A stretch of 64,000 bases of DNA from an uncultured Bacteroidaceae bacterium (GTDB lineage: Bacteria; Bacteroidota; Bacteroidia; Bacteroidales; Bacteroidaceae). Below, in pieces: positions 1 through 64,000 of this stretch; the first letter of the stretch is position 1, and each line of letters begins with the position of its first letter. The DNA lies in contig CALULY010000010.1 of assembly GCA_944321635.1 (NCBI GenBank), positions 1-64,000 of the forward strand, in the 5' to 3' direction. The notes under the pieces are model-generated. The model was not told the DNA's origin. It searched no databases and worked only from the letters and a program-made list of their open reading frames with translations. The position numbers and the translations under genes are program-made.

Positions 1-300
1 GACCACAGCAATTGGGACGGTTGCCAAATCGTTACCCCAAAACAAGGTAATTCTTCTAAATCGCTTAATTTCAAATACCTATATTCCTTATACAAACTTA
101 CGAAAAACTTTGAGACACAGAGCAACACCGACCGACAATTTGTGACAGGCTGCGTTAATCCCTATTTTACTGTCAAAAGTGCGCATTTCACTCGTTTGCG
201 ACAAACCATCATTTGTTCAATAAGGTTCACACTGGGCAATTTAGCTGGTGGAGGAGATTGCCGCATAATTGCATGAATAGCCGTGCAGGCAGGATGAAAA
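1..300. other. Non-coding stretch at the left edge
   Basis: No reading frame here has the length or composition of a gene, and I recognise no RNA gene. It lies beyond the nqr terminator and leads into a family B repeat array at 301. A gene cut by the left edge cannot be excluded for the first few dozen bases. Confidence 0.5.
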
Positions 301-394
301 GTTTATTTGCAGCCTAAAAACGCATATTTGCAAGTTAAAAACATATAGATTTAACCTGCAAACATATAAATGCAGGTTAAAAACAGACTTTGCT
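301..394. repeat. Family B array, copy 1 (four 21-base units)
   Basis: Four consecutive 21-base units start at 301, 322, 343 and 364 and are followed by AGACTTTGC. Units carry variants of TTTGCAAGTTAAAAAC or its complement, so orientation alternates. The block is flanked by AAAAGTTT on the left and ACTTTGC on the right. Copies 2 and 3 are at 6718 and 39112. It lies downstream of the nqr terminator and has no coding potential. Confidence 0.8.
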
Positions 395-445
395 CCCCAC
401 CCTGCCAGTTTCTCATCTAATGGTGGTCAAAACATGATGAATGAT

Positions 446-483
446 ATAAAAAAGAAACCGGATGGGAACGTTCCCATCCGGCT
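446..483 (-). terminator. Rho-independent terminator of the nqr operon
   Basis: A perfect 24-base palindrome at 458-481 (left half CCGGATGGGAAC) is followed, read on the minus strand, by TTTCTTTTTTATATC. It sits about 70 bases past the nqrF stop. Confidence 0.9.
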
Positions 484-550
484 CAATGCAGCCTTTATGT
501 CCTCCGTCTGCTGAAGCACGGCTGTGCTCCGAGGCAGCACCCTCATGCAG

Positions 551-1822
551 TTATCCGAAGTTGTCAAACATGAGGTTTTTCATCGGCACGCCGAGGCTGT
601 CGAGCATCTGTTCTACGGCTCGCGACATCGGGCCTGGCCCGCACATATAGTACTCTATATCTTCAGGTGCCTCATGGTCTTTCAAATAGGTCTCGTAGAT
701 GACCTTATGCACGAATCCGGCCGTATATTTCACCCCGGCAGCATCTGCGGCTGGATCCGGACGGTCGAGTGCAAGGTGGAAAGAGAAGTTGGGGAACTCC
801 TTTTCCAAATCGAGGAAATCCTGGAGATAAAAGACCTCGTTCAACGCACGTGCGCCATAGAAGTAGCTCATCTTGCGATCCCGTGTCTGCAATGTCTTGG
901 TCATGTGCATGATTTGTGCGCGCAACGGGGCCATGCCTGCGCCACCACCGATCCACATCATCTCACGCTTGGAATCAAAGATGGGATGGAACTCGCCGTA
1001 AGGCCCGCTCATCAGCACCTTGTCACCAGGCTTGAGCGTAAAGATGTAGGACGATGCGATGCCCGGCATCACATCCATGAAGCCTCCGCCCTGCTCCTTG
1101 GGCTTGAACGGTGGAGTTGCTATCCTGACTGTGAGCATTATGCGGTCGCCCTCGGCGGGATAGTTGGCCATGGAGTAAGCGCGGATGGTCGGCTCGTCGT
1201 TCTTGCACTTGAGGTCGAACAATCCGAATTTCTGCCATGCTGGCAAGTATTCGTCACCGATAAGGCTCTTGTCGATGTCCTTGTCATAGTCCATCGAGAA
1301 CGTCGGAATCTTGATTTGCGCGTAAGATCCCGGGATGAAGTCCATGTGTTCGCCCTTGGGAAGTGCCACGATGAATTCTTTTATGAACGTGGCAACATTC
1401 TTGTTAGAGATGACTTCACACTCCCATTCCTTCACGCCCATCACTGATTCAGGGACTTTGATTTCCATGTCACCCTTGACTTTCACCTGGCAACCGAGCC
1501 GCCAGTGGTCTTGTTGCTGCTTGCGGTTGAAATGCGGGATCTCCGAGGGGAGGATTTCGCCGCCGCCGGCTATGACCTGGCACTTGCATTGTCCGCACGA
1601 GCCCTTGCCTCCGCAAGCCGATGGCAGGTAGATGCCATTGACCGAGAGGGTGTTGAGCAGGCTTGATCCGGACTCGACTTCCACCACATTGTCACCGTTG
1701 ATGGTGAGTTTGACCTTGCCGGATGGAACGAGGTACTTTTTTGCAACCAACAATATGACGACCAGCACAAGCACTACGGCGAGGAAGACGCCGATGCTTG
1801 TCAAAATGAAATTGATATCCAT
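551..1822 (-). CDS. nqrF: Na+-translocating NADH:quinone reductase subunit F
   Basis: NqrF is the NADH-oxidising subunit of the Na+ pump; it passes electrons from NADH through FAD and a [2Fe-2S] cluster into the membrane part. The 423-residue protein has one N-terminal membrane helix (about 5-26), then a plant-type ferredoxin domain with cluster cysteines 70, 76, 79 and 111, then a ferredoxin-reductase domain with RAYSMANYP (FAD) and the ending NLMFDNFG. Length and order match the family. It is the last gene of nqrABCDEF, 16 bases after nqrE, with a strong terminator behind it. Confidence 0.97.
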   Translation of the reverse strand: MDINFILTSIGVFLAVVLVLVVILLVAKKYLVPSGKVKLTINGDNVVEVESGSSLLNTLSVNGIYLPSACGGKGSCGQCKCQVIAGGGEILPSEIPHFNRKQQQDHWRLGCQVKVKGDMEIKVPESVMGVKEWECEVISNKNVATFIKEFIVALPKGEHMDFIPGSYAQIKIPTFSMDYDKDIDKSLIGDEYLPAWQKFGLFDLKCKNDEPTIRAYSMANYPAEGDRIMLTVRIATPPFKPKEQGGGFMDVMPGIASSYIFTLKPGDKVLMSGPYGEFHPIFDSKREMMWIGGGAGMAPLRAQIMHMTKTLQTRDRKMSYFYGARALNEVFYLQDFLDLEKEFPNFSFHLALDRPDPAADAAGVKYTAGFVHKVIYETYLKDHEAPEDIEYYMCGPGPMSRAVEQMLDSLGVPMKNLMFDNFG

Positions 1823-1838
1823 TGCCTAATCCTTTCAA

Positions 1839-2474
1839 TTAAATTTTAAGACCAGAGAAGCACATGAACGCCATGGCCATAAGTCCCACGGTTATGAACG
1901 TGATGCCCAGCCCGCGCAACGGTGCGGGGACGTTGCTGTAAGCCATCTTTTCACGTATGGCAGCCAGCCCCACAATGGAGAGCATCCAGCCTATGCCCGA
2001 GCCGAGGGCGTAGGAAATGGCATCGGCAATGCCCGTGATGGCCTTGGGGTCGCTGTCCCCGAGACCAATCCTTTGCTGCATGAAGAGCGATGCTCCCATG
2101 ATGGCGCAGTTGACGGCTATCAAAGGCAGGAAGATGCCCAACGATGCATAAAGCGATGGGGAGAACCGCTCGACAACCATCTCCACCAACTGCGTGATGG
2201 CTGCGATGACGGCTATGAAAAGGATGAAACTCAGATAGCCTATGCCCAGCGGGTCAAGCACATAGATTTGCAGCAGGTAGTTGACTGGCAGGGTGACAAC
2301 GAGCACGAATGTCACAGCTATGCCCAGTCCGATTGCAGTCTTCACATTCTTGGATACGGCCAAGTAGGAGCACATCCCGAGGAAGAATGCGAAAATCATG
2401 TTGTCCACAAATATGGAGCGGACGAACAAACTCAGTGTATGTGAATCCATATTTCTATTTACTATTAATGTCAA
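1839..2474 (-). CDS. nqrE: Na+-translocating NADH:quinone reductase subunit E
   Basis: NqrE is one of the two paired integral-membrane subunits (with NqrD) that build the ion channel core. The 211-residue protein is almost wholly hydrophobic with six likely helices. Two cysteines in conserved settings, [10 protein letters not shown] (about residue 35) and VNCAIMG (about 121), match the positions known in this family to hold an iron centre between NqrD and NqrE. Three bases separate it from the nqrD stop, so the genes are co-transcribed and probably translationally coupled. Confidence 0.96.
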
Positions 2475-2477
2475 CTA

Positions 2478-3110
2478 TTATTTTTCCTGCAAATCCTTGT
2501 GTTTGGCACGTTGGTACCAAATCAAGCAAGCGAGGATGATCAATGCCATCGGCGGCATCAGCATCAGGCCATTGTTCGCATAGCCTGCAGCATAGAACGA
2601 ATCAGGAACGACCTTGAAACCGAGCAACGTACCCGATCCGAGCAATTCGCGGAAGAATGCGACGATGATGAGTATTTTGGCATATCCCAAACCGTTGCCA
2701 ATGCCGTCAAGGAACGACGGCCAAGGGCCATTTGACATTGCGTATGCCTCCAGACGTCCCATGAGGATGCAATTAGTGATGATCAGCCCCACATAGACCG
2801 ACAACTGCACACTGACATCGTAGGCAAAAGCCTTTAGCACTTCGCTCACGACAGTCACCAGTGCCGCCACGACGACCAGTTGCACGATGATCCTGATACG
2901 GTTGGGGATGGTCTTGCGGATGAACGAAATCACGAGATTGGAGAATGCCGTGATGATCGTCACCGAAAGTCCCATGACTATGGCTGGTTCAAGTTTGGAT
3001 GTCACCGCCAGAGCCGAGCATATGCCGAGCACCTGGACGGTGACAGGATTGTTCTTTCCTATCGGGGTGAACAGTGCCTCTTTATCTTTCTTAGAAAACA
3101 ATTGGCTCAT
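2478..3110 (-). CDS. nqrD: Na+-translocating NADH:quinone reductase subunit D
   Basis: NqrD pairs with NqrE in the membrane core. The 210 residues include a cytosolic N-terminus, six likely membrane helices, and the cysteine motifs GICSALAVT and TNCILMGRLEA that mirror those of NqrE in inverted topology. The start is 13 bases after the nqrC stop. Length is normal for the family. Confidence 0.96.
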   Translation of the reverse strand: MSQLFSKKDKEALFTPIGKNNPVTVQVLGICSALAVTSKLEPAIVMGLSVTIITAFSNLVISFIRKTIPNRIRIIVQLVVVAALVTVVSEVLKAFAYDVSVQLSVYVGLIITNCILMGRLEAYAMSNGPWPSFLDGIGNGLGYAKILIIVAFFRELLGSGTLLGFKVVPDSFYAAGYANNGLMLMPPMALIILACLIWYQRAKHKDLQEK

Positions 3111-3123
3111 TTGTCTTTCCTCC

Positions 3124-3948
3124 TCATTTTGCAGTTAAAAAGTTTACGTAGTTGTGAAGGCAAGTATGGAGCATGTTGTTGACACCATCCGACGTGATTG
3201 TCCCGCCCGAGATGCCGTCAACCTTGTACTCAGACCCCTCGGACGTGCCATGCTTGACGACGGAAAGTGCGACATTGCCACCCTCCATCACCTGCTTCCC
3301 GTTGAATTGGTCTTGGAATGCCTTGCCTGCAATCTCTGCCCCGAGGCCAGGAGTCTCGCTCGCGTGCGAGAAATATGTGCCATAAACCGTCTGCTTGTCG
3401 GCATCCAATGCCACATATCCCCAGATTGCGCCCCAAAGACCCGCACCGTTGACAGGTATGACATACTTTGTTTCACCATCAACTTCGCATACAAAGACGT
3501 GCAAGCGTCCTGCCTTTGCCTCGTTGTCATAGTTGGTGGAGAAGTCGGCAGCCGGTACTTCTTCCTTTTCCGTGCCAGTCTCGGGATCGATGAGTATGTC
3601 CCTTTTCACATAGCGGTCATAATCCGCTCCCGCATTGTCAGACGTGATGCCCAGCGAGGAGAGGATTTGCTTCTTTGTGTCAAGCCTGATGTTGTCATCT
3701 TGCTTGTCCCTAAGCCCTGAATTGACGAACGCCAGGAGGAAAGCGACGACTATCACCATCACTGCGGCATAGACTATCGTGTATGTATTTGAATTGGTGT
3801 TCAGCTTTTTGTCCGGCCTACCCTCCGTCACCTCCTCGAATTCCGAGGACGGGGCTTGGCATATCGGGCATTTGTCCGGGGCGGAATCACCCTCATGCAC
3901 ATAGCCACACACTTTGCATTTGAACTTTCTTGCAGCCATATCCATCAT
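3124..3948 (-). CDS. nqrC: NqrC with an N-terminal rubredoxin-like domain
   Basis: NqrC carries covalently bound FMN on a periplasmic domain and relays electrons inside the Na+ pump. Usual NqrC begins just before its membrane helix. Here about 48 residues precede it and form a compact rubredoxin-type iron domain: CKVC at 11-14 and CPIC at 27-30, with GYVHEGD between, as in the C-terminal domain of rubrerythrin. The helix spans about 56-76, followed by the FMN domain with ISGGTITSDGV near the end. Where a normal NqrC start codon would lie there is CTG (Lys-Leu-Asn-Thr-Asn), and the frame is open throughout, so the fusion looks real. The start overlaps the nqrB stop by four bases. In known NqrC topology the N-terminus is cytoplasmic, so the extra iron site would face the cytoplasm. 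Confidence 0.93.
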   Translation of the reverse strand: MMDMAARKFKCKVCGYVHEGDSAPDKCPICQAPSSEFEEVTEGRPDKKLNTNSNTYTIVYAAVMVIVVAFLLAFVNSGLRDKQDDNIRLDTKKQILSSLGITSDNAGADYDRYVKRDILIDPETGTEKEEVPAADFSTNYDNEAKAGRLHVFVCEVDGETKYVIPVNGAGLWGAIWGYVALDADKQTVYGTYFSHASETPGLGAEIAGKAFQDQFNGKQVMEGGNVALSVVKHGTSEGSEYKVDGISGGTITSDGVNNMLHTCLHNYVNFLTAK

Positions 3949-5108
3949 TTATTTACAGTCAAACGTTTCATTCTCTTCTTGATGTTGCTTTGCACCACAT
4001 AATAGTCTATAAGCGGCGCGAAAACATTCATAAACAAGATGGCCAACATCATGCCCTCGGGATAACCTGGGTTGAGCACACGGATGATGATGGCTATTGC
4101 TCCAATCAGGAATCCATAAATGTATTTTCCTGTCTCAGTCCTTGCCGATGTCACAGGGTCGGTGGCCATGAACACGGCACCGAAACAAAATCCGCCAAGC
4201 ACGAGATGCTCATACCAAGGCATATTGGCTATGTAGGTGTCCGGTCCTGCCACGTTGAAGAGCCATGCGGTCAATCCGCCGCCGACAAACACCGAAAGCA
4301 TGATCTTCCAGCTCGCTATGCCAGTGAATAACAGGATTGCCGCGCCAATGGCTATGGCGATGACGCTCGTCTCACCTATCGAACCGGGAATAAGCCCCGT
4401 CACCATGTCCCAGTTGAATCCTGGCAAATGGGTCGTTGCAGCCTGCCCGAGCGGTGTTGCCACCGTAACTGCGTCGAGCGACTTGCCAAGACCGAAGATG
4501 CTGTCCTTGGCGACCCAGACCGCATCACCTGACATGCTTGCAGGATAGGCGAAGAACAGGAACGCGCGGGTTATGAGCGCAACGTTGAATACATTCATGC
4601 CTGTGCCGCCGAACACCTCCTTTGCGAAGATAACAGAGAATGCCGTTGCAATCGCCAACATCCACAACGGGCACTCAACAGGGACAATCATCGGGATGAG
4701 TATGCCTGAGACGAGGAATCCCTCCTGGATTTCCTCCTTCTTCCATTGGGCGACGATGAACTCTATGCCAAGCCCCACGACGTAGGACACCAATATCTTT
4801 GGCAACACAGCAAGGAAGCCGTAGCCGAAAAGTTGCCAGAACGTGCCATCCAGCCCCGCAGCCAAGTAATGCTGGTATCCAACGTTGTACATTCCGAAGA
4901 GCAGTGCCGGCAGCAACGCTATCACGACTATGATCATGATGCGTTTGCTGTCGATGGCATCATGGATGTGAGTCCCGCTCCTGGAGGTCGTACTTGGGAC
5001 AAACAGGAATGATTCAAATCCCTCGAACACTGAACGGAACGCGTGCAGTTTGCCCCCTTCCTCGAAGTTGGGCTTTATCTTGTCGAGATAATTTCTTAAC
5101 GCTTTCAA
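3945..5108 (-). CDS. nqrB: Na+-translocating NADH:quinone reductase subunit B
   Basis: NqrB is the large membrane subunit that binds riboflavin and a covalent FMN and contains the Na+ path and quinone site. The 387-residue protein has a cytosolic N-terminus (LRNYLDKIKPNF), about ten membrane helices, and DAVTVATPLG near 177, whose threonine fits the covalent FMN site of the RnfD/NqrB family. The last bases overlap nqrC. It lies 41 bases after nqrA. Confidence 0.96.
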   Translation of the reverse strand: MKALRNYLDKIKPNFEEGGKLHAFRSVFEGFESFLFVPSTTSRSGTHIHDAIDSKRIMIIVVIALLPALLFGMYNVGYQHYLAAGLDGTFWQLFGYGFLAVLPKILVSYVVGLGIEFIVAQWKKEEIQEGFLVSGILIPMIVPVECPLWMLAIATAFSVIFAKEVFGGTGMNVFNVALITRAFLFFAYPASMSGDAVWVAKDSIFGLGKSLDAVTVATPLGQAATTHLPGFNWDMVTGLIPGSIGETSVIAIAIGAAILLFTGIASWKIMLSVFVGGGLTAWLFNVAGPDTYIANMPWYEHLVLGGFCFGAVFMATDPVTSARTETGKYIYGFLIGAIAIIIRVLNPGYPEGMMLAILFMNVFAPLIDYYVVQSNIKKRMKRLTVNK

Positions 5109-5149
5109 TGTCTTGATGTTTTATAAATTAATACTTCGTTTCACTAACC

Positions 5150-6502
5150 TCATGCCATCTCCTGATGCAACAGGTCGAGACCGTCGCGGACAATGCGCTG
5201 GAGTTCCATCTTGGACGAGCAGACAAACTCGCAAAGTGCGAAATCCTCAGGGGCTACCTCATATATGCCCAAGGCCTCCATGCGGTCGATGTCGCCTGCA
5301 ATAATGGCTTTGATGAGATATTCCGGCATGATGCTCATCGGGAGCACGCGGTCATATTCGTGAGACATGATCATGTGCCTCTCACCTCCTTTGACACGGG
5401 CATCGGGCTTGTACTCCTTGCGTCCGAACGGGTCGAGGATCCAATTGAAATACGAATGACTGGCACTGAACTGATCGAGGCGCGGCATCAACCAACCCAG
5501 CACCTCATGCACGTCGTTCCCTTCCGGGATTACGGTCACTTCGGTATCGTATGCGCCGAGGAATCCGTCCAACCCCCTCTTGGTGCCAGTCAGCACATTG
5601 CCGCTGATGATGCGTTGCTCGCGACCGTCCTTGAGATTGCCGGCAAGGATTGAACCGAGTTGTTGACCTATCCTGACATTGGCGTATGACGGTTCTTTCA
5701 CCTCCGAGCCGACAACCGCGATCGTGCGTGAAAGGTCGGCTATGCCCTGGTTGAACAGACGGCCGACAATCATCACATCCCACGCGCTAAGCGTCCAGAG
5801 CACTTCGCCCTTGTTAACCGGGGCGATGTTGTTGATTTGCACGCCCACGTTGCCTGCGGGGTGAGGTCCGCTGAATTTGTAGGTTTCCGCTCCTCCGGAA
5901 AGTGCTTCCAAGTCCTGCGAATCGCTCATGCTGAGGTAAGTCTTCGCTATACGCGCAAGGGCTTTCATCCCAGTCTTGAAGTCCGCTTCCCTGCACTTGA
6001 GCACGAAATCAAAGCTCGGTGCAAGCGGTTTGGTGTCAAATGCCGTCACAAATATAGCACGCGGCCGCACATCAGGATTGGCGATGATGTCGTACGGGCG
6101 TTGCTTGACAAACGGCCACACACCGCCTTCGAGCATCGCCTCCTTGACCTGCTCGGCCGACATCGCATCAACGTCTCTTTTGCCATAGTCCTTGTATTCC
6201 ATCACGTCATCAGCCTTGACCGTGACACTCAGGATTTTGCGCTTCTCGCCACGGTTGATGCCGGTGACTTCTCCGCTCACCGGGGAGACGAATTTGATTG
6301 CTGGGGCGTTTTTGTCGTAGAACAAGACTTCCCCGGCCTTAACCTTGTCGCCTGGCTTCACGACGACCTTGGGTGTGACGCCGTGATAATCGTCGGGCAC
6401 CAAAGCGTATGTCTCCGACGGCTTCACATCGCGCAACACCTCGCCCGCCTTGCCGGCAAGATTGAGGTTCAAGCCTTTACGTAGTTTTATCACACTTGCC
6501 AT
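5150..6502 (-). CDS. nqrA: Na+-translocating NADH:quinone reductase subunit A
   Basis: NqrA is the peripheral cytoplasmic subunit of the Na+ pump. The 450-residue protein begins with the family-typical IKLRKGLNLNLAGKA, has no membrane helix, and contains SGPHPAGNVGVQI near 216. It is the first gene of the operon; a Bacteroidetes-type -7 element lies about 35 bases upstream of the start. Confidence 0.96.
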   Translation of the reverse strand: MASVIKLRKGLNLNLAGKAGEVLRDVKPSETYALVPDDYHGVTPKVVVKPGDKVKAGEVLFYDKNAPAIKFVSPVSGEVTGINRGEKRKILSVTVKADDVMEYKDYGKRDVDAMSAEQVKEAMLEGGVWPFVKQRPYDIIANPDVRPRAIFVTAFDTKPLAPSFDFVLKCREADFKTGMKALARIAKTYLSMSDSQDLEALSGGAETYKFSGPHPAGNVGVQINNIAPVNKGEVLWTLSAWDVMIVGRLFNQGIADLSRTIAVVGSEVKEPSYANVRIGQQLGSILAGNLKDGREQRIISGNVLTGTKRGLDGFLGAYDTEVTVIPEGNDVHEVLGWLMPRLDQFSASHSYFNWILDPFGRKEYKPDARVKGGERHMIMSHEYDRVLPMSIMPEYLIKAIIAGDIDRMEALGIYEVAPEDFALCEFVCSSKMELQRIVRDGLDLLHQEMA

Positions 6503-6535
6503 ATTAACATTTGAATGTTATTCCATACATGAATG

Positions 6536-6543
6536 CAAAAGTA
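6536..6543 (-). promoter_or_regulatory. Predicted -7 element of the nqr operon
   Basis: Read on the minus strand the site is TACTTTTG, matching TAnnTTTG, about 35 bases before the nqrA start. No clear -33 TTTG is visible at the usual distance. Confidence 0.55.
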
Positions 6544-6717
6544 ATATAAAATCCTATCCCGTAATTGCATCGGGCATCATAATTGCGGAATTATTTCATT
6601 AATTGGCCATCACATTACATCCGCACTTCACGGCGCTGTCTCCACACTCCAAAACCTGCATCTTTGCTTGTCGGAAGCACAGACATCGGGCAAGTAGTTC
6701 TTTAGGCGGGATGAAAA

Positions 6718-6810
6718 GTTTGTTTTTAGTCTGAAAATACATATTTGCAAGTTAAATCTACATATTTGCAACCTAAAATTATATAGATTTACCCTAAAAA
6801 TAAACTTTTC
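6718..6810. repeat. Family B array, copy 2 (four 21-base units)
   Basis: Units start at 6718, 6739, 6760 and 6781 and end in AAACTTTTC. Sequence has drifted from copy 1 but the 21-base period, the four-unit count and the AAAAGTTT / ACTTTT edges are kept. It lies in the gap between the nqrA start and the rfbB terminator; the rest of that gap (6503-6875) holds only the nqr promoter. Confidence 0.8.
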
Positions 6811-6875
6811 CTGATGGGCAGCAGACAAATTGTGCCGACCTTAGCACTTTTTCGTGCTGCACAAGGGACAAAATG

Positions 6876-6918
6876 CGTCAATCCCCTGCCGCCAAGGTTG
6901 GCTGGCAGGGGATTGACG
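6876..6918 (-). terminator. Terminator-like hairpin after rfbB
   Basis: Arms of 15 bases (6876-6890 and 6904-6918, CGTCAATCCCCTGCC and its complement) pair perfectly around a 13-base loop. On the minus strand a short T run (CATTTTG) follows. It ends the rfbACDB transcript. Confidence 0.8.
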
Positions 6919-6962
6919 TCTCGTGTTGCGGCCTTACAACCGCATGATGACATGGGAGCGGT

Positions 6963-8087
6963 TCAACGCCCACGGTACATCTCCTCGTAGTATCTCATGT
7001 AATCGCCGCTCGTCACATTGTCCATCCATGCTTGGTTGTCAAGATACCATCGGACGGTGCGCTCGATACCTTCCTCGAATTGCAGAGAAGGTTGCCACCC
7101 CAATTCGCGTTTCAACTTGGATGAGTCGATGGCATATCGCAAGTCATGCCCCTTGCGGTCGGTGACGTATGTTATGAGGTCGGACGAGCTGCCCTCGGGA
7201 TTGCCGAGGAGGCGGTCGGTGGTCTTGATCAAGACTTTTACTATGTCTATGTTTTTCCACTCGTTGAAGCCGCCTATGTTGTAGGTGTCCGCCGTCTTGC
7301 CATGGTGAAAAATGGTGTCGATGGCGCGTGCATGGTCTTCCACATAGAGCCAGTCACGGACATTCTCCCCTTTGCCATAGACGGGCAACGGGCGACGATG
7401 CCGGATGTTGTTGATGAAGAGCGGTATCAACTTCTCGGGGAATTGGTATGGCCCGTAATTGTTACTACAATTCGTCACGATGGTCGGCATCCCGTAGGTG
7501 TCATGGAAAGCCCTGACAAAATGGTCGCTCGATGCTTTGCTTGCCGAGTACGGGCTGTGCGGGGCATATTTGGTGTCTTCGGTGAAGAAACTGTCCCCAT
7601 AGACCTCGTGGGCACTGATTGGCGAAGCCACCCCCTCGGGATGCGTCAGTTCCAACGCGCCGTAAACCTCGTCGGTGGATATGTGGTAAAAACGCTTGCC
7701 GTCATAGCCCTCAGGCAATGACTCCCAATAGACCTTGGCGGCTTGCAGCAAGCTGAGCGTGCCCATGACGTTAGTCCTGGCAAACGTGAACGGATCTTTT
7801 ATCGACCTGTCAACGTGGCTTTCGGCCGCAAGGTGGATTATGCCGTCGATGGAGTGCTGCCGCATGAGCGTGAGCATGGCATCATAGTCGCAAATGTCAA
7901 CTTTGACAAAGGTGTAGTTGGGCTTGTCCTCCACGTCGCGGAGGTTTGCCAAATTGCCGGCGTAGGTCAGTTTGTCGAGGTTGATGATGTGGTAGTCGGG
8001 ATAGGTGTTGACGAAAAGACGGACGACATGGCTGCCAATGAAGCCTGCTCCGCCAGTGATCATGATATTCCTTTTATAATTGCTCAT
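6963..8087 (-). CDS. rfbB: dTDP-glucose 4,6-dehydratase
   Basis: This enzyme converts dTDP-glucose to dTDP-4-keto-6-deoxyglucose, the second step toward dTDP-L-rhamnose. The 374-residue short-chain dehydrogenase has the NAD+ site GGAGFIGSHV (12-21), AAESHVDRSI near 88, the catalytic block STDEVYG and the YxxxK pair YSASKAS near 180. The start overlaps the end of rfbD by 14 bases. It is the last gene of the rfbACDB cluster and is followed by a terminator. Confidence 0.96.
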   Translation of the reverse strand: MSNYKRNIMITGGAGFIGSHVVRLFVNTYPDYHIINLDKLTYAGNLANLRDVEDKPNYTFVKVDICDYDAMLTLMRQHSIDGIIHLAAESHVDRSIKDPFTFARTNVMGTLSLLQAAKVYWESLPEGYDGKRFYHISTDEVYGALELTHPEGVASPISAHEVYGDSFFTEDTKYAPHSPYSASKASSDHFVRAFHDTYGMPTIVTNCSNNYGPYQFPEKLIPLFINNIRHRRPLPVYGKGENVRDWLYVEDHARAIDTIFHHGKTADTYNIGGFNEWKNIDIVKVLIKTTDRLLGNPEGSSSDLITYVTDRKGHDLRYAIDSSKLKRELGWQPSLQFEEGIERTVRWYLDNQAWMDNVTSGDYMRYYEEMYRGR

Positions 8088-8955
8088 TTTTTCCTGCTTT
8101 TAGTCCGTTGATGCACTTCTCCACCGAGTCCATCCAATAAGGTATCTTGAATCCGAATGCCTGGCGGAATTTTGTTTTATCCAGAACCGAGTAATGCGGC
8201 CGCCGCACCTTGCTCGGATATTCGTCAGAATGTATCGGCCTGACATCGCACCTGTGACCTGCGAGGCGGTTTATCGCGACGGTGAAGTCGTACCACGAGC
8301 ACACACCCTCGTTGCTGAAATGGTAGATGCCTTGCTTGTCGGTCATGCGGCGGGCGATTATCCACGCTATCGCGTCGGCGAGGTCGCCGGCGTAGGTCGG
8401 TGTGCCTGCCTGGTCAAAGACGACGTTCAGGATTTCACGTTCTGATGTCAGTCTCAACATGGTCTTAAGGAAATTGTTGCCCCACTGAGAGTAAAGCCAG
8501 GCAGTCCTGATGATGATGTGCCTGCATCCGCTCGTCGTGACTGCGAGTTCGCCCGCCAGCTTTGTTTCACCGTACACACCTGTCGGGGCTGTCGCATCAT
8601 CCTCCCTGTATGGCACATAGCCGCAGCCGTCAAACACGTAGTCGGTCGAGACGTGGATGAGTGTCGCGCCACTCTCGTTGGCAGCCAAAGCGAGGTTGCC
8701 GACGGCCTTGTTGTTGATGAGGTCGGCAGTTGCACGGTCATCCTCGGCACGATCGACATTGGTGTAGGCAGCGCAGTTGACGATGACATCGCCCCCTTCG
8801 CCAACGGCCATGCGGCGCACAGCTTCCAGGTCGGTGATGTCCAATTGGTCAATGTCGGTGAAGATGCTGTGGCACTCGATGCCAGACAACGCGCGCCGCA
8901 TCTCATGGCCGAGTTGCCCGTTAGCACCGGTTATAAGGACTTTTGTCTTTTCCAT
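8074..8955 (-). CDS. rfbD: dTDP-4-dehydrorhamnose reductase
   Basis: RfbD reduces dTDP-4-keto-rhamnose to dTDP-L-rhamnose with NAD(P)H. An in-frame ATG exists upstream at 9024, but it would overlap rfbC by about 70 bases. I place the start at 8955, where MEKTKVLITGANGQLG puts the nucleotide-binding motif at residue 10 as in the family, one base after the rfbC stop. The protein is then 293 residues with STDYVFDG and the YGETKLAGE catalytic stretch. Confidence 0.94.
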   Translation of the reverse strand: MEKTKVLITGANGQLGHEMRRALSGIECHSIFTDIDQLDITDLEAVRRMAVGEGGDVIVNCAAYTNVDRAEDDRATADLINNKAVGNLALAANESGATLIHVSTDYVFDGCGYVPYREDDATAPTGVYGETKLAGELAVTTSGCRHIIIRTAWLYSQWGNNFLKTMLRLTSEREILNVVFDQAGTPTYAGDLADAIAWIIARRMTDKQGIYHFSNEGVCSWYDFTVAINRLAGHRCDVRPIHSDEYPSKVRRPHYSVLDKTKFRQAFGFKIPYWMDSVEKCINGLKAGKNEQL

Positions 8956-8956
8956 T

Positions 8957-9529
8957 TCATTTGTATAAATCATCGTCATAGTCAAAGTCGCACGGGACAT
9001 CGGCCAGCTTGGCACGGCAAACATCCTTGGGGGACATGATGGCCTTGTCCAACGGGATGCGCCAATCTATGCCGAGCGCATCATCTATGGCCTGCACGCC
9101 ACCCTCGCTGGACGGTGCGTAAAAGGCATCGCATTTGTACTGGAAGACGGCTTCATCGCTCAAAACAGCGAAACCATGCGCGAAACCGCGCGGAATGAAG
9201 AATTGCAAATGGTTTTCCTCTGTCAGCTCCACAGCCACATGACGGCCGAAAGTCGGAGAACCTCGGCGTATGTCAACGGCGACATCAAGCACCCGGCCTC
9301 GCACACACCGCACAAGCTTGCTCTGGGTGTAGGGCATCTTCTGGTAGTGCAGACCACGCAGCACGCCATACACCGACTTGCTCTCGTTGTCCTGCACGAA
9401 ACGGATGGGGCGCACCTTCTCATCAAACTCTCGTTGGGAAAAAGACTCGAAGAAGTAGCCGCGCTCATCGGTGAACACCCGTGGCTTGATGATGACTACT
9501 CCCTCTATTGCGGTTTTTATTACCTCCAT
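8957..9529 (-). CDS. rfbC: dTDP-4-dehydrorhamnose 3,5-epimerase
   Basis: RfbC epimerises dTDP-4-keto-6-deoxyglucose at C3 and C5. The 190-residue cupin-fold protein has GVLRGLHYQ with the catalytic histidine, DVAVDIRRGSPTFG, and FIPRGFAHGF. Length is normal. The gene sits eight bases after rfbA and one base before the chosen rfbD start, consistent with one transcript. Confidence 0.97.
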   Translation of the reverse strand: MEVIKTAIEGVVIIKPRVFTDERGYFFESFSQREFDEKVRPIRFVQDNESKSVYGVLRGLHYQKMPYTQSKLVRCVRGRVLDVAVDIRRGSPTFGRHVAVELTEENHLQFFIPRGFAHGFAVLSDEAVFQYKCDAFYAPSSEGGVQAIDDALGIDWRIPLDKAIMSPKDVCRAKLADVPCDFDYDDDLYK

Positions 9530-9537
9530 GACAACAG

Positions 9538-10434
9538 TTATTGCTTATTGAGGTGGTCTGTTTCGTTGACCACTTTCATCAGATATTGACCATATTGATT
9601 CTTCAGCATCGGACGGGCGACATCCAACATCTTGTCACGGCTGATCCAGCCCTTGCCGTATGCGATGCCTTCAAGGCAGGCTATCTTGAGACCTTGCCTT
9701 TTCTCGATGACTTCAACAAATATTGATGCCTCTGCCAATGAGTCATGCGTGCCTGTGTCCAGCCAGGCAAAGCCACGGCCAAGGGGTTTGACCTTGAGTT
9801 GTCCTTGTGCCAGAAAGTGTTGGTTGACACTCGTTATCTCCAACTCACCGCGTGCCGACGGCTTGATGCCTTTTGCCACGCGCACCACCTCGTTTGGGTA
9901 GAAGTAGAGTCCTACGACAGCGTAATGGGACTTGGGGACAGCCGGCTTTTCCTCAATGGAAAGGCAATTGCCGTCGGAATCAAACTCTGCGACACCGTAA
10001 CGTTCCGGGTCGTCAACCCAATAACCGAAGACTGTCGCCTTGCCTCCTTGCTCTGCCTCGGCGACCGCCTCGTCAAGCAGCTCGGTGAAACCCGCGCCAT
10101 GGAAGATGTTGTCACCCAAGACAAGGCACACGGCGTCATCGCCAATGAACTCCTCGCCGATGATGAACGCTTGCGCCAGCCCGTCAGGTGAGGGCTGTTC
10201 TGCATATTCAAAGCGGACACCGTAATCGCTACCGTCACCAAGCAACCGTTTGAAGCCTGGCAAATCCTGGGGGGTAGAGATGATGAGGATGTCACGGATG
10301 CCCGCAAGCATCAACACCGATATGGGATAGTAGACCATGGGCTTGTCGTAAATCGGGAGCAATTGCTTGCTCACGCCCTTGGTGATAGGATAAAGGCGGG
10401 TTCCCGAACCGCCTGCGAGCACTATGCCTTTCAT
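9538..10434 (-). CDS. rfbA: Glucose-1-phosphate thymidylyltransferase
   Basis: RfbA makes dTDP-glucose from glucose-1-phosphate and dTTP, the entry step of dTDP-rhamnose synthesis. The 298 residues start [18 protein letters not shown], the nucleotidyltransferase phosphate loop, and carry [22 protein letters not shown] (metal-binding Asp) and EEKP. First gene of the cluster; a TAnnTTTG promoter lies about 55 bases upstream, behind a family D repeat array. Confidence 0.97.
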
Positions 10435-10487
10435 CTTTTATGTTTTATTACAGTAGATTGCTTGGCGCGACAAGCGCATAAGCAAGG

Positions 10488-10495
10488 CAAAGATA
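10488..10495 (-). promoter_or_regulatory. Predicted -7 element of the rfb operon
   Basis: Minus-strand TATCTTTG matches TAnnTTTG, 54 bases ahead of the rfbA start. Further upstream, at 10558-10645, are four 22-base-spaced repeats (family D) that could be operator sites; that link is inference. Confidence 0.6.
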
Positions 10496-10557
10496 CGAAA
10501 GCAATGTATAGCAACATAAGAACACGAGATAAATTCACCCTTGAAGCTGGTAAAAAT

Positions 10558-10645
10558 CATTGTATGCAACGGACGAAATCATTGTATGCAAACTGGAAAA
10601 ACATTGTATGTTTCCTCGGTTTGCATCGTATGCTTTTCGCAAAAC
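10558..10645. repeat. Family D array: four repeats spaced exactly 22 bases
   Basis: CATTGTATGCAAC at 10558, CATTGTATGCAAAC at 10580, CATTGTATGTTTC at 10602 and CATCGTATGCTTTTC at 10624 are each 22 bases apart. The array lies upstream of the rfbA promoter and downstream of the flippase-like gene, both on the minus strand. Only copy of this family in the window. Confidence 0.75.
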
Positions 10646-10672
10646 GGGCCAAAGCCGCAGATGCAAAACCAG

Positions 10673-11638
10673 TCATGCCTTGCGGAATTGCAAAAGGAAA
10701 AGGCTCACTACGCCCATAGCCACGACGAGAAACGTCTGGATCGTGTGCACGACCAATGCAAACAACCCCGCGTCAGAGCGTGAGACACCGTACATCATCA
10801 AGCCCACAATGACAACATAGTGCCATGGCCCGGCCCCGTTGGGCGTAGGGACGACGACCGCAAAACTGCCCAGCACAAACAGCACCAGACCCGCCATGCC
10901 GTCAAGCTCGGACAAAAAGCCGAAACAGTAGAACGTGAGGTAGAAATGCAAATAATAACACACCCAGATGCACACTGTGTAGAAGATGAAGAGCCACGGG
11001 CGGCGTACTTTGGTGATGCTCATCGCGCCATGATACATGTTAGCCAACATCGACTTGACTTTAGCCCAGAAAGCAAAACGGCTCAACACCCACCAAAGCA
11101 CGAGCAATGCCGCGACAGCACAAGCAGCCAGCAGATAGAAACGTGATGAATGGAAAATGCCAGTGTAGCTGCCTGCATCAACCCCCGTCGTCTCAAAGAA
11201 ATCGAGGAACACACCCCTGTCAAGCACAAAAGCCAGGAACGAGATGAGAAGGATGCACACCATGTCAATGGCGCGCTCAGTGACTATCGTACCGAGAGAA
11301 CTGGAGAAAGCTATGCCGTCATACCTCTTTAATAATGCACACCTCGACACTTCTCCGACACGCGGTATGACGATGTTCATCATGTATGCGACATTTACGG
11401 AATTCACGCAGAGGGCATTTGGCACATCAATGCCCATGGGCTGCAACAATATGCGCCATCTCACGCCACGGACCACGTAGCTCATCGCCCCGAAAAACAA
11501 CGACGCGGCCATCCACCACCAATCCATTTCGGAAAGGCTTTCACCAAAAGAGGAAAAATCAAAGTCCCTGTATATCCAGACAAGCAAAGCCACCCCGACA
11601 AGCAAGGGGAGCAGCACCTTGAAAGCCTTTTTGACCAC
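10673..11638 (-). CDS. Flippase-like integral membrane protein (LPG-synthase-TM family)
   Basis: A 321-residue protein with about eight membrane helices of the family that includes the membrane half of lysylphosphatidylglycerol synthase (often annotated UPF0104 or YbhN-like). Visible family features are VRGVRWRILLQPMG near 62, the RVGEVSRCALLKRYDGI stretch near 116 and PTPNGAGPWHYVVI near 261. Such proteins are thought to move or modify lipids or glycolipids; the substrate cannot be told. It is transcribed toward rfbA but separated by 240 bases containing family D repeats, so it may be a separate unit. Confidence 0.8.
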   Translation of the reverse strand: MVKKAFKVLLPLLVGVALLVWIYRDFDFSSFGESLSEMDWWWMAASLFFGAMSYVVRGVRWRILLQPMGIDVPNALCVNSVNVAYMMNIVIPRVGEVSRCALLKRYDGIAFSSSLGTIVTERAIDMVCILLISFLAFVLDRGVFLDFFETTGVDAGSYTGIFHSSRFYLLAACAVAALLVLWWVLSRFAFWAKVKSMLANMYHGAMSITKVRRPWLFIFYTVCIWVCYYLHFYLTFYCFGFLSELDGMAGLVLFVLGSFAVVVPTPNGAGPWHYVVIVGLMMYGVSRSDAGLFALVVHTIQTFLVVAMGVVSLFLLQFRKA

Positions 11639-11721
11639 CGTTAAGACGTTATTTGCATTAAATTAATACCTTTGTTTCACCAAAACAGGTCATGCGAGGT
11701 CAAAACAACAGTGCCTGACAC

Positions 11722-11751
11722 TTGTTTTGCACACGTCTTGCCCTATATTTG
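11722..11751 (+). promoter_or_regulatory. Predicted promoter of rsmA
   Basis: TTG at 11722-11724 lies 19 bases before TATATTTG at 11744-11751, matching the Bacteroidetes consensus. It is about 60 bases upstream of rsmA. Confidence 0.65.
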
Positions 11752-11809
11752 CAGGATGCAAAGATAACATTAAATGGAATAAGAGCATTTTGGTCAAACT
11801 TCAAAGTCT

Positions 11810-12595
11810 GTGGCAACCATGTATGTCAAACCAAAGAAATCATTGGGACAACACTTCCTCAAAGACCTCGGCATCGCCTCGTCGATAGCCGACACCGTTG
11901 ACAGTTGCCCCGGCCTCCCAATCCTGGAGGTAGGACCTGGCACGGGCGTGCTCACCCGCTTCCTCCTTGCCAAAGGCAGGGATTTGAAGGTCGTGGAACT
12001 GGATGGCGAGTCCGTGGGCTACTTGAGGGAAAGGCTGCCAAACCTTGAAGATTCCATAATAGAGGACGATTTTCTGAAAATGCACCTGGAAAACGTCTTC
12101 GGAGGTCGGCAATTCGTGCTCACGGGCAACTACCCGTACAACATTTCCAGCCAGATATTTTTCAAATTGCTCGACAACAAAGAGCTGATACCGTGCTGCA
12201 CGGGGATGATACAAAAGGAGGTGGCCGAGAGGATTACCGCCACACCAGGCAGCAAAGCCTATGGAATATTGAGCGTCTTGCTACAAGTCTGGTACGATGC
12301 CGAATATCTTTTCACAGTCAATGAGGACGTGTTCAACCCTCCTCCGAAAGTCAAGAGCGCAGTCATCAGGCTCACAAGGAACAATGTCAAGAGCCTGCCA
12401 TGCGACAGCAGACTGCTAAAGCAAGTGGTCAAGGCTACGTTCAACCAAAGGCGGAAGACAATCAGAAACTCCATAAAATCCATCACAGGCGACAAGCCCA
12501 TTCCGGAAGAATACCTCGGCAAACGACCAGAACAATTGTCGATAGCAGACTTCATGAGGCTTACCAACCAGATTGATGAAGCCTTGAGGAAATAA
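11810..12595 (+). CDS. rsmA: 16S rRNA dimethyladenosine transferase
   Basis: RsmA (KsgA) dimethylates two adjacent adenines in the 3' helix of 16S rRNA late in 30S assembly. The protein has KKSLGQHFLKD at the N-terminus, the SAM-binding EVGPGTGVLT near 41 and the catalytic NYPYNISSQI near 107. The reading frame opens with GTG at 11810; an ATG at 11819 (three codons later) is equally possible. It is followed 37 bases later by mgtE on the same strand. Confidence 0.95.
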   Translation: MATMYVKPKKSLGQHFLKDLGIASSIADTVDSCPGLPILEVGPGTGVLTRFLLAKGRDLKVVELDGESVGYLRERLPNLEDSIIEDDFLKMHLENVFGGRQFVLTGNYPYNISSQIFFKLLDNKELIPCCTGMIQKEVAERITATPGSKAYGILSVLLQVWYDAEYLFTVNEDVFNPPPKVKSAVIRLTRNNVKSLPCDSRLLKQVVKATFNQRRKTIRNSIKSITGDKPIPEEYLGKRPEQLSIADFMRLTNQIDEALRK

Positions 12596-12632
12596 GAAAA
12601 CAACACAACCAACCGACTAACAGCACAAGGCA

Positions 12633-13973
12633 ATGGAAGAAGCTTTATTGGAGAAAGTGACAAGCCTGATCGATGGCAAAGACTTCGAACAGCTGAGGCA
12701 GATGCTCACGACAATGCACCCGGCCGACATTGCCGAACTGTGTGACGAGCTTGAGCCCGAACAAGCCAAATCGATATTCCCGTTGCTCGACAACGAGACT
12801 GCCGCCGATGTGCTTGTCGAGATGGACGAAGACAAGCGAAAAGACTTCTTGAAAGTCCTCCCTCCCGAGATCATCGCAAAAAAATTCGTTGACCACATGG
12901 ACTCCGACGATGCGGTGGACCTCATTCAGGAGATGGACGAGAACAAGCAGGAAGAGATACTTTCGCACATCGAGGACATCGAGCAAGCGGGCGACATAGT
13001 TGACCTGCTCAAGTATGATGAGGACACTGCCGGCGGATTGATGGGAACCGAGATGGTCGTGGTCAACGAGAACTGGAGTATGCCCGAGTGCCTAAAAGAG
13101 ATGAGGCAGCAGGCAGAGGACATGGACGAGATATACTATGTCTATGTCATTGACGACGACGAGAGGCTGAGAGGGGTGTTCCCGTTAAAAAGGATGATTA
13201 CAAGTCCATCCGTCTCCAAGGTCAAGCACGTGATGAAAAAGGACCCGGTGTCGGTAAAGGTTGACACTCCCATCGAAGAAGTAGCACAATTGATAGAGAA
13301 ATATGACCTGGTAGCCATCCCCGTGGTGGACAGCATCGGCCGCCTCGTCGGACGGATCACCGTCGATGACGTGATGGACGAAGTGCGTGAACAAGCCGAA
13401 AGGGAATACCAATTGGCATCAGGTCTCTCCACCGACGTAGAGACCGACGACAGCGTGGTAGACCAGACCAAGGCACGCCTGCCCTGGCTGATGATCGGGA
13501 TGATTGGCGGCATCTGCAATTCGCTCATACTCGGCAATTTCGACGCTACGTTCAAGCGATTTCCGGAGATGGCATTGTACATCCCGCTCATCGGAGGCAC
13601 TGGCGGCAACGTAGGCACGCAGTCCTCGGCCATAATCGTACAAGGACTGGCAAAGAACTCGCTCAACACCAACAAGGTGCTTAAGCAAGTATTCAAGGAA
13701 TCATTGGTCGCGTTGGTCAATGCCACAATCATCTCTATGCTCGTCTACATTTACAACTTCGTCAGGTACGGTAGCCACGCCACCGTAACCTACTCGGTGT
13801 CGATAAGCCTGTTCGCGGTGGTGATGTTCGCCTCGATCTTCGGGACATTCGTGCCATTGACATTCGAGCGTCTGAAGATCGACCCTGCAATAGCGACCGG
13901 CCCGTTCATAGCAATCATAAACGACATCACAGGGATGCTGCTCTACATGGGCATCACCGTGGCCCTGTCGTGA
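12633..13973 (+). CDS. mgtE: Magnesium transporter MgtE
   Basis: MgtE is a homodimeric Mg2+ channel gated by cytosolic Mg2+. The 446 residues show the family order: an acidic helical MgtE N-domain (1-130) with ADIAELCDELEP, two CBS domains (about 130-255) ending VDDVMDEV, a connecting helix, and five membrane helices from about 280 with PLIGGTGGNVGTQSSA. Complete, with normal length. It follows rsmA closely and may share its transcript. Confidence 0.95.
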   Translation: MEEALLEKVTSLIDGKDFEQLRQMLTTMHPADIAELCDELEPEQAKSIFPLLDNETAADVLVEMDEDKRKDFLKVLPPEIIAKKFVDHMDSDDAVDLIQEMDENKQEEILSHIEDIEQAGDIVDLLKYDEDTAGGLMGTEMVVVNENWSMPECLKEMRQQAEDMDEIYYVYVIDDDERLRGVFPLKRMITSPSVSKVKHVMKKDPVSVKVDTPIEEVAQLIEKYDLVAIPVVDSIGRLVGRITVDDVMDEVREQAEREYQLASGLSTDVETDDSVVDQTKARLPWLMIGMIGGICNSLILGNFDATFKRFPEMALYIPLIGGTGGNVGTQSSAIIVQGLAKNSLNTNKVLKQVFKESLVALVNATIISMLVYIYNFVRYGSHATVTYSVSISLFAVVMFASIFGTFVPLTFERLKIDPAIATGPFIAIINDITGMLLYMGITVALS

Positions 13974-14020
13974 CACCGCCGCGCCAAACTCGAATAATAA
14001 ACACAAAAACATCATAAAAC

Positions 14021-15781
14021 ATGGAATCAGAGAACCTAATCGAGCAAACCAGCAACGAAACTCCTGAAAAGAAAGCCTATACCAAGCAGGAAATAATCGC
14101 CAGGCTCGAAGAACTTTCCAAAGAGCCGGAAAAGGCCGAAAGACAAGAAGTGGAGTCACTCAAGCAATCCTACTACAAACTCCGCAAAAGCGAAGTCGAA
14201 AAGGAAAAAGCCGCATTCCTCGAAGCAGGAGGCGACGAAAACGAATTCAAGCCCTCGCAAGACGCCGATGAACCGGAATTCAAAAGGCTCATGGGCATCA
14301 TAAGGGAAGAACGCAACAAGCTCAATGCCGAACTGGAAAGGCAAAAAGAGGAGAACCTTGAGAAAAAGACAGCCATAATCAACCGCATCAAGGAACTGAC
14401 CGAGGCGGAAGATGTAAACAAGGCTTACAACGAATTCAAGCAACTCCGCGACGAGTGGAACAGCATCAAACTCGTCCCGGCAACCAAGAGCAACGAACTG
14501 TGGAAGAATTACCAGCACTATGTGGAACAGTTCTACGACCTGCTCAAGATAAACAACGAGCTCCGCAGCTACGACTTCAAGAAGAACCTGGAACTCAAAC
14601 AATCACTCTGCGATGTGGCCGAAAGGCTCACAACCGAGAGCGATGTCGTCTCAGCCTTCCACCAACTGCAGAACCTCCACCAAGAGTACCGCGAGACAGG
14701 CCCTGTCGCGCCGGAACTGAGGGAGGAAATCTGGGCACGATTCAAGGCGGCCTCGACCATCATCAACAAACGCTACCAGCAACACTTTGAGGAAATAAAG
14801 GAAAAGGAACAGAAGGCACTCGACGAGAAGACCGTCATCTGCGAAATCGTCGAAAGCATCAACGCCGCCGAAATCAAGACCTACGCCGACTGGGATGCCA
14901 AGACCGCCGAGGTAATAGCCCTGCAAGCCAAGTGGAAGACCATAGGCTTCGCACCGCAGAAAATGAACCAGAAGATTTACGACCGCTTCCGCGAAGCCTG
15001 CAACCTCTTCTTCAAGAACAAAGGCGACTTCTATAAAGGCATGAAAGAGCAGATGTCCGCCAACCTTGCCAAGAAAGTGGAACTCTGCGAGAAAGCCGAA
15101 AGCCTCAAGGACAGCACCGACTGGAAAGCGACATCCGAAGCCCTCGCCGCCCTCCAGAAAGAATGGAAAGAGATCGGCCCCGTCGCCCGCAAGCAATCAG
15201 AAGCAGTGTGGAAACGATTCATCGACGCCTGCGACTACTTCTTCGAGCAACGCAACAAGGTCAACAAATCACAAAAGAGCGTCGAGCGCACCAACCTCGC
15301 GGCCAAAAAAGGCATCATCGACGAGATGAAGGCTATCCCGGAGGACACAGACCCAGAGGAAGCAATCGAGAAGATCAAGGAACTGCAACAACGGTGGAAC
15401 GACACCGGCCACGTCCCGTTCAAAGACAAGGACAAGGTGTACAAGGAGTACCGCGAAGTGGCCGACCACTGGTATGACCTGCTCCGCAAGACCGTCTCCG
15501 AGAAACGCCTCTCTTCGTTCAAAGCCAACATGGCAGCCCGGGGCAACGACGGGACCGGCAGCGTGCACCGTGAGAAAGACCGCCTGCTCAGGCAGCGCGA
15601 CAACATGAGGAACGAGCTGAAGACCTACGAGAACAACCTCACCTTCCTCAACTTCACCTCCAAGGACGGCAACGCACTGCTCGCCGAAATCAACCGCAAG
15701 GTCGAGAAGCTCAAAGACGACATCCGCCTCGTGGAAGACAAAATCAAGGCCATAGACGAGATGGAGGCACAACAAGACTGA
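14021..15781 (+). CDS. DUF349 repeat protein
   Basis: A 586-residue, highly charged, Glu/Lys-rich protein made mostly of predicted coiled coil. It carries several DUF349 repeats, recognisable by recurring segments such as LRDEWNSIKLVPATKSNELWKNY, LQAKWKTIGFAP and LQKEWKEIGPVARKQ spaced about 70 residues apart. No signal peptide or membrane helix, so probably cytoplasmic. The biochemical role of the family in Bacteroidetes is not known to me. It follows mgtE by 47 bases and ends in a strong terminator. Confidence 0.85.
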   Translation: MESENLIEQTSNETPEKKAYTKQEIIARLEELSKEPEKAERQEVESLKQSYYKLRKSEVEKEKAAFLEAGGDENEFKPSQDADEPEFKRLMGIIREERNKLNAELERQKEENLEKKTAIINRIKELTEAEDVNKAYNEFKQLRDEWNSIKLVPATKSNELWKNYQHYVEQFYDLLKINNELRSYDFKKNLELKQSLCDVAERLTTESDVVSAFHQLQNLHQEYRETGPVAPELREEIWARFKAASTIINKRYQQHFEEIKEKEQKALDEKTVICEIVESINAAEIKTYADWDAKTAEVIALQAKWKTIGFAPQKMNQKIYDRFREACNLFFKNKGDFYKGMKEQMSANLAKKVELCEKAESLKDSTDWKATSEALAALQKEWKEIGPVARKQSEAVWKRFIDACDYFFEQRNKVNKSQKSVERTNLAAKKGIIDEMKAIPEDTDPEEAIEKIKELQQRWNDTGHVPFKDKDKVYKEYREVADHWYDLLRKTVSEKRLSSFKANMAARGNDGTGSVHREKDRLLRQRDNMRNELKTYENNLTFLNFTSKDGNALLAEINRKVEKLKDDIRLVEDKIKAIDEMEAQQD

Positions 15782-15814
15782 CCGCGCACGCGGACAAAAC
15801 GCCTAACGGCATCC

Positions 15815-15856
15815 GGCCCGGGTCTCAGCGTCGCTGAGATCCGGGCCGCTCTTTTT
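15815..15856 (+). terminator. Rho-independent terminator after the DUF349 gene
   Basis: Arms 15815-15829 and 15833-15847 pair almost perfectly (GGCCCGGGTCTCAGC against GCTGAGATCCGGGCC), followed by GCTCTTTTTC. Confidence 0.9.
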
Positions 15857-15962
15857 CAGCCATCGGGCACGGCACACCGCACACCGCCACGGCCGCACAC
15901 GACGGTTTGGCAGCTACTTTCACTCCCCTATGACAGATGCAACAGATGCCAATTGAAAAGGG

Positions 15963-16036
15963 TCTTTTGTTATTGACAATAACAATGGTTGTAAGTGGCT
16001 ATAACAACCCTTGTTAGTCACACTATCAAAAGACAT
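15963..16036. repeat. Family A array, copy 1 (three 22-base units)
   Basis: Units start at 15967, 15989 and 16011. Each resembles TTGTAAGTG-N-CTTACAA or TTGTTATTG-N-CAATAACAA, itself near-palindromic. The edges GTCTTTTG and CAAAAGAC are inverted copies. It lies between the convergent DUF349 and POT genes; the rest of the gap (15857-16188) shows nothing else. Confidence 0.85.
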
Positions 16037-16188
16037 CTTTCCCGCCGCCCCCGTTTGCCTTATGACAAAAGGCCATACCGCCCCGCACCCGAGCCACGAC
16101 ACAAGCCGCCGAGACATAGAGGCATACGCCTCAACACCCGCCATTCACACACCCCAAACACCGCCCGCAATGCAAAGCCAGACAAAAG

Positions 16189-16222
16189 GAAAGGGGACGC
16201 GCCGTGCGGCACGCCCCCTTGA
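16189..16222 (-). terminator. Terminator of the POT transporter gene
   Basis: Arms 16191-16204 and 16207-16220 pair (AAGGGGACGCGCCG side). On the minus strand the stem runs into CCCCTTTTCCTTTTG. It lies about 20 bases past the stop. Confidence 0.8.
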
Positions 16223-16242
16223 CAACTGCATATCACTTATTC

Positions 16243-17808
16243 CTACTTAGTGACCCTCTCAAGCCAATTGACCATGCCAAGCATGACGGCCATGGAGATG
16301 AAGCATACGACAAAGAACACCGTCCAGCACTGCCAGATGGGGAACTTGTTGTACATCAACGGGCCGAGCCACAAGAACAAGTTGCCCACAGCCGTGGCAC
16401 CGAGCCACAAGCCTTGGCACAAGCCTTGGAGATGCTTTGGCGCAACCTTGGAGACAAATGACAGCCCGAGCGGCGAGATGAACAGCTCGGCAACCGTCAG
16501 GAAGAAATAGGTGACAATCAATATCCATGGCCCGACCTTCAGGGGATCCTTGATGTCCGCCGCGAGGCTGCGGAACTCCGTGGCCGAAGGATAGTCAACG
16601 AGCAACGAGTAGACGGCAAGGAACAGGTAGGCGATGCCTGCAATCGCCATGCCGATGGCAATCTTGCGCGGGGTGGAAATCTCCTTGCCTCTGCGTGTGA
16701 AATATCCAAGGAATGCCATGACGAGCGGCGTGAGCACGATGACAAAGAATGGATTGACAGCCTGCCATATCTCGGGGGCGATGCTCGATGTCACGACAAA
16801 ATCGCGTGCGAAGAACGACAGCGACTGCCCGTTCTGGTGGAACGAGAACCAGAAGAATATGGCGATGCCCAGCACCGCGAACAAAGCATAGAGGCGTTGC
16901 TTGATTTCCTTGGCCATCGCCGCCTTCTCCTCAGGAGTGTAGCCAGCTGCATCGGCCTTGACTTTCTTGCCCGGGGCTGGGAACATCCTCTTGGATGCCA
17001 GGAATATCACGAGCGAGATAAGCATTGCCACCACCGACGCTATGAACGAGTAGTGGACTCCGGTGTTGAACACGTCAAGGTACTGGCTGCAAAATGCACC
17101 CATGTCAGCCGGGATCGCGCCCGACACCTGCCCGACAAGCTGGTTGAGGTTGGCGAGCTGGTCTGACGCCATCGACGCGCCTTGCTCTATGTATTGGTGG
17201 CACAGCGCAGGCAGGTCGGCGTTGTAAGCCCAGTTGTGGGCCTTGAGCCACCACTCACGCAGCAACGGGGCGACGAATGGGGCAACGAGGCCTCCTATGT
17301 TGATGAACACATAAAAGATCTGGAAACCGGTGTCGCGGCGGCTCTTTGCGACCTTCAACGCCTCGGGGCCTCTCTTGGCCGCCTCGCGCTCAAAGTTGTC
17401 ATACATCTGCCCTACGATGGCTTGCAGGTTGCCTTTGAAAAGACCGTTGCCAAACGCGATCATCAACAACGCAAAACACGTCAACGGCAGCAGCCAATAG
17501 ATGTTGTCGGCAGTCGAAAGTATTGGGACGGCGAGGATGACATAGCCGAGGGACATAACGATGAGACCCCAGGTTATCGTCCCATTGTAGTTCTGCGTGC
17601 GGTCAGCGATGATGCCTCCCACGAGGCTGAGGACATAGATGCCGCAATAGAATACGGAATAGATGGTCGAACTCGTCTCTTCGCTCAGCCCGAACTTGGA
17701 ACAGAGGAACAAGACCAGCACGGCATTCATGATGTAGTAGCCGAACCTTTCGCCCATGTTGGCCAAGGCCGCTTGTATAAGGCCTTTAGGGTGGTTTTTA
17801 AAGAGCAT
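16243..17808 (-). CDS. Proton-dependent peptide transporter (POT/PTR family)
   Basis: A 521-residue major-facilitator protein that imports di- and tripeptides with protons. The POT signature lies at the start: NMGERFGYYIMNAVLVLFL contains the ExxERFxYY proton and peptide motif. About fourteen membrane helices with a long central insertion (roughly 170-270) follow, then AELFISPLGLSFVSK, the second family signature. Monocistronic: it has its own promoter and terminator. Some members take other substrates, so peptide import is family-based inference. Confidence 0.9.
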   Translation of the reverse strand: MLFKNHPKGLIQAALANMGERFGYYIMNAVLVLFLCSKFGLSEETSSTIYSVFYCGIYVLSLVGGIIADRTQNYNGTITWGLIVMSLGYVILAVPILSTADNIYWLLPLTCFALLMIAFGNGLFKGNLQAIVGQMYDNFEREAAKRGPEALKVAKSRRDTGFQIFYVFINIGGLVAPFVAPLLREWWLKAHNWAYNADLPALCHQYIEQGASMASDQLANLNQLVGQVSGAIPADMGAFCSQYLDVFNTGVHYSFIASVVAMLISLVIFLASKRMFPAPGKKVKADAAGYTPEEKAAMAKEIKQRLYALFAVLGIAIFFWFSFHQNGQSLSFFARDFVVTSSIAPEIWQAVNPFFVIVLTPLVMAFLGYFTRRGKEISTPRKIAIGMAIAGIAYLFLAVYSLLVDYPSATEFRSLAADIKDPLKVGPWILIVTYFFLTVAELFISPLGLSFVSKVAPKHLQGLCQGLWLGATAVGNLFLWLGPLMYNKFPIWQCWTVFFVVCFISMAVMLGMVNWLERVTK

Positions 17809-17857
17809 AAGATTGTTTGTTTTAGTTTTAATGATTAATGTTAGTATCCAATGGTCG

Positions 17858-17865
17858 CAAATATA
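17858..17865 (-). promoter_or_regulatory. Predicted -7 element of the POT transporter gene
   Basis: Minus-strand TATATTTG, about 50 bases ahead of the start. Confidence 0.55.
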
Positions 17866-17980
17866 AGGTTATTTGCAATATTTGTTTAGCCAATCAAGGC
17901 ATATTTTTGCCCAACCGCCCGTTACTACTAACTTTTTGTCATATTGCCTGCGTCAAAGGTTGCTTTGACGGCAATTGTTG

Positions 17981-17988
17981 TATTTTTG
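17981..17988 (+). promoter_or_regulatory. Predicted -7 element of the TRIC-type channel gene
   Basis: TATTTTTG lies 33 bases before the start at 18021. A TTTG at 17964 is closer than the usual 19-21 bases, so the -33 element is uncertain. Confidence 0.5.
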
Positions 17989-18020
17989 CCCCGACATTGA
18001 CGAAACTAAAAGATTGACCG

Positions 18021-18641
18021 ATGTGGACATTTGAATTCATACTTGAATTTATAGGCACATTCGCCTTTGCAATCTCTGGCATAAGGCTCGCTTCCGCAAA
18101 AGAGTTCGACTGGTTTGGGGCATACGTCGTCGGGGTCGCCACGGCCATCGGCGGGGGAACGATCAGGGATGTGCTGCTGGATGTGACACCATTTTGGATG
18201 ACAAACTCCATCTACCTGCTCTGCTCGGGGCTCGCGCTGCTGTGGGTCATCGTTTTCGGCAAGTGGCTCATCCACATGAACAACACTTTTTTCTACTTTG
18301 ATGCCATCGGCTTGGCCTTGTTCACTGTCGTCGGCATCGAGAAGACGCTCGGGCTGGGCTACTCGATGTGGCTCGCGATCATCATGGGCACCATAACCGG
18401 GGCGGCGGGCGGCGTCATCAGGGACATATTCATCAACGAGATACCGTTGATCTTCCGCAAGGAGATATATGCAGTGGCCTGCGTCGCCGGCGGTGTTATC
18501 TATTGGGTATGCCTGAAAACCATCGGCGACGGCATAGCGACGCAAGCGATTGCCGGCATAAGCGTGGTGGCAATAAGGCTTGTCTCTGTCAAATTAAGGA
18601 TATGTCTTCCAACATTAAGAAAGGATCGCGATGAACTTTGA
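18021..18641 (+). CDS. Trimeric intracellular cation channel (TRIC) family protein
   Basis: A 206-residue protein with seven likely membrane helices in two tandem halves of the UPF0126/TRIC domain. The repeated glycine motif appears as GGGTIRDVLLD near 50 and GGVIRDIFINE near 137. Prokaryotic homologues form trimeric K+ or cation channels; some bacterial members have been proposed to transport glycine, so the substrate is open. Its last ten bases overlap the DUF4491 gene. Confidence 0.88.
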   Translation: MWTFEFILEFIGTFAFAISGIRLASAKEFDWFGAYVVGVATAIGGGTIRDVLLDVTPFWMTNSIYLLCSGLALLWVIVFGKWLIHMNNTFFYFDAIGLALFTVVGIEKTLGLGYSMWLAIIMGTITGAAGGVIRDIFINEIPLIFRKEIYAVACVAGGVIYWVCLKTIGDGIATQAIAGISVVAIRLVSVKLRICLPTLRKDRDEL

Positions 18642-18930
18642 AGGCATAATAATAGGTGTATCGACATTCCTCATCATTGGAATCTTCCATCCCCTCGTGA
18701 TAAAAGGGGAATACTACTTCGGAGTCAAATGCTGGTGGGTGTTCCTGGTGATGGGCATCGCCACGCTGGTGCTCTCACCATTCTTTGACAACACCATAGT
18801 CTCTTCCCTGCTTGCAGTGTGGGGGGCATCATCGTTGTGGGGGATTGGCGAACTGTTTGAGCAAAAGAAACGTGTCGAAAAAGGCTGGTTTCCTAAAAGA
18901 AATAGCAAAATGAAGAAACAAAATGAGTGA
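18631..18930 (+). CDS. Small membrane protein, DUF4491 family
   Basis: A 99-residue protein with three likely membrane helices (about 5-22, 32-50, 55-75) and a charged C-terminus (KKRVEKGWFPKR). It matches the Bacteroidetes DUF4491 family by length, the IGIFHPLVIKGEYYFG opening and the WWVFLV motif. Function unknown. It overlaps the end of the TRIC gene and is probably co-translated with it. Confidence 0.75.
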   Translation: MNFEGIIIGVSTFLIIGIFHPLVIKGEYYFGVKCWWVFLVMGIATLVLSPFFDNTIVSSLLAVWGASSLWGIGELFEQKKRVEKGWFPKRNSKMKKQNE

Positions 18931-18953
18931 TTGTTACATTTTTATCCACTTCT

Positions 18954-18985
18954 TTTGATTCTAAAAGAAATTGTCCCTAAATTTG
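18954..18985 (+). promoter_or_regulatory. Promoter of the ior operon
   Basis: TTTG at 18954-18957, exactly 20 bases, then TAAATTTG at 18978-18985: a full match to the Bacteroidetes consensus, 38 bases upstream of iorA. The 15 bases TAAATTTGGCAACAT recur in the arginine deiminase promoter at 39306. Confidence 0.8.
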
Positions 18986-19022
18986 GCAACATAGAAAGAC
19001 ACAACAAACACTATGAAAGACT

Positions 19023-20615
19023 ATGAATAAAAAGTTATTGCTTTTAGGGGACGAAGCGATTGCCCAAGGCGCAATCGACGCAGGACTGTCGGGTGTTTAC
19101 GCCTACCCAGGGACACCATCAACCGAGATAACAGAATATATCCAAGCAAATCCCGTTGCCAGCACCCGTGGCATCCACAGCAAATGGTGCACGAATGAAA
19201 AGACAGCCATGGAAGCTGCGCTTGGAATGTCATACGTTGGCAAGCGAGCCTTGGTGTGCATGAAGCACGTTGGAATGAACGTTGCCGCAGATGCATTCGT
19301 CAACGCCGCCATGTCCGGGGTTAACGGAGGTCTCGTCGTAGTCGCAGCAGACGACCCGTCAATGCACTCATCCCAAAATGAGCAAGACTCAAGATTCTAC
19401 GGCAAGTTTGCCCTCGTGCCTATCATAGAGCCGTCAAACCAACAAGAAGCATACGATTTCATACAACTGGCGTTTGACCTATCTGAGAAGTACAAGATTC
19501 CAGTGCTTTTCCGTATGGTGACACGCCTCGCACACTCAAGGGCTGTGGTCACTACACGCGACACAAGGGAGGAGAATCCCCTGTCCTACCCCACAAATCC
19601 GGGGCAATGGGTGTTGATGCCACTGGTGGCCAAAGTGCGCTACAAAGCACTCATCGCGGACCAAGAGAAATTCATGGAAGAGTCGGAAGGCTTGTCGATA
19701 AACAAATTTTTCGATGGCAAAGACAAGAGCCTCGGCATCATTGCGTGCGGCATCGCATACAATTACCTTATGGAACACTTCAAGGATGGGATCGACTACC
19801 CCGTACTGAAGGTTTCCCAATATCCGCTGCCCAAGAAACAAATAATGAAGATGCGCCGTGAGTGCGATGCTTTGCTTGTCATCGAGGATGGACAACCGTT
19901 TGCCGAAGAGATGATCCGAGGTCTTCTGGACGATGGCATCAAGGTCTATGGCAAACTAAGCGGCGACCTGCCCCGCACAGGAGAGTTGACACCTGACAAC
20001 ATAATGGGGGCATTGGGAATTGCTCCTGCCCAAGCCTACGAAGCGTGTGGCCTCGTGGTCTCACGTCCACCAGCTTTGTGCATGGGATGCGGGCACAGAG
20101 ATATGTACGCTGCATTGAACGAGGTCCTGCGCGAATACAAAGATGCCAAAGTGTTCAGTGACATAGGGTGTTATACGCTCGGATACCTCTCACCTTTCCA
20201 CGCCATCCATTCCGTAATTGACATGGGTGCGTCAATAACCATGGCAAAGGGGGCAGCAGATGCTGGACAACACCCATCGGTAGCCGTAATCGGGGACTCC
20301 ACTTTCACCCATTCAGGCATAACAGGGCTGCTCGACGCGGTAAACGCCAATGCCAACATAACAATCATCATATCCGACAACCTCACTACGGGCATGACCG
20401 GTGGCCAAGACTCGGCAGGCACAGGACGGTTGGAACAAATCTGCATAGGCATCGGTGTCGAGCCTTCCCACGTAAGGGTTGCCATCCCCCTGCCCAAGAA
20501 CATGGAAGAGATGAAAACCATCATCCGTGAAGAGATAAACTACAAAGGTGTTTCTGTCATCATACCGAGACGGGAATGCATCCAGACAGCAAGACGACAC
20601 GCAAAAAAACAATAA
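19023..20615 (+). CDS. iorA: Indolepyruvate:ferredoxin oxidoreductase, alpha subunit
   Basis: With IorB this enzyme oxidatively decarboxylates aryl pyruvates (indolepyruvate, phenylpyruvate, hydroxyphenylpyruvate) to aryl-acetyl-CoA and reduces ferredoxin. The 530 residues show an N-terminal pyrimidine-binding domain (GVYAYPGTPSTEITEY near 20) and a thiamine-diphosphate domain with CMGCGHRDMY near 355 and the Mg2+ motif GDSTFTHSG near 425. The archaeal-type IorA has a C-terminal domain with two [4Fe-4S] clusters; here the protein stops after IIPRRECIQTARRH and no such cysteines are present. First gene of a four-gene operon, four bases before iorB. Confidence 0.93.
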   Translation: MNKKLLLLGDEAIAQGAIDAGLSGVYAYPGTPSTEITEYIQANPVASTRGIHSKWCTNEKTAMEAALGMSYVGKRALVCMKHVGMNVAADAFVNAAMSGVNGGLVVVAADDPSMHSSQNEQDSRFYGKFALVPIIEPSNQQEAYDFIQLAFDLSEKYKIPVLFRMVTRLAHSRAVVTTRDTREENPLSYPTNPGQWVLMPLVAKVRYKALIADQEKFMEESEGLSINKFFDGKDKSLGIIACGIAYNYLMEHFKDGIDYPVLKVSQYPLPKKQIMKMRRECDALLVIEDGQPFAEEMIRGLLDDGIKVYGKLSGDLPRTGELTPDNIMGALGIAPAQAYEACGLVVSRPPALCMGCGHRDMYAALNEVLREYKDAKVFSDIGCYTLGYLSPFHAIHSVIDMGASITMAKGAADAGQHPSVAVIGDSTFTHSGITGLLDAVNANANITIIISDNLTTGMTGGQDSAGTGRLEQICIGIGVEPSHVRVAIPLPKNMEEMKTIIREEINYKGVSVIIPRRECIQTARRHAKKQ

Positions 20616-20619
20616 TACC

Positions 20620-21207
20620 ATGAAAACAGACATAATCCTATCTGGCGTGGGGGGACAAGGCATCCTTTCCATAGCCACCGTCATAGGCGAAGCGGCCATG
20701 AATGAAAATCTGTACCTCAAACAGGCCGAAGTCCACGGGATGAGCCAACGAGGTGGCGACGTGCAATCAAACCTCAGAATCAGTTCCGAGCCCATCGCAT
20801 CCGATCTGATCCCTCTTGGAAAAGCGGATTTGATCATTTCGCTTGAGCCGATGGAAGCCCTCAGATACGTCCAATACCTGAGCAAGGACGGATGGATTAT
20901 CACCAACTCCACCCCATTCGTCAACATCCCCAATTACCCGGACATCGACAAGATCCTGTCCGCCATACGCGAAATCAAAAACAACGTCATCATCGACGTC
21001 GATGCCATCGCCAAAGAGGTCGCATCGCCACGTGCCAGCAATATAGTGCTCCTCGGAGCAGCCGCACCATTCGTGGGCATAGAGGCGGACAAGCTCGAGA
21101 AAGGCATCAAGGACATCTTTGCCCGCAAGGGTGACAATGTCGTCGAGATGAATTTGAAAGCATTCAGGGCTGGATTAGACTATTCACTCAAATCAGTGGT
21201 AAGATGA
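20620..21207 (+). CDS. iorB: Indolepyruvate:ferredoxin oxidoreductase, beta subunit
   Basis: IorB is the gamma-type subunit that completes the 2-oxoacid oxidoreductase. The reading frame is open from 20548, but MKTDIILSGVGGQGILSIA at 20620 matches the family N-terminus and avoids overlapping iorA. The protein has 195 residues with GVGGQG, the VHGMSQRGGDV motif and SLEPMEALRY. It overlaps the aminotransferase start by four bases (ATGA), showing coupling. Confidence 0.94.
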   Translation: MKTDIILSGVGGQGILSIATVIGEAAMNENLYLKQAEVHGMSQRGGDVQSNLRISSEPIASDLIPLGKADLIISLEPMEALRYVQYLSKDGWIITNSTPFVNIPNYPDIDKILSAIREIKNNVIIDVDAIAKEVASPRASNIVLLGAAAPFVGIEADKLEKGIKDIFARKGDNVVEMNLKAFRAGLDYSLKSVVR

Positions 21208-22511
21208 AAACACCTTTCAGCAAAGAATTAGTGGAAAAGGTGCTTTCGGAACTCGGAATTAAAGACGTGAGCCGCGCCACCATACGCCAAACAGTAGCTG
21301 TCTCTGACAAGCTCGAACAATCGACTGGCGAAAAGTTCATCCATCTCGAAATGGGTTCACCAGGACTTCCAGCCTGCAAGGTCGGGACAGAGGCACAAAA
21401 AGCCGCCTTAGACAAAGGAGTTGCGTCAAAATACCCCAACATAGCCGGAATAGAACCGCTCAAGGCCAACGCAACACGCTTTGTAAAAGCATTCCTCGAC
21501 ATAGACATCGCCCCGGAAGGATGTGTCCCCACGGTAGGATCGATGATGGGCACGTTTGCATCCATAATCCTGTGCTGCAACCTGAACCCAAAGAAAGACA
21601 CCATCCTGTTCCTCAACCCGGGCTTCTCGGTACAGCCATTGCAGGCTGACATCCTCGGGTTCAAGAAAAAAGGATTCGACATCTATTCCAACAGAGGGGA
21701 AAAACTGAAAGAATCCATAGAGGAGATCCTGAAAGAGGGCAACGTGGCTGGCATATTATACTCAAACCCCAACAATCCCTCATGGGTTTGCCTGACCGAA
21801 GAGGAACTGCGCCACATCGGTGAACTTGCTACCAAATACGACGCGATAGTGATCGAGGACCTCGCCTACCTCGGGATGGACTTCCGCAAAGACCTTGGCA
21901 AACCGTTCCAACCGCCCTATCAAGCGACCGTGGCACGCTACACTGATAACTATATGTTGATGCTGTCCGCCTCCAAGATCTTCAGCTATGCAGGGGAACG
22001 CCTATCGACAGTGGCAATTTCTGACAAGCTGTTCCATCGCAAGTATGACAACCTCGCCGACCGCTTCGGGGTAAGCGAGCTGGGCAACGCATTCATCTAT
22101 GTGATACTATACGCCCTTTCATCTGGCGTATCGCATTCTGCACAATATGCCCTTGCAGCCATGTACGAGGCCGCTTGCGATGGCAAGCTGGATTTCGTAC
22201 ATGACACTTCGGAATATGCCCGCAGGGCGAAAATCCTTAAGGAGATATTCATCCGCAACGGCTTCCACATAGTCTATGACAAGGATTTGGAGGAAGATGT
22301 GAGTGACGGCTTCTTTTTCACCATCGGCAGGCGTGGTTACACTGGCGATGCACTGGTGAAGGAACTCCTTTATTACGGCGTGTCGTCCATCTCCCTGGCG
22401 ACAACCGGCAGCCAGCAACAAGGCATCAGGGTCTGCACATCTATGGTGGACGACAAGTCATTCGGCCTGCTGGACGAGAGGTTAGCACTGTTCAACCAAA
22501 ACAATCAATGA
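21204..22511 (+). CDS. PLP-dependent aminotransferase (class I/II)
   Basis: A 435-residue fold-type I aminotransferase. The substrate-binding SNPNNPSW lies near 190, the cofactor aspartate in EDLAYLG near 220, the Schiff-base lysine in SASKIFSYAGER near 258 and the carboxylate-binding arginine near 411 (GIRVCTS). Its position between iorB and a CoA-transferase, with four-base overlaps on both sides, suggests that it makes the aryl pyruvates IorAB uses, from tryptophan, phenylalanine or tyrosine. The specificity cannot be read from sequence alone; alanine or another amino acid is possible. Confidence 0.88.
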   Translation: MKTPFSKELVEKVLSELGIKDVSRATIRQTVAVSDKLEQSTGEKFIHLEMGSPGLPACKVGTEAQKAALDKGVASKYPNIAGIEPLKANATRFVKAFLDIDIAPEGCVPTVGSMMGTFASIILCCNLNPKKDTILFLNPGFSVQPLQADILGFKKKGFDIYSNRGEKLKESIEEILKEGNVAGILYSNPNNPSWVCLTEEELRHIGELATKYDAIVIEDLAYLGMDFRKDLGKPFQPPYQATVARYTDNYMLMLSASKIFSYAGERLSTVAISDKLFHRKYDNLADRFGVSELGNAFIYVILYALSSGVSHSAQYALAAMYEAACDGKLDFVHDTSEYARRAKILKEIFIRNGFHIVYDKDLEEDVSDGFFFTIGRRGYTGDALVKELLYYGVSSISLATTGSQQQGIRVCTSMVDDKSFGLLDERLALFNQNNQ

Positions 22512-23809
22512 TTATGCCACACTACGTATCAGCCGACGAAGCGGTCAAACTGATCAAGTCCTACGACAGGATATATGTGCAAGGCAGCGGTTCTATCCCC
22601 GAAGTGCTGCTCGACGCATTGGTCAAGAGAGCCGGGGAACTCAAGGGAGTGGAACTCTACTCAGGCTTCGCCATATCCAAAGGCGAATCGCCCTATTGCA
22701 AAAGGGAACTGCTCGACTCGTTCTACCCCATCAGCCTCTTCATCGCCCCGAGCGTCCGTGGAGCGATCAACCGTGGCGAGGGACAATGCATCCCATCATT
22801 CCTTGGCGAAGTGCCAGCGCTGTTCCGCGAGCGGCTTGTTCCGCTCGATGTCACGCTGCTCAACGTCTCGCTGCCTGACAAAAACGGATATTGCAGCTAC
22901 GGGCTGTCCGCAGACCTCGCCGTCTCGGCCGTGGAAACATCCAAAATCATCATCGCGCAGGTCAACAAGAACGTGCCATTCTCCTACGGCGACGCGCTCA
23001 TACACCTGTCACAGATCGATGCTTGTGTCGAGGTAGACGATCCTGTCGTCGAAATCCCCATGTCCGTCCCAAACGACAAGGAGACGAAGATAGGCAACTA
23101 CATAGCCGAGCAAATCCCCGACGGGGCTACGTTGCAGATAGGTGTCGGCGCCATCCCCAATGCCGTGCTGTCGGCACTCACCGGCCACAAGGACTTGGGG
23201 CTTCACACCGAAGCCCTGACCGACGGCGTGGTGCCGCTCATCCAAAGCGGCGTGATCAACAACTCGCGCAAGAAAGTCATGCCATGGAAGACCGTCGCGG
23301 CACTCGCCGTAGGCTCCAAACGGCTGTACGACTTCATGGACTACAACAAGGACATCATCGTCAAGGATGTGGCATGGACCAACGACCCGTTCCGCATCAA
23401 ACAGAATCCGAAGGTCATGGCCATCAATTCGGCATTGGAGATAGATCTCACCGGGCAAATATGCGCCGACTCCATCGGCGAGCGGATGTTCTCAGGTGTG
23501 GGCGGGCAGCACGACTTCATGTACGGCGGCTCACTGTCCGAGGGCGGCAAGACATTCATCGCCATCACATCTGTCACCGCCAAAGGACAATCCAAGATAC
23601 GCCCCGTGCTGACGCCTGGGGCAGGAGTAGTGACCACGAGAGCCCAAGCGCAATATGTCGTCACCGAGAACGGCATTGTCTACCTGCGCGGCAAAGACCT
23701 CGCCCAGCGGGCACGCGCCCTCATCTCCATCGCCGACCCGTCCGTCAGGGAGGAATTGGAGCGGGCAGCCTGCGAGCGCTTCGGGTACAGCTTCCTCAGA
23801 GTGAAGTGA
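22508..23809 (+). CDS. Acetyl-CoA hydrolase/4-hydroxybutyrate CoA-transferase family protein
   Basis: A 433-residue class I-type CoA-transferase (family of 4-hydroxybutyrate, propionyl and succinyl CoA-transferases). The catalytic glutamate is in LGLHTEALTDGV near residue 235; GVGAIPNAVLSAL precedes it and GVGGQHDFMYGG and PGAGVVTT follow, all family marks. It overlaps the aminotransferase stop by four bases. In this setting it probably moves CoA from the aryl-acetyl-CoA made by IorAB to a short acid such as acetate or succinate, releasing arylacetate and conserving energy; that is inference. An unrelated butyrate or succinate role is the alternative. Confidence 0.88.
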   Translation: MIMPHYVSADEAVKLIKSYDRIYVQGSGSIPEVLLDALVKRAGELKGVELYSGFAISKGESPYCKRELLDSFYPISLFIAPSVRGAINRGEGQCIPSFLGEVPALFRERLVPLDVTLLNVSLPDKNGYCSYGLSADLAVSAVETSKIIIAQVNKNVPFSYGDALIHLSQIDACVEVDDPVVEIPMSVPNDKETKIGNYIAEQIPDGATLQIGVGAIPNAVLSALTGHKDLGLHTEALTDGVVPLIQSGVINNSRKKVMPWKTVAALAVGSKRLYDFMDYNKDIIVKDVAWTNDPFRIKQNPKVMAINSALEIDLTGQICADSIGERMFSGVGGQHDFMYGGSLSEGGKTFIAITSVTAKGQSKIRPVLTPGAGVVTTRAQAQYVVTENGIVYLRGKDLAQRARALISIADPSVREELERAACERFGYSFLRVK

Positions 23810-23828
23810 CACGTCATGACAAGACAAG

Positions 23829-23858
23829 AGGTGGGGTCGAGCAAATCCCACCTTTTTT
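23829..23858 (+). terminator. Terminator of the ior operon
   Basis: AGGTGGG pairs with CCCACCT around GTCGAGCAAAT and is followed by TTTTTTG, 20 bases after the CoA-transferase stop. Confidence 0.88.
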
Positions 23859-23973
23859 GTATCCACCAATCCCCTTATATGGCCACGGTGTGCGGCAATG
23901 CAGGAGCTTTGGCATGGCTCTCCCCACCACCGTCCCGCTGCCCCGCTCAGGCAGCCCGGTGAGCCAGCGGCGT

Positions 23974-24052
23974 GGGGTGCTTTGTAAGTGCGACTTACAA
24001 TCTTTGTAAGTGCCAGTTACAACCTTTGTAAGTGTGACTTACAAAGCACCCC
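23974..24052. repeat. Family A array, copy 2 (three 22-base units)
   Basis: Units start at 23982, 24004 and 24026, each close to TTGTAAGTGNNANTTACAA. The outer edges GGGGTGCTTTGTAAGT and ACTTACAAAGCACCCC are exact inverted complements, so the whole array could fold into one long hairpin. It lies between the ior operon terminator and the broken gene at 24125. Confidence 0.85.
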
Positions 24053-24124
24053 AGAATCCTGGAGCACCGACCCAGGATTATGAAGCACCGATTCAAGGGC
24101 ACGGGCATGATAAATTATAGGAAT

Positions 24125-24501
24125 ATGAAAGCAAATAAATTAGTAAGAGAAGATGCTGAGCTTTTTGAGTATATGAAAACTCATTACCAGTCCGACAATG
24201 AGCGGGAGTTTTTCGAGAAGCTTCGATATAAACAAGAGAATGTGTTAACCGTTTCAAACGATCTGATTCTGTCCGAACGGAATAACGAAGATAGGTTGTA
24301 TGTAGTGAGTGTATATTTGAGGAGTACATCGTCGGTCAGCAATATGTCACCGAGGAGCAGCACGTCATGTGCCTGCACGATGCATTGAACATCAATTTGA
24401 AGGCCGCCGGCCTGTTGGACCGGGATATTACCCTCTTCCAATGGCTACGTGAGAGGGATTATGCAGGAGTTGAGCATGACCACAATTATGATGACATTTA
24501 G
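24125..24501 (+). pseudogene. Possible broken small gene, AT-rich
   Basis: The plus strand is open from ATG at 24125 (MKANKLVREDAELFEYMK) to about 24290, after which the frame degenerates. One frame back, a second open segment runs to the TAG at 24499-24501 and encodes EEYIVGQQYVTEEQHVMCLH followed by DALNINLKAAGLLD. Both halves read like protein with charged, helical composition, so I suspect one gene of about 125 residues with a frameshift. The first half is more AT-rich than its neighbours, hinting at foreign origin. I do not recognise the family. A short intact ORF (24125-24388) is the alternative. Confidence 0.35.
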
Positions 24502-24556
24502 AGATGCAATGCTCACAAGGGCTTTGCTTCACCAGCGAGACCCATTGTTGTATGAA

Positions 24557-24593
24557 AAGCGGACCGTGCCATTTGATGTGGCACGGCCCGCTT
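24557..24593 (-). terminator. Terminator of the fumarase gene
   Basis: Arms 24557-24570 and 24580-24593 (AAGCGGACCGTGCC and its near complement) form a stem that on the minus strand ends in CTTTTC, about 20 bases past the stop. Confidence 0.8.
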
Positions 24594-24614
24594 CATATCA
24601 AGAGACTGCGTACG

Positions 24615-26252
24615 TCAGTCTTTGCAAGGCCAAGGCTTGATCTGCTTGAAGAAGTCGTTCCCTTTGTTGTCAACGAGGATGAATGCGGGGAAGTCCACCA
24701 CTTCGATCTTCCAGATGGCCTCCATTCCCAATTCCGGGTATTCGAGGCACTCGATGCTCTTGATGTTGTTTTGGGCAAGGATAGCCGCCGGGCCGCCAAT
24801 CGAGCCGAGGTAGAAGCCGCCATGCCGCTTGCAGGCATCTGTCACTTGCTGGCTGCGGTTGCCTTTGGCCAGCATGACCATGCTGCCGCCATGGCTCTGG
24901 AACAGGTCAACATACGGGTCCATGCGTCCTGCCGTCGTCGGTCCCATCGAGCCGCAAGCCATACCTGCCGGTGTCTTGGCCGGACCTGCATAGTAGATGG
25001 GGTGGTCTTTCATGTACTGCGGCAAATCTTCCCCACGGTCGAGGCGTTCCTTGAGTTTGGCGTGTGCGATGTCACGGCCGACTATGATGGTGCCGTTGAG
25101 TGACAGGCGGGTCGAGACGGGGTACTTGGACAGTTCGGCAAGGATTTCGCTCATCGGCCTGTTGAGGTCGATGCTCACTGCACCGCCTTCGCCAGCTTGA
25201 CGCAGGTTCTCGGGGATGAGTTCTGATGGGTTGCTGTCCAGCTTCTCAATCCAGATACCGTCCTTGTTGATCTTGCATTTGATGTTGCGGTCTGCAGAGC
25301 ATGAGACACCAAGTCCGACAGGACATGAAGCCCCATGGCGAGGCAGACGGATGACACGCACGTCGTGTGCGTAGTATTTGCCGCCGAATTGTGCCCCGAG
25401 CCCGATGCGGTGCGCCTCACGGAGGACTTGCTTCTCAAGTTCGATGTCGCGGAATGCACGGCCTGTCTCGTCGCCTGTGGTCGGCAAGTTGTCGTAGTAG
25501 TGGGTGGATGCGAGTTTGACGGTGAGCAGATTCTTCTCAGCTGAAGTGCCACCGATGACAAATGCGATGTGGTAAGGCGGGCAAGCTGCCGTGCCGAGGG
25601 TTTTCATCTTCTCGACGAGGAACGGCACCAGGGTTGCAGGATTAAGGATTGCTTTGGTCTCTTGGTAGAGATATGTCTTGTTGGCCGAACCACCGCCCTT
25701 GGTGACGCAAAGGAAGCGGTATTCCATTCCTTCGGTCGCCTCTATATCGATTTGGGCTGGGAGGTTGCACTTGGTGTTCACTTCCTCATACATGGAGAGA
25801 GGAGCATTCTGAGAATAGCGCAGGTTCTCCTCCGTGTAGGTCTTGTAGACACCGAGCGAGAGAGCCTCCTCGTCGCTGTAACCAGTCCACACTTGCTGGC
25901 CTTTCTCGCCGTGGATTATGGCCGTGCCGGTGTCTTGGCAGAACGGCAATTTGCCTTTGCTGGCAATGTCGGCATTGCGCAGGAATGTGAGTGCGACATA
26001 CTTGTCATTGTCACTCGCCTCGTGGTCTGAAAGTATCTTAGCCACTTGCTCATTGTGCGAACGGCGCAGCATGAAAGACACGTCGCGGAATGCCGTGTTA
26101 GCCATGAGGGTCAACCCCTCTTTAGCCACTTTCAGGACAGGCTTGCCTTCAAACTCGCTCACAGAAACATAGTCCTTGGTGAGCAGATAGTACTCGGTGT
26201 CGTCCTTGCCCAATTGGAACATGGGGCTATACTTAAAAGGAACGTTTGCCAT
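24615..26252 (-). CDS. Class I fumarate hydratase ([4Fe-4S])
   Basis: Interconverts fumarate and malate in the citric acid cycle and, in Bacteroidales, in the fumarate branch that leads to succinate. The 545-residue protein is the iron-sulfur, oxygen-sensitive type, with the two catalytic domains (alpha then beta) fused in one chain. Candidate cluster cysteines are in [10 protein letters not shown] near 110, [12 protein letters not shown] near 230 and 320, and [18 protein letters not shown] near 430, the last being a family signature. Single gene with its own promoter and terminator. Confidence 0.95.
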
Positions 26253-26288
26253 AACAGATAAGTTTTAGTTTTGTTTTGATTGTTAGGG

Positions 26289-26296
26289 CAAATGTA
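26289..26296 (-). promoter_or_regulatory. Predicted -7 element of the fumarase gene
   Basis: Minus-strand TACATTTG lies about 40 bases before the fumarase start. Confidence 0.55.
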
Positions 26297-26382
26297 CAAA
26301 GTAATCCCAACTTGGCATCCAATGCCAACGAAATATTCTCACCGTCTGGCAGACAAAACACAAGGTTCTGCAAGGCGTGACA

Positions 26383-26426
26383 AGCCCCGGACAACGGCCT
26401 TGGTTGGCATTCCGTTGCCCGGGGTT
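26383..26426. terminator. Hairpin between the M6 protease and fumarase genes
   Basis: Arms 26383-26397 and 26412-26426 pair over about 14 bases (CCCCGGACAACGG against CCGTTGCCCGGGG). No clear T run follows on either strand, so it may terminate M6 protease transcripts weakly or act at RNA level. Confidence 0.5.
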
Positions 26427-26483
26427 CTCATGTCTCATCCCTCAATGCGGCATCATGCCACACCGCGAGGGATACACAGGCGG

Positions 26484-28550
26484 TCAGTCAACGATGACTT
26501 TGTGAACCTTGTCCCCCACCCTGACGACAAACATACCGGCACCATCGACATGAATGGCAGTCACCGATGCGCCAGACACTGTTTCTGCGACCTTTGAGCC
26601 GGAGACATGATAGACCTCGACAGGCAGCCCTTCGTCTGCGGCAACGCATACGACTCCGTCTTTAGCGTAAACGTGTGAAACGTTGCCTGCGGTCTCCCCT
26701 ATCCCACTCGCAAGCTGGACGGCAACGACATTGGACGGCGCGGACTCATAGACGCCATTGACTGCTATAATATAATAATGGTATTCCGTGCCGGCCGTAA
26801 GACCATCGACACGGTGTGAGTTGGCGGTAAGTCCATCGTATGTCATTACCTCTTCTTGTCCGCCGGTCATGGAAGTGAGTACAAGGTTGTAGCTGTCAAC
26901 CCCTTCGACAGCCTCCCAATTGGCGACAAACGACGTGGATGTGACTTCGCTTGCGTCAAGTGCGACGGGCGACGCGACTGCATTGACATCTCCGCCCAAA
27001 TAGTCGAATGTCACCGTCTGCGCAGCCTCGTCCTTGACTATGCCTGTCACAGGGCGGTCGAGCACGTCGCCGCCGTAGGTCTTCATTGCCGGTCTGGACG
27101 TTGATGTGAACGAATCATTGCCATTGTAGGGGTACAAATCACCCTTCATGGTGTATGCATTATAGATGTTGTCGGCAGCCACCACATAGACACGCTTCTT
27201 CGCACCATTGTTGACGATGTTGCGTTCCCAGCTCGTCTCGTCATAGGCAATGCTCGTGATCATCAACCCCGACGCTTCCAATCCCTCATCCCAGCCTTGT
27301 TGCGCCCTCGACTCAAAGATGAAGTATTCGTCAGTGTCATCCTCATTGACGATTTTACAAGCGTCACGGCTCGTTGCAATGTTTTCCAACGTCACGGTCT
27401 GCGGCATCATGCCGAGGTCACGGATAGTAATCCATCCGCAGAATGCACGCTCGTATGCAGAATATCCGACGGGGACATAACCTTCACCGCAGTACATCCC
27501 ATAATCCATCACGCTCCATGTGTCCAACGTGAAATCACTGGCATCCCTCGTGTTGTACAAGTCAGGCAGTCCGAGCGTGTGGCTGTACTCGTGGCAGAAC
27601 GTCCCGATTCCGGCAGGCCTTTTACCTGACGATGGGCCGCGCCCTGTCAGCTCCGAGGAACAAGCGTAGGAGTCGACGAGCACGCCGTCCACCCTCGTGT
27701 TGTGCCCGAAATCCGTCAAATGGGCGGCGTGCGCCCAGACAGTGTTGCCGTCCGCGCCTTCCGCCTCGTTGTAGCCAGCATAGATGAGATACACCAAGTC
27801 AAGCACACCGTCGCCATCAAGGTCATATTTGCTCAAATCCACGCCTTCAAAATCAGCAGCCGCCACGCAAGCATCAGAGACCATCACGTCAGGATTGGAA
27901 TCGTTGCCATAGAAATCGTTCCCGCCATAGTATGCCATCGTCTGAGGCAAATCCACCGGGCCAACGATGTCAAACGTGGGACAAAACTTGCCACCGGATT
28001 GGTCAATGAAGTAGTCGCGGGCAGAGCCTATCGACCCGTATTTGTCATATCCCTCCGAGTTCATCATCGCCTCGATCTCCGAGACATCTGTCACAAACTT
28101 GGTGTCGCTGAAATTGACGAGGATGATGAGACCATGCACCTCCCCCTCAGCTGCCACAGCCTTGCGCAACACGTTGCCGGTGAATGGCTTGCGCTTGCTG
28201 CGCATCACCTGACCCTGCCTGTCAAAGCCTGAGACGACGGCCGACCTGTCAATCGATGCCACGAGTGCCTGCTCCTCGGTGTTCCTGTCGGCCGCATCCC
28301 TCGCGATGGCCGACGTGAGGGCGGATGTCCCGCTTGTCGCATAATGGTAGAAACCATCCTCGCCCATCCTGACGGGTATGCCATCGGCCGTGACATAGTA
28401 GTGTGCGAACTCGTCACCCATCAAGATGACTGTCAACTGCGTGCCGTCTGGCTGCGTGACCGTGAAAGGCGACTTGCGAGCCGGTGCGCCAAAGGCTGCT
28501 GCGGACAACATAAGCCCGGCGGCCATTGTGAGGTAAAATCGTTTGGTCAT
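26484..28550 (-). CDS. Secreted M6-family metalloprotease with fibronectin-type domain and sorting tail
   Basis: A 688-residue secreted zinc protease. The signal peptide is residues 1-21 (ends AAFGAP). The M6 catalytic domain follows, with the zinc motif HEYSHTLGLPD near 320 and WSVMDYGMYCGEGY just after, plus a Ca2+-like loop YDLDGDGVLDL near 245. A fibronectin type III-like domain spans about 510-605 (TSTSFVANWEAVEGVDSYNL). The last 75 residues resemble a Por-type (type IX secretion) sorting tail: VYHVSGSKV and GMFVVRVGDKVHKVIV. It would act outside the cell or on its surface, on proteins. Single gene, flanked by a family A array upstream. Confidence 0.88.
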   Translation of the reverse strand: MTKRFYLTMAAGLMLSAAAFGAPARKSPFTVTQPDGTQLTVILMGDEFAHYYVTADGIPVRMGEDGFYHYATSGTSALTSAIARDAADRNTEEQALVASIDRSAVVSGFDRQGQVMRSKRKPFTGNVLRKAVAAEGEVHGLIILVNFSDTKFVTDVSEIEAMMNSEGYDKYGSIGSARDYFIDQSGGKFCPTFDIVGPVDLPQTMAYYGGNDFYGNDSNPDVMVSDACVAAADFEGVDLSKYDLDGDGVLDLVYLIYAGYNEAEGADGNTVWAHAAHLTDFGHNTRVDGVLVDSYACSSELTGRGPSSGKRPAGIGTFCHEYSHTLGLPDLYNTRDASDFTLDTWSVMDYGMYCGEGYVPVGYSAYERAFCGWITIRDLGMMPQTVTLENIATSRDACKIVNEDDTDEYFIFESRAQQGWDEGLEASGLMITSIAYDETSWERNIVNNGAKKRVYVVAADNIYNAYTMKGDLYPYNGNDSFTSTSRPAMKTYGGDVLDRPVTGIVKDEAAQTVTFDYLGGDVNAVASPVALDASEVTSTSFVANWEAVEGVDSYNLVLTSMTGGQEEVMTYDGLTANSHRVDGLTAGTEYHYYIIAVNGVYESAPSNVVAVQLASGIGETAGNVSHVYAKDGVVCVAADEGLPVEVYHVSGSKVAETVSGASVTAIHVDGAGMFVVRVGDKVHKVIVD

Positions 28551-28719
28551 TGTCCTATCGCTATTTTATTAAATGAGGTAATCAATATTCACGTCGTATG
28601 CAAATATGACGATAATTATCTTTTCTCCCATCCACATGATGTTTTTTATTGCAATCAGCACATTGCAACGCGGCACTCCCGGCCATCCTGCCACGGCATC
28701 CGGCCATCTTGCGAAAAAG

Positions 28720-28798
28720 GTGCTTTGTAAGTCGCTATAACAACCTTTGTTAGTGGCAATAACAATGCTTGTTATTGCCACTAACAAAGGACATCTTT
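28720..28798. repeat. Family A array, copy 3 (three 22-base units)
   Basis: Units start at 28725, 28747 and 28769; the second and third form the inverted pair TTAGTGGCAATAACAA / TTGTTATTGCCACTAA. Edges GCTTTG and CAAAGGACATCTTTT recall copy 1. It sits between the start of the M6 protease gene and the end of rsmE; nothing else is seen in 28551-28872. Confidence 0.85.
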
Positions 28799-28872
28799 TC
28801 TGGGGTATTCTGACATCGGTTGCAAATGCATCAAGGACGACTGGCGCACAGGACTTGTCGGGCCTGCCAGGC

Positions 28873-29580
28873 TTATGTCTGATTGGGCAGATTGGCTGAC
28901 ACGCAGGCGACGAGAGCGGCGGTCTCAGTCCTCAGGCGCGAATTGCCAAGGCTGACGGGTTCAAACCCCGCCTCGACCGCCAATGCGACTTCGCTCTCGC
29001 TGAAATCACCCTCCGGACCGATCATCACTGTCACGTCTTCGCCAGGCGTGAATGCCAAGGGCAGATAGGTCTTGTCACCTTCGTTGCAGTGGGCGATGAA
29101 CTTGCGCCCGCCATGCTCCCTTGCCACGAAATCGGCAAACGGGGTCATCGCGTTCATCACTGGCATGATGGCTTTCTGCGATTGTTTTATAGCGGAAATC
29201 AGGATCCTCTCGACCCTTTCCATCTTTACGATGTGCCTCTCGGAGAAACGGCAATCGAGGAAGGTCAATTCGTCAAAGCCGACTTCAGCAATCTTCTCGA
29301 TGAGCCATTCCATGCGGTCAAGGTTCTTGGTTGGTGCAATGGCGATGTGGATGCGATTGCGCCACGGCTTCGCCCAATCCTCTCGTCCCAGGATCTCGAC
29401 CTTGCAACGCTTGCCGGCGGTCGATGCTATCCTGGCGTGAAAGAAATGCCCGCGCCCGTCAGTGACCATCACCTCGTCGCCTACGCCGAGGCGGAGGACT
29501 CGCAAGCAGTGCGACGACTCGTCATCTGACAAAACAAGCGTCTCCTCCAAGTCTGGAGCATAGAATATTGGAAGTTCCAT
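28873..29580 (-). CDS. rsmE: 16S rRNA (uracil1498-N3)-methyltransferase
   Basis: RsmE methylates U1498 in the decoding region of 16S rRNA. The 235 residues show an N-terminal PUA-like domain (HCLRVLRLGVGDEV) and a SPOUT knot with IGPEGDFSESEV near 190 and LGNSRLRTETAAL near 215, the SAM-binding loops. Complete. It lies six bases after the DUF151 protein gene on the minus strand, so the two are probably one transcript with the nucleoside transporter gene upstream. Confidence 0.94.
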   Translation of the reverse strand: MELPIFYAPDLEETLVLSDDESSHCLRVLRLGVGDEVMVTDGRGHFFHARIASTAGKRCKVEILGREDWAKPWRNRIHIAIAPTKNLDRMEWLIEKIAEVGFDELTFLDCRFSERHIVKMERVERILISAIKQSQKAIMPVMNAMTPFADFVAREHGGRKFIAHCNEGDKTYLPLAFTPGEDVTVMIGPEGDFSESEVALAVEAGFEPVSLGNSRLRTETAALVACVSANLPNQT

Positions 29581-29586
29581 CTGGCA

Positions 29587-30153
29587 TCATTCGTTTTCGT
29601 CCCTGGGCGTATCCGAAGACAATTCCTTGATTATGTCCCTCAACTTGGCTGCGGTCTCATAGTCCTCTGCCGAGATGGCTCGCTGGAGCTTTTTCTTCAG
29701 CCTCTCGATTTCATCACCGACCGAACGGCGTACGGCACGGTTGACATCCGGGACGATGTTCTCGGCTTCAACGATGGAGTCAAGCGCATATATCGGGCAA
29801 GAGAACCTCAATGCCAACGCGATTGCATCGGCGGCTTTCGCCTCAAGCATACCGCCCTCCTGGAAGACAAGATGGGCGTAGAATGTGCCATTGACGACAT
29901 TGAAGATGACCACCTCGTCGAGCACCTGGCCGGACATCGTTATGAAATCGGCAAAGACATCGTGGACAAGGGGGCGCACCACCTTGACATTCTGCATCAT
30001 CACGACGACGGACTGGGCTTCAGATTCGTTGACGAGGATGGGGAAATAGCGTGCGCCGTCCTTTTCGCCCATTATCAGAGCGAATATCCTGGCATTGTTC
30101 TGCGCACCGGCGACGCTCAACAATCTCAATTCGACCTTTTTATCCATAGGCAA
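29587..30153 (-). CDS. Bifunctional nuclease family protein (DUF151) with UVR motif
   Basis: A 188-residue protein with a DUF151/BFN domain (about 1-135; ILVNESEAQSVVVMMQNVKVVRPLVHD) followed by a UvrB/UvrC-type helical motif, AEDYETAAKLRDIIKEL, near 165-181. Plant and mycobacterial relatives are reported to have RNase and DNase activity, but the role in Bacteroidetes is unclear. It lies 15 bases after the transporter gene and six before rsmE. Confidence 0.88.
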   Translation of the reverse strand: MPMDKKVELRLLSVAGAQNNARIFALIMGEKDGARYFPILVNESEAQSVVVMMQNVKVVRPLVHDVFADFITMSGQVLDEVVIFNVVNGTFYAHLVFQEGGMLEAKAADAIALALRFSCPIYALDSIVEAENIVPDVNRAVRRSVGDEIERLKKKLQRAISAEDYETAAKLRDIIKELSSDTPRDENE

Positions 30154-30168
30154 CTAAAGACTTCCTTT

Positions 30169-31440
30169 TCATTTTGCGGCTTTGGCATAGGGCGCATCCT
30201 GCTTGTAACTGAACAACAGGGCGAAAGCCACGGCCACGACAAGGGCATACGCTGCGAAGATGAACCACACCTTTGACCATGCCTCGGCTTGCGGGGCAGT
30301 GCTGCTCATATCAATATAGGCATTGACCACTGCCTGCGCACCGAGAGTGCCTATTGTCGCGCCAAAGCCGTTAGTCATAAGCACAAACAGCCCTTGGGCA
30401 CTGGAGCGGAGGGAAGTGGAGGTCTCCTTGTCCACAAACAACGACCCGGAGATGTTGAAGAAGTCAAACGCAACACCATAGACGAGCATCGACAGCACAA
30501 ACATCCACACTCCCGAGCCAGGGTCGCCCAAACCGAACAGCCCGAACCGGAACACCCACGCCAGCATTGCAATGAGCATCACTGCCTTTATGCCATAACG
30601 ACGCAGGAAGAACGGTATCATCAATATGCACAACGCTTCCGATGCCTGGGAGATGGAAATCAATATGTTGGAATGCAGCACTCCGAAAGAGTCGGCATAC
30701 TGCGGCAGCGACTTGAAACTCTCCAAAAACGGATTGGCATAGCCATTGGTTATCTGCAACGACGCACCCAGCAGCATCGAGGAGATGAAAAACATAGCCA
30801 TCCTCTTTTGCTTGAACAGCGCGAATGCCTTCAAGCCGAGCGACTCGGCGACAGACTTGCTTTTCTCATGCTTGGCCAACGGGCATGACGGCAGGGTGAA
30901 ACTGTAAAAGAACAGCATGAAACTCAACACACCGGACAGCACAAACTGCATCGGAGTGCTCTGGAATCCAGTCAAGTCAACGACCCACATCAGGCAGATG
31001 AAACCTATCGTGCCAAATGTCCGTATGGGCGGGAAAGCCTTCACCGAGTCCTTGTGTGCCTTGTCGAGAGCCGTATATGCGACGGAGTTTGACAGACCGA
31101 GCGTCGGCATATAAAAAGCCACGCCCAATGAATACAAAGTGAAAAGACGTGAGAACTCAACGTCGGACGACACCATCCCGTAGACCCCAGTGCCGACCAT
31201 AGCCACACCTGACAACAGATGACACAGCCCGAGCAACCTCTGTGCAGGCACCCATCTGTCGGCGATGATGCCCATGATGGCAGGCATGAACAACGAAACA
31301 ATGCCCTGCATGGAGTAAAACCACCCGATCACGTCGCCCATTCCCACGCCGCCGAGATAGCGGCCCATGGATGTCAGATACGCTCCCCACACTCCAAATT
31401 GCAGGAAGTTCATCACTATCAGTCTCACACTTATATTCAT
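30169..31440 (-). CDS. Nucleoside:H+ symporter (NupG/XapB-type MFS)
   Basis: A 423-residue major-facilitator protein with twelve likely membrane helices. The opening NFLQFGVWGAYLTSMGRYLG is characteristic of the nucleoside:H+ symporter subfamily (NupG, XapB). It would import nucleosides for salvage; which ones cannot be told. First gene of a three-gene minus-strand set with the DUF151 protein and rsmE, 15 bases before the former. Confidence 0.88.
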   Translation of the reverse strand: MNISVRLIVMNFLQFGVWGAYLTSMGRYLGGVGMGDVIGWFYSMQGIVSLFMPAIMGIIADRWVPAQRLLGLCHLLSGVAMVGTGVYGMVSSDVEFSRLFTLYSLGVAFYMPTLGLSNSVAYTALDKAHKDSVKAFPPIRTFGTIGFICLMWVVDLTGFQSTPMQFVLSGVLSFMLFFYSFTLPSCPLAKHEKSKSVAESLGLKAFALFKQKRMAMFFISSMLLGASLQITNGYANPFLESFKSLPQYADSFGVLHSNILISISQASEALCILMIPFFLRRYGIKAVMLIAMLAWVFRFGLFGLGDPGSGVWMFVLSMLVYGVAFDFFNISGSLFVDKETSTSLRSSAQGLFVLMTNGFGATIGTLGAQAVVNAYIDMSSTAPQAEAWSKVWFIFAAYALVVAVAFALLFSYKQDAPYAKAAK

Positions 31441-31489
31441 GTTTCCTATCCTTTTTATGAAAAACGTAGCTAAAGTACTAATATTTCCC

Positions 31490-31497
31490 TACTTTTG
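31490..31497 (+). promoter_or_regulatory. Possible promoter of a short plus-strand RNA
   Basis: TACTTTTG matches TAnnTTTG on the plus strand. It points toward the hairpin terminator at 31641-31667, giving a predicted transcript of about 160 bases without an ORF. Weak: no clear -33 element. Confidence 0.35.
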
Positions 31498-31590
31498 TCG
31501 GGCAGCAACATCATTTTGCTTATGAGAAATTAGAATTCAGACAAATACGTATGCTTTAAATAGGAAAAAGCGTTTTTAGCATTATTCTTT

Positions 31591-31790
31591 CCATCTAAAA
31601 GTTTGGCGACTAATAGTTCCGATAGAGTAAGTGCGAAAATGCTCACGTTGCAAGCGTGGGCTTTTTGGTCATTTTATCGGAACGGGTTACGCCAAACACC
31701 TTAGATGGAGAAATTACCAAAAAGTGCCGCGCTTCTTTTGTATATGTATCCTCCATCATCCAAAGGCACTGACGGCGTAACCCGAAAAGC
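31591..31790. repeat. Nested inverted-repeat region with internal terminator
   Basis: Arm 1 (31591-31624, CCATCTAAAAGTTTGGCG...GTTCCGATA) is an imperfect inverted copy of arm 2 (31675-31707). Arm 2 also pairs with arm 3 (31751-31784): CGGGTTACGCC at 31684 is the exact complement of GGCGTAACCCG at 31774, and AGTGCC at 31723 pairs with GGCACT at 31765. So arm 2 can pair upstream or downstream, not both. Between arms 1 and 2 is a terminator-like hairpin (31641-31662, GCTCACG/CGTGGGC) followed by TTTTTGG. The rest of the gap 31441-31856 shows nothing else. Confidence 0.7.
31641..31667 (+). terminator. Hairpin plus T run inside the inverted-repeat region
   Basis: A 7-base-pair stem (GCTCACG with CGTGGGC, one G-U pair) is followed by TTTTTGG. 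It could end a short RNA or attenuate transcription into the secreted-protein gene at 31857. Confidence 0.65.
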
Positions 31791-31856
31791 CGCGAAATGA
31801 GTAGGGAGAACCGTGCCGTGCGAAAAACCACACACAACGCACGACCGACAAAAACC

Positions 31857-32414
31857 ATGATTGAAATGGATAAAAAACCAATCAGCCGCCTGTTGCCGCT
31901 GGCCATCATGCTGTGCTTTGGAGTGGCAGCCAAGGCGCAAAGCAGCCTGATACCGACCACAGCGATAAGCAACATGCCGGTCATCACCATCCAGGACATG
32001 AACCTTGACCGCAACGATTACACGATTCTCAAATCGATAAGCGCGACAGCAACCGTCAACTCTGACAACAAAAGGTCAAAAAGGACTATCACCGAGGAGA
32101 ACAACGAGTTCAAACTCATCTACGACATCGTAAAACACGACGGGGAAAGGTATTTGGAATACGAGGAATGCGAGGGCATCATCCGCCTGGGCTACATCGG
32201 AAGCACCAACATCTACAACTCCGAGTCCAACTACATCCCTGCCGAAGAGATTGTCAGGAGGCTCGCCCTTTACAGGCTCATCAACCTTGCAAAGGAATAC
32301 GGTGCTGACGCCCTGTTTGAGCCTACCATCACGACGACAGCGACCTCCAAGGAAAAGACCTTGACCTACAAGACCGAGGCATCGGCCAAACTAATCAAAA
32401 TCACTAACGACTAA
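31857..32414 (+). CDS. Secreted protein of unknown function
   Basis: I place the start at 31857 (MIEMDKKPISRLLPL) because a signal peptide follows directly and ends at VAAKAQS; an upstream ATG at 31797 would add 20 charged residues in front of it. The mature part (about 155 residues) has no membrane helix. It contains RLALYRLINLAKEYGADALFEP, a helix that resembles the part of several small bacterial envelope proteins that ends in a conserved GADA. I do not recognise a named family with confidence. It lies 11 bases before a lipoprotein gene, so the two products probably act together in the envelope. Confidence 0.7.
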   Translation: MIEMDKKPISRLLPLAIMLCFGVAAKAQSSLIPTTAISNMPVITIQDMNLDRNDYTILKSISATATVNSDNKRSKRTITEENNEFKLIYDIVKHDGERYLEYEECEGIIRLGYIGSTNIYNSESNYIPAEEIVRRLALYRLINLAKEYGADALFEPTITTTATSKEKTLTYKTEASAKLIKITND

Positions 32415-32425
32415 AACACGAAAAC

Positions 32426-33382
32426 ATGAAAAAGCTTGATTATCTTCTGATTCTTCTCACCGTCCTGCTCGCATCATGCGGCATGACACAGACAGTAGTG
32501 ACCCCGGAATCGCACACTATCCCGCTTTCGCTCTCAAAGATGCCAGCCTCCAACATATATATAAATATGGACTACGGCATCCGTCTCAACGTGACGGACA
32601 AGAGGGCGAGCACGGCCGTGCTAAACAAATATGATGTCAACCTCTTCAACACACCCCGCCCGCAGGTGAGCACCTACCCCGACATCACGTCATTCGTCTC
32701 CGAGAGCATGAGGCAGTACATGCAGACCATGGGGTTCGACCTCGACAGCGACATCAGCACCGACTATATGCTCCAGCTTGAGATCACCCAGTTCCAGATA
32801 AGCCTCCTCTCCGGCATGGGATGGATGGGCACTGTCTGCTTCGACCTGCAAATCTTTGACTCAAACAGGAAGCAAGTCTACCCAAGGACAGCCATAACGG
32901 GCCGCACCTCTGTCAATGGCGGGGCAAAAGACTTCACCAGCGCGACCCAGGCATTGAACGAGGCTTACGTCCAAGCTCTCGAAAACATCGACTGGGACAG
33001 GATCGCCTACTTCCTGAGGCGTGCTGAATCACCATCAGCCGAGAAGAACAAGAAAGTCACAGGCAGCGGCGACACCGCATTGGAGCACACCATCATCCGT
33101 TGGTTTGTTGACTCCACGCCAAAAGGGGCTGACATCTACTGGCGCGTCGTCTCGTCAACACCCGATGTCAAGAACACCAACCAGCTCTATCTCGGCACGA
33201 CACCCTACGAGAGCACCGAGTCGTTTGACATAAAGGGCTTGACATTCAACAACTCGGGCGACGTGCAGATAGAAATCTCCTGCGAAAAGGCCGGTTACGC
33301 CTCACAAAAGAAGCGGTTCAACCTCAGGCAAGCAATCGAGCAAAAGGAGATTTCCACGAAATTCAACCTTGTGGAGGAGTAA
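32426..33382 (+). CDS. Lipoprotein with PEGA-like C-terminal domain
   Basis: A 318-residue lipoprotein: signal peptide with lipobox LLASC (Cys18). Residues about 70-195 (SFVSESMRQYMQTMGFDL, YMLQLEITQFQIS, ALNEAYVQALENIDW) resemble the fold of auxiliary lipoproteins such as YajG or the ABC-linked LptE-like group. Residues 225-318 (DSTPKGADIYW, LGTTPYESTESF, ISCEKAGYASQKKRF) look like a PEGA-type surface domain. Function unknown. Co-directional with the secreted protein 11 bases upstream and followed by a terminator. Confidence 0.75.
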   Translation: MKKLDYLLILLTVLLASCGMTQTVVTPESHTIPLSLSKMPASNIYINMDYGIRLNVTDKRASTAVLNKYDVNLFNTPRPQVSTYPDITSFVSESMRQYMQTMGFDLDSDISTDYMLQLEITQFQISLLSGMGWMGTVCFDLQIFDSNRKQVYPRTAITGRTSVNGGAKDFTSATQALNEAYVQALENIDWDRIAYFLRRAESPSAEKNKKVTGSGDTALEHTIIRWFVDSTPKGADIYWRVVSSTPDVKNTNQLYLGTTPYESTESFDIKGLTFNNSGDVQIEISCEKAGYASQKKRFNLRQAIEQKEISTKFNLVEE

Positions 33383-33414
33383 GCCATTGATCGAAGTTCC
33401 AAAGGCATCCTCTG

Positions 33415-33448
33415 GCGGCCATCCCATCTGCGGGTGGCCGCTTTTGTT
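33415..33448 (+). terminator. Terminator after the lipoprotein gene
   Basis: GCGGCCATCCC (33415-33425) pairs with GGGTGGCCGC (33432-33441), followed by TTTTGTT. Confidence 0.82.
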
Positions 33449-33605
33449 CCACTGGCCCCGGACGTGGGATGCAGCTCATGTCAAAACGATTACTGAAGCA
33501 GCACATACGCCAACAAAGTGACATCAGAAACGCCACAAACGTGCCATCCAGTTAAAATATCATAATATATAGCCACAGGCATCACTCCCAGACACGCCGC
33601 AAAAG

Positions 33606-33613
33606 TATTTTTG
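33606..33613 (+). promoter_or_regulatory. Possible -7 element of ddh
   Basis: TATTTTTG lies 37 bases before the ddh start. No -33 element is evident. Confidence 0.45.
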
Positions 33614-33649
33614 CCGCATCAAAAAACAACCATTTAAACCACAACAAGA

Positions 33650-34549
33650 ATGAAGAAGATCAGAGCAGCCGTCATCGGATACGGCAACATCGGGCACTAC
33701 ACCGTCGAGGCACTGCAAGCCGCGCCCGACTTTGAGATAGCAGGCATCGTGCGCCGCGCCGGCGACGCTGACAAACCGGCGGAACTCGCCCCCTACGCCG
33801 TGGTCAAGAGCATCAAGGAACTGGCCGATGTCGATGTGGCCATCCTCGCCACCCCCACGAGGAGCGTCGAGCAGCACGCCAAGGAGTGCCTCGCGCTCGG
33901 CATAAACACCGTGGACAGCTATGACATACACACCGGCATCGTCGCCCTACGCCGCTCGCTCGACGAGACGGCGCGGCAGCACGGCGCGGTGTCCATCATC
34001 TCCGCCGGATGGGATCCGGGCAGCGACTCCATCGTCAGGGCACTCATGCAAAGCCTCGCGCCCAAGGGCCTCACCTACACAAACTTCGGTCCGGGCATGA
34101 GCATGGGGCATACCGTGGCGGTCAAAGCCATCGAGGGTGTCAAGGCGGCCTTGTCGATGACCATACCACTTGGCACGGGCATACACCGCCGCATGGTCTA
34201 CGTCGAATTGCAAGACGGCTACACCCTCCAGCAAGTCACGGCGTCAATCAAGGCTGACCCCTACTTCGCCAACGACGAGACGCACGTCATGCAAGTCGAG
34301 TCCGTCGATGCGCTCAAGGACATGGGACATGGTGTCAACCTGACACGCAAAGGTGTCTCGGGCAAGACGCACGACCAGCTCTTTGAGTTCAACATGCACA
34401 TCAACAACCCTGCGCTCACGGCACAAGTCCTCGTCAACGTGGCACGCGCCTCGATGCGCCAACAGCCGGGATGCTACACCATGATCGAGATACCCGTCAT
34501 CGACATGCTCCCAGGCGACAGGGAGGAACTCATCGCGCACCTCGTCTGA
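33650..34549 (+). CDS. ddh: meso-Diaminopimelate dehydrogenase
   Basis: Makes meso-2,6-diaminopimelate in one reductive step from tetrahydrodipicolinate, NADPH and ammonia, feeding lysine and peptidoglycan synthesis. The 299-residue protein has the nucleotide-binding IGYGNIGHYTVEAL near 10, DSYDIHTGI near 90, SAGWDPGSDSIVRALM near 120 and FGPGMSMGHTVAVKAI near 148, all matching Ddh. Length is normal for the family. Single gene with its own terminator. Confidence 0.94.
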   Translation: MKKIRAAVIGYGNIGHYTVEALQAAPDFEIAGIVRRAGDADKPAELAPYAVVKSIKELADVDVAILATPTRSVEQHAKECLALGINTVDSYDIHTGIVALRRSLDETARQHGAVSIISAGWDPGSDSIVRALMQSLAPKGLTYTNFGPGMSMGHTVAVKAIEGVKAALSMTIPLGTGIHRRMVYVELQDGYTLQQVTASIKADPYFANDETHVMQVESVDALKDMGHGVNLTRKGVSGKTHDQLFEFNMHINNPALTAQVLVNVARASMRQQPGCYTMIEIPVIDMLPGDREELIAHLV

Positions 34550-34577
34550 CCCTCTGCCAGAAACGCACAAACACTGA

Positions 34578-34613
34578 GACCGCCCACCGCGACAGCGATG
34601 GGCGGTCTTGTTT
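34578..34613 (+). terminator. Terminator of ddh
   Basis: GACCGCCCACCGC (34578-34590) pairs with GCGATGGGCGGTC (34595-34607), followed by TTGTTTT. Confidence 0.9.
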
Positions 34614-34790
34614 TATCCATGCGGAGAAAATGCAAGGCCGCGCCGCTTTGTCCTGCTCGCCTTGTTTGTCCTGTTGCCGGTGCAGGGGGATGTATGGACG
34701 CAAAATGTTGCGCATCCACTGCTACGCGCGGCCATTCAATGGGACGGAGCATGAGGTAAACCCGATCAAGTCAGGCCTAAACCTCCGCCA

Positions 34791-34971
34791 CTCACCGGGG
34801 AAAGTTCAACAAGGTCAGGCCAAAAGTTCATTATCCCCTGACATTAAGTTCATTCAGAAGTTTTGTTTATATAAACAAAAGTTCTGTTTATACATTCAAA
34901 AGTTTTGTTTATACTTTATGTCAGACCTATTTGAACTTTATGTCAGACCTTGTTGAACTTTCCCCGGCGAG
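34791..34971. mobile_element. Family C element, copy 1: MITE-like, 26-base terminal inverted repeats
   Basis: Left end 34791-34816 (CTCACCGGGGAAAGTTCAAC...) and right end 34946-34971 are inverted copies with one mismatch in 26 bases. The core holds two full 21-base units (34856, 34877) and a 17-base partial (34898) of AGAAGTTTTGTTTATATAAAC type, between AAGTTCATT and TTTATGTCA. No ORF. It lies between the convergent ddh and clpC genes; I see no other feature in 34614-35033. Confidence 0.75.
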
Positions 34972-35033
34972 AGATGGAAATTTGTGTCAGACATCACGGG
35001 ACAGGAGCTTTGCCGCTGCCGTCAGGGGATAAG

Positions 35034-35070
35034 AAAAAAACGGCGGGACACCACGATCGATGTCCCGCCG
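35034..35070 (-). terminator. Terminator of clpC
   Basis: Arms CGGCGGGACA (35041-35050) and TGTCCCGCCG (35061-35070) pair perfectly; on the minus strand seven T residues follow (35034-35040). Confidence 0.92.
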
Positions 35071-35100
35071 TTGCCGGTTGGTGCCGCGCATGGCCTGCGG

Positions 35101-37611
35101 TCAGGGTTGCGTGGTGACTTCGTGCTTTGGCTCAAGCTCCACGTTGATGGCTGTTCCGTCGTCCGTCGCCTTGGCGCTGATGGTGTAGTGCCTCTCGTCG
35201 CTGCCAAGGAGCTTGATGGAGATGGGGTCTTCCAGATAGTCCTGTATGCACCTCTTGAGCGGCCGTGCCCCGAATTGCGGGTCATAGCCTTTTGCGATGA
35301 TGAGCTCGGTCACGCTCTCGTCAGTCACCAAGGTGTGGCCGAGATGCGCGACGCGTGATGCGAGGTTCCCGATCTCAAGGCGCACGATGGTCTTGAGCGA
35401 GTCGCGTGACAGTGGCGCGAATGTTATTATCTCGTCGAGGCGGTTTATGAACTCTGGCGAGAATGTGCGGTTCAGCGACTTCTTCATCACTTCATCCGAG
35501 TAGCTGCGGTTGCTCTCGTCGGAGCGGTCGAACCCTATGCGGCTGGGGAAGTCTTTCAACTGGCGTGAGCCGATGTTGGATGTCATGATGACTATCGTGT
35601 TTTTGAAATCCACTGTCCTGCCGTAGTTGTCGGTCAGACGTCCCTCGTCCATTATCTGCAACAAGAGGTTGTAGACCTCGGAATGTGCTTTCTCGATCTC
35701 GTCGAGGAGGATTATCGAGTAGGGCCGCTTGCGGACTTGCTCTGTCAGCTGCCCCCCTTCGTCGTAGCCGACATAGCCCGGAGGCGCGCCGACGAGGCGT
35801 GAGACATTGTACTTCTCGGTGTACTCGCTCATGTCCACCCGTATGAGTGCGTTGCTGTCGCCGAACATGAACTCGGCGAGTTGCTTGACCAGGTAGGTCT
35901 TGCCCACGCCTGTCGGGCCGAGGAACAGGAACACGCCTATGGGTTTTGCGGCGTTGTTGATGCCGACACGGTTCCTGATGATCGACTTGCAGATTGTGTC
36001 GATGGCTTTGTCCTGGCCTATGACCTTGGATTTCAACGAGGCGGCCATGCCTATGAGGCGTTCCCTCTCGCTTTTGGCAAGGCGTTGCACTGGGATGCCT
36101 GTCATGTCAGAGACTATGCCCTCGATGGTGTCGATGTCGATGACTTGCCTGTTGGACTTGAGGCTGTTCTCCCAGTCGTTGCGGGCTTCGAGCAGTCTTA
36201 TCTGTGTCCGCCTCTCGTTGTCCCTTATGTTTGCCGCCGCCTCAAAGTCCTGGAGGTCTATCGCGTCCTGCTTGCTTTGCCTGAGCGTGTCGAGTTCCTC
36301 CTCCATCTGCTTGAGGTCGTCGGGCAGCGTGACGTTGAGCGAATGTGCCCGCGCTCCCGCTTCGTCCAGCACGTCTATGGCCTTGTCCGGGAAGGCGCGT
36401 CCTGTGACGTAACGCTGCGAGAGCTCGACACAAGCCTTGATGGCATCAGGCGTATAGGTTACGTTGTGGAAGTCTTCGTAGCGGTCTTTTATGTTGGTCA
36501 GGATCGTGAGTGTCTCTTCCGCCGTCGGTTCCTCTACGACTACGCGTTGGAAGCGGCGGTCGAGTGCTCCGTCTTTCTCGATGATTTTCCTGTATTCCTC
36601 GCTTGTCGTGGCTCCTATGCATTGGATTTCACCCCTTGCCAATGCCGGTTTGAGCATGTTGGCCGTATCCATCGAGCCTGCCGCCGAGCCTGCCCCGACG
36701 ATGGTGTGCAGTTCGTCGATGAAAAGGATGACATCTTTGTTGGCTTTGAGTTCGTTGATGAGGTTTTTCATCCTTTCCTCAAATTGGCCACGGTACTTTG
36801 TCCCGGCCACGAGCGATGCGAGGTCGAGCGACAGCACCCTCTTGTCAAACAAGACGTGTGAGACGTTGTGCTGCTTTATGCGTATTGCCAGCCCCTCGAC
36901 GATGGCAGATTTGCCCACGCCTGGCTCGCCGATGAGGACGGGGTTGTTCTTCTTACGGCGGCTCAGTATCTGTGAGACGCGCATTATCTCCCTTTCACGC
37001 CCCACGACAGGGTCGAGGCCGCCCTTGGTAGCAAGTGCAGTCAGGTCTGTGCAAAACTGATCAAGCGTAGGCGTGGCCGTCTTGCTCTCGTCGCGGCGTG
37101 CGGTTTTCTGCCCACGTGGAGCGTCCATCATGTCCTCGTCGTCGTTGAATGACATCTCAAAGTCATGCTTGTCGTCCGATTCGCCCTTGACGGCATCTTT
37201 CACCTTGTCATAGTCTATGCCCATCCTCTTCAGGACATCGCTGGTGAAAGAGTTGTTGGCGTTGAGGATTGAGAGCAGCAGATGCTCCGTCCCAGCCGTT
37301 TGCGAGTCGAGGCGTTGTGCCTCCTGCAACGCACCGCGCAGGGTGGCGGTCGTCGCTTGGTTGAGTGCCACGTCAGCACGGTCAGTGAGGGACGGGTCCG
37401 AGGTGGCTTCGAGGAAACGCTCTATCTCTATCCTGAGCTTGTCAAGGTTTATGCCTAATGCCGTGAGGATAAGACAAGCCTTGTAGGTGGTGTTCCTCAG
37501 CAGGCCAAGCATCAGGCATTCGGTCGTCACGTATCTGCTGTGCAACCGTGATGCCTCCTCCTTGCTGTGGACGAGTGTCTGTGATATCTGTTGTGAGAAT
37601 TCTGTTACCAT
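35101..37611 (-). CDS. clpC: ATP-dependent Clp protease ATP-binding subunit ClpC
   Basis: A Clp/Hsp100 unfoldase that feeds proteins to ClpP. The frame is open from 37887, but the ATG at 37611 (MVTEFSQQISQTLVHSKEEA) gives the correct N-terminus; the upstream extension has random composition. The 836 residues show the double Clp N-domain (1-145), first AAA+ module with GEPGVGKS near 228, a coiled middle domain with a UVR-like motif (LQDFEAAANIRDNERR), and the second module with GPTGVGKT near 567. No ClpP gene is nearby. Confidence 0.94.
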   Translation of the reverse strand: MVTEFSQQISQTLVHSKEEASRLHSRYVTTECLMLGLLRNTTYKACLILTALGINLDKLRIEIERFLEATSDPSLTDRADVALNQATTATLRGALQEAQRLDSQTAGTEHLLLSILNANNSFTSDVLKRMGIDYDKVKDAVKGESDDKHDFEMSFNDDEDMMDAPRGQKTARRDESKTATPTLDQFCTDLTALATKGGLDPVVGREREIMRVSQILSRRKKNNPVLIGEPGVGKSAIVEGLAIRIKQHNVSHVLFDKRVLSLDLASLVAGTKYRGQFEERMKNLINELKANKDVILFIDELHTIVGAGSAAGSMDTANMLKPALARGEIQCIGATTSEEYRKIIEKDGALDRRFQRVVVEEPTAEETLTILTNIKDRYEDFHNVTYTPDAIKACVELSQRYVTGRAFPDKAIDVLDEAGARAHSLNVTLPDDLKQMEEELDTLRQSKQDAIDLQDFEAAANIRDNERRTQIRLLEARNDWENSLKSNRQVIDIDTIEGIVSDMTGIPVQRLAKSERERLIGMAASLKSKVIGQDKAIDTICKSIIRNRVGINNAAKPIGVFLFLGPTGVGKTYLVKQLAEFMFGDSNALIRVDMSEYTEKYNVSRLVGAPPGYVGYDEGGQLTEQVRKRPYSIILLDEIEKAHSEVYNLLLQIMDEGRLTDNYGRTVDFKNTIVIMTSNIGSRQLKDFPSRIGFDRSDESNRSYSDEVMKKSLNRTFSPEFINRLDEIITFAPLSRDSLKTIVRLEIGNLASRVAHLGHTLVTDESVTELIIAKGYDPQFGARPLKRCIQDYLEDPISIKLLGSDERHYTISAKATDDGTAINVELEPKHEVTTQP

Positions 37612-37711
37612 CTTTTGTGTCTGTTTGTTTTGATTGATTGCAAAAGCCGTGCCACGTCTTGCTGTCGGTGGTGCAGGTGAAAATGCCGGCTGCAAACGCC
37701 TTAGCCTGGTG

Positions 37712-38992
37712 TCACAGTCTCTTGTCGTACATCCCGCCGGGCAGCACGCCCTTGACGTCATAGACGACCCCTCCCTTGGCAAGCAAGCTGCGCAGGTCCA
37801 TCGTCTTGAAAACGTCGTGTGCCGTGCACAACACGATGCAGTCAAAACGCCCCTGCCATGCCTCCCCCGTGCTGGTTGCCACGTCAATGCCGAAAGCTGC
37901 TTTTATCGCCTCTGCGTCAACCCACGGGTCATAGACGGTGATATGCCTGGTGTATTGGCTGAAAGTGTGGTAGATGTCCGCCACCTTGGTGTTGCGTGTG
38001 TCGGGGCAGTTCTCCTTGAAAGCAAACCCGAGGAGCAACACAGACGCGTCCTTGACACGGACATCGTGCAGATTCATCAGACGTATCGCCTGGTTGGCCA
38101 CATAGTCGCCCATCGAGTCGTTTATCCTCCGCGCCTCTGTCATCACACGTGGCAGCACTCCGCTCAGCTTGGCACGTTGGATGAGATAGTAGGGGTCAAC
38201 GCTTATGCAATGCCCTCCCACCAGTCCCGGGCGGATGTCGATGAAGTTCCATTTGGTCTTTGCAGCTTCAAGGACATCACACGTGTCGATGCCCATCGCA
38301 TTGAAGATCTTCGCCAATTCGTTCATCAGCGCGATGTTTACGTCCCTTTGCGTGTTTTCTATGATTTTTGCAGCTTCTGCAACCTTTATCGACGGGGCTT
38401 TGTGCGTGCCGTTCCTGAGGACGGAGTTGTAGATGGCATCTATCTCGTCCGCCGCAGCAGGCGTCGAGCCAGACGTTATTTTACATATATTCTCAACTCG
38501 ATGCACCTTGTCCCCCGGGTTTATGCGCTCAGGAGAGTATCCCACGCAGAAATCCACGTTGAGCCGGAAACCCGACACACGTTCTATCTCGGGGACACAT
38601 ATTTCCTCGGTCACGCCGGGGTAGACCGTTGATTCATAGACCACCAAATCACCGCGCGAAATGACATGCCCTATGCTGCGGCTTGCCGCGATGAGCGGGG
38701 CAAGGTCCGGCTGCCTGTTGCCATCGATGGGCGTAGGCACAGCCACGACATAGACGTTGCAGTCGCGCAAGTCATCGACCGACGTGGTGCAGCGCATCCC
38801 GCGCTCCAAAGCATTGCGCAGTGCCGTGTTGCCTGCTTCGCCAGTCCTGTCGATGCCTTTGGCCAATTGCTCCACGCGGTCGCGGTTGACGTCAAACCCG
38901 ACGACATCGTATTTTATGGCAAAAAGGCACGCCAACGGCAAGCCTACGTAGCCCAGACCGATGATGCCAATCTTGTAGTTTTTTGAATCCAA
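37712..38992 (-). CDS. Nucleotide-sugar dehydrogenase (UDP-sugar 6-dehydrogenase family)
   Basis: Oxidises a UDP-hexose, probably UDP-N-acetyl-hexosamine, to the uronic acid for capsule or O-antigen. Features: NAD+ site IGIIGLGYVGLPLACLFA at the N-terminus, STVYPGVTEE near 125, and the catalytic cysteine in LVGGHCISVDPYYL near 265. It resembles the WbpA/TviB group. The only upstream ATG (39076) precedes a promoter element (TACCTTTG at 39020-39027), so it cannot be on that transcript. I choose TTG at 38992, which gives MDSKNYKIGIIG and 426 residues. Confidence 0.88.
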   Translation of the reverse strand: MDSKNYKIGIIGLGYVGLPLACLFAIKYDVVGFDVNRDRVEQLAKGIDRTGEAGNTALRNALERGMRCTTSVDDLRDCNVYVVAVPTPIDGNRQPDLAPLIAASRSIGHVISRGDLVVYESTVYPGVTEEICVPEIERVSGFRLNVDFCVGYSPERINPGDKVHRVENICKITSGSTPAAADEIDAIYNSVLRNGTHKAPSIKVAEAAKIIENTQRDVNIALMNELAKIFNAMGIDTCDVLEAAKTKWNFIDIRPGLVGGHCISVDPYYLIQRAKLSGVLPRVMTEARRINDSMGDYVANQAIRLMNLHDVRVKDASVLLLGFAFKENCPDTRNTKVADIYHTFSQYTRHITVYDPWVDAEAIKAAFGIDVATSTGEAWQGRFDCIVLCTAHDVFKTMDLRSLLAKGGVVYDVKGVLPGGMYDKRL

Positions 38993-39019
38993 ATGGAATG
39001 CTGGTTGATAAATTACCTG

Positions 39020-39027
39020 CAAAGGTA
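39020..39027 (-). promoter_or_regulatory. Predicted -7 element of the nucleotide-sugar dehydrogenase gene
   Basis: Minus-strand TACCTTTG. It lies inside the longest possible reading frame, which supports the internal TTG start at 38992. Confidence 0.65.
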
Positions 39028-39111
39028 ATGAAAAGGTGCTTTGATGCAGTGTTAAATAACCTATTTCCCCTCCCATGCTTCTTGCATGAAACAGGTGAAG
39101 TGCCGTGAAAA

Positions 39112-39204
39112 GTTTATTTTTAAGCTAAATTTATATGTTTGCAACCTGAATCTATATGTTTTTAGCTTAAAAACATATATTTTTAAGCTAAAAACAGACT
39201 TTAC
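39112..39204. repeat. Family B array, copy 3 (four 21-base units)
   Basis: Units start at 39112, 39133, 39154 and 39175 and end in AGACTTTAC; edges AAAAGTTT and ACTTTAC match copies 1 and 2. It lies between the divergent nucleotide-sugar dehydrogenase and arginine deiminase genes, outside both predicted promoters. Confidence 0.8.
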
Positions 39205-39281
39205 TCGGTGTGCTGCGGCAACCCACGTGCAACCATGCTTGCCTGATGCTGAATGTCCAATCCGAGAAATGGCGAGGTTGC

Positions 39282-39313
39282 TTTGCAGAAGATTTGTTTT
39301 TAATGTAAATTTG
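39282..39313 (+). promoter_or_regulatory. Promoter of arginine deiminase
   Basis: TTTG at 39282-39285, 20 bases, then TAAATTTG at 39306-39313: full consensus, 33 bases before the start. Shares TAAATTTGGCAACAT with the ior promoter. Confidence 0.8.
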
Positions 39314-39346
39314 GCAACATTGTAAAGATTTCAACATAAACAGTAT

Positions 39347-40630
39347 ATGAATCCTATATTAAATGTAAAAGTCTATTCAGAGGTAGGCCGCCTGCGCGGT
39401 GTCATAATCCATTCACCCGGGGCTGAGGTGTCGAGCATGGCACCAACCGAGACAGAGGGCGCATTGTTCAGCGACATCATCAATATGTCGGTAGCTCATC
39501 GCGAGTATGCCATGATATCTGACATTTTGTCACGCTTTGCAACCACCTACGAGGTTCGTGACCTTCTGGCGCAGGTCCTGGAGGATGCCAGCTCCAAGCA
39601 GAAAGTACTTGACCGCATCGAGGCAATCGAGCCGTCAATCAATGAGAAGAAACATGGCCGTAGGCTCAAGGACTTGCTGCTGGACACCGATGCCCGCACC
39701 CTTGCAGGTTTGTTGGTCGAGGGCGTAGAATTTGACCGTGACAACGTGGAACGCTTTTTCAGCAAGGACCGCTACCTGCTTGTCCCGATGTACAACTTCT
39801 TCTTCACACGTGATTCATCAATGTCCGTGGGGCGGAATGTGCTGGCCGGCCGTATGGCAAATGCGGTGCGGGAAAGGGAATCGGTCATCATGAAGTCCAT
39901 TTTTGACTTTACTCCTGAGTTCCAGACCGAGGTGATGGATGTCTCACCATACGACCGTGGCGGCGACCGCAAAGTGACTGTCGAGGGTGGCGATGTGTTG
40001 ATGTTGCGTGAAGATGTGATTGTCGTGGGCTGCGGCCTCAGGACTACCCCGCGTGCCATCGATGCATTCATTGACCAGCTCGCCAGGAAGGCAGGTGGAA
40101 GGGAGGTTCACGTGTTTGTCCAGGAATTGCCCCGCTCGCTTGAGTCCTTTATCCATCTCGACATGGTTTTCACGATGGTGGACAAAGACAAGTGTGTGAT
40201 TTACGAACCAGTCATAAGGAACAATCGCCAGTACCGCACGCTCCATGTCAGGATATGCGACGGCAGACAGGCCGGGGTGAAGCAGGAGCCAGGCTTGCTT
40301 GAAGCGTTGGAGACTGTGGGGATGGAGCTCAAGCCCATCTTCTGCGGCGGTGACACTGTTGTCAATCAGCAACGCGAGCAGTGGCACAGTGGAGCAAATT
40401 TCTTTGCAGTCGGGCCAGGCAAGGTGTTGGGCTATGCCCGCAACTACTACACCGCCGAGGCGATGAACAAAGCCGGCTTTGAAATCATCAAGGCTGCCGA
40501 CGTAATCGATGGGAAGGTGGATGCAAACGCCCATGACAAGTTCTTCATCACGCTCGATGTCTCTGAACTGGCACGCGGAGGAGGCGGGCTGCGGTGCATG
40601 ACCATGCCTGTCCACCGCGACGACGTGTGA
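39347..40630 (+). CDS. arcA: Arginine deiminase
   Basis: Hydrolyses arginine to citrulline and ammonia, first step of the ADI pathway. The 427-residue guanidino-modifying enzyme has FTRDSSM near 153, VEGGDVL near 208, the catalytic histidine in SFIHLDMVFTMVD near 269, and the catalytic cysteine in GGGLRCMTMPVHRDD at the end. Complete. No ornithine carbamoyltransferase, carbamate kinase or arginine/ornithine antiporter lies within the window. It could serve acid resistance, energy, or arginine depletion. Confidence 0.94.
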   Translation: MNPILNVKVYSEVGRLRGVIIHSPGAEVSSMAPTETEGALFSDIINMSVAHREYAMISDILSRFATTYEVRDLLAQVLEDASSKQKVLDRIEAIEPSINEKKHGRRLKDLLLDTDARTLAGLLVEGVEFDRDNVERFFSKDRYLLVPMYNFFFTRDSSMSVGRNVLAGRMANAVRERESVIMKSIFDFTPEFQTEVMDVSPYDRGGDRKVTVEGGDVLMLREDVIVVGCGLRTTPRAIDAFIDQLARKAGGREVHVFVQELPRSLESFIHLDMVFTMVDKDKCVIYEPVIRNNRQYRTLHVRICDGRQAGVKQEPGLLEALETVGMELKPIFCGGDTVVNQQREQWHSGANFFAVGPGKVLGYARNYYTAEAMNKAGFEIIKAADVIDGKVDANAHDKFFITLDVSELARGGGGLRCMTMPVHRDDV

Positions 40631-40670
40631 TGCTTGGCATCCCAATACCGCCCTTATTGGTGGTGGCAAC

Positions 40671-40708
40671 CTAAAAGGAAAAGGGCGCGTCCGTCGGACG
40701 TGCCCCTT
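40671..40708 (-). terminator. Terminator of groES-groEL
   Basis: Arms 40681-40693 and 40695-40708 (AAGGGCGCGTCCG / CGGACGTGCCCCTT) pair; on the minus strand the stem runs into CCCTTTTCCTTTT. Confidence 0.85.
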
Positions 40709-40745
40709 CTCATTGAGTGTTATGTGTCTTTTTCGCTTTGGGCTA

Positions 40746-42395
<1,650 letters not shown>

Positions 42396-42419
42396 TTAAA
42401 GATGTTAGTCGTGTTTAGT

Positions 42420-42692
42420 TTATCCCAATACTGCGAGAACGTCGCTTTGCCTCATGATGAGGTATTTCTCACCGTCGATCTCGATCTCGGTGCCTGAGTA
42501 TTTGCCGTAGAGCACCTTGTCGCCGACCTTGAGCACCATATCTTCGTCCTTGGTGCCGTTGCCGACAGCCTTGACCTCGCCTTTAAGCGGTTTCTCTTTG
42601 GCGGTGTCGGGGATGATGATGCCGCCGATAGTCTTCTCTTCAGCTGGTGCAGGGAGGATGATCACCCTGTCTGCCAATGGTTTAACGTTCAT
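42420..42692 (-). CDS. groS: 10 kDa co-chaperonin GroES
   Basis: The lid of the GroEL chamber. The 90-residue protein has the family opening [20 protein letters not shown], the mobile loop [15 protein letters not shown], and YGKYSGTEI near the end. First gene of the groES-groEL pair. I see no CIRCE-type inverted repeat upstream. Confidence 0.97.
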
Positions 42693-42939
42693 AATAATCC
42701 TTTATTTTTAAATGTTACACAATTTGTCGTCAGACACACCCCTTGCGAGGTTCACCATTGCCTTTGCCAAAAGCGTGCCATTGCGCCGCGAGGTGTCATT
42801 GCCGTGCCGTGCGTGACAAAGTGTCAGCAGTTTCTGCCAAAGGTGTTAACGGCCGCACGCACGCTTGTTGTTTTTGTCAGTCGGCGTGTGCCCGTTGGCG
42901 CGCCTGATGAGATGTGTGATTGCGGCAAGGTCGAATTTG

Positions 42940-43160
42940 ATGATGTCAGGCTCAAACTCCAATCGGGTTTGGTGTAAAATTCACTTGGGTCAGACCAAAA
43001 CTTCCATTGGGTCTGACATAAAGTAAAAACAAAAGTTCTGTTTATATATTCAGAACTTTTGTTTATATAAACAGAACTTTTGAATATATAAACAAAACTT
43101 CTGAATGAACTTTATGCCTGACATGATGGAACTTTACATCCTGCTTGATTGAAGTTTTCG
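42940..43160. mobile_element. Family C element, copy 2 (three full 21-base units)
   Basis: Opposite in orientation to copy 1. The core 43014-43117 contains a 17-base partial and three full 21-base units between TGACATAAAGT and AATGAACTTTATGC. These 104 bases are identical to 56603-56706. Outer parts (TTGGGTCTGACATAAAG and similar) echo the flanks of copies 1, 3 and 4 but terminal repeats are poorly kept. Confidence 0.75.
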
Positions 43161-43490
43161 TCAAGCTTCGCCCGATTTATCCCCCAACCTTCCCGCATTG
43201 AGCAACGCGCGTTGCTTGCATGGATGCCCGTCAAGTGCCTCCGCCACGTTGCGTGATGTCACCAAACACACATTGCAAGGCGGAAGAGAGATGTCATGCG
43301 CATCTACCAGCATACCATTATATATAAATAAAGGATGCATCATGGATGAGAGGCGTGCCTGGCATCCCGCACAAGCTCATAGTGACCTCAAGCGGTGGTG
43401 GCGCACATTCGCCAGCGACAGCCTGTCCTGCCGTCATGACGGACGGTTGCCGCGCAGACAGCAGCCAGGCAGATTGTGCGTGACATTCTA

Positions 43491-43520
43491 TTGTCGGTAA
43501 GTGTGATTCCATTATATTTG
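43491..43520 (+). promoter_or_regulatory. Predicted promoter of dnaN
   Basis: TTG at 43491-43493, 19 bases, then TATATTTG at 43513-43520, 73 bases before the dnaN start. It lies inside the longer open frame from 43476, supporting the start at 43593. Confidence 0.7.
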
Positions 43521-43592
43521 TCCCGGATAACGGGGCTGCGGGAATGCCGCGCCGCCGTGCCGGAGATGAGAAAGGAACCAATCAAAACGTAT

Positions 43593-44720
43593 ATGAAATT
43601 TACAATATCAAGCACAGCGCTCTTGGCGCGCCTGCAATCGGTCAGCCGGGTGATTGCGTCGAAGAATGCTATTTCGATCCTTGACAACATCCTCTTCGAG
43701 CTTAATGCCGGCAAGCTGAAAGTGACTGCCTCGGACAGCGAGACAACGATGGAGACTTACATCGACGTGAACGAAAGCGACTGCGACGGCGCGTTCACCG
43801 TCTCGGGCAAGAGCATCCTCGACGTGCTGCGTGAAATCCCTGAGCAGCCGATCTCTATCGAGGTGAACACAGAGACCTTTGAGATGAAGGTCAACTACAT
43901 GAACGGCGTGCTCAGCCTCGTGGGACAGAACCCGTTGGAATATCCCAAGACACCGGAAATAGTGCGCGACGATCAGGTGGTGGACATCGTTATCCCCGCC
44001 CCCGTGCTGCTCAACGGCATCGCCAAGACGCAGTTTGCGACGGACAACAACGAGTTCCGCGCGACGATGAACGGCATCTACTTTGACCTTACGGGCGAGG
44101 ACATCACTTTTGTCGCAAGCAACGGGCACATCCTGGTGCGCTGCAAGAGCAACAAGGTGCAGAGCGACGGCAAGTCGGCATTCATCCTGCCCAAGAAGCC
44201 CGCGCTGCTGATGAAGAACATCCTGCCCAAGGAGGAGAATGATGTCAAAGTGACGTTCAACAGCCGCAATGCCGTCTTTGCCATGAGTGACTATGTGCTG
44301 ACCTGCCGACTGACAGAGGGGCGTTACCCCAACTACAACTCGGTCATACCCAAGAACCCCACCAACAAGATAACCATCGACCGTGGCACTTTGCTCGGGG
44401 CTTTGCGCCGCGTCTCCATCTGCTCGTTGCAGTCGGGCGGGTTGATCCGCTGGACGCTGGGCAACCCTGACTTCATCAAGATGTCGGGCCAGGACTTCGA
44501 CTTCTCATTCTCCGGCGAGGAGACTGTGCCGTGCTCCTACGATGGTGTGGAGATGGAGATAGGATTCAACTCATCGTTCCTGATAGAGATGCTGCAAAAC
44601 ATGGACAGTGAGCAAATCCTCATCGAATTGGTTGACCAGACCCGCGCCGGCATCATAACGCCGCTGGAGCAGGAAGCAGACGAAGACCTGCTCATGCTGC
44701 TTACGCCTATGATGCTGTGA
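43593..44720 (+). CDS. dnaN: DNA polymerase III beta sliding clamp
   Basis: The ring that tethers DNA polymerase III to DNA. The frame is open from 43476, but MKFTISSTALLARLQSVSRVI at 43593 is the family N-terminus and a promoter lies between. The 375 residues form three clamp domains; the C-terminal hydrophobic pocket region ends LLMLLTPMML. It heads a plus-strand series with exonuclease, coaBC, DUF4835, recN, rlmB and a TPR protein. Confidence 0.95.
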   Translation: MKFTISSTALLARLQSVSRVIASKNAISILDNILFELNAGKLKVTASDSETTMETYIDVNESDCDGAFTVSGKSILDVLREIPEQPISIEVNTETFEMKVNYMNGVLSLVGQNPLEYPKTPEIVRDDQVVDIVIPAPVLLNGIAKTQFATDNNEFRATMNGIYFDLTGEDITFVASNGHILVRCKSNKVQSDGKSAFILPKKPALLMKNILPKEENDVKVTFNSRNAVFAMSDYVLTCRLTEGRYPNYNSVIPKNPTNKITIDRGTLLGALRRVSICSLQSGGLIRWTLGNPDFIKMSGQDFDFSFSGEETVPCSYDGVEMEIGFNSSFLIEMLQNMDSEQILIELVDQTRAGIITPLEQEADEDLLMLLTPMML

Positions 44721-44833
44721 GATGCTGAAGAACGGCTATTAGCTGGCTGCCTTGACGACAAGAGACGTAACAGCTAAGCTCCACGGATGATGGTGGGGCG
44801 TTAGCTGTTACTTTTACATAAAAACAACTTGAC

Positions 44834-45610
44834 ATGAAACTGAATCTGAAGAACCCTTTGATATTCTTTGACCTCGAAACGACCGGGATCAACATAACAA
44901 GCGACAGGATAGTTGAGATTTCCTACCTCAAAGTGTACCCTAACGGCAAAGAAGAAGCCAAGACGATGAGGATCAACCCCGAGATGCACATTCCAGAATC
45001 AGCGACTGCCGTGCACGGCATCAGCGACAGCGATGTGGCCGACTGTCCCAAGTTCAAGGAGGTGGCAAAGAACATCGCGCACGACTTCGAGGGGTGCGAC
45101 ATTGCTGGCTTCAACTCCAACCGTTTCGATGTCCCCCTGCTTGCGGAGGAATTCCTGCGCGCCGGGGTTGACATCGATCTTGGCAAACGCAAGTTCATCG
45201 ATGTGCAAGTCATCTATCACAAGATGGAACAGCGCACGTTGTCAGCCGCCTACAAATTCTACTGCGGCAAAGACCTTGAAGATGCACATTCCGCGCTGGC
45301 CGACACCCGCGCCACCTACGAGGTTCTCAAAGCGCAACTCGACAAGTATGACGGGCAACTGGTGAATGATGTCGATTTCCTGTCCAATTACTCCAGTTTC
45401 ACCCGCAATGTTGATTTCGCAGGACGGATAATATATGACGACAAAGGCGTGGAAGTGTTCAACTTCGGCAAATACAAGGGGATGCCTGTCGGCGAAATCC
45501 TCAAAAGGGACACCGGCTACTATGGCTGGATAATGAACGGGGACTTCTCCCTCAACACCAAGAACGTTTTGACCAAACTGCGCTTGCGCGAATTGACTGG
45601 AAAGAAATGA
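44834..45610 (+). CDS. DnaQ-like 3'-5' exonuclease
   Basis: A 258-residue DEDDh exonuclease. ExoI is IFFDLETTGI (Asp/Glu at about 12 and 14), ExoII is GFNSNRFDVPLL near 92 and ExoIII is HSALADTRATYEVL near 152, with the general-base histidine. The C-terminal 75 residues (IIYDDKGVEVFNFGKYKGMPV) match the exodeoxyribonuclease X-like tail often found in these proteins. Likely role: proofreading or DNA end trimming. It is not a canonical epsilon subunit by length. Its stop overlaps coaBC by four bases. Confidence 0.9.
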   Translation: MKLNLKNPLIFFDLETTGINITSDRIVEISYLKVYPNGKEEAKTMRINPEMHIPESATAVHGISDSDVADCPKFKEVAKNIAHDFEGCDIAGFNSNRFDVPLLAEEFLRAGVDIDLGKRKFIDVQVIYHKMEQRTLSAAYKFYCGKDLEDAHSALADTRATYEVLKAQLDKYDGQLVNDVDFLSNYSSFTRNVDFAGRIIYDDKGVEVFNFGKYKGMPVGEILKRDTGYYGWIMNGDFSLNTKNVLTKLRLRELTGKK

Positions 45611-46821
45611 ACGGGAGCCTTGAAGGGAAGAAAATAGTGCTGGGCATCACAGGCAGCATAGCCGCTTACAAGGCAGTAGTGCTTGCCCGCGAACTCATCA
45701 AACGTGGTGCGGAAGTGCAAGTGGTCATCACGCCAGCAGGGAAGGAATTTGTCACGATGCTGACACTGGCTACGTTGACGCGGCGACAAGTGATAAGCGA
45801 GTTTTTCTCGCACCGCGACGGGACTTGGAACAGTCATGTCGAGTTGGGACAATGGGCGGATGCCATGCTGATTGCCCCCGCCACGGCAGCGACAATAGCC
45901 AAGATGGCCAACGGGGTGGCAGACAACATGCTCGTCACCACCTATCTGTCGATGAAAGCCCCGGTGTTCGTTGCCCCGGCAATGGATCTCGACATGTTTG
46001 CACACCCATCTACACAGCACAACATCGAACTGTTGCGCTCGTATGGCAACCACATAATTGAACCTGGCACTGGTGAACTTGCCAGCGCACTCGTTGGAAA
46101 AGGCCGTATGGAGGAGCCTGACAACATCGTTAAACTGCTTGAGGAACACTTTGCCAAGGCGCAATCGTTGGCAGGCAAGAGAATCCTCATCACGGCAGGA
46201 CCGACTTATGAACGGATTGACCCTGTGCGTTTCATCGGCAATTACTCCTCCGGCAAGATGGGGTTTGCCCTCGCAGAAGAATGCGCGGCACGTGGCGCGG
46301 AAGTCGTGCTTGTATCCGGTCCGGTAGCATTGCAAGCCCACAGCCCGAACATAAGGCGTGTGGATGTCGAGTCCGCTGATGAAATGTTTGAAGCTGCTAC
46401 GGCCACCTATGATAATATGGATGCCGCAATACTTTGTGCCGCTGTCGCCGATTACAAGGTCGAACATAGTGAAGCAAACAAAATAAAGCGCGATGGCAAT
46501 GCGTTGCCCCTCAACCTCGTCCCGACGAAAGACATTGCCCGTGCCTTGGGGACTTCAAAACGCAATGACCAGCTGCTTGTCGGATTTGCATTGGAGACTG
46601 ACAACGAGACAGCTAATGCCGAAAAGAAATTGAAAGGGAAAAACTTGGATTTCATCGTCCTTAATTCGCTGCGTGACAAGGGGGCAGGCTTCAAAACAGA
46701 CACCAATAAAATCACAATCATCGGCAGAAAAGGCACAGAGGCCTATCCGTTGAAAAGCAAACGTGAGGTCGCGGCGGACATAGTTGACACGTTGGAATCA
46801 TATATGCACGAAAAGAAATGA
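45607..46821 (+). CDS. coaBC: Bifunctional phosphopantothenoylcysteine decarboxylase/synthetase
   Basis: Catalyses two steps of coenzyme A synthesis: joins cysteine to 4-phosphopantothenate, then decarboxylates the product. The 404 residues have the FMN-binding CoaC half (1-185; KKIVLGITGSIAAYKAV, PAMDLDMF) and the CoaB half (from ILITAGPTYERIDPVRFIGN near 195; AAVADYK near 280). Overlaps its neighbours by four bases on both sides. Confidence 0.96.
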   Translation: MNGSLEGKKIVLGITGSIAAYKAVVLARELIKRGAEVQVVITPAGKEFVTMLTLATLTRRQVISEFFSHRDGTWNSHVELGQWADAMLIAPATAATIAKMANGVADNMLVTTYLSMKAPVFVAPAMDLDMFAHPSTQHNIELLRSYGNHIIEPGTGELASALVGKGRMEEPDNIVKLLEEHFAKAQSLAGKRILITAGPTYERIDPVRFIGNYSSGKMGFALAEECAARGAEVVLVSGPVALQAHSPNIRRVDVESADEMFEAATATYDNMDAAILCAAVADYKVEHSEANKIKRDGNALPLNLVPTKDIARALGTSKRNDQLLVGFALETDNETANAEKKLKGKNLDFIVLNSLRDKGAGFKTDTNKITIIGRKGTEAYPLKSKREVAADIVDTLESYMHEKK

Positions 46822-47735
46822 ATGTATTGAAACGATTGACCGCTGCATTCTCATTACTTATGGCTTTGAGCTGCCTCGCAACCATGGGACAAGAACTGAA
46901 TTGCCGCGTCAGCATAAATTCATCACAAGTGCAAGGCACTAACACGCAGGTATTCACTACGCTCGAAAACGCCTTGATGGAATTTATAAATGAGACGGAA
47001 TGGACGACGGCCCACTATTCATACGCCGAGAGAATCTCTTGTAATTTCAGCATAGTCGTCAAAGAGTACTCCGATGACGGGACATTCAATTGCGAGCTGA
47101 CGGTGCAATCTACAAGGCCGGCGTTCAACTCAAGCTACAATTCGGCTGTATTGAACTTCAAAGACGAGAATTTCGCTTTTAGCTACATCGAGTACGACCC
47201 TTTGGAGTTCCGCGAAGATTTGATCGACAACAACCTGACAGCAGTCATCGCCTACTATTGCTACCTTATAATAGGGCTTGACATGGACACTATGAGCCCG
47301 ATGGGCGGCACCGATGTCCTGCAAAAGTCGGTTGATATAGTCAATGCCGCCCAGAGCTTGTCTGAGACAGGCTGGAAAGCGTTTGAAGATTCGCGCAACC
47401 GTTATGCAATAATCTTCGACTACATTGACGAAGGCATGAAACCTTTGAGGCAGTTCATGTACGACTACCATCGCATAGGGCTTGACGAAATGGCACAGAA
47501 CGCCGAGCGAGGCCGAGCATCGATAGCGGCATCATTGAAACTTTTGCAGGAGGCCAAATCAAACCGCCCGATGTCTTCTGTCCCAGACATAATAGTAGCG
47601 ACGAAAAAAGAGGAATTGCTCAATGTCTTTTCAAAAGGTCCTCAAAAAGAGAGGGAAGATGTCTATGACTGCCTCATGAAACTCAGCCCGGCCGATGTCA
47701 ACGACTGGGACAAGATAAAAGAAGCTAAACCTTGA
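46818..47735 (+). CDS. DUF4835 family secreted protein
   Basis: A 305-residue protein with signal peptide (1-25, ends TMGQELNC). Mature part has ENALMEFINETEWT near 52 and IAYYCYLIIGLDMDTMSPMGG near 140, which are marks of the Bacteroidetes DUF4835 family. Function unknown; in this phylum it is regularly placed between coaBC and recN, as here, with overlaps or gaps of a few bases, so expression is coupled to DNA repair and CoA genes. Confidence 0.88.
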   Translation: MNVLKRLTAAFSLLMALSCLATMGQELNCRVSINSSQVQGTNTQVFTTLENALMEFINETEWTTAHYSYAERISCNFSIVVKEYSDDGTFNCELTVQSTRPAFNSSYNSAVLNFKDENFAFSYIEYDPLEFREDLIDNNLTAVIAYYCYLIIGLDMDTMSPMGGTDVLQKSVDIVNAAQSLSETGWKAFEDSRNRYAIIFDYIDEGMKPLRQFMYDYHRIGLDEMAQNAERGRASIAASLKLLQEAKSNRPMSSVPDIIVATKKEELLNVFSKGPQKEREDVYDCLMKLSPADVNDWDKIKEAKP

Positions 47736-47738
47736 GCC

Positions 47739-49397
47739 ATGTTGACCCATTTGCACATCAGCAACTATGCATTGATAAAGAAGTTGGATATAGACTTCGC
47801 CAAAGGATTCTCGGCAATAACTGGAGAGACAGGTGCCGGCAAGTCCATAATGATTGGCGCGCTCAATCTCCTCGCCGGCCAGCGTGCAGACACCAAAGTG
47901 CTACTGGAAGAAGCAGATAAGTGCGTCATCGAAGCGACCTTTGATGTTTCGTCATACGGGCTGGACAAGCTGTTTGAAAGCCTGGACTTGGACTATGGTG
48001 GCGAGTGCGTCATCCGCCGAGAGATCTCACGTTCTGGCAAATCACGGGCATTCGTCAATGATTCACCAGTGCAACTGCCAGTGATGAGGGAGGTGGCATC
48101 CCATCTGTTTGACATACACTCCCAGCACCAGAATCTGCTCTTGAACGACCCGTCATTCCTCCTTGGTTTTGTTGATGCCATAGCTGGCAATGAAAAGGAA
48201 AGGGATGACTATCGCCATTCCTACGACGAATATCTCAAGGCCAAGCGTGATCGTGACAATTTCGTCAAGAATGCAAGCAAAGACAGCGGCGAGGCGGACT
48301 ACTGGCGATACCAACTCAATCAAATAAACGACGCCAAATTGCATGACGGCGAACAAGAGGAATTGGAAGAAGAGTTGAACGTCCTCACTCACGCCGAAGA
48401 GATAAAGACAGGAATGTATTCCATCAACGAACTGTTTGATTCAGACGATGGCGGCATCCTCTCCGCACTCAAAAAACAGATTGGCATAGCATCATCGTTG
48501 CAACAACTGTTCCCGCAAGCCGGTGCACTCTGCGAACGCATCGAGAATGCCTATCTTGAACTGAAAGACGTTGCCTACGAGGTCTCAGGCCTGGCGGATG
48601 ACGTGACATTCGACCAAGAACGCATGGAAAGCGTCAATGCAAGGTTGGACGTGATTTATTCATTGCAGCAGAAGTTCCATGCAGCCACTGTTGCCGACTT
48701 ATTGAATCTTGCAGAAGAAATCTCCGGCAAACTGTCAGCCATCGAGAACTTTGACGAGCAAAAAGATTTGTTGGAGAAGCAACTCGCTGCCGCCCATGCC
48801 AAGGCCGGCAACGCAGCAGCAGCATTGAGCGACAGCCGTGCAGCGGTGTTTGACAGCATATCTAAAGGAATCGAAGCGGCATTGCACGGCCTCGGTATGC
48901 CCAACGGCGAGGTAAAGGTCGTGTCCCGCACAAAGGAGGAGCTGTCCCCAAGCGGCAAAGACGAGTTGTCCATGCTCTTCACTGCCAACAAAAACCGAGA
49001 ATTGCAGGATGCCGCGCAGATTGCATCGGGCGGTGAACTTGCAAGGCTCATGCTGGCCGTCAAATCCATCATTTGCCGCGTCAGGGTGCTTCCGACCATC
49101 ATCTTTGACGAGATAGACACAGGTGTGTCAGGGGAGATAGCAGCCAAGATGGGCGACATGATGAAGGAGATGGGACAACGTATGCAAGTGCTCAGCATAA
49201 CCCACCTGCCACAGATAGCAGCCAAAGGCACAAGACAATATAAGGTATACAAGCAAGACGACAGCGGAAGCACGACCACCAACATCCGCTTGCTCGACGA
49301 CGGGCAACGCGTGGACGAACTTGCTGTGATGCTCAGCGGCAACATCATCACGCAGGCCGCCATTGATAACGCTAAAGAATTGTTGAAAAATGAATAG
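47739..49397 (+). CDS. recN: DNA repair protein RecN
   Basis: An SMC-like ATPase acting in double-strand break repair. The 552 residues show Walker A GETGAGKS at 30-37, a central coiled coil, and in the C-terminal half ASGGELARLMLAVK (signature) and PTIIFDEIDTGVSGEIA (Walker B). It starts three bases after DUF4835 and overlaps rlmB by eight bases. Confidence 0.95.
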   Translation: MLTHLHISNYALIKKLDIDFAKGFSAITGETGAGKSIMIGALNLLAGQRADTKVLLEEADKCVIEATFDVSSYGLDKLFESLDLDYGGECVIRREISRSGKSRAFVNDSPVQLPVMREVASHLFDIHSQHQNLLLNDPSFLLGFVDAIAGNEKERDDYRHSYDEYLKAKRDRDNFVKNASKDSGEADYWRYQLNQINDAKLHDGEQEELEEELNVLTHAEEIKTGMYSINELFDSDDGGILSALKKQIGIASSLQQLFPQAGALCERIENAYLELKDVAYEVSGLADDVTFDQERMESVNARLDVIYSLQQKFHAATVADLLNLAEEISGKLSAIENFDEQKDLLEKQLAAAHAKAGNAAAALSDSRAAVFDSISKGIEAALHGLGMPNGEVKVVSRTKEELSPSGKDELSMLFTANKNRELQDAAQIASGGELARLMLAVKSIICRVRVLPTIIFDEIDTGVSGEIAAKMGDMMKEMGQRMQVLSITHLPQIAAKGTRQYKVYKQDDSGSTTTNIRLLDDGQRVDELAVMLSGNIITQAAIDNAKELLKNE

Positions 49398-50133
49398 CAG
49401 TAAAGAAATGATATTCGGCATCCGTGCCGTGATCGAGGCAGTCCAATCGGGCGCAGAGATAGACAAAATCCTGATCAAAAAGGACATCCAGAGCGATTTG
49501 TCAAGAGAACTGATGGAGGTGCTCCGTGGCAAACACATAACGACACACCGCGTGCCGGTCGAACGTCTCAACCGCATCACCAGAAAGAACCACCAAGGTG
49601 TCGTGGCATTCCTCTCCCAAATCTCGTATGCAAGCCTCGGCAACCTCGTCCCCACTCTTTACGAGCAAGGCAAAGTCCCGTTCATCGTCGTCCTGGACGG
49701 CATCACGGACATCCGCAACTTTGGAGCCATAGCCCGCACTTGCGAATGTGCTGGTGTCGATGCCGTTGTCATCCCGGCGCGAAACAGCGTGACGGTCAAC
49801 GCAGATGCAGTCAAGACATCGGCGGGGGCGTTGATGACGCTGCCGGTGTGCAAGGAACAGGACATCGATGCCACGCTCGAATACCTGCACAACTCGGGCT
49901 TCAGGATAGTGGCGGCAACCGAAAAAGGCGACACCGACTATGCCACAGCCGACTACACCGGCCCAACCTGCCTCTTGCTCGGCGCAGAGGACAGGGGCAT
50001 CCCCAACGAACACCTCCGCCAATGCGATGACCGCGTGTCGATTCCCCAATTCGGGACGGTGGCATCGTTGAACGTGTCGGTGGCGGCAGGCATACTTATA
50101 TATGAAGTCATAAGACAAAGGAGGGGACAATGA
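49390..50133 (+). CDS. rlmB: 23S rRNA (guanosine-2'-O-)-methyltransferase, RlmB type
   Basis: A 247-residue SpoU-class methyltransferase. The N-terminal substrate-binding domain (SKEMIFGIRAVIEAVQSG) is followed by the SPOUT domain with DGITDIRNFGAIARTCE near 103, LLLGAEDRGIP near 197 and VASLNVSVAAGILIYE near 223. It overlaps recN by eight bases and the next gene by four, so is part of the same transcript. Confidence 0.93.
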   Translation: MNSSKEMIFGIRAVIEAVQSGAEIDKILIKKDIQSDLSRELMEVLRGKHITTHRVPVERLNRITRKNHQGVVAFLSQISYASLGNLVPTLYEQGKVPFIVVLDGITDIRNFGAIARTCECAGVDAVVIPARNSVTVNADAVKTSAGALMTLPVCKEQDIDATLEYLHNSGFRIVAATEKGDTDYATADYTGPTCLLLGAEDRGIPNEHLRQCDDRVSIPQFGTVASLNVSVAAGILIYEVIRQRRGQ

Positions 50134-51806
50134 ACAACGCACCACGCATCATCACCCTGTGCCTCGCGCTGGCAGCTGCATCTATAGCGCCGGCACAAAA
50201 AGCCCCGTCATGGGCGAAGAAAGCTGCCAAGTCCGTCTGCACCATATTGACCTATGGCGACGACGGCACACTGCGCGACAAGGCGCAAGGCGTATTCATC
50301 TCAGACGACGGCACTTGCCTGACCGACTACCGCCTGTTGGCCGGCGCGGACTCGGCGGCAATCGTCACCAAAGAGGGCAAAACCTGCCCGGTCAAGTATG
50401 TCGTTGGCTGTGACGACATATATGACCTCACCAAACTCCGTGCCGATGTCAAGAGCAGCACGCCACTGCCGCTTGCCACATCGCCAGCCAACATCGGCGA
50501 CAAGGTGTATGTCGTCCTCTACTCGGAATCCAAGAATCCCCAACTCAAGGAGGCGAAAGTCTCGGCAGTCGAGGATGCCCGCGACGGCGACAAATATTAT
50601 ACCCTTACGATACGGGCAAAGCTCACGGCACGCAGCTGTCCCGTCGTCAATACCGAGGGCGGTTTGCTCGGGTTGTTCCAGGCTGGCGGCAACGACACCA
50701 CGGCCTACGCTTGCGGGGCGCGGATGGCGGCCGGGCTGTCATTTGACGCATTCATGTTCCAGGACGTAGCCGCGTCGGCTGTGCGCCTGCTCAAACGCCT
50801 GCCGGACAAGGAGAACGACGCGCAGGTGGCACTCGTCATGGGGCGGTCGTCGATGGATGATGCCCGCTATGCCGCCTATCTTGAGATCTATAAGGAGATG
50901 TTCCCCGCCTCGCCATACGCCTACGAGCAACTCGCCGCGCTCCATGTCGCCACTGACAAACAGGCCGCGATGGATGAGATACGTGAGGCGAGCAGCCTCT
51001 ATGCCAACAAGGACGAGGGACTTTACGCCCTTGCCAAGTTCAAGTACGCCGCCACTGATTCGCTTGGCGGTGAGAAAGGCTTCACGCTCTCCGACGCCCT
51101 CGACGACGTGCAGGGAGCGATAGCGGTCAACCCCCTGCCCCTCTACTACAACCTTGAGGCGCAAGTCGAGACTGCGCTCGGCGACCACGGCGCGGCACGC
51201 GCAGCATACGCCAAAGTGCTCGGCTCCAATCTATGCTCGGTAGAGGCCCTAAGCGGCTACATCCAATCAAATGCCATGCTCGGGGCAGATGACAGGGAAC
51301 AGCTGGCGTTGGTCGATTCGCTGCGGACGCTCTATTCCAGCACGCTGGGCAAGGATTCGGTCGAGTTGCTTTACACCAAAGCCGTCTACCTCGACCGCAT
51401 CGGCGACTACAACGGGGCATTGCGCTGCCTGTCGGTCTATTCGGCGGCATACGACGAATTGATGACAGACGCGTTTTTCTACTACCGCGAGCAGATTGCC
51501 ATGAAGGCCAAACGCTACCAGCAAGCCATGGACGACATCAAACGCGCGTTGCTCATCAAGCCTGACGACATGACTTATCTCGTCGAGTACGCCGGCTTGT
51601 GCATCATCGCCAACGACTACGACAACGCCATCTCAGTGCTTGAGCGTTGCCACTCGGCGGACAAGGGCAATGCCGACATAAACCGCCTGCTCGGCCTCTC
51701 GCTCCTGCAACTCGGGCGCAAGGAGGAGGGACGCAAGCATCTGACACTCGCCGTGGAGGCGGGCGACGACGTTGCCGCGCGGCTGCTTGAGCAGTACGGC
51801 AATTGA
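50130..51806 (+). CDS. Secreted protein: inactive trypsin-like domain plus TPR repeats
   Basis: A 558-residue exported protein (signal peptide to about 22, IAPAQKAP). Residues 25-205 follow the layout of a DegP-type serine protease (AQGVFISDDGTCLTDYRLL, YDLTKLRAD, CPVVNTEGGLLGLF), but the catalytic histidine position reads YRLL and no GNSGGP-like serine motif is present, so it should not cleave. From about 240 it consists of tetratricopeptide-like helical repeats (for example IGDYNGALRCLSVYSAAYDE). It may be a periplasmic scaffold or binding protein. Followed by a terminator. Confidence 0.8.
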   Translation: MNNAPRIITLCLALAAASIAPAQKAPSWAKKAAKSVCTILTYGDDGTLRDKAQGVFISDDGTCLTDYRLLAGADSAAIVTKEGKTCPVKYVVGCDDIYDLTKLRADVKSSTPLPLATSPANIGDKVYVVLYSESKNPQLKEAKVSAVEDARDGDKYYTLTIRAKLTARSCPVVNTEGGLLGLFQAGGNDTTAYACGARMAAGLSFDAFMFQDVAASAVRLLKRLPDKENDAQVALVMGRSSMDDARYAAYLEIYKEMFPASPYAYEQLAALHVATDKQAAMDEIREASSLYANKDEGLYALAKFKYAATDSLGGEKGFTLSDALDDVQGAIAVNPLPLYYNLEAQVETALGDHGAARAAYAKVLGSNLCSVEALSGYIQSNAMLGADDREQLALVDSLRTLYSSTLGKDSVELLYTKAVYLDRIGDYNGALRCLSVYSAAYDELMTDAFFYYREQIAMKAKRYQQAMDDIKRALLIKPDDMTYLVEYAGLCIIANDYDNAISVLERCHSADKGNADINRLLGLSLLQLGRKEEGRKHLTLAVEAGDDVAARLLEQYGN

Positions 51807-51851
51807 CCCGCCGGCGCGACAGCGCAAGCAGATCATCACTGACAGCACAGG

Positions 51852-51880
51852 ATGCCCAGCCATCACGGCCGGGCATTTTT
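51852..51880 (+). terminator. Terminator after the recN-rlmB-TPR series
   Basis: ATGCCCAGCC (51852-51861) pairs with GGCCGGGCAT (51867-51876) with one mismatch, followed by TTTT. Confidence 0.85.
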
Positions 51881-52081
51881 CGTCGTGCCCCGTTGGCGGA
51901 GTGGCGGAAATGCACCGCCATCCATCCATTCAAGTCAGTAAACGTGCAGTGACGCATCTCGTGCGTCCCCGCCTCGGCGGTGAACGTCCTGCGACAGCCC
52001 GGGATGCCGATGTGACGCGCACCATGCCTCCCGCGACATTCGCCCGGTGATTAGTCCTGATGGGATAAGGGACAAGGCGGA

Positions 52082-52225
52082 TGAGGTCTGACCTAAAGTC
52101 CGGTGCCTCGGTGCTTGAACTTCCATCAGGTCGAACCTAAAGTTGGATTGCCGGGTGCATAAAGTTCATTTAGAAGTTTTGTTTTTACTTTATGTCAAGG
52201 GGAAATGAACTTTTCCCGGCGAGCA
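52082..52225. mobile_element. Family C element, copy 3 (short form)
   Basis: Same orientation as copy 1 but the core is reduced to a single 17-base partial unit (52172-52188) between AAAGTTCATTT and TTTATGTCA. Flanks CGGTGCTTGAACTTC and GAACTTTTCCCGGCGAG recur in copy 4. The rest of 51881-52349 shows no gene or other structure I can support. Confidence 0.65.
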
Positions 52226-52349
52226 AGTGAAGTTTAGGCCTGACCTCATCGGTTTTTTGCCTTGACTTGGCGGCCGGAAGACAGTCTTTGCCATCCTGGC
52301 ATCGCTGGCTAAAACGGGATGTGTGGTGGGGAATTAGTCCATTAATCCA

Positions 52350-52357
52350 TATCTTTG
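52350..52357 (+). promoter_or_regulatory. Predicted -7 element of dnaE
   Basis: TATCTTTG lies 22 bases before the dnaE start. The -33 element is unclear. Confidence 0.5.
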
Positions 52358-52379
52358 GGCCAAAATCACGACTGACATC

Positions 52380-55300
52380 ATGCAAGACTTCGTACATCTC
52401 CACGTACACACCGAATACTCGCTGCTCGACGGGCAGTCCAAGATCGCCAATCTGGTTGACAAGGCCATGCGCGACGGGATGCGTGGCATCGCCATCACCG
52501 ACCACGGCGACATGTTTGGCATAAAGGAATTCTACAATTACGTCAACAAAAAGAACTCCAAGGTCAACGGCGAGATCAAGACGCTCGAAAAGGAACTCGC
52601 CGACCTGCCCGACGGCGACGGGCGGCGCGGGGAGCTCGCGCAACAGATCGACGGTCTGAGGCGCAAACTGTTCAAACCCATCATCGGCTGCGAGATGTAC
52701 GTGGCACGGCGACGGATGCAAGACAAGGAGGGGAAGCAGGACAGCAGCGGATACCATCTCATCGTGCTGGCCAAGAACAGCACGGGATACCACAACCTCA
52801 TCAAGCTCGTCTCAAAGGCTTGGACGGATGGGTTCTACAGCCGCCCCAGGACAGACCGGCACGAGCTGGAGAAGCACCACGAGGGACTAATCGTCGCCTC
52901 GGCCTGCCTTGGCGGCGAAGTGCCCAAGAAGATCATGGCCGGCAACCTTGAAGAGGCTGAGGAGGCAGTCATGTGGTACAAGAGGGTCTTCGGCGACGAC
53001 TACTATCTCGAACTGCAACGCCACAAGGCTACCGTCCCGCGCGCCAACCACGAGACCTATCCCATGCAAGTGAATGTCAACAAACATCTCGTGGAGCTTT
53101 CCAAGAAATATGGCATCAAGCTGATTTGCACCAACGACGTGCATTTTGTCGATGAAGAAAATGCCGAGGCGCACGACCGTCTCATCTGCCTCTCGACGGG
53201 CAGAGACCTGGACGACCCCAACCGTATGCTCTACACCAAGCAGGAATGGATGAAGACGACGGCAGAGATGAACGCCATTTTCGCCGACATCCCCGATGCT
53301 CTGGCAAACACGGTGGAGATATGCGACAAGGTGGAATTCTTCTCCATAGACCACAAGCCCATCCTGCCCAACTTTCCCAAGCCGGCAGGATTCGACAACG
53401 ACGATGACTACCTGCGCCACCTCACCTTGGAAGGAGCAAAGAAGCGTTGGGGGGAGATGAACGACGAACAGCGCGAGCGCATCGAGTTTGAATTGGCCAC
53501 CATCAAAAACATGGGTTTCCCGGGCTACTTCCTCATCGTGCAGGACTTCATCAGCGCGGCACGCCAGATGGGCGTGGCAGTCGGGCCGGGACGTGGTTCG
53601 GCGGCGGGCTCAGCCGTCGCCTACTGCCTTGGCATAACGCAGATCGACCCTATCAAATATGACTTGCTGTTTGAGCGTTTCCTCAATCCTGACCGTATCT
53701 CACTCCCCGACATAGATATTGACTTCGATGACGACGGGCGCGGCGAAGTCCTGAGATGGGTCACGGAGAAGTACGGCCACGAAAAGGTGGCGCACATCAT
53801 CACCTACGGCACCATGGCGGCCAAACTCGCCATCAAGGACGTGGCACGCGTCCAGAAACTTCCCTTGGCAGAATCCAACAGGCTCGCCAAGCTAATCCCC
53901 GACAAGATACCCGATGTCAAAAAAGTGACTATACAGACTGCCATCGACTATGTGCCAGAACTGAAAGTCGCCGAGGCATCACCCGACCAGAACGTGCGGG
54001 ACACCATCAAATTCGCCAAGATGCTTGAGGGCAACGTCAGAGGCACCGGTGTCCATGCTTGCGGCACAATCATCTGTCGTGACGACATCACCGACTGGGT
54101 GCCGGTCAGCACCGCCGAGGATAAGGAGACCAAGGAGAAAGTGCTCGTCACACAGTATGAAGGCAGCGTAATCGAAGAGACCGGGCTCATCAAGATGGAC
54201 TTCCTTGGCCTGAAAACCCTGTCAATCATCAAGGATGCCGTCAAGAACATCGAGCTCACACGCGGCATCGTCATCGACATCGACAACATCGACATCACAG
54301 ACAAGAGCACCTACCGTCTTTACAGCGAGGGCAGGACGATAGGGACATTCCAATTTGAATCGACCGGGATGCAAAAGTATCTGAAGGAACTCCAGCCCAC
54401 GACATTCGAAGACTTGATAGCGATGAACGCCTTGTACCGTCCAGGGCCGATGTCCTACATCCCGCAATTCATCAACCGCAAACATGGCCGGGAGGAGATC
54501 AAGTATGACATCCCCATCATGGAGCGTTACCTCAAGGACACCTACGGAATCACCGTCTACCAAGAGCAGGTGATGCTGCTGTCACGCTTGTTGGCCAACT
54601 TCACCAGAGGGGAATCCGACGGGCTGCGCAAGGCAATGGGTAAAAAAATAATCGAAAAGCTGAACTCGCTCAAGCCAAAATTCATCAATGGCGGTATAGC
54701 CAACGGCCATGACCCTGCCGTACTCGAAAAAATCTGGGGTGACTGGGAGAGCTTCGCCTCCTACGCCTTCAACAAGTCGCACGCCACCTGCTACTCATGG
54801 GTAGCCTACCAGACTGCCTACCTCAAGGCCAACTACCCTGCCGAGTACATGGCGGCCGTGATGAGCCGCAACATCTCCAAGATCGACGAACTCACCAAGC
54901 TCATGGACGAATGCAAGCGGATGCACATCAAAGTGCTCGAACCGGACATCAACGAGAGCAACGTCACGTTCACCGTCACGCCGTCGGGCGACATACGCTT
55001 CGGGCTGGGGGCGATAAAGAGCGTCGGCGAGGCGGCAGTCGGCTCCATCATCGAGGAACGGCGGCAAAACGGCAACTACAAGTCGGTGTTTGACCTCATG
55101 CAACGTCTCAACTTCACTATATGCAACCGCAAGACCATCGAGAGCCTGGTCTATGCCGGGGCGTTGGACAGCTTCACCAACATCCGCCGCGAGCAGTACT
55201 TCGCCCGCAACGACCGCGACGAGACGTTCATCGAGTCGCTTGTCAGGTATGGGGCAAAGTACCAGAACGAGAAGTCGCAATCGCTCAACTCACTCTTCGC

Positions 55301-56009
55301 AGATGACGAAGCTGTGGAATTGCCGTTGCCCGAAATACTGTTTGACGACAAGTGGAGCGACCTCTACCGGCTCAACAAGGAGAAGGAATACATCGGCATA
55401 TACATTTCCGCCCACCCCCTCGACGACTACGCCGTCATCATGGACAAGATGTGCAACACCCACATGAGCGAGCTCAACGACCTCTCCTCCATGAAGGAAG
55501 CCCGCGACATCACCTTCGGCGGCATCGTCACGGCAGTCCGCGAGGGATACAGCAAGAACAACAACCCATACGGCATACCACGCATCGAGGACTACACCGG
55601 AGCGGCGGAAATCCCGTTCTGGGGGCAGGACTGGGTGCAATGGAACAACTATCTCCGAGAGGGGATGTTCATCTATGTCCACGGCAAGGTGCAGCCCCGC
55701 CGCAACAGGCCCGACGAGATGGAGGTCAAGGTCAACTCCATCGAGCTGCTCTCGGATGTGAAGGAGAAAGTAATACAAAGCATGACCGTGCTCATATCCA
55801 TCAACCAGATTGACAAGACCACCATCACAGACATCGAGAAAGTGCTCGGGGAGAACAAGGGGCAGACCGACCTCTACTTCAACATCATCGACGAGAGCCA
55901 CCCGAACCTCAACATCGTCATGAAATCGGCAAGCAACAAGGTCACGGTCAGCAAGCAGCTCATCGATTATTTGACAGTTGAGAAATCGTTGGAGTACAGA
56001 ATTAATTGA
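52380..56009 (+). CDS. dnaE: DNA polymerase III alpha subunit
   Basis: The replicative polymerase. The 1209 residues begin with the PHP domain (FVHLHVHTEYSLLDGQSKI), then the palm with catalytic aspartates in LPDIDIDFDDDGRGE near 443, the fingers (NALYRPGPMSYIP), helix-hairpin-helix segments and a C-terminal OB-fold region (ARDITFGGIVTAVREG). Length and order match DnaE1. Single gene, followed by trxA with its own promoter. Confidence 0.97.
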   Translation: MQDFVHLHVHTEYSLLDGQSKIANLVDKAMRDGMRGIAITDHGDMFGIKEFYNYVNKKNSKVNGEIKTLEKELADLPDGDGRRGELAQQIDGLRRKLFKPIIGCEMYVARRRMQDKEGKQDSSGYHLIVLAKNSTGYHNLIKLVSKAWTDGFYSRPRTDRHELEKHHEGLIVASACLGGEVPKKIMAGNLEEAEEAVMWYKRVFGDDYYLELQRHKATVPRANHETYPMQVNVNKHLVELSKKYGIKLICTNDVHFVDEENAEAHDRLICLSTGRDLDDPNRMLYTKQEWMKTTAEMNAIFADIPDALANTVEICDKVEFFSIDHKPILPNFPKPAGFDNDDDYLRHLTLEGAKKRWGEMNDEQRERIEFELATIKNMGFPGYFLIVQDFISAARQMGVAVGPGRGSAAGSAVAYCLGITQIDPIKYDLLFERFLNPDRISLPDIDIDFDDDGRGEVLRWVTEKYGHEKVAHIITYGTMAAKLAIKDVARVQKLPLAESNRLAKLIPDKIPDVKKVTIQTAIDYVPELKVAEASPDQNVRDTIKFAKMLEGNVRGTGVHACGTIICRDDITDWVPVSTAEDKETKEKVLVTQYEGSVIEETGLIKMDFLGLKTLSIIKDAVKNIELTRGIVIDIDNIDITDKSTYRLYSEGRTIGTFQFESTGMQKYLKELQPTTFEDLIAMNALYRPGPMSYIPQFINRKHGREEIKYDIPIMERYLKDTYGITVYQEQVMLLSRLLANFTRGESDGLRKAMGKKIIEKLNSLKPKFINGGIANGHDPAVLEKIWGDWESFASYAFNKSHATCYSWVAYQTAYLKANYPAEYMAAVMSRNISKIDELTKLMDECKRMHIKVLEPDINESNVTFTVTPSGDIRFGLGAIKSVGEAAVGSIIEERRQNGNYKSVFDLMQRLNFTICNRKTIESLVYAGALDSFTNIRREQYFARNDRDETFIESLVRYGAKYQNEKSQSLNSLFADDEAVELPLPEILFDDKWSDLYRLNKEKEYIGIYISAHPLDDYAVIMDKMCNTHMSELNDLSSMKEARDITFGGIVTAVREGYSKNNNPYGIPRIEDYTGAAEIPFWGQDWVQWNNYLREGMFIYVHGKVQPRRNRPDEMEVKVNSIELLSDVKEKVIQSMTVLISINQIDKTTITDIEKVLGENKGQTDLYFNIIDESHPNLNIVMKSASNKVTVSKQLIDYLTVEKSLEYRIN

Positions 56010-56017
56010 TATATTTG
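55989..56017 (+). promoter_or_regulatory. Predicted promoter of trxA
   Basis: TTG at 55989-55991, 18 bases, then TATATTTG at 56010-56017, directly after the dnaE stop and 24 bases before trxA. Confidence 0.65.
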
Positions 56018-56041
56018 CCACTCACTTAACAACAAAACATT

Positions 56042-56359
56042 ATGGCATTACAAATCACAGATAGCAATTTCAACGAATTGCTTGCTTCAGGGAAACCATT
56101 GGTAGTGGACTTTTGGGCGACATGGTGCGGCCCGTGCAAGATGATCGCGCCATTCGTTGACGAGCTTGCACAAGAGTTCAGCGAGACAGTCAACATCGGC
56201 AAATGCAACGTCGATGAGAACAGCGACCTCCCCATGCAGTTCGGTGTGAGGAACATCCCCACCCTCCTCTTCTTTAAAGACGGGAAACTCACGGACAAGC
56301 ACGTCGGCGCAGCGACAAAGGCCGCGCTCAAGGAGAAGGTCGAGAAGCTCCTCGGCTGA
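56042..56359 (+). CDS. trxA: Thioredoxin
   Basis: A 105-residue cytoplasmic disulfide reductase. The active site WATWCGPCKM lies at about 28-37 and the cis-proline in VRNIPTLLFFKDG near 74. No signal peptide. Single gene with promoter and terminator. Confidence 0.96.
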   Translation: MALQITDSNFNELLASGKPLVVDFWATWCGPCKMIAPFVDELAQEFSETVNIGKCNVDENSDLPMQFGVRNIPTLLFFKDGKLTDKHVGAATKAALKEKVEKLLG

Positions 56360-56383
56360 CCCAGGCACCACAAAAGAATAAGC

Positions 56384-56415
56384 AAAAGGCATCGGCACAC
56401 CCGATGCCTTTTTTG
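56384..56415 (+). terminator. Terminator of trxA
   Basis: GGCATCGG pairs with CCGATGCC around CACAC; an A run precedes it and TTTTTT follows, so it may work in both directions. Confidence 0.92.
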
Positions 56416-56521
56416 CACCCACCGCCGTCCATCCATCGCGGCAATGCGCGATGCGGCACGCCAGACAGACAAGACGGACCGCCGCACCGCATCAAGGCCT
56501 GAATCCGAAGAAGCAGGGCAC

Positions 56522-56765
56522 AAAATCAATGAAGTCTGACATAAAATCCACCCTCCCGGTGCTTGAACTTCAACCATTCACCGAGAAAAGTTCATTTCCT
56601 CTTGACATAAAGTAAAAACAAAAGTTCTGTTTATATATTCAGAACTTTTGTTTATATAAACAGAACTTTTGAATATATAAACAAAACTTCTGAATGAACT
56701 TTATGCACCGAGCAATCCAACTTTAGGTCCGGCATCGTGGAACTTTTCCCGGCGAGCGGTGGGAC
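56522..56765. mobile_element. Family C element, copy 4 (three full 21-base units)
   Basis: Core 56603-56706 is identical over 104 bases to copy 2. Ends CACCGAGAAAAGTTC (56579) and GAACTTTTCCCGGCGAG (near 56740) are an imperfect inverted pair like the terminal repeats of copy 1. It lies between the convergent trxA and RsmI-like genes; the rest of 56417-56900 shows nothing else. Confidence 0.75.
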
Positions 56766-56900
56766 TATATGTCATACATCACAGGGCATCCCCCTACCCT
56801 GTTTGGGCTGACAGCACGGCAAAGCGGTCGGCGCACATCGTGCACCGACGTTGGCCGTCCGCTGCCCGTGGTCAAATGCAGAGCCCGCAGCTGTGGACGG

Positions 56901-57611
56901 TCACTTGTATATGAGGAAAATGCAGGGCACCTTGGAGAGTTCCGTCCGCCCGGACTTCCACTGGCGCATGGTCTTGGTCTTGATGTATTCGTCCGCGCCC
57001 GTGATGTCGGCGGCTACGCAAAGGCGCGTGGTGGGGCGGCAGACTGCTATGAAATCATCGACGATGCGATTGTTGCGATAAGGTGTCTCGATGAATATCT
57101 GCGTCTGATCTTCGTCATAGACCTTGCGCTCAAACCGCCTTATGGCCTTCGCCCGCTCGTCCCTCTCCACGGGGAGATAGCCGTTGAAGGCGAAACTCTG
57201 GCCGTTGAACCCCGATGCCATGAGCGACAGCACTATCGACGACGGGCCGACAAGAGGGATGACACGCAATCCTGCCTGCTGGGCGATGGCCACCACGTCA
57301 GCACCTGGGTCGGCGATGGCCGGGCAGCCTGCCTCGGAAATAACGCCAACCGGTTCGCCTGCCCGCAGCGGGACGAGGCCGGCGGCGATGTCCTCGGGGG
57401 CGGTGTGCTTGTTGAGTTCGGTGAATGTCAGCGCGTCGATGTCTATCGACTTGTCCACGCGCTTGAGGAAGCGGCGGGCGGTGCGCACATTCTCGACTAT
57501 GAAATGTTTGATCTGCACCATGACATCGCGGTTGGCGCGTGGTATGGCACGGTCCATGTCGCTCTCGCCGATGGTCGTCGGGAGCAAGTAGAGGGCGGGT
57601 TCAATCATCAA
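56901..57611 (-). CDS. RsmI-like SAM-dependent methyltransferase, short form
   Basis: A 236-residue tetrapyrrole-methylase-fold protein of the RsmI family, which 2'-O-methylates C1402 of 16S rRNA. ALYLLPTTIGES replaces the usual LYLVPTPIGNL opening, and GVISEAGCPAIADPGADVV (near 95) and GPSSIVLSLMASGFNGQSF (near 125) match the substrate and SAM loops. It lacks the C-terminal extension of full RsmI (about 280 residues). This could be a paralogue with a different target. Its start overlaps the end of gldB by four bases. Confidence 0.8.
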   Translation of the reverse strand: MMIEPALYLLPTTIGESDMDRAIPRANRDVMVQIKHFIVENVRTARRFLKRVDKSIDIDALTFTELNKHTAPEDIAAGLVPLRAGEPVGVISEAGCPAIADPGADVVAIAQQAGLRVIPLVGPSSIVLSLMASGFNGQSFAFNGYLPVERDERAKAIRRFERKVYDEDQTQIFIETPYRNNRIVDDFIAVCRPTTRLCVAADITGADEYIKTKTMRQWKSGRTELSKVPCIFLIYK

Positions 57612-58603
57612 ACTATGGCGTTGAGGTAATGCGAATTGGCAAACAGGACATTGTAGCTGTCAATGCCCATCAGGTCGCGCAGCGAGACATTGTTGCGCTC
57701 GACGTATGCCTCGACGATGCGCGCGCCAATCCACGCCCCGAGGCGGGAGGGCGACGGCTTGCCGAAGTATTGCACGTAGGGTGACGGCTTGAGGTATTTG
57801 CGCAAGACCATGAAGTCGGTGGAATAGAGTTGGTCGTTGGCAACAACGTACTTGAATATCTCCTCTTCATTCTCCATGCACCACTTCCATTCATTGTCCG
57901 TGTAGTCCAACTGTTGCTGGAGATCCACGCCGAGCACCTTTGCCGCCACATAGTGCATCCTGCCGATGTGCAGCATCAGGTTGCAGAGGTTTGGCGTCTG
58001 CGTGAAATCAAATGGGTAGTTGCGGCTGAGGAGCGAGACGATGCAGTCATTGTCTATCCTGTCGGGGCTCATCGACTTGCGTTGATAAGAGTAGTAAAAA
58101 GACTTGTAGAGCGGGTAGTCGGCTCCCATGTACTTGTCAAGGCTGATGCCAAGCAGAGTGTCCGAGACGATTATCGACTCGTTGAGGGCGGAGAGCTGGG
58201 TGTAAACTCGCGGCAGGGCTACATCTGGCAGTTCGTTACTCAGCGAGGCGAATGCCTTGCCAAGGTCAGCCTCGATTGCCGAGATGTCCTCAAATTTGGT
58301 TTCGACATCATCCATTAGACGCAAAAGGAGGGAGTCGCTGTAATATTCCCTGAACTTGACCTGGATGTCGTCATCGGCTATCGAGCCTATCTCAAGGATA
58401 TTCTCGACCAGCAGTTTGGTCATGGGGTAATAATCGGACTTCATCCGTTGCGTTGCATCAAAGCTGTTGAACTCGATGTACTCGTACTGCGTCTTGTCAT
58501 AACGGATGATGTTGACCTTGCCGTCACCGCCCTGCCCGCCAAGGTGGCATGAGCAGAGCGACAGCAGCAATAGCAATGTGGTCAACAGTCCGGTGATCTT
58601 CAT
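57608..58603 (-). CDS. gldB: GldB-type lipoprotein
   Basis: A 331-residue lipoprotein (signal peptide with lipobox SLCSC, Cys at about 19) related to the gliding-motility protein GldB. Family-like segments are LLGISLDKYMGADYPLYKSF near 150, the LGVDLQQQLDYTDNEWKWCMENEEEI stretch near 227 and PSRLGAWIGARIVEAYV near 285. In Flavobacterium GldB is needed for gliding; Bacteroidales carry homologues without gliding, so here it is probably an envelope protein of another role. It overlaps the RsmI-like gene by four bases. Confidence 0.82.
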   Translation of the reverse strand: MKITGLLTTLLLLLSLCSCHLGGQGGDGKVNIIRYDKTQYEYIEFNSFDATQRMKSDYYPMTKLLVENILEIGSIADDDIQVKFREYYSDSLLLRLMDDVETKFEDISAIEADLGKAFASLSNELPDVALPRVYTQLSALNESIIVSDTLLGISLDKYMGADYPLYKSFYYSYQRKSMSPDRIDNDCIVSLLSRNYPFDFTQTPNLCNLMLHIGRMHYVAAKVLGVDLQQQLDYTDNEWKWCMENEEEIFKYVVANDQLYSTDFMVLRKYLKPSPYVQYFGKPSPSRLGAWIGARIVEAYVERNNVSLRDLMGIDSYNVLFANSHYLNAIV

Positions 58604-58624
58604 GTCTGTCGGGTTTGTGACGCG

Positions 58625-59482
58625 TCAACCGTACATGATGTTGCCGTTCTCGTCACGGTACTTGTCAAAGCTCTTCTCGTACTGGTCCATGGCACGCAGG
58701 CTCATTCCCATGCTTGAGAAGCCTCCGTCATGGTAAAGTGTCTGCATCGTCACCTTGCGGGTCAAGTCCGAGAACATGACGACGCAGTAGTCCGCACATT
58801 CGTCAGCACTGGCATTGCCGAGCGGCGACATACGGTTTGCGAAATCCATCAGGCTGTCCATCCCTTTTATGCCCGAGCCTGCCGTTGTCATGGTCGGGGA
58901 CTGCGAGATGGTGTTTATGCGGACATTGTGCTCACGTCCGTAGATGTAGCCGAAACTGCGCGCTATCGACTCCAGCATCGCCTTGGCATCTGCCATGTCG
59001 TTGTAACCGAACAGCGTGCGTTGCGCCGCGACATAGGTCAGGGCAACAACGGAACCGTAGTCGGCAATAGCCCCCATCTTCTTGGCTACCTGCAACATCT
59101 TGTGGAAGGAGATTGCCGAGATGTCCAGCGTCTTTTCCAAAAGGCCGTAGTCAAGGTTGTCGTACGTGCGCTTCTTCCTGACATTGGGAGACATCCCGAT
59201 GGAGTGGAGCACGAAGTCTATTTTACCGCCAAGCACTTCCATCGAGCGGCGGAAAACGTTCTCAAGGTCTTCGACCGACGTGGCATCGGCCTCGATTACC
59301 TCCGCGCCGAGTTGCTCGCCAAGTTTGGAGATGTCACCCATCCTCACGGCCACGGAAGTGTTGGAAAGGGTGATTGACGCACCTTCTTCCACCGCACGCA
59401 CGGCGACTTTCCATGCGATAGACTGCTCATTCAACGCGCCGAAGATGATTCCCCTTTTCCCTTTTAATAAGTTGTAACTCAT
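58625..59482 (-). CDS. fabI: Enoyl-[acyl-carrier-protein] reductase (NADH), FabI
   Basis: Catalyses the last reductive step of each fatty acid elongation round. The 285-residue short-chain dehydrogenase has RGIIFGALNEQSIAWKVA at the N-terminus, HSIGMSPN near 92 and the FabI active site YNDMADAK (Tyr and Lys spaced seven) near 175. FabG, another enzyme of the same cycle, lies 900 bases away on the same strand. Predicted promoter 28 bases upstream. Confidence 0.94.
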   Translation of the reverse strand: MSYNLLKGKRGIIFGALNEQSIAWKVAVRAVEEGASITLSNTSVAVRMGDISKLGEQLGAEVIEADATSVEDLENVFRRSMEVLGGKIDFVLHSIGMSPNVRKKRTYDNLDYGLLEKTLDISAISFHKMLQVAKKMGAIADYGSVVALTYVAAQRTLFGYNDMADAKAMLESIARSFGYIYGREHNVRINTISQSPTMTTAGSGIKGMDSLMDFANRMSPLGNASADECADYCVVMFSDLTRKVTMQTLYHDGGFSSMGMSLRAMDQYEKSFDKYRDENGNIMYG

Positions 59483-59509
59483 AATTGCACATTATTTGTT
59501 ATTCGTGTG

Positions 59510-59517
59510 CAAATATA
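59510..59517 (-). promoter_or_regulatory. Predicted -7 element of fabI
   Basis: Minus-strand TATATTTG, 28 bases before the fabI start. Confidence 0.6.
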
Positions 59518-59604
59518 GCAATAATGCCACAAACGCACCCGATTGCCGTCCCAAAACGGCGGAATGGTAAAAAGCGCTATACCTAATATAATATATGTCT
59601 CATT

Positions 59605-60279
59605 TCACTGCCCCGCCTCGAAGTATTGCCACAACGTTTCCTGCGGCACTGGGGCGACGACACTGACCAGTTGCTTGGAGACCGGATGGACAAACTCCAC
59701 GGCACGGGCGTGCAACGATATGCCTCCGTCAGGGTTTGAACGTGGTGCGCCATACTTGAGGTCGCCCTTTATCGGGCTGCCGATGTGGGCCAATTGGCAC
59801 CGTATCTGATGATGCCGCCCCGTGTGCAGATGAACTTCAAGCAGGAAATAGCGGTCGGACGCACCGATGAGTTTGTAGTCGAGGACGGCTTCCTTTGCAT
59901 CACGTGTCCCCTCGGGACGGACGTAGGACTTGTTCTGCCGCTCATTGCGCACGAGCCAATCCCTCAGCTTCCCCTCATCTTGCGGCGGGCGTTTGCAGAC
60001 TATCGCCCAATAGGTCTTGCGCACCTCCTTGTTCTTGAACATGTCATTGAGGCGTGCCAAGGCCTTGCTCGTCTTTGCGAACACCACGAGCCCGCTCACT
60101 GGGCGGTCGAGGCGATGGACGACACCGCAAAAGACATTGCCGGGCTTGGCATATTTGTCCTTGATGTACTCCTTGACCTGCTCGCTCAGAGGACGGTCGC
60201 CGGTTTTGTCACCCTGCACGATCTCAGAGCATGACTTGTTGACGATGATGATGTGATTGTCTTCGTAGACTACTTCCAC
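59605..60279 (-). CDS. RluA-family pseudouridine synthase
   Basis: Converts uridines in rRNA or tRNA to pseudouridine. The catalytic aspartate lies in GVVHRLDRPVSGLVVFAKTSKAL; RHHQIRCQLAHIGSPI and LHARAVEFVHPV near the end are also family marks. The frame opens with GTG at 60360, but that puts a strong hairpin (60307-60345) inside the coding region and adds a low-complexity Arg/Pro stretch. GTG at 60279 gives MEVVYEDNHIIIVNK, the usual start of this subfamily, and 224 residues. No S4 domain is visible. The exact target cannot be told. Confidence 0.85.
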   Translation of the reverse strand: MEVVYEDNHIIIVNKSCSEIVQGDKTGDRPLSEQVKEYIKDKYAKPGNVFCGVVHRLDRPVSGLVVFAKTSKALARLNDMFKNKEVRKTYWAIVCKRPPQDEGKLRDWLVRNERQNKSYVRPEGTRDAKEAVLDYKLIGASDRYFLLEVHLHTGRHHQIRCQLAHIGSPIKGDLKYGAPRSNPDGGISLHARAVEFVHPVSKQLVSVVAPVPQETLWQYFEAGQ

Positions 60280-60306
60280 GGTTCTGCTATTTATGGTTTG
60301 TAAGAC

Positions 60307-60345
60307 AAGAGGGGAACGGGGCGCATGAGGCCTCGTTCCCCTCTT
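60307..60345. terminator. Hairpin between fabG and the pseudouridine synthase gene
   Basis: AAGAGGGGAACG (60307-60318) pairs perfectly with CGTTCCCCTCTT (60334-60345). It lies 34 bases past the fabG stop. The minus-strand T run is weak (CTCTTGTCTT), so it may be a partial terminator. Confidence 0.65.
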
Positions 60346-60378
60346 TGGTTTTGTTGTCACTTAGGGCTCTGGCCGCAA

Positions 60379-61125
60379 TCACATATTCATACCGCCATCG
60401 ACTTGTATGACTTGCCCGGAGACGTATGACGACATATCCGACGCGAGGAACGTTGCCACGTTGGCGATGTCCTCCGGCGTACCGCCACGGCGCAAAGGTA
60501 TTTTCTTGTTCCACTCGGCCCTCACCTCATCAGAGAGTGCGGCGGTCATGTCCGTTATGATGAATCCCGGGGCAATGGCGTTGGCCCTGATGCCGCGCGA
60601 ACCTACTTCCTGGGCGATGGACTTGGCAAGCCCGATCATGCCGGCCTTTGAAGCTGAGTAGTTTGCCTGCCCAGCGTTGCCGTGGACACCGACCACTGAC
60701 GACATGTTGATGATGCTGCCGCTCTTTTGCCTGAGCATCGTCGGGAGTACGGCGTGGATGAAGTTGAATGCCGATTTGAGGTTGACAGCGATGACAGCAT
60801 CCCATTGAGCCTCGCTCATGCGCATCATCAGGCCGTCCTTGGTGATGCCGGCGTTGTTGACGAGGATGTCGATGCGGCCAAAGTCTTTTGCTATCTCCTC
60901 GACAACAGATGCCGTCTCGTCAAATTTCGCCGCATTGGACGCATATCCCTTGACTTTGACGCCGAATGCCGCAATCTCTTCCTCGGTCTTCTTGGCGTTT
61001 TCGTCAATCATCAGGTCTGTGAACGCGATGTTCGCTCCTTCGGACGCGAACTTCAATGCGACCGCCTTGCCTATGCCTCTTGCGGCACCGGTAATGAGGG
61101 CGGTTTTCCCTTCAAGTAATTTCAT
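60379..61125 (-). CDS. fabG: 3-Oxoacyl-[acyl-carrier-protein] reductase
   Basis: Reduces 3-oxoacyl-ACP with NADPH in fatty acid synthesis. The 248 residues show TGAARGIGKAVA near 12, NNAGIT near 91, the catalytic Ser/Tyr/Lys in NMSSVVGVHGNAGQANYSASK near 140-160, and VDGGMNM at the end. Twelve bases downstream of a TetR-family regulator gene, so likely one transcript with it. Confidence 0.95.
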   Translation of the reverse strand: MKLLEGKTALITGAARGIGKAVALKFASEGANIAFTDLMIDENAKKTEEEIAAFGVKVKGYASNAAKFDETASVVEEIAKDFGRIDILVNNAGITKDGLMMRMSEAQWDAVIAVNLKSAFNFIHAVLPTMLRQKSGSIINMSSVVGVHGNAGQANYSASKAGMIGLAKSIAQEVGSRGIRANAIAPGFIITDMTAALSDEVRAEWNKKIPLRRGGTPEDIANVATFLASDMSSYVSGQVIQVDGGMNM

Positions 61126-61137
61126 ATCCTACAATAT

Positions 61138-61746
61138 TTATTGGTTAGTCTTTTCTTCTGTCTTGTTGCGGCCGAGCGCGCCGTAGATGATGCCTGTCAC
61201 ATATTTGCGTGCGATCGACTCGTCCATTCCCACGCCTATCAGCCCTCGGGTGTAAGGCACTTCCAGCCCTTTGACGCAGCAGTGGAGTATGACGGCAAGC
61301 AGATCGGGGCTCTCGGTCTTGAAGATGCCGTTGCCGACACCGTCCTCCAGCACCGCCTTGAAGAGTGCCACCTCGCGTTGGTCAAAACTCTTCCGCACTT
61401 TCTCCACTTTCCAGATGTCGCGGAAGAAACGCCCGCGCAGCGTCCCGTTGCGGTAGACCGTCTCTTTGACCGCCTCAAGGTGGGCATAGATGAGTTCCAC
61501 GAACTTTTCATCTGGTGCAATGTCCTTCTCAGCCACTGCCTTCATCCGCTCAAAGAGTTTGTCGAGCTCCGACTCGACGACTGCCATATAGATCTCCTCC
61601 TTGCTGTTGAAGTAGGTGTAGAGCGTCCTCCTCCCCTTGCCCGACGCAAGGGCGATGTCATTCATCGTCGTGCTCTCGACCCCGTCGCTGGCGAAGAGTT
61701 GCCTGGCGACATCGACAAGTTGGTTTCTGGTCTTCGGATTCGTCAT
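61138..61746 (-). CDS. TetR/AcrR-family transcriptional regulator
   Basis: A 202-residue repressor-type protein. The N-terminal helix-turn-helix runs NQLVDVARQLFASDGVESTT to GKGRRTLYTYFNSKEEIYMAV (about 6-55); the rest is an all-helical ligand domain with ERMKAVAEKDIAPDEK. The frame is open from 61827, but a promoter element at 61786-61793 lies inside that stretch, so I choose ATG at 61746. Placement 12 bases before fabG suggests that it senses or controls lipid metabolism; that is inference. Confidence 0.88.
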   Translation of the reverse strand: MTNPKTRNQLVDVARQLFASDGVESTTMNDIALASGKGRRTLYTYFNSKEEIYMAVVESELDKLFERMKAVAEKDIAPDEKFVELIYAHLEAVKETVYRNGTLRGRFFRDIWKVEKVRKSFDQREVALFKAVLEDGVGNGIFKTESPDLLAVILHCCVKGLEVPYTRGLIGVGMDESIARKYVTGIIYGALGRNKTEEKTNQ

Positions 61747-61785
61747 ACTCGTCCTGCGGGCTTGCACATCCGCAAGTGTCGTGTG

Positions 61786-61793
61786 CAAAGGTA
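61786..61793 (-). promoter_or_regulatory. Predicted -7 element of the tetR-fabG transcript
   Basis: Minus-strand TACCTTTG, 40 bases before the chosen regulator start. Confidence 0.65.
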
Positions 61794-61834
61794 GGCCTTT
61801 TTGCACAAAACAAGGCACGTTTGACACGAAAACG

Positions 61835-61909
61835 TCTTTTGTTAGTCGCTATAACAAAGGTTGTAAGTCTCTATAACAAGGTTTGTAAGTGTGACTTACA
61901 AAAGACCTC
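61835..61909. repeat. Family A array, copy 4 (three 22-base units)
   Basis: Units start at 61839, 61861 and 61883. Edges GTCTTTTG and CAAAAGAC match copy 1. It lies upstream of the TetR gene promoter and downstream of the NlpC/P60 gene. Confidence 0.85.
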
Positions 61910-61980
61910 TTCCCGCCCGTCATGCGACCGTCCGTCCAGCATCGTGCGGGCTTGCCGCCAGCGCACTGCCCTGAAACGAA

Positions 61981-62020
61981 GATGCCATCACGCACCGCAT
62001 GAGCGGAGGGCGATGGCATC
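61981..62020 (-). terminator. Possible terminator of the NlpC/P60 gene
   Basis: GATGCCATC (61981-61989) pairs with GATGGCATC (62012-62020) around a 22-base loop; a short T-rich stretch follows on the minus strand. Confidence 0.5.
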
Positions 62021-62046
62021 AGTGCATCCATGGGGAGCGGTGGCCG

Positions 62047-62559
62047 TCACTTGAGCCGCCCGCCCGCGAGCCATGTCTTGTCATAGTAGGGTTCGCGCAA
62101 GTCGCTGACAATGACCCCGCCCGACGTGCTGGCGTGGATGAATTTGTTGTCCTTGAGGTATATGCCAACGTGCGAGGCTGTACGTGACTTCCGCGCGTTT
62201 TTGAAGAACACGAGGTCGCCCTCGTCCAACTTGCTGCGCCGCACCTTGCGGCAATCCTCCTTGCGCTGGCTGTCTGCCGTGCGGCTGAGCTCGACGCCAT
62301 AGACCTCGCGGCAAAGCTCGCGGACGAAGCCCGAGCAGTCCACCCCGCGCTGCGTCGTGCCTCCATACTTGTAAGGCGTGCCTATCCACTCTGATGCTGT
62401 GACATAGAGGCGGTGGTCGTCGTCCCTGTCGATGTCGATGCCGAGCCTCAGGCCGGCGCGCGCCAATGCTGTGTAGTCGATGGTGCCGCGTGATGCCCCG
62501 CATGAAGTGAGCATGACGGCCAGGCAGGCAACAGCGATGATGGTGAAGTGCTTACTCAT
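62047..62559 (-). CDS. NlpC/P60 family lipoprotein peptidase
   Basis: A 170-residue envelope lipoprotein (lipobox MLTSC, Cys at about 20) with one NlpC/P60 domain that cleaves peptidoglycan stem peptides. The catalytic cysteine is in GVDCSGFVREL near 95, the histidine in SHVGIYLKDNKFIHAS near 140. Substrate family-based. It overlaps the ABC ATPase gene by eight bases, so the two are coupled. Confidence 0.92.
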   Translation of the reverse strand: MSKHFTIIAVACLAVMLTSCGASRGTIDYTALARAGLRLGIDIDRDDDHRLYVTASEWIGTPYKYGGTTQRGVDCSGFVRELCREVYGVELSRTADSQRKEDCRKVRRSKLDEGDLVFFKNARKSRTASHVGIYLKDNKFIHASTSGGVIVSDLREPYYDKTWLAGGRLK

Positions 62560-63268
62560 AGTTCTTGTCCGTTATCTCAAAGTATTCCTCAAGCTGCCTG
62601 CGGCTGTCGGCATCCTGCGCCGGGATGTCCTTGATGATATAGCCCTTCTCCAGCAGGAGGATGCGCGAGCAGACATCTATGGTGTGATTGAGGTTGTGGC
62701 TGGAGATGATGACGGTGGCTCCCGTCGTGGCGTTGTACTCGTGCAAGATTTCCTTGATGCGTATCTGGGAGGAAGGGTCGAGGAAGTTGAACGGCTCATC
62801 CAACACCAGCAACCGTGGCGAATGGAGCATTGCGGCAACGATGCCTATCTTCTGCTTGTTGCCCATTGACATATCCCTTATGAATTTCTTGGTGCCGAGG
62901 ATTTCACCGTTCATGAACCGGTGGAACGTCTCCAGCCTCGCATCAACCTCATCCTTGCCCATGCCGTAGGTCTTGCCTATGAAGTAGAAAAATTCCTCGG
63001 GCCCGAGATAATCTATGAGAAAGGAGTTGTCTATGTAAACTCCGCACCGGGTTTTCCACTCCTCGCCATCCGTCACGTCCGCGCCATCGATGAGCACAGA
63101 GCCGCTATCTCTCTTGAGCAGGTCGAACATCAAGCGGAACAACGTCGTCTTGCCCGCCCCGTTGTTGCCGACCAGCCCCACCAGATCACCATCCGCGACG
63201 GTGAGGCGGTCGATGTCAAGCACTTTGTTGCTGCCGAAGAGCTTGGTCAAATTGGTTATCTCTACCAT
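62552..63268 (-). CDS. ABC transporter ATP-binding protein
   Basis: A 238-residue ATPase: Walker A GNNGAGKT near 35, Q-loop region near 80, signature replaced by MSMGNKQKIG instead of LSGGQ near 135, Walker B LLVLDEPFNFLD near 155 and the switch histidine in IISSHNL near 190. Downstream of a DUF5687 membrane protein, which is probably its permease. Substrate unknown; drug or lipid export is possible. Confidence 0.9.
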   Translation of the reverse strand: MVEITNLTKLFGSNKVLDIDRLTVADGDLVGLVGNNGAGKTTLFRLMFDLLKRDSGSVLIDGADVTDGEEWKTRCGVYIDNSFLIDYLGPEEFFYFIGKTYGMGKDEVDARLETFHRFMNGEILGTKKFIRDMSMGNKQKIGIVAAMLHSPRLLVLDEPFNFLDPSSQIRIKEILHEYNATTGATVIISSHNLNHTIDVCSRILLLEKGYIIKDIPAQDADSRRQLEEYFEITDKNYE

Positions 63269-63291
63269 ATATATTTATTGTTATGATTAAA

Positions 63292-64000
63292 TCAACGGGT
63301 GGCACGGTAGCCATCAAGGTTGGCATACTTCCTTGCACAAAAACGGTTGTATATGTTCTTCAGCCACCAGCCCGAAGTGCCGATGCCGGCAATCCCCGCC
63401 AAAGCAAGGATGATGGTGACTGTCAACGGCTCGAAAAACAATGCCAGCAACGTGAGTATGAACGACGGGACAAACAACGCCACCATTGTTATGACCGAGG
63501 CTATGCCTGTCGTGTTGCTGGACTTGACGTTCACAGTGTCATTGAGAGGTGTCGTCTTCTTGTTGTAGACCGCGAGCTGCAACACCGTCGGGAACACCGC
63601 GCCGCATGTGAATAGCAGCAACGCAAAGCAACGCCCGAAAGTCTGTTGGCCATCGACCATGAGCGGGATGACAAACAGCATCGGCAACAAAGCGAACAGG
63701 CAATGCAGGTAGTACTTGGCACGCAACAAGGTCAAAATCGAGACGCGGCGCACCAAAAGGCAGTCGATGTAGTTGCCCTCATAGCTCATCACGCCGGAAA
63801 GCATGATGACACCGAGCGCTGAGAACACATAGCAGATGACAAACGACTGCATGAAAGTCGAAGTGTATATGTCCATGTAAAGCAGGACGACAAAGAGCAG
63901 GATGGCGACACATCCCATGATGAATTGCGAACGGCAGTTCTTGTTGCGCACGACCATCTTCATTTCCAGCTTCATGTAAGCGCCTACCTCACCGAAACGG
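63292..64000 (-). CDS. DUF5687 family membrane protein (5' end off the window)
   Basis: Only the C-terminal part is present: the frame stays open to the right edge (RFGEVGAYMKLEMKMVVRNK), so the first visible ATG at 63975 is probably internal. At least five membrane helices are seen (for example FIMGCVAILLFVVLLYM, ALLPMLFVIPLMV and SVITMVALFVPSFILTLL). It matches the Bacteroidetes DUF5687 family, ABC-2-like permeases of around 480-500 residues, and lies 23 bases before the ATPase gene. Confidence 0.8.
   Translation of the reverse strand, partial: RFGEVGAYMKLEMKMVVRNKNCRSQFIMGCVAILLFVVLLYMDIYTSTFMQSFVICYVFSALGVIMLSGVMSYEGNYIDCLLVRRVSILTLLRAKYYLHCLFALLPMLFVIPLMVDGQQTFGRCFALLLFTCGAVFPTVLQLAVYNKKTTPLNDTVNVKSSNTTGIASVITMVALFVPSFILTLLALFFEPLTVTIILALAGIAGIGTSGWWLKNIYNRFCARKYANLDGYRATR

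Follow-up and report, generated by a model that had tools for sequence, protein, structure and literature searches.

The DNA analyzed here (the window) is a 64,000-nucleotide stretch of the genome of an uncultured Bacteroidaceae bacterium and contains four copies of a dispersed repeat; the genes near these copies include those for diaminopimelate dehydrogenase, a Clp ATPase, GroEL, DnaN and DnaE. Copy 1 consists of a core of three 21-bp periods (34850..34912, forward strand; 63 bp), in which CNNAASTTNNG dyads alternate with TATA-type dyads, and of two arms of four 22-bp units each. The units of the left arm (34762..34849, forward strand) start at 34762, 34784, 34806 and 34828, and in each of them AAA[G/C]T or a variant of this sequence comes after a variable word, with the register and the conservation decay taken from 168-184 arms; the right arm (34913..35000, reverse strand) has the same four-unit structure in inverted orientation. 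The preliminary description of this locus reported an element of about 181 bases bounded by 26-base terminal inverted repeats. The inverted repeat, with its single mismatch, is indeed present (34791..34816 on the forward strand, with its partner at 34946..34971 on the reverse strand) but is not terminal: it is a mirror patch that spans arm units 3 and 2 and hence is internal to arms whose conservation falls outward, and the copy is longer than thought, extending roughly from 34762 to 35000. Nor is the copy literally free of open reading frames, as had been stated, given that a mechanically delineated frame of 161 amino acids (34471-34956, forward strand) overlaps it; its start lies within the diaminopimelate dehydrogenase gene, in a different frame, and it is unlikely to be a gene.

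Copy 2 (42937..43196, reverse strand; 84-bp core at 43025-43108) is located between groEL and dnaN, at a site where the contig of a congener, the uncultured Bacteroidaceae bacterium CALNGU01 (hereinafter G003), departs from synteny. Copy 3 (52078..52274, forward strand) has a minimal core of 21 bp (52166-52186) and lies upstream of dnaE, which in G003 is preceded by a full 84-bp core, and copy 4 (56526..56785, reverse strand) has an 84-bp core at 56614-56697. The outer extents of these three copies are inferred, in copies 2 and 4 from the arm length. The measured cores of 63, 84, 21 and 84 bp agree with the previously reported two, three, zero and three full units plus a partial one, and the variable orientation holds as well, with copies found in both directions; the borders, in contrast, are not constant. 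In the window, the inverted repeat pattern is matched four times (0.01 expected) and the core unit motif 15 times (0.15 expected). Another repeat family in the window is built of 22-bp palindromic units (TTGTAAGTNNNACTTACAA-like), with roughly three units at each of the sites 15950-16030, 23980-24044, 28723-28787 and 61838-61890, and at 16.0, 24.0 and 61.8 kb the corresponding intergenic region of G003 carries an element of the same family with its own sequence. Further arrays of 21-22-bp units with other sequences are located at 6738-6777, 39153-39196 and 10547-10610. An Rfam scan of the window detected nothing at the element and only an unrelated DUF805b RNA motif above the gathering score (31772-31807, forward strand).

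In the draft genome to which the window belongs (G000; 2.3 Mb in 38 contigs, about 94% complete), a search with a 206-bp query yielded 119 matches, several per element, and the arm pattern GTCNGACNTAAAGTTC with at most one mismatch was found 97 times compared to none for the reversed control. From the stretches around the copies, 84 to 85 elements with flanks were read. All these elements are one family, and the total number of copies, by our estimate, is probably near 100. The elements are scattered over the genome and lie between genes, with neighbors in tandem (41), divergent (22) or convergent (13) orientation and no clear pattern. The standard copy is an imperfect palindrome of about 260 bp, in which two inverted arms flank a core made up of at most four 21-bp units. 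Among 84 cores of G000, 57 are 84 bp long, 12 are 63 bp, seven are 21 bp and three are 42 bp, the others being singletons; in G003, 40 of the 50 cores have 84 bp. Thus, the number of units varies, as had been proposed, but instead of expansion and contraction, this variation is better described as shortening of a standard core of 84 bp, longer cores being singletons.

Alignment of 18 core sequences from three species (G000, G003 and the congener G001) shows that CNNAASTTNNG occurs four times at an exact spacing of 21 bp and is invariant, that the central TATA is nearly so, and that other bases change. Each arm, as judged from 168 arms anchored at the core border, comprises about four 22-bp units, in which a word (CCCGTACAT, CCTAATGAA, GTCTGACAT, CTCGGTGCAT, CTCGCCGGGAA and others) is followed by AAAGT or AAACT. 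The information content of the successive units, counted from the core, is 1.08, 0.86, 0.63 and 0.40 bits per position, and then 0.09 and 0.05, which is the opposite of what is seen at transposon ends. No sharp terminus was found across the examined arms: the outermost, cap-like unit is degenerate, with a word resembling GGGATAAGGGACAAAACC detected in 32 arms by direct pattern search. A terminal cap sought with an iterative profile was dropped after the profile drifted to ordinary arm units. Several arms (L018, L164, L165, L166 and L167) have a complete or partial copy of the palindrome GTAGAGACGCGATTAATCGCGTCTCTAC directly outside them.

Mirror patches with at least 25 of 26 matches at equal offset in the two arms are present in 7 of 82 elements of G000, compared to 1.0 expected from shuffled arms, and in 13 of 48 elements of G003, compared to 2.9 expected. 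The mean similarity of left and right arms is raised in G003 and not in G000; left-right word symmetry failed as a general property of the G000 elements, although near-exact patches exceed chance. At quasi-palindromes, template switching is a known process that copies sequence locally in mirror orientation and increases the perfection of the palindrome (PMC7202029), and switching between the arms is the putative cause of the patches observed here.

Comparison with G003, a metagenome bin of about 140 contigs that shows about 85% identity to G000, reveals variation at single loci. Over 901 bp, the window differs from the G003 contig C106 (L048) solely by one exact 21-bp unit; this contig probably represents a strain-level or misbinned sequence because it is 98.7% identical to the window whereas the other compared G003 contigs are 84-88% identical. 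The elements at a further locus (L015/L059) have matching arms and cores whose lengths differ by one unit. At one collinear locus, the element is present in G003 (L065:791-854) and missing in G000 (C21:14736-15004), indicating that gain or loss also occurs. This is the only pair of occupied and empty sites that was seen, and its flanks are too diverged to define a target duplication; none was found elsewhere either, no end of the element being fixable.

Many copies have the same neighboring genes in both species: at least one flank matches the flank of a G000 element in 39 of the 64 distinct G003 elements (one of these on C106), compared to a rough estimate of 20-30% flank matches under independent placement. 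Three loci (L015/L059, L148/L074 and L164/L080) are collinear on both sides and occupied in both species, whereas seven G003 elements (L064, L065, L067, L068, L094, L110 and L115) have flanks that match those of two different G000 elements; at L068, both blocks terminate at G000 elements (about C8:113.96 kb and C10:42.99 kb). In several G000/G003 pairs, the flank alignment enters the element and stops inside. The words of the inner arms are species-specific (CCCGTACAT, CCTAATGAA and GTCTGACAT in G000, CTCGGTGAGT and CGCCGAGA in G003), and orthologous arms, sought as a sign of stable inheritance, are clearly apparent only at L015/L059. Within G000, 11 pairs of arms are at least 84% identical, and in none of these does the similarity of the opposite arms exceed 73%. 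Taken together, the unmatched opposite arms, the non-orthologous arms, the species-specific words and the junctions between two elements point to exchange through the core. Since both genomes are draft assemblies and the junctions fall at repeats, these could be assembly chimeras, and part of the half-element sharing may be due to segmental duplication because in one set of elements (L018, L165, L166 and L167) the similarity can extend beyond the arm. In G003, collinear blocks also end at or close to GCATCNGATGC-like repeats (L125:17883 and L065:17434).

A profile of the core and the first arm unit was run against 200 other genomes of the family and 197 genomes from elsewhere in the phylum. 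It matched 25 of the former, so that 9 of 30 genera are represented (the window's own genus counted), and none of the latter. All 20 loci that were read back, two from G001 and the others from other genera, contain a tandem array with a 21-bp period, and the sequences of these arrays differ (e.g., ATCATAAGTTGTGAT, CAGCAGTGCCG and CCAAACTTTGG). In all groups, the core matches itself best at lag 21, partly by construction given that the profile selects 21-bp cores. No such selection applies to the spacing of the arms beyond one unit, for which the self-match is highest at lag 22 in the genus of the window and in g41 and g8, and at lag 23 in G145, with no clear peak in G125, G109/G180 and G067. 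The core is flanked by near-perfect inverted repeats in some relatives (L192 and L196). In G084 (L196, L197 and L198), 22-bp tandem repeats with an unrelated sequence make up the arms, and long, near-perfect inverted repeats adjoin the core. For G002, a weak match to the DNA query was unconvincing on reading, and the core model gave six weak matches. In the literature searched, no 21/22-bp repeat of this type was found to have been described for Bacteroidaceae.

The interpretation that we favor, with confidence and doubt in about equal measure, is that of a mosaic, mirror-symmetric repeat, akin to BOX, BIME and BrickBuilt, the copies of which evolve in concert by recombination. Under this model, near-identical cores would allow dispersed copies to recombine by gene conversion and crossing over, such that arms are swapped, with the inner units homogenized the most and the outer ones the least, and the chromosome is rearranged at the elements; 21-bp units would be lost by slippage or unequal exchange, and patches would pass from arm to arm by template switching within the palindrome. 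Gene conversion between copies is inferred here from sequence comparison. Transposition may account for the initial spread of the element, which may be mobile even now, although the patterns described here show no current transposition. The preliminary description favored a MITE-like element, that is, a non-autonomous transposable element with an internal minisatellite whose transposase is located elsewhere or has been lost. The element is noncoding, dispersed and modular, with a variable core, as had been described; the roughly 100 dispersed copies of standard full length, their occurrence in both orientations, the single presence/absence locus and the near-perfect inverted repeats in L192 and L196 would all fit, and BrickBuilt has been so interpreted (PMC4596501). 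However, the terminal inverted repeats that the label implies are not supported, with conservation decaying outward to no sharp end; opposite arms are not co-inherited; no target duplication is definable; and searches of the genome itself revealed no inverted arm pairs at a distance of 0.5-4 kb, as would be expected of an autonomous parent. As anticipated, no transposase explains the element, none with matching ends being found in the sequences searched, and viral contigs, phages and plasmids gave no match to the element. We consider the MITE interpretation unlikely, albeit not negligible. Spread of a REPIN/REP-type element by a RAYT (Y1 transposase) would account for intergenic, palindromic sequences with alternating orientation and high copy number, but appears extremely unlikely given that Y1_Tnp (PF01797) is matched in none of the five congeneric genomes (G000 being about 94% complete), compared to 5 of 14 control genomes. 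A role at the RNA level, as a terminator or structured transcript, is suggested by the self-complementarity and intergenic location of the element, and seems very unlikely considering that no Rfam family covers it, every orientation of the neighboring genes occurs, and left and right words are unmatched overall in G000.

The invariant 21-bp spacing of the CNNAASTTNNG dyads suggests that these are sites of a putative dimeric DNA-binding protein. The elements might accordingly be phased arrays of binding sites for a co-evolving, sequence-specific protein, architectural, regulatory or a recombinase, that maintains the 21/22-bp geometry: the four dyads are invariant in 18 sequences from three species, and other genera retain the 21-bp core spacing despite different dyads, with two of them retaining the 22-bp arm spacing as well. 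Recurrence across genera with altered sequence and constant core spacing is explained by such a protein no less well than by passive recombination. Nevertheless, no candidate protein was found, the orientation of neighboring genes is without clear pattern, and short 21-bp cores persist; this explanation, too, is on the whole improbable. A broader, tentative proposal, to which we assign a low but appreciable likelihood, is that of a Bacteroidaceae-wide class of elements defined by geometry and not by sequence (about four 21-bp dyad units and, in some genera, 22-bp mirror arms), with the sequence rewritten in each lineage along with a trans-acting partner, and serving as a genome-wide recombination site.

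Bacterial intergenic repeats are usually of the REP, BOX or MITE type. The family described here stands out in that sequence turnover between species and genera is set against exact core spacing, arms appear to be exchanged separately, and copies coincide with synteny breaks between species; if confirmed on closed genomes, it would offer a testable case of one repeat class driving both concerted evolution and chromosome rearrangement. BrickBuilt of Porphyromonas gingivalis consists of 23-nt direct repeat units in up to about 23 copies at 19 loci, with a leader and a tail that are unlike each other (PMC4596501). The present element is similarly an intergenic feature of Bacteroidales with a variable tandem unit of similar length and no transposase inside, but its 21-bp dyad units rarely exceed four, its mirror arms are built of 22-bp units, and it occupies about 100 loci, so that the BrickBuilt definition, a direct tandem repeat of 23 nt framed by leader and tail, does not apply. 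BOX of Streptococcus pneumoniae, with the layout boxA-(boxB)n-boxC, in which boxA and boxC are distinct modules (PMC3049150), is likewise modular and abundant, and the number of central modules enclosed by its border modules varies; compared by module description, the element departs from this layout in that its arms are inverted relatives with interchangeable words. BIME/REP, a mosaic of short palindromic units (PMC2817692), shares the extragenic location, alternating orientation, palindromic mosaic structure and about 100 or more copies, and differs from the present family with its fixed 21/22-bp geometry, 84-bp standard core and no RAYT found. A free minisatellite (VNTR) would vary in both directions without a preferred maximum, whereas here the mode is 84 bp and almost no cores are longer. 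The element thus resembles BrickBuilt, BOX and BIME without fully conforming to the definition of any of them.
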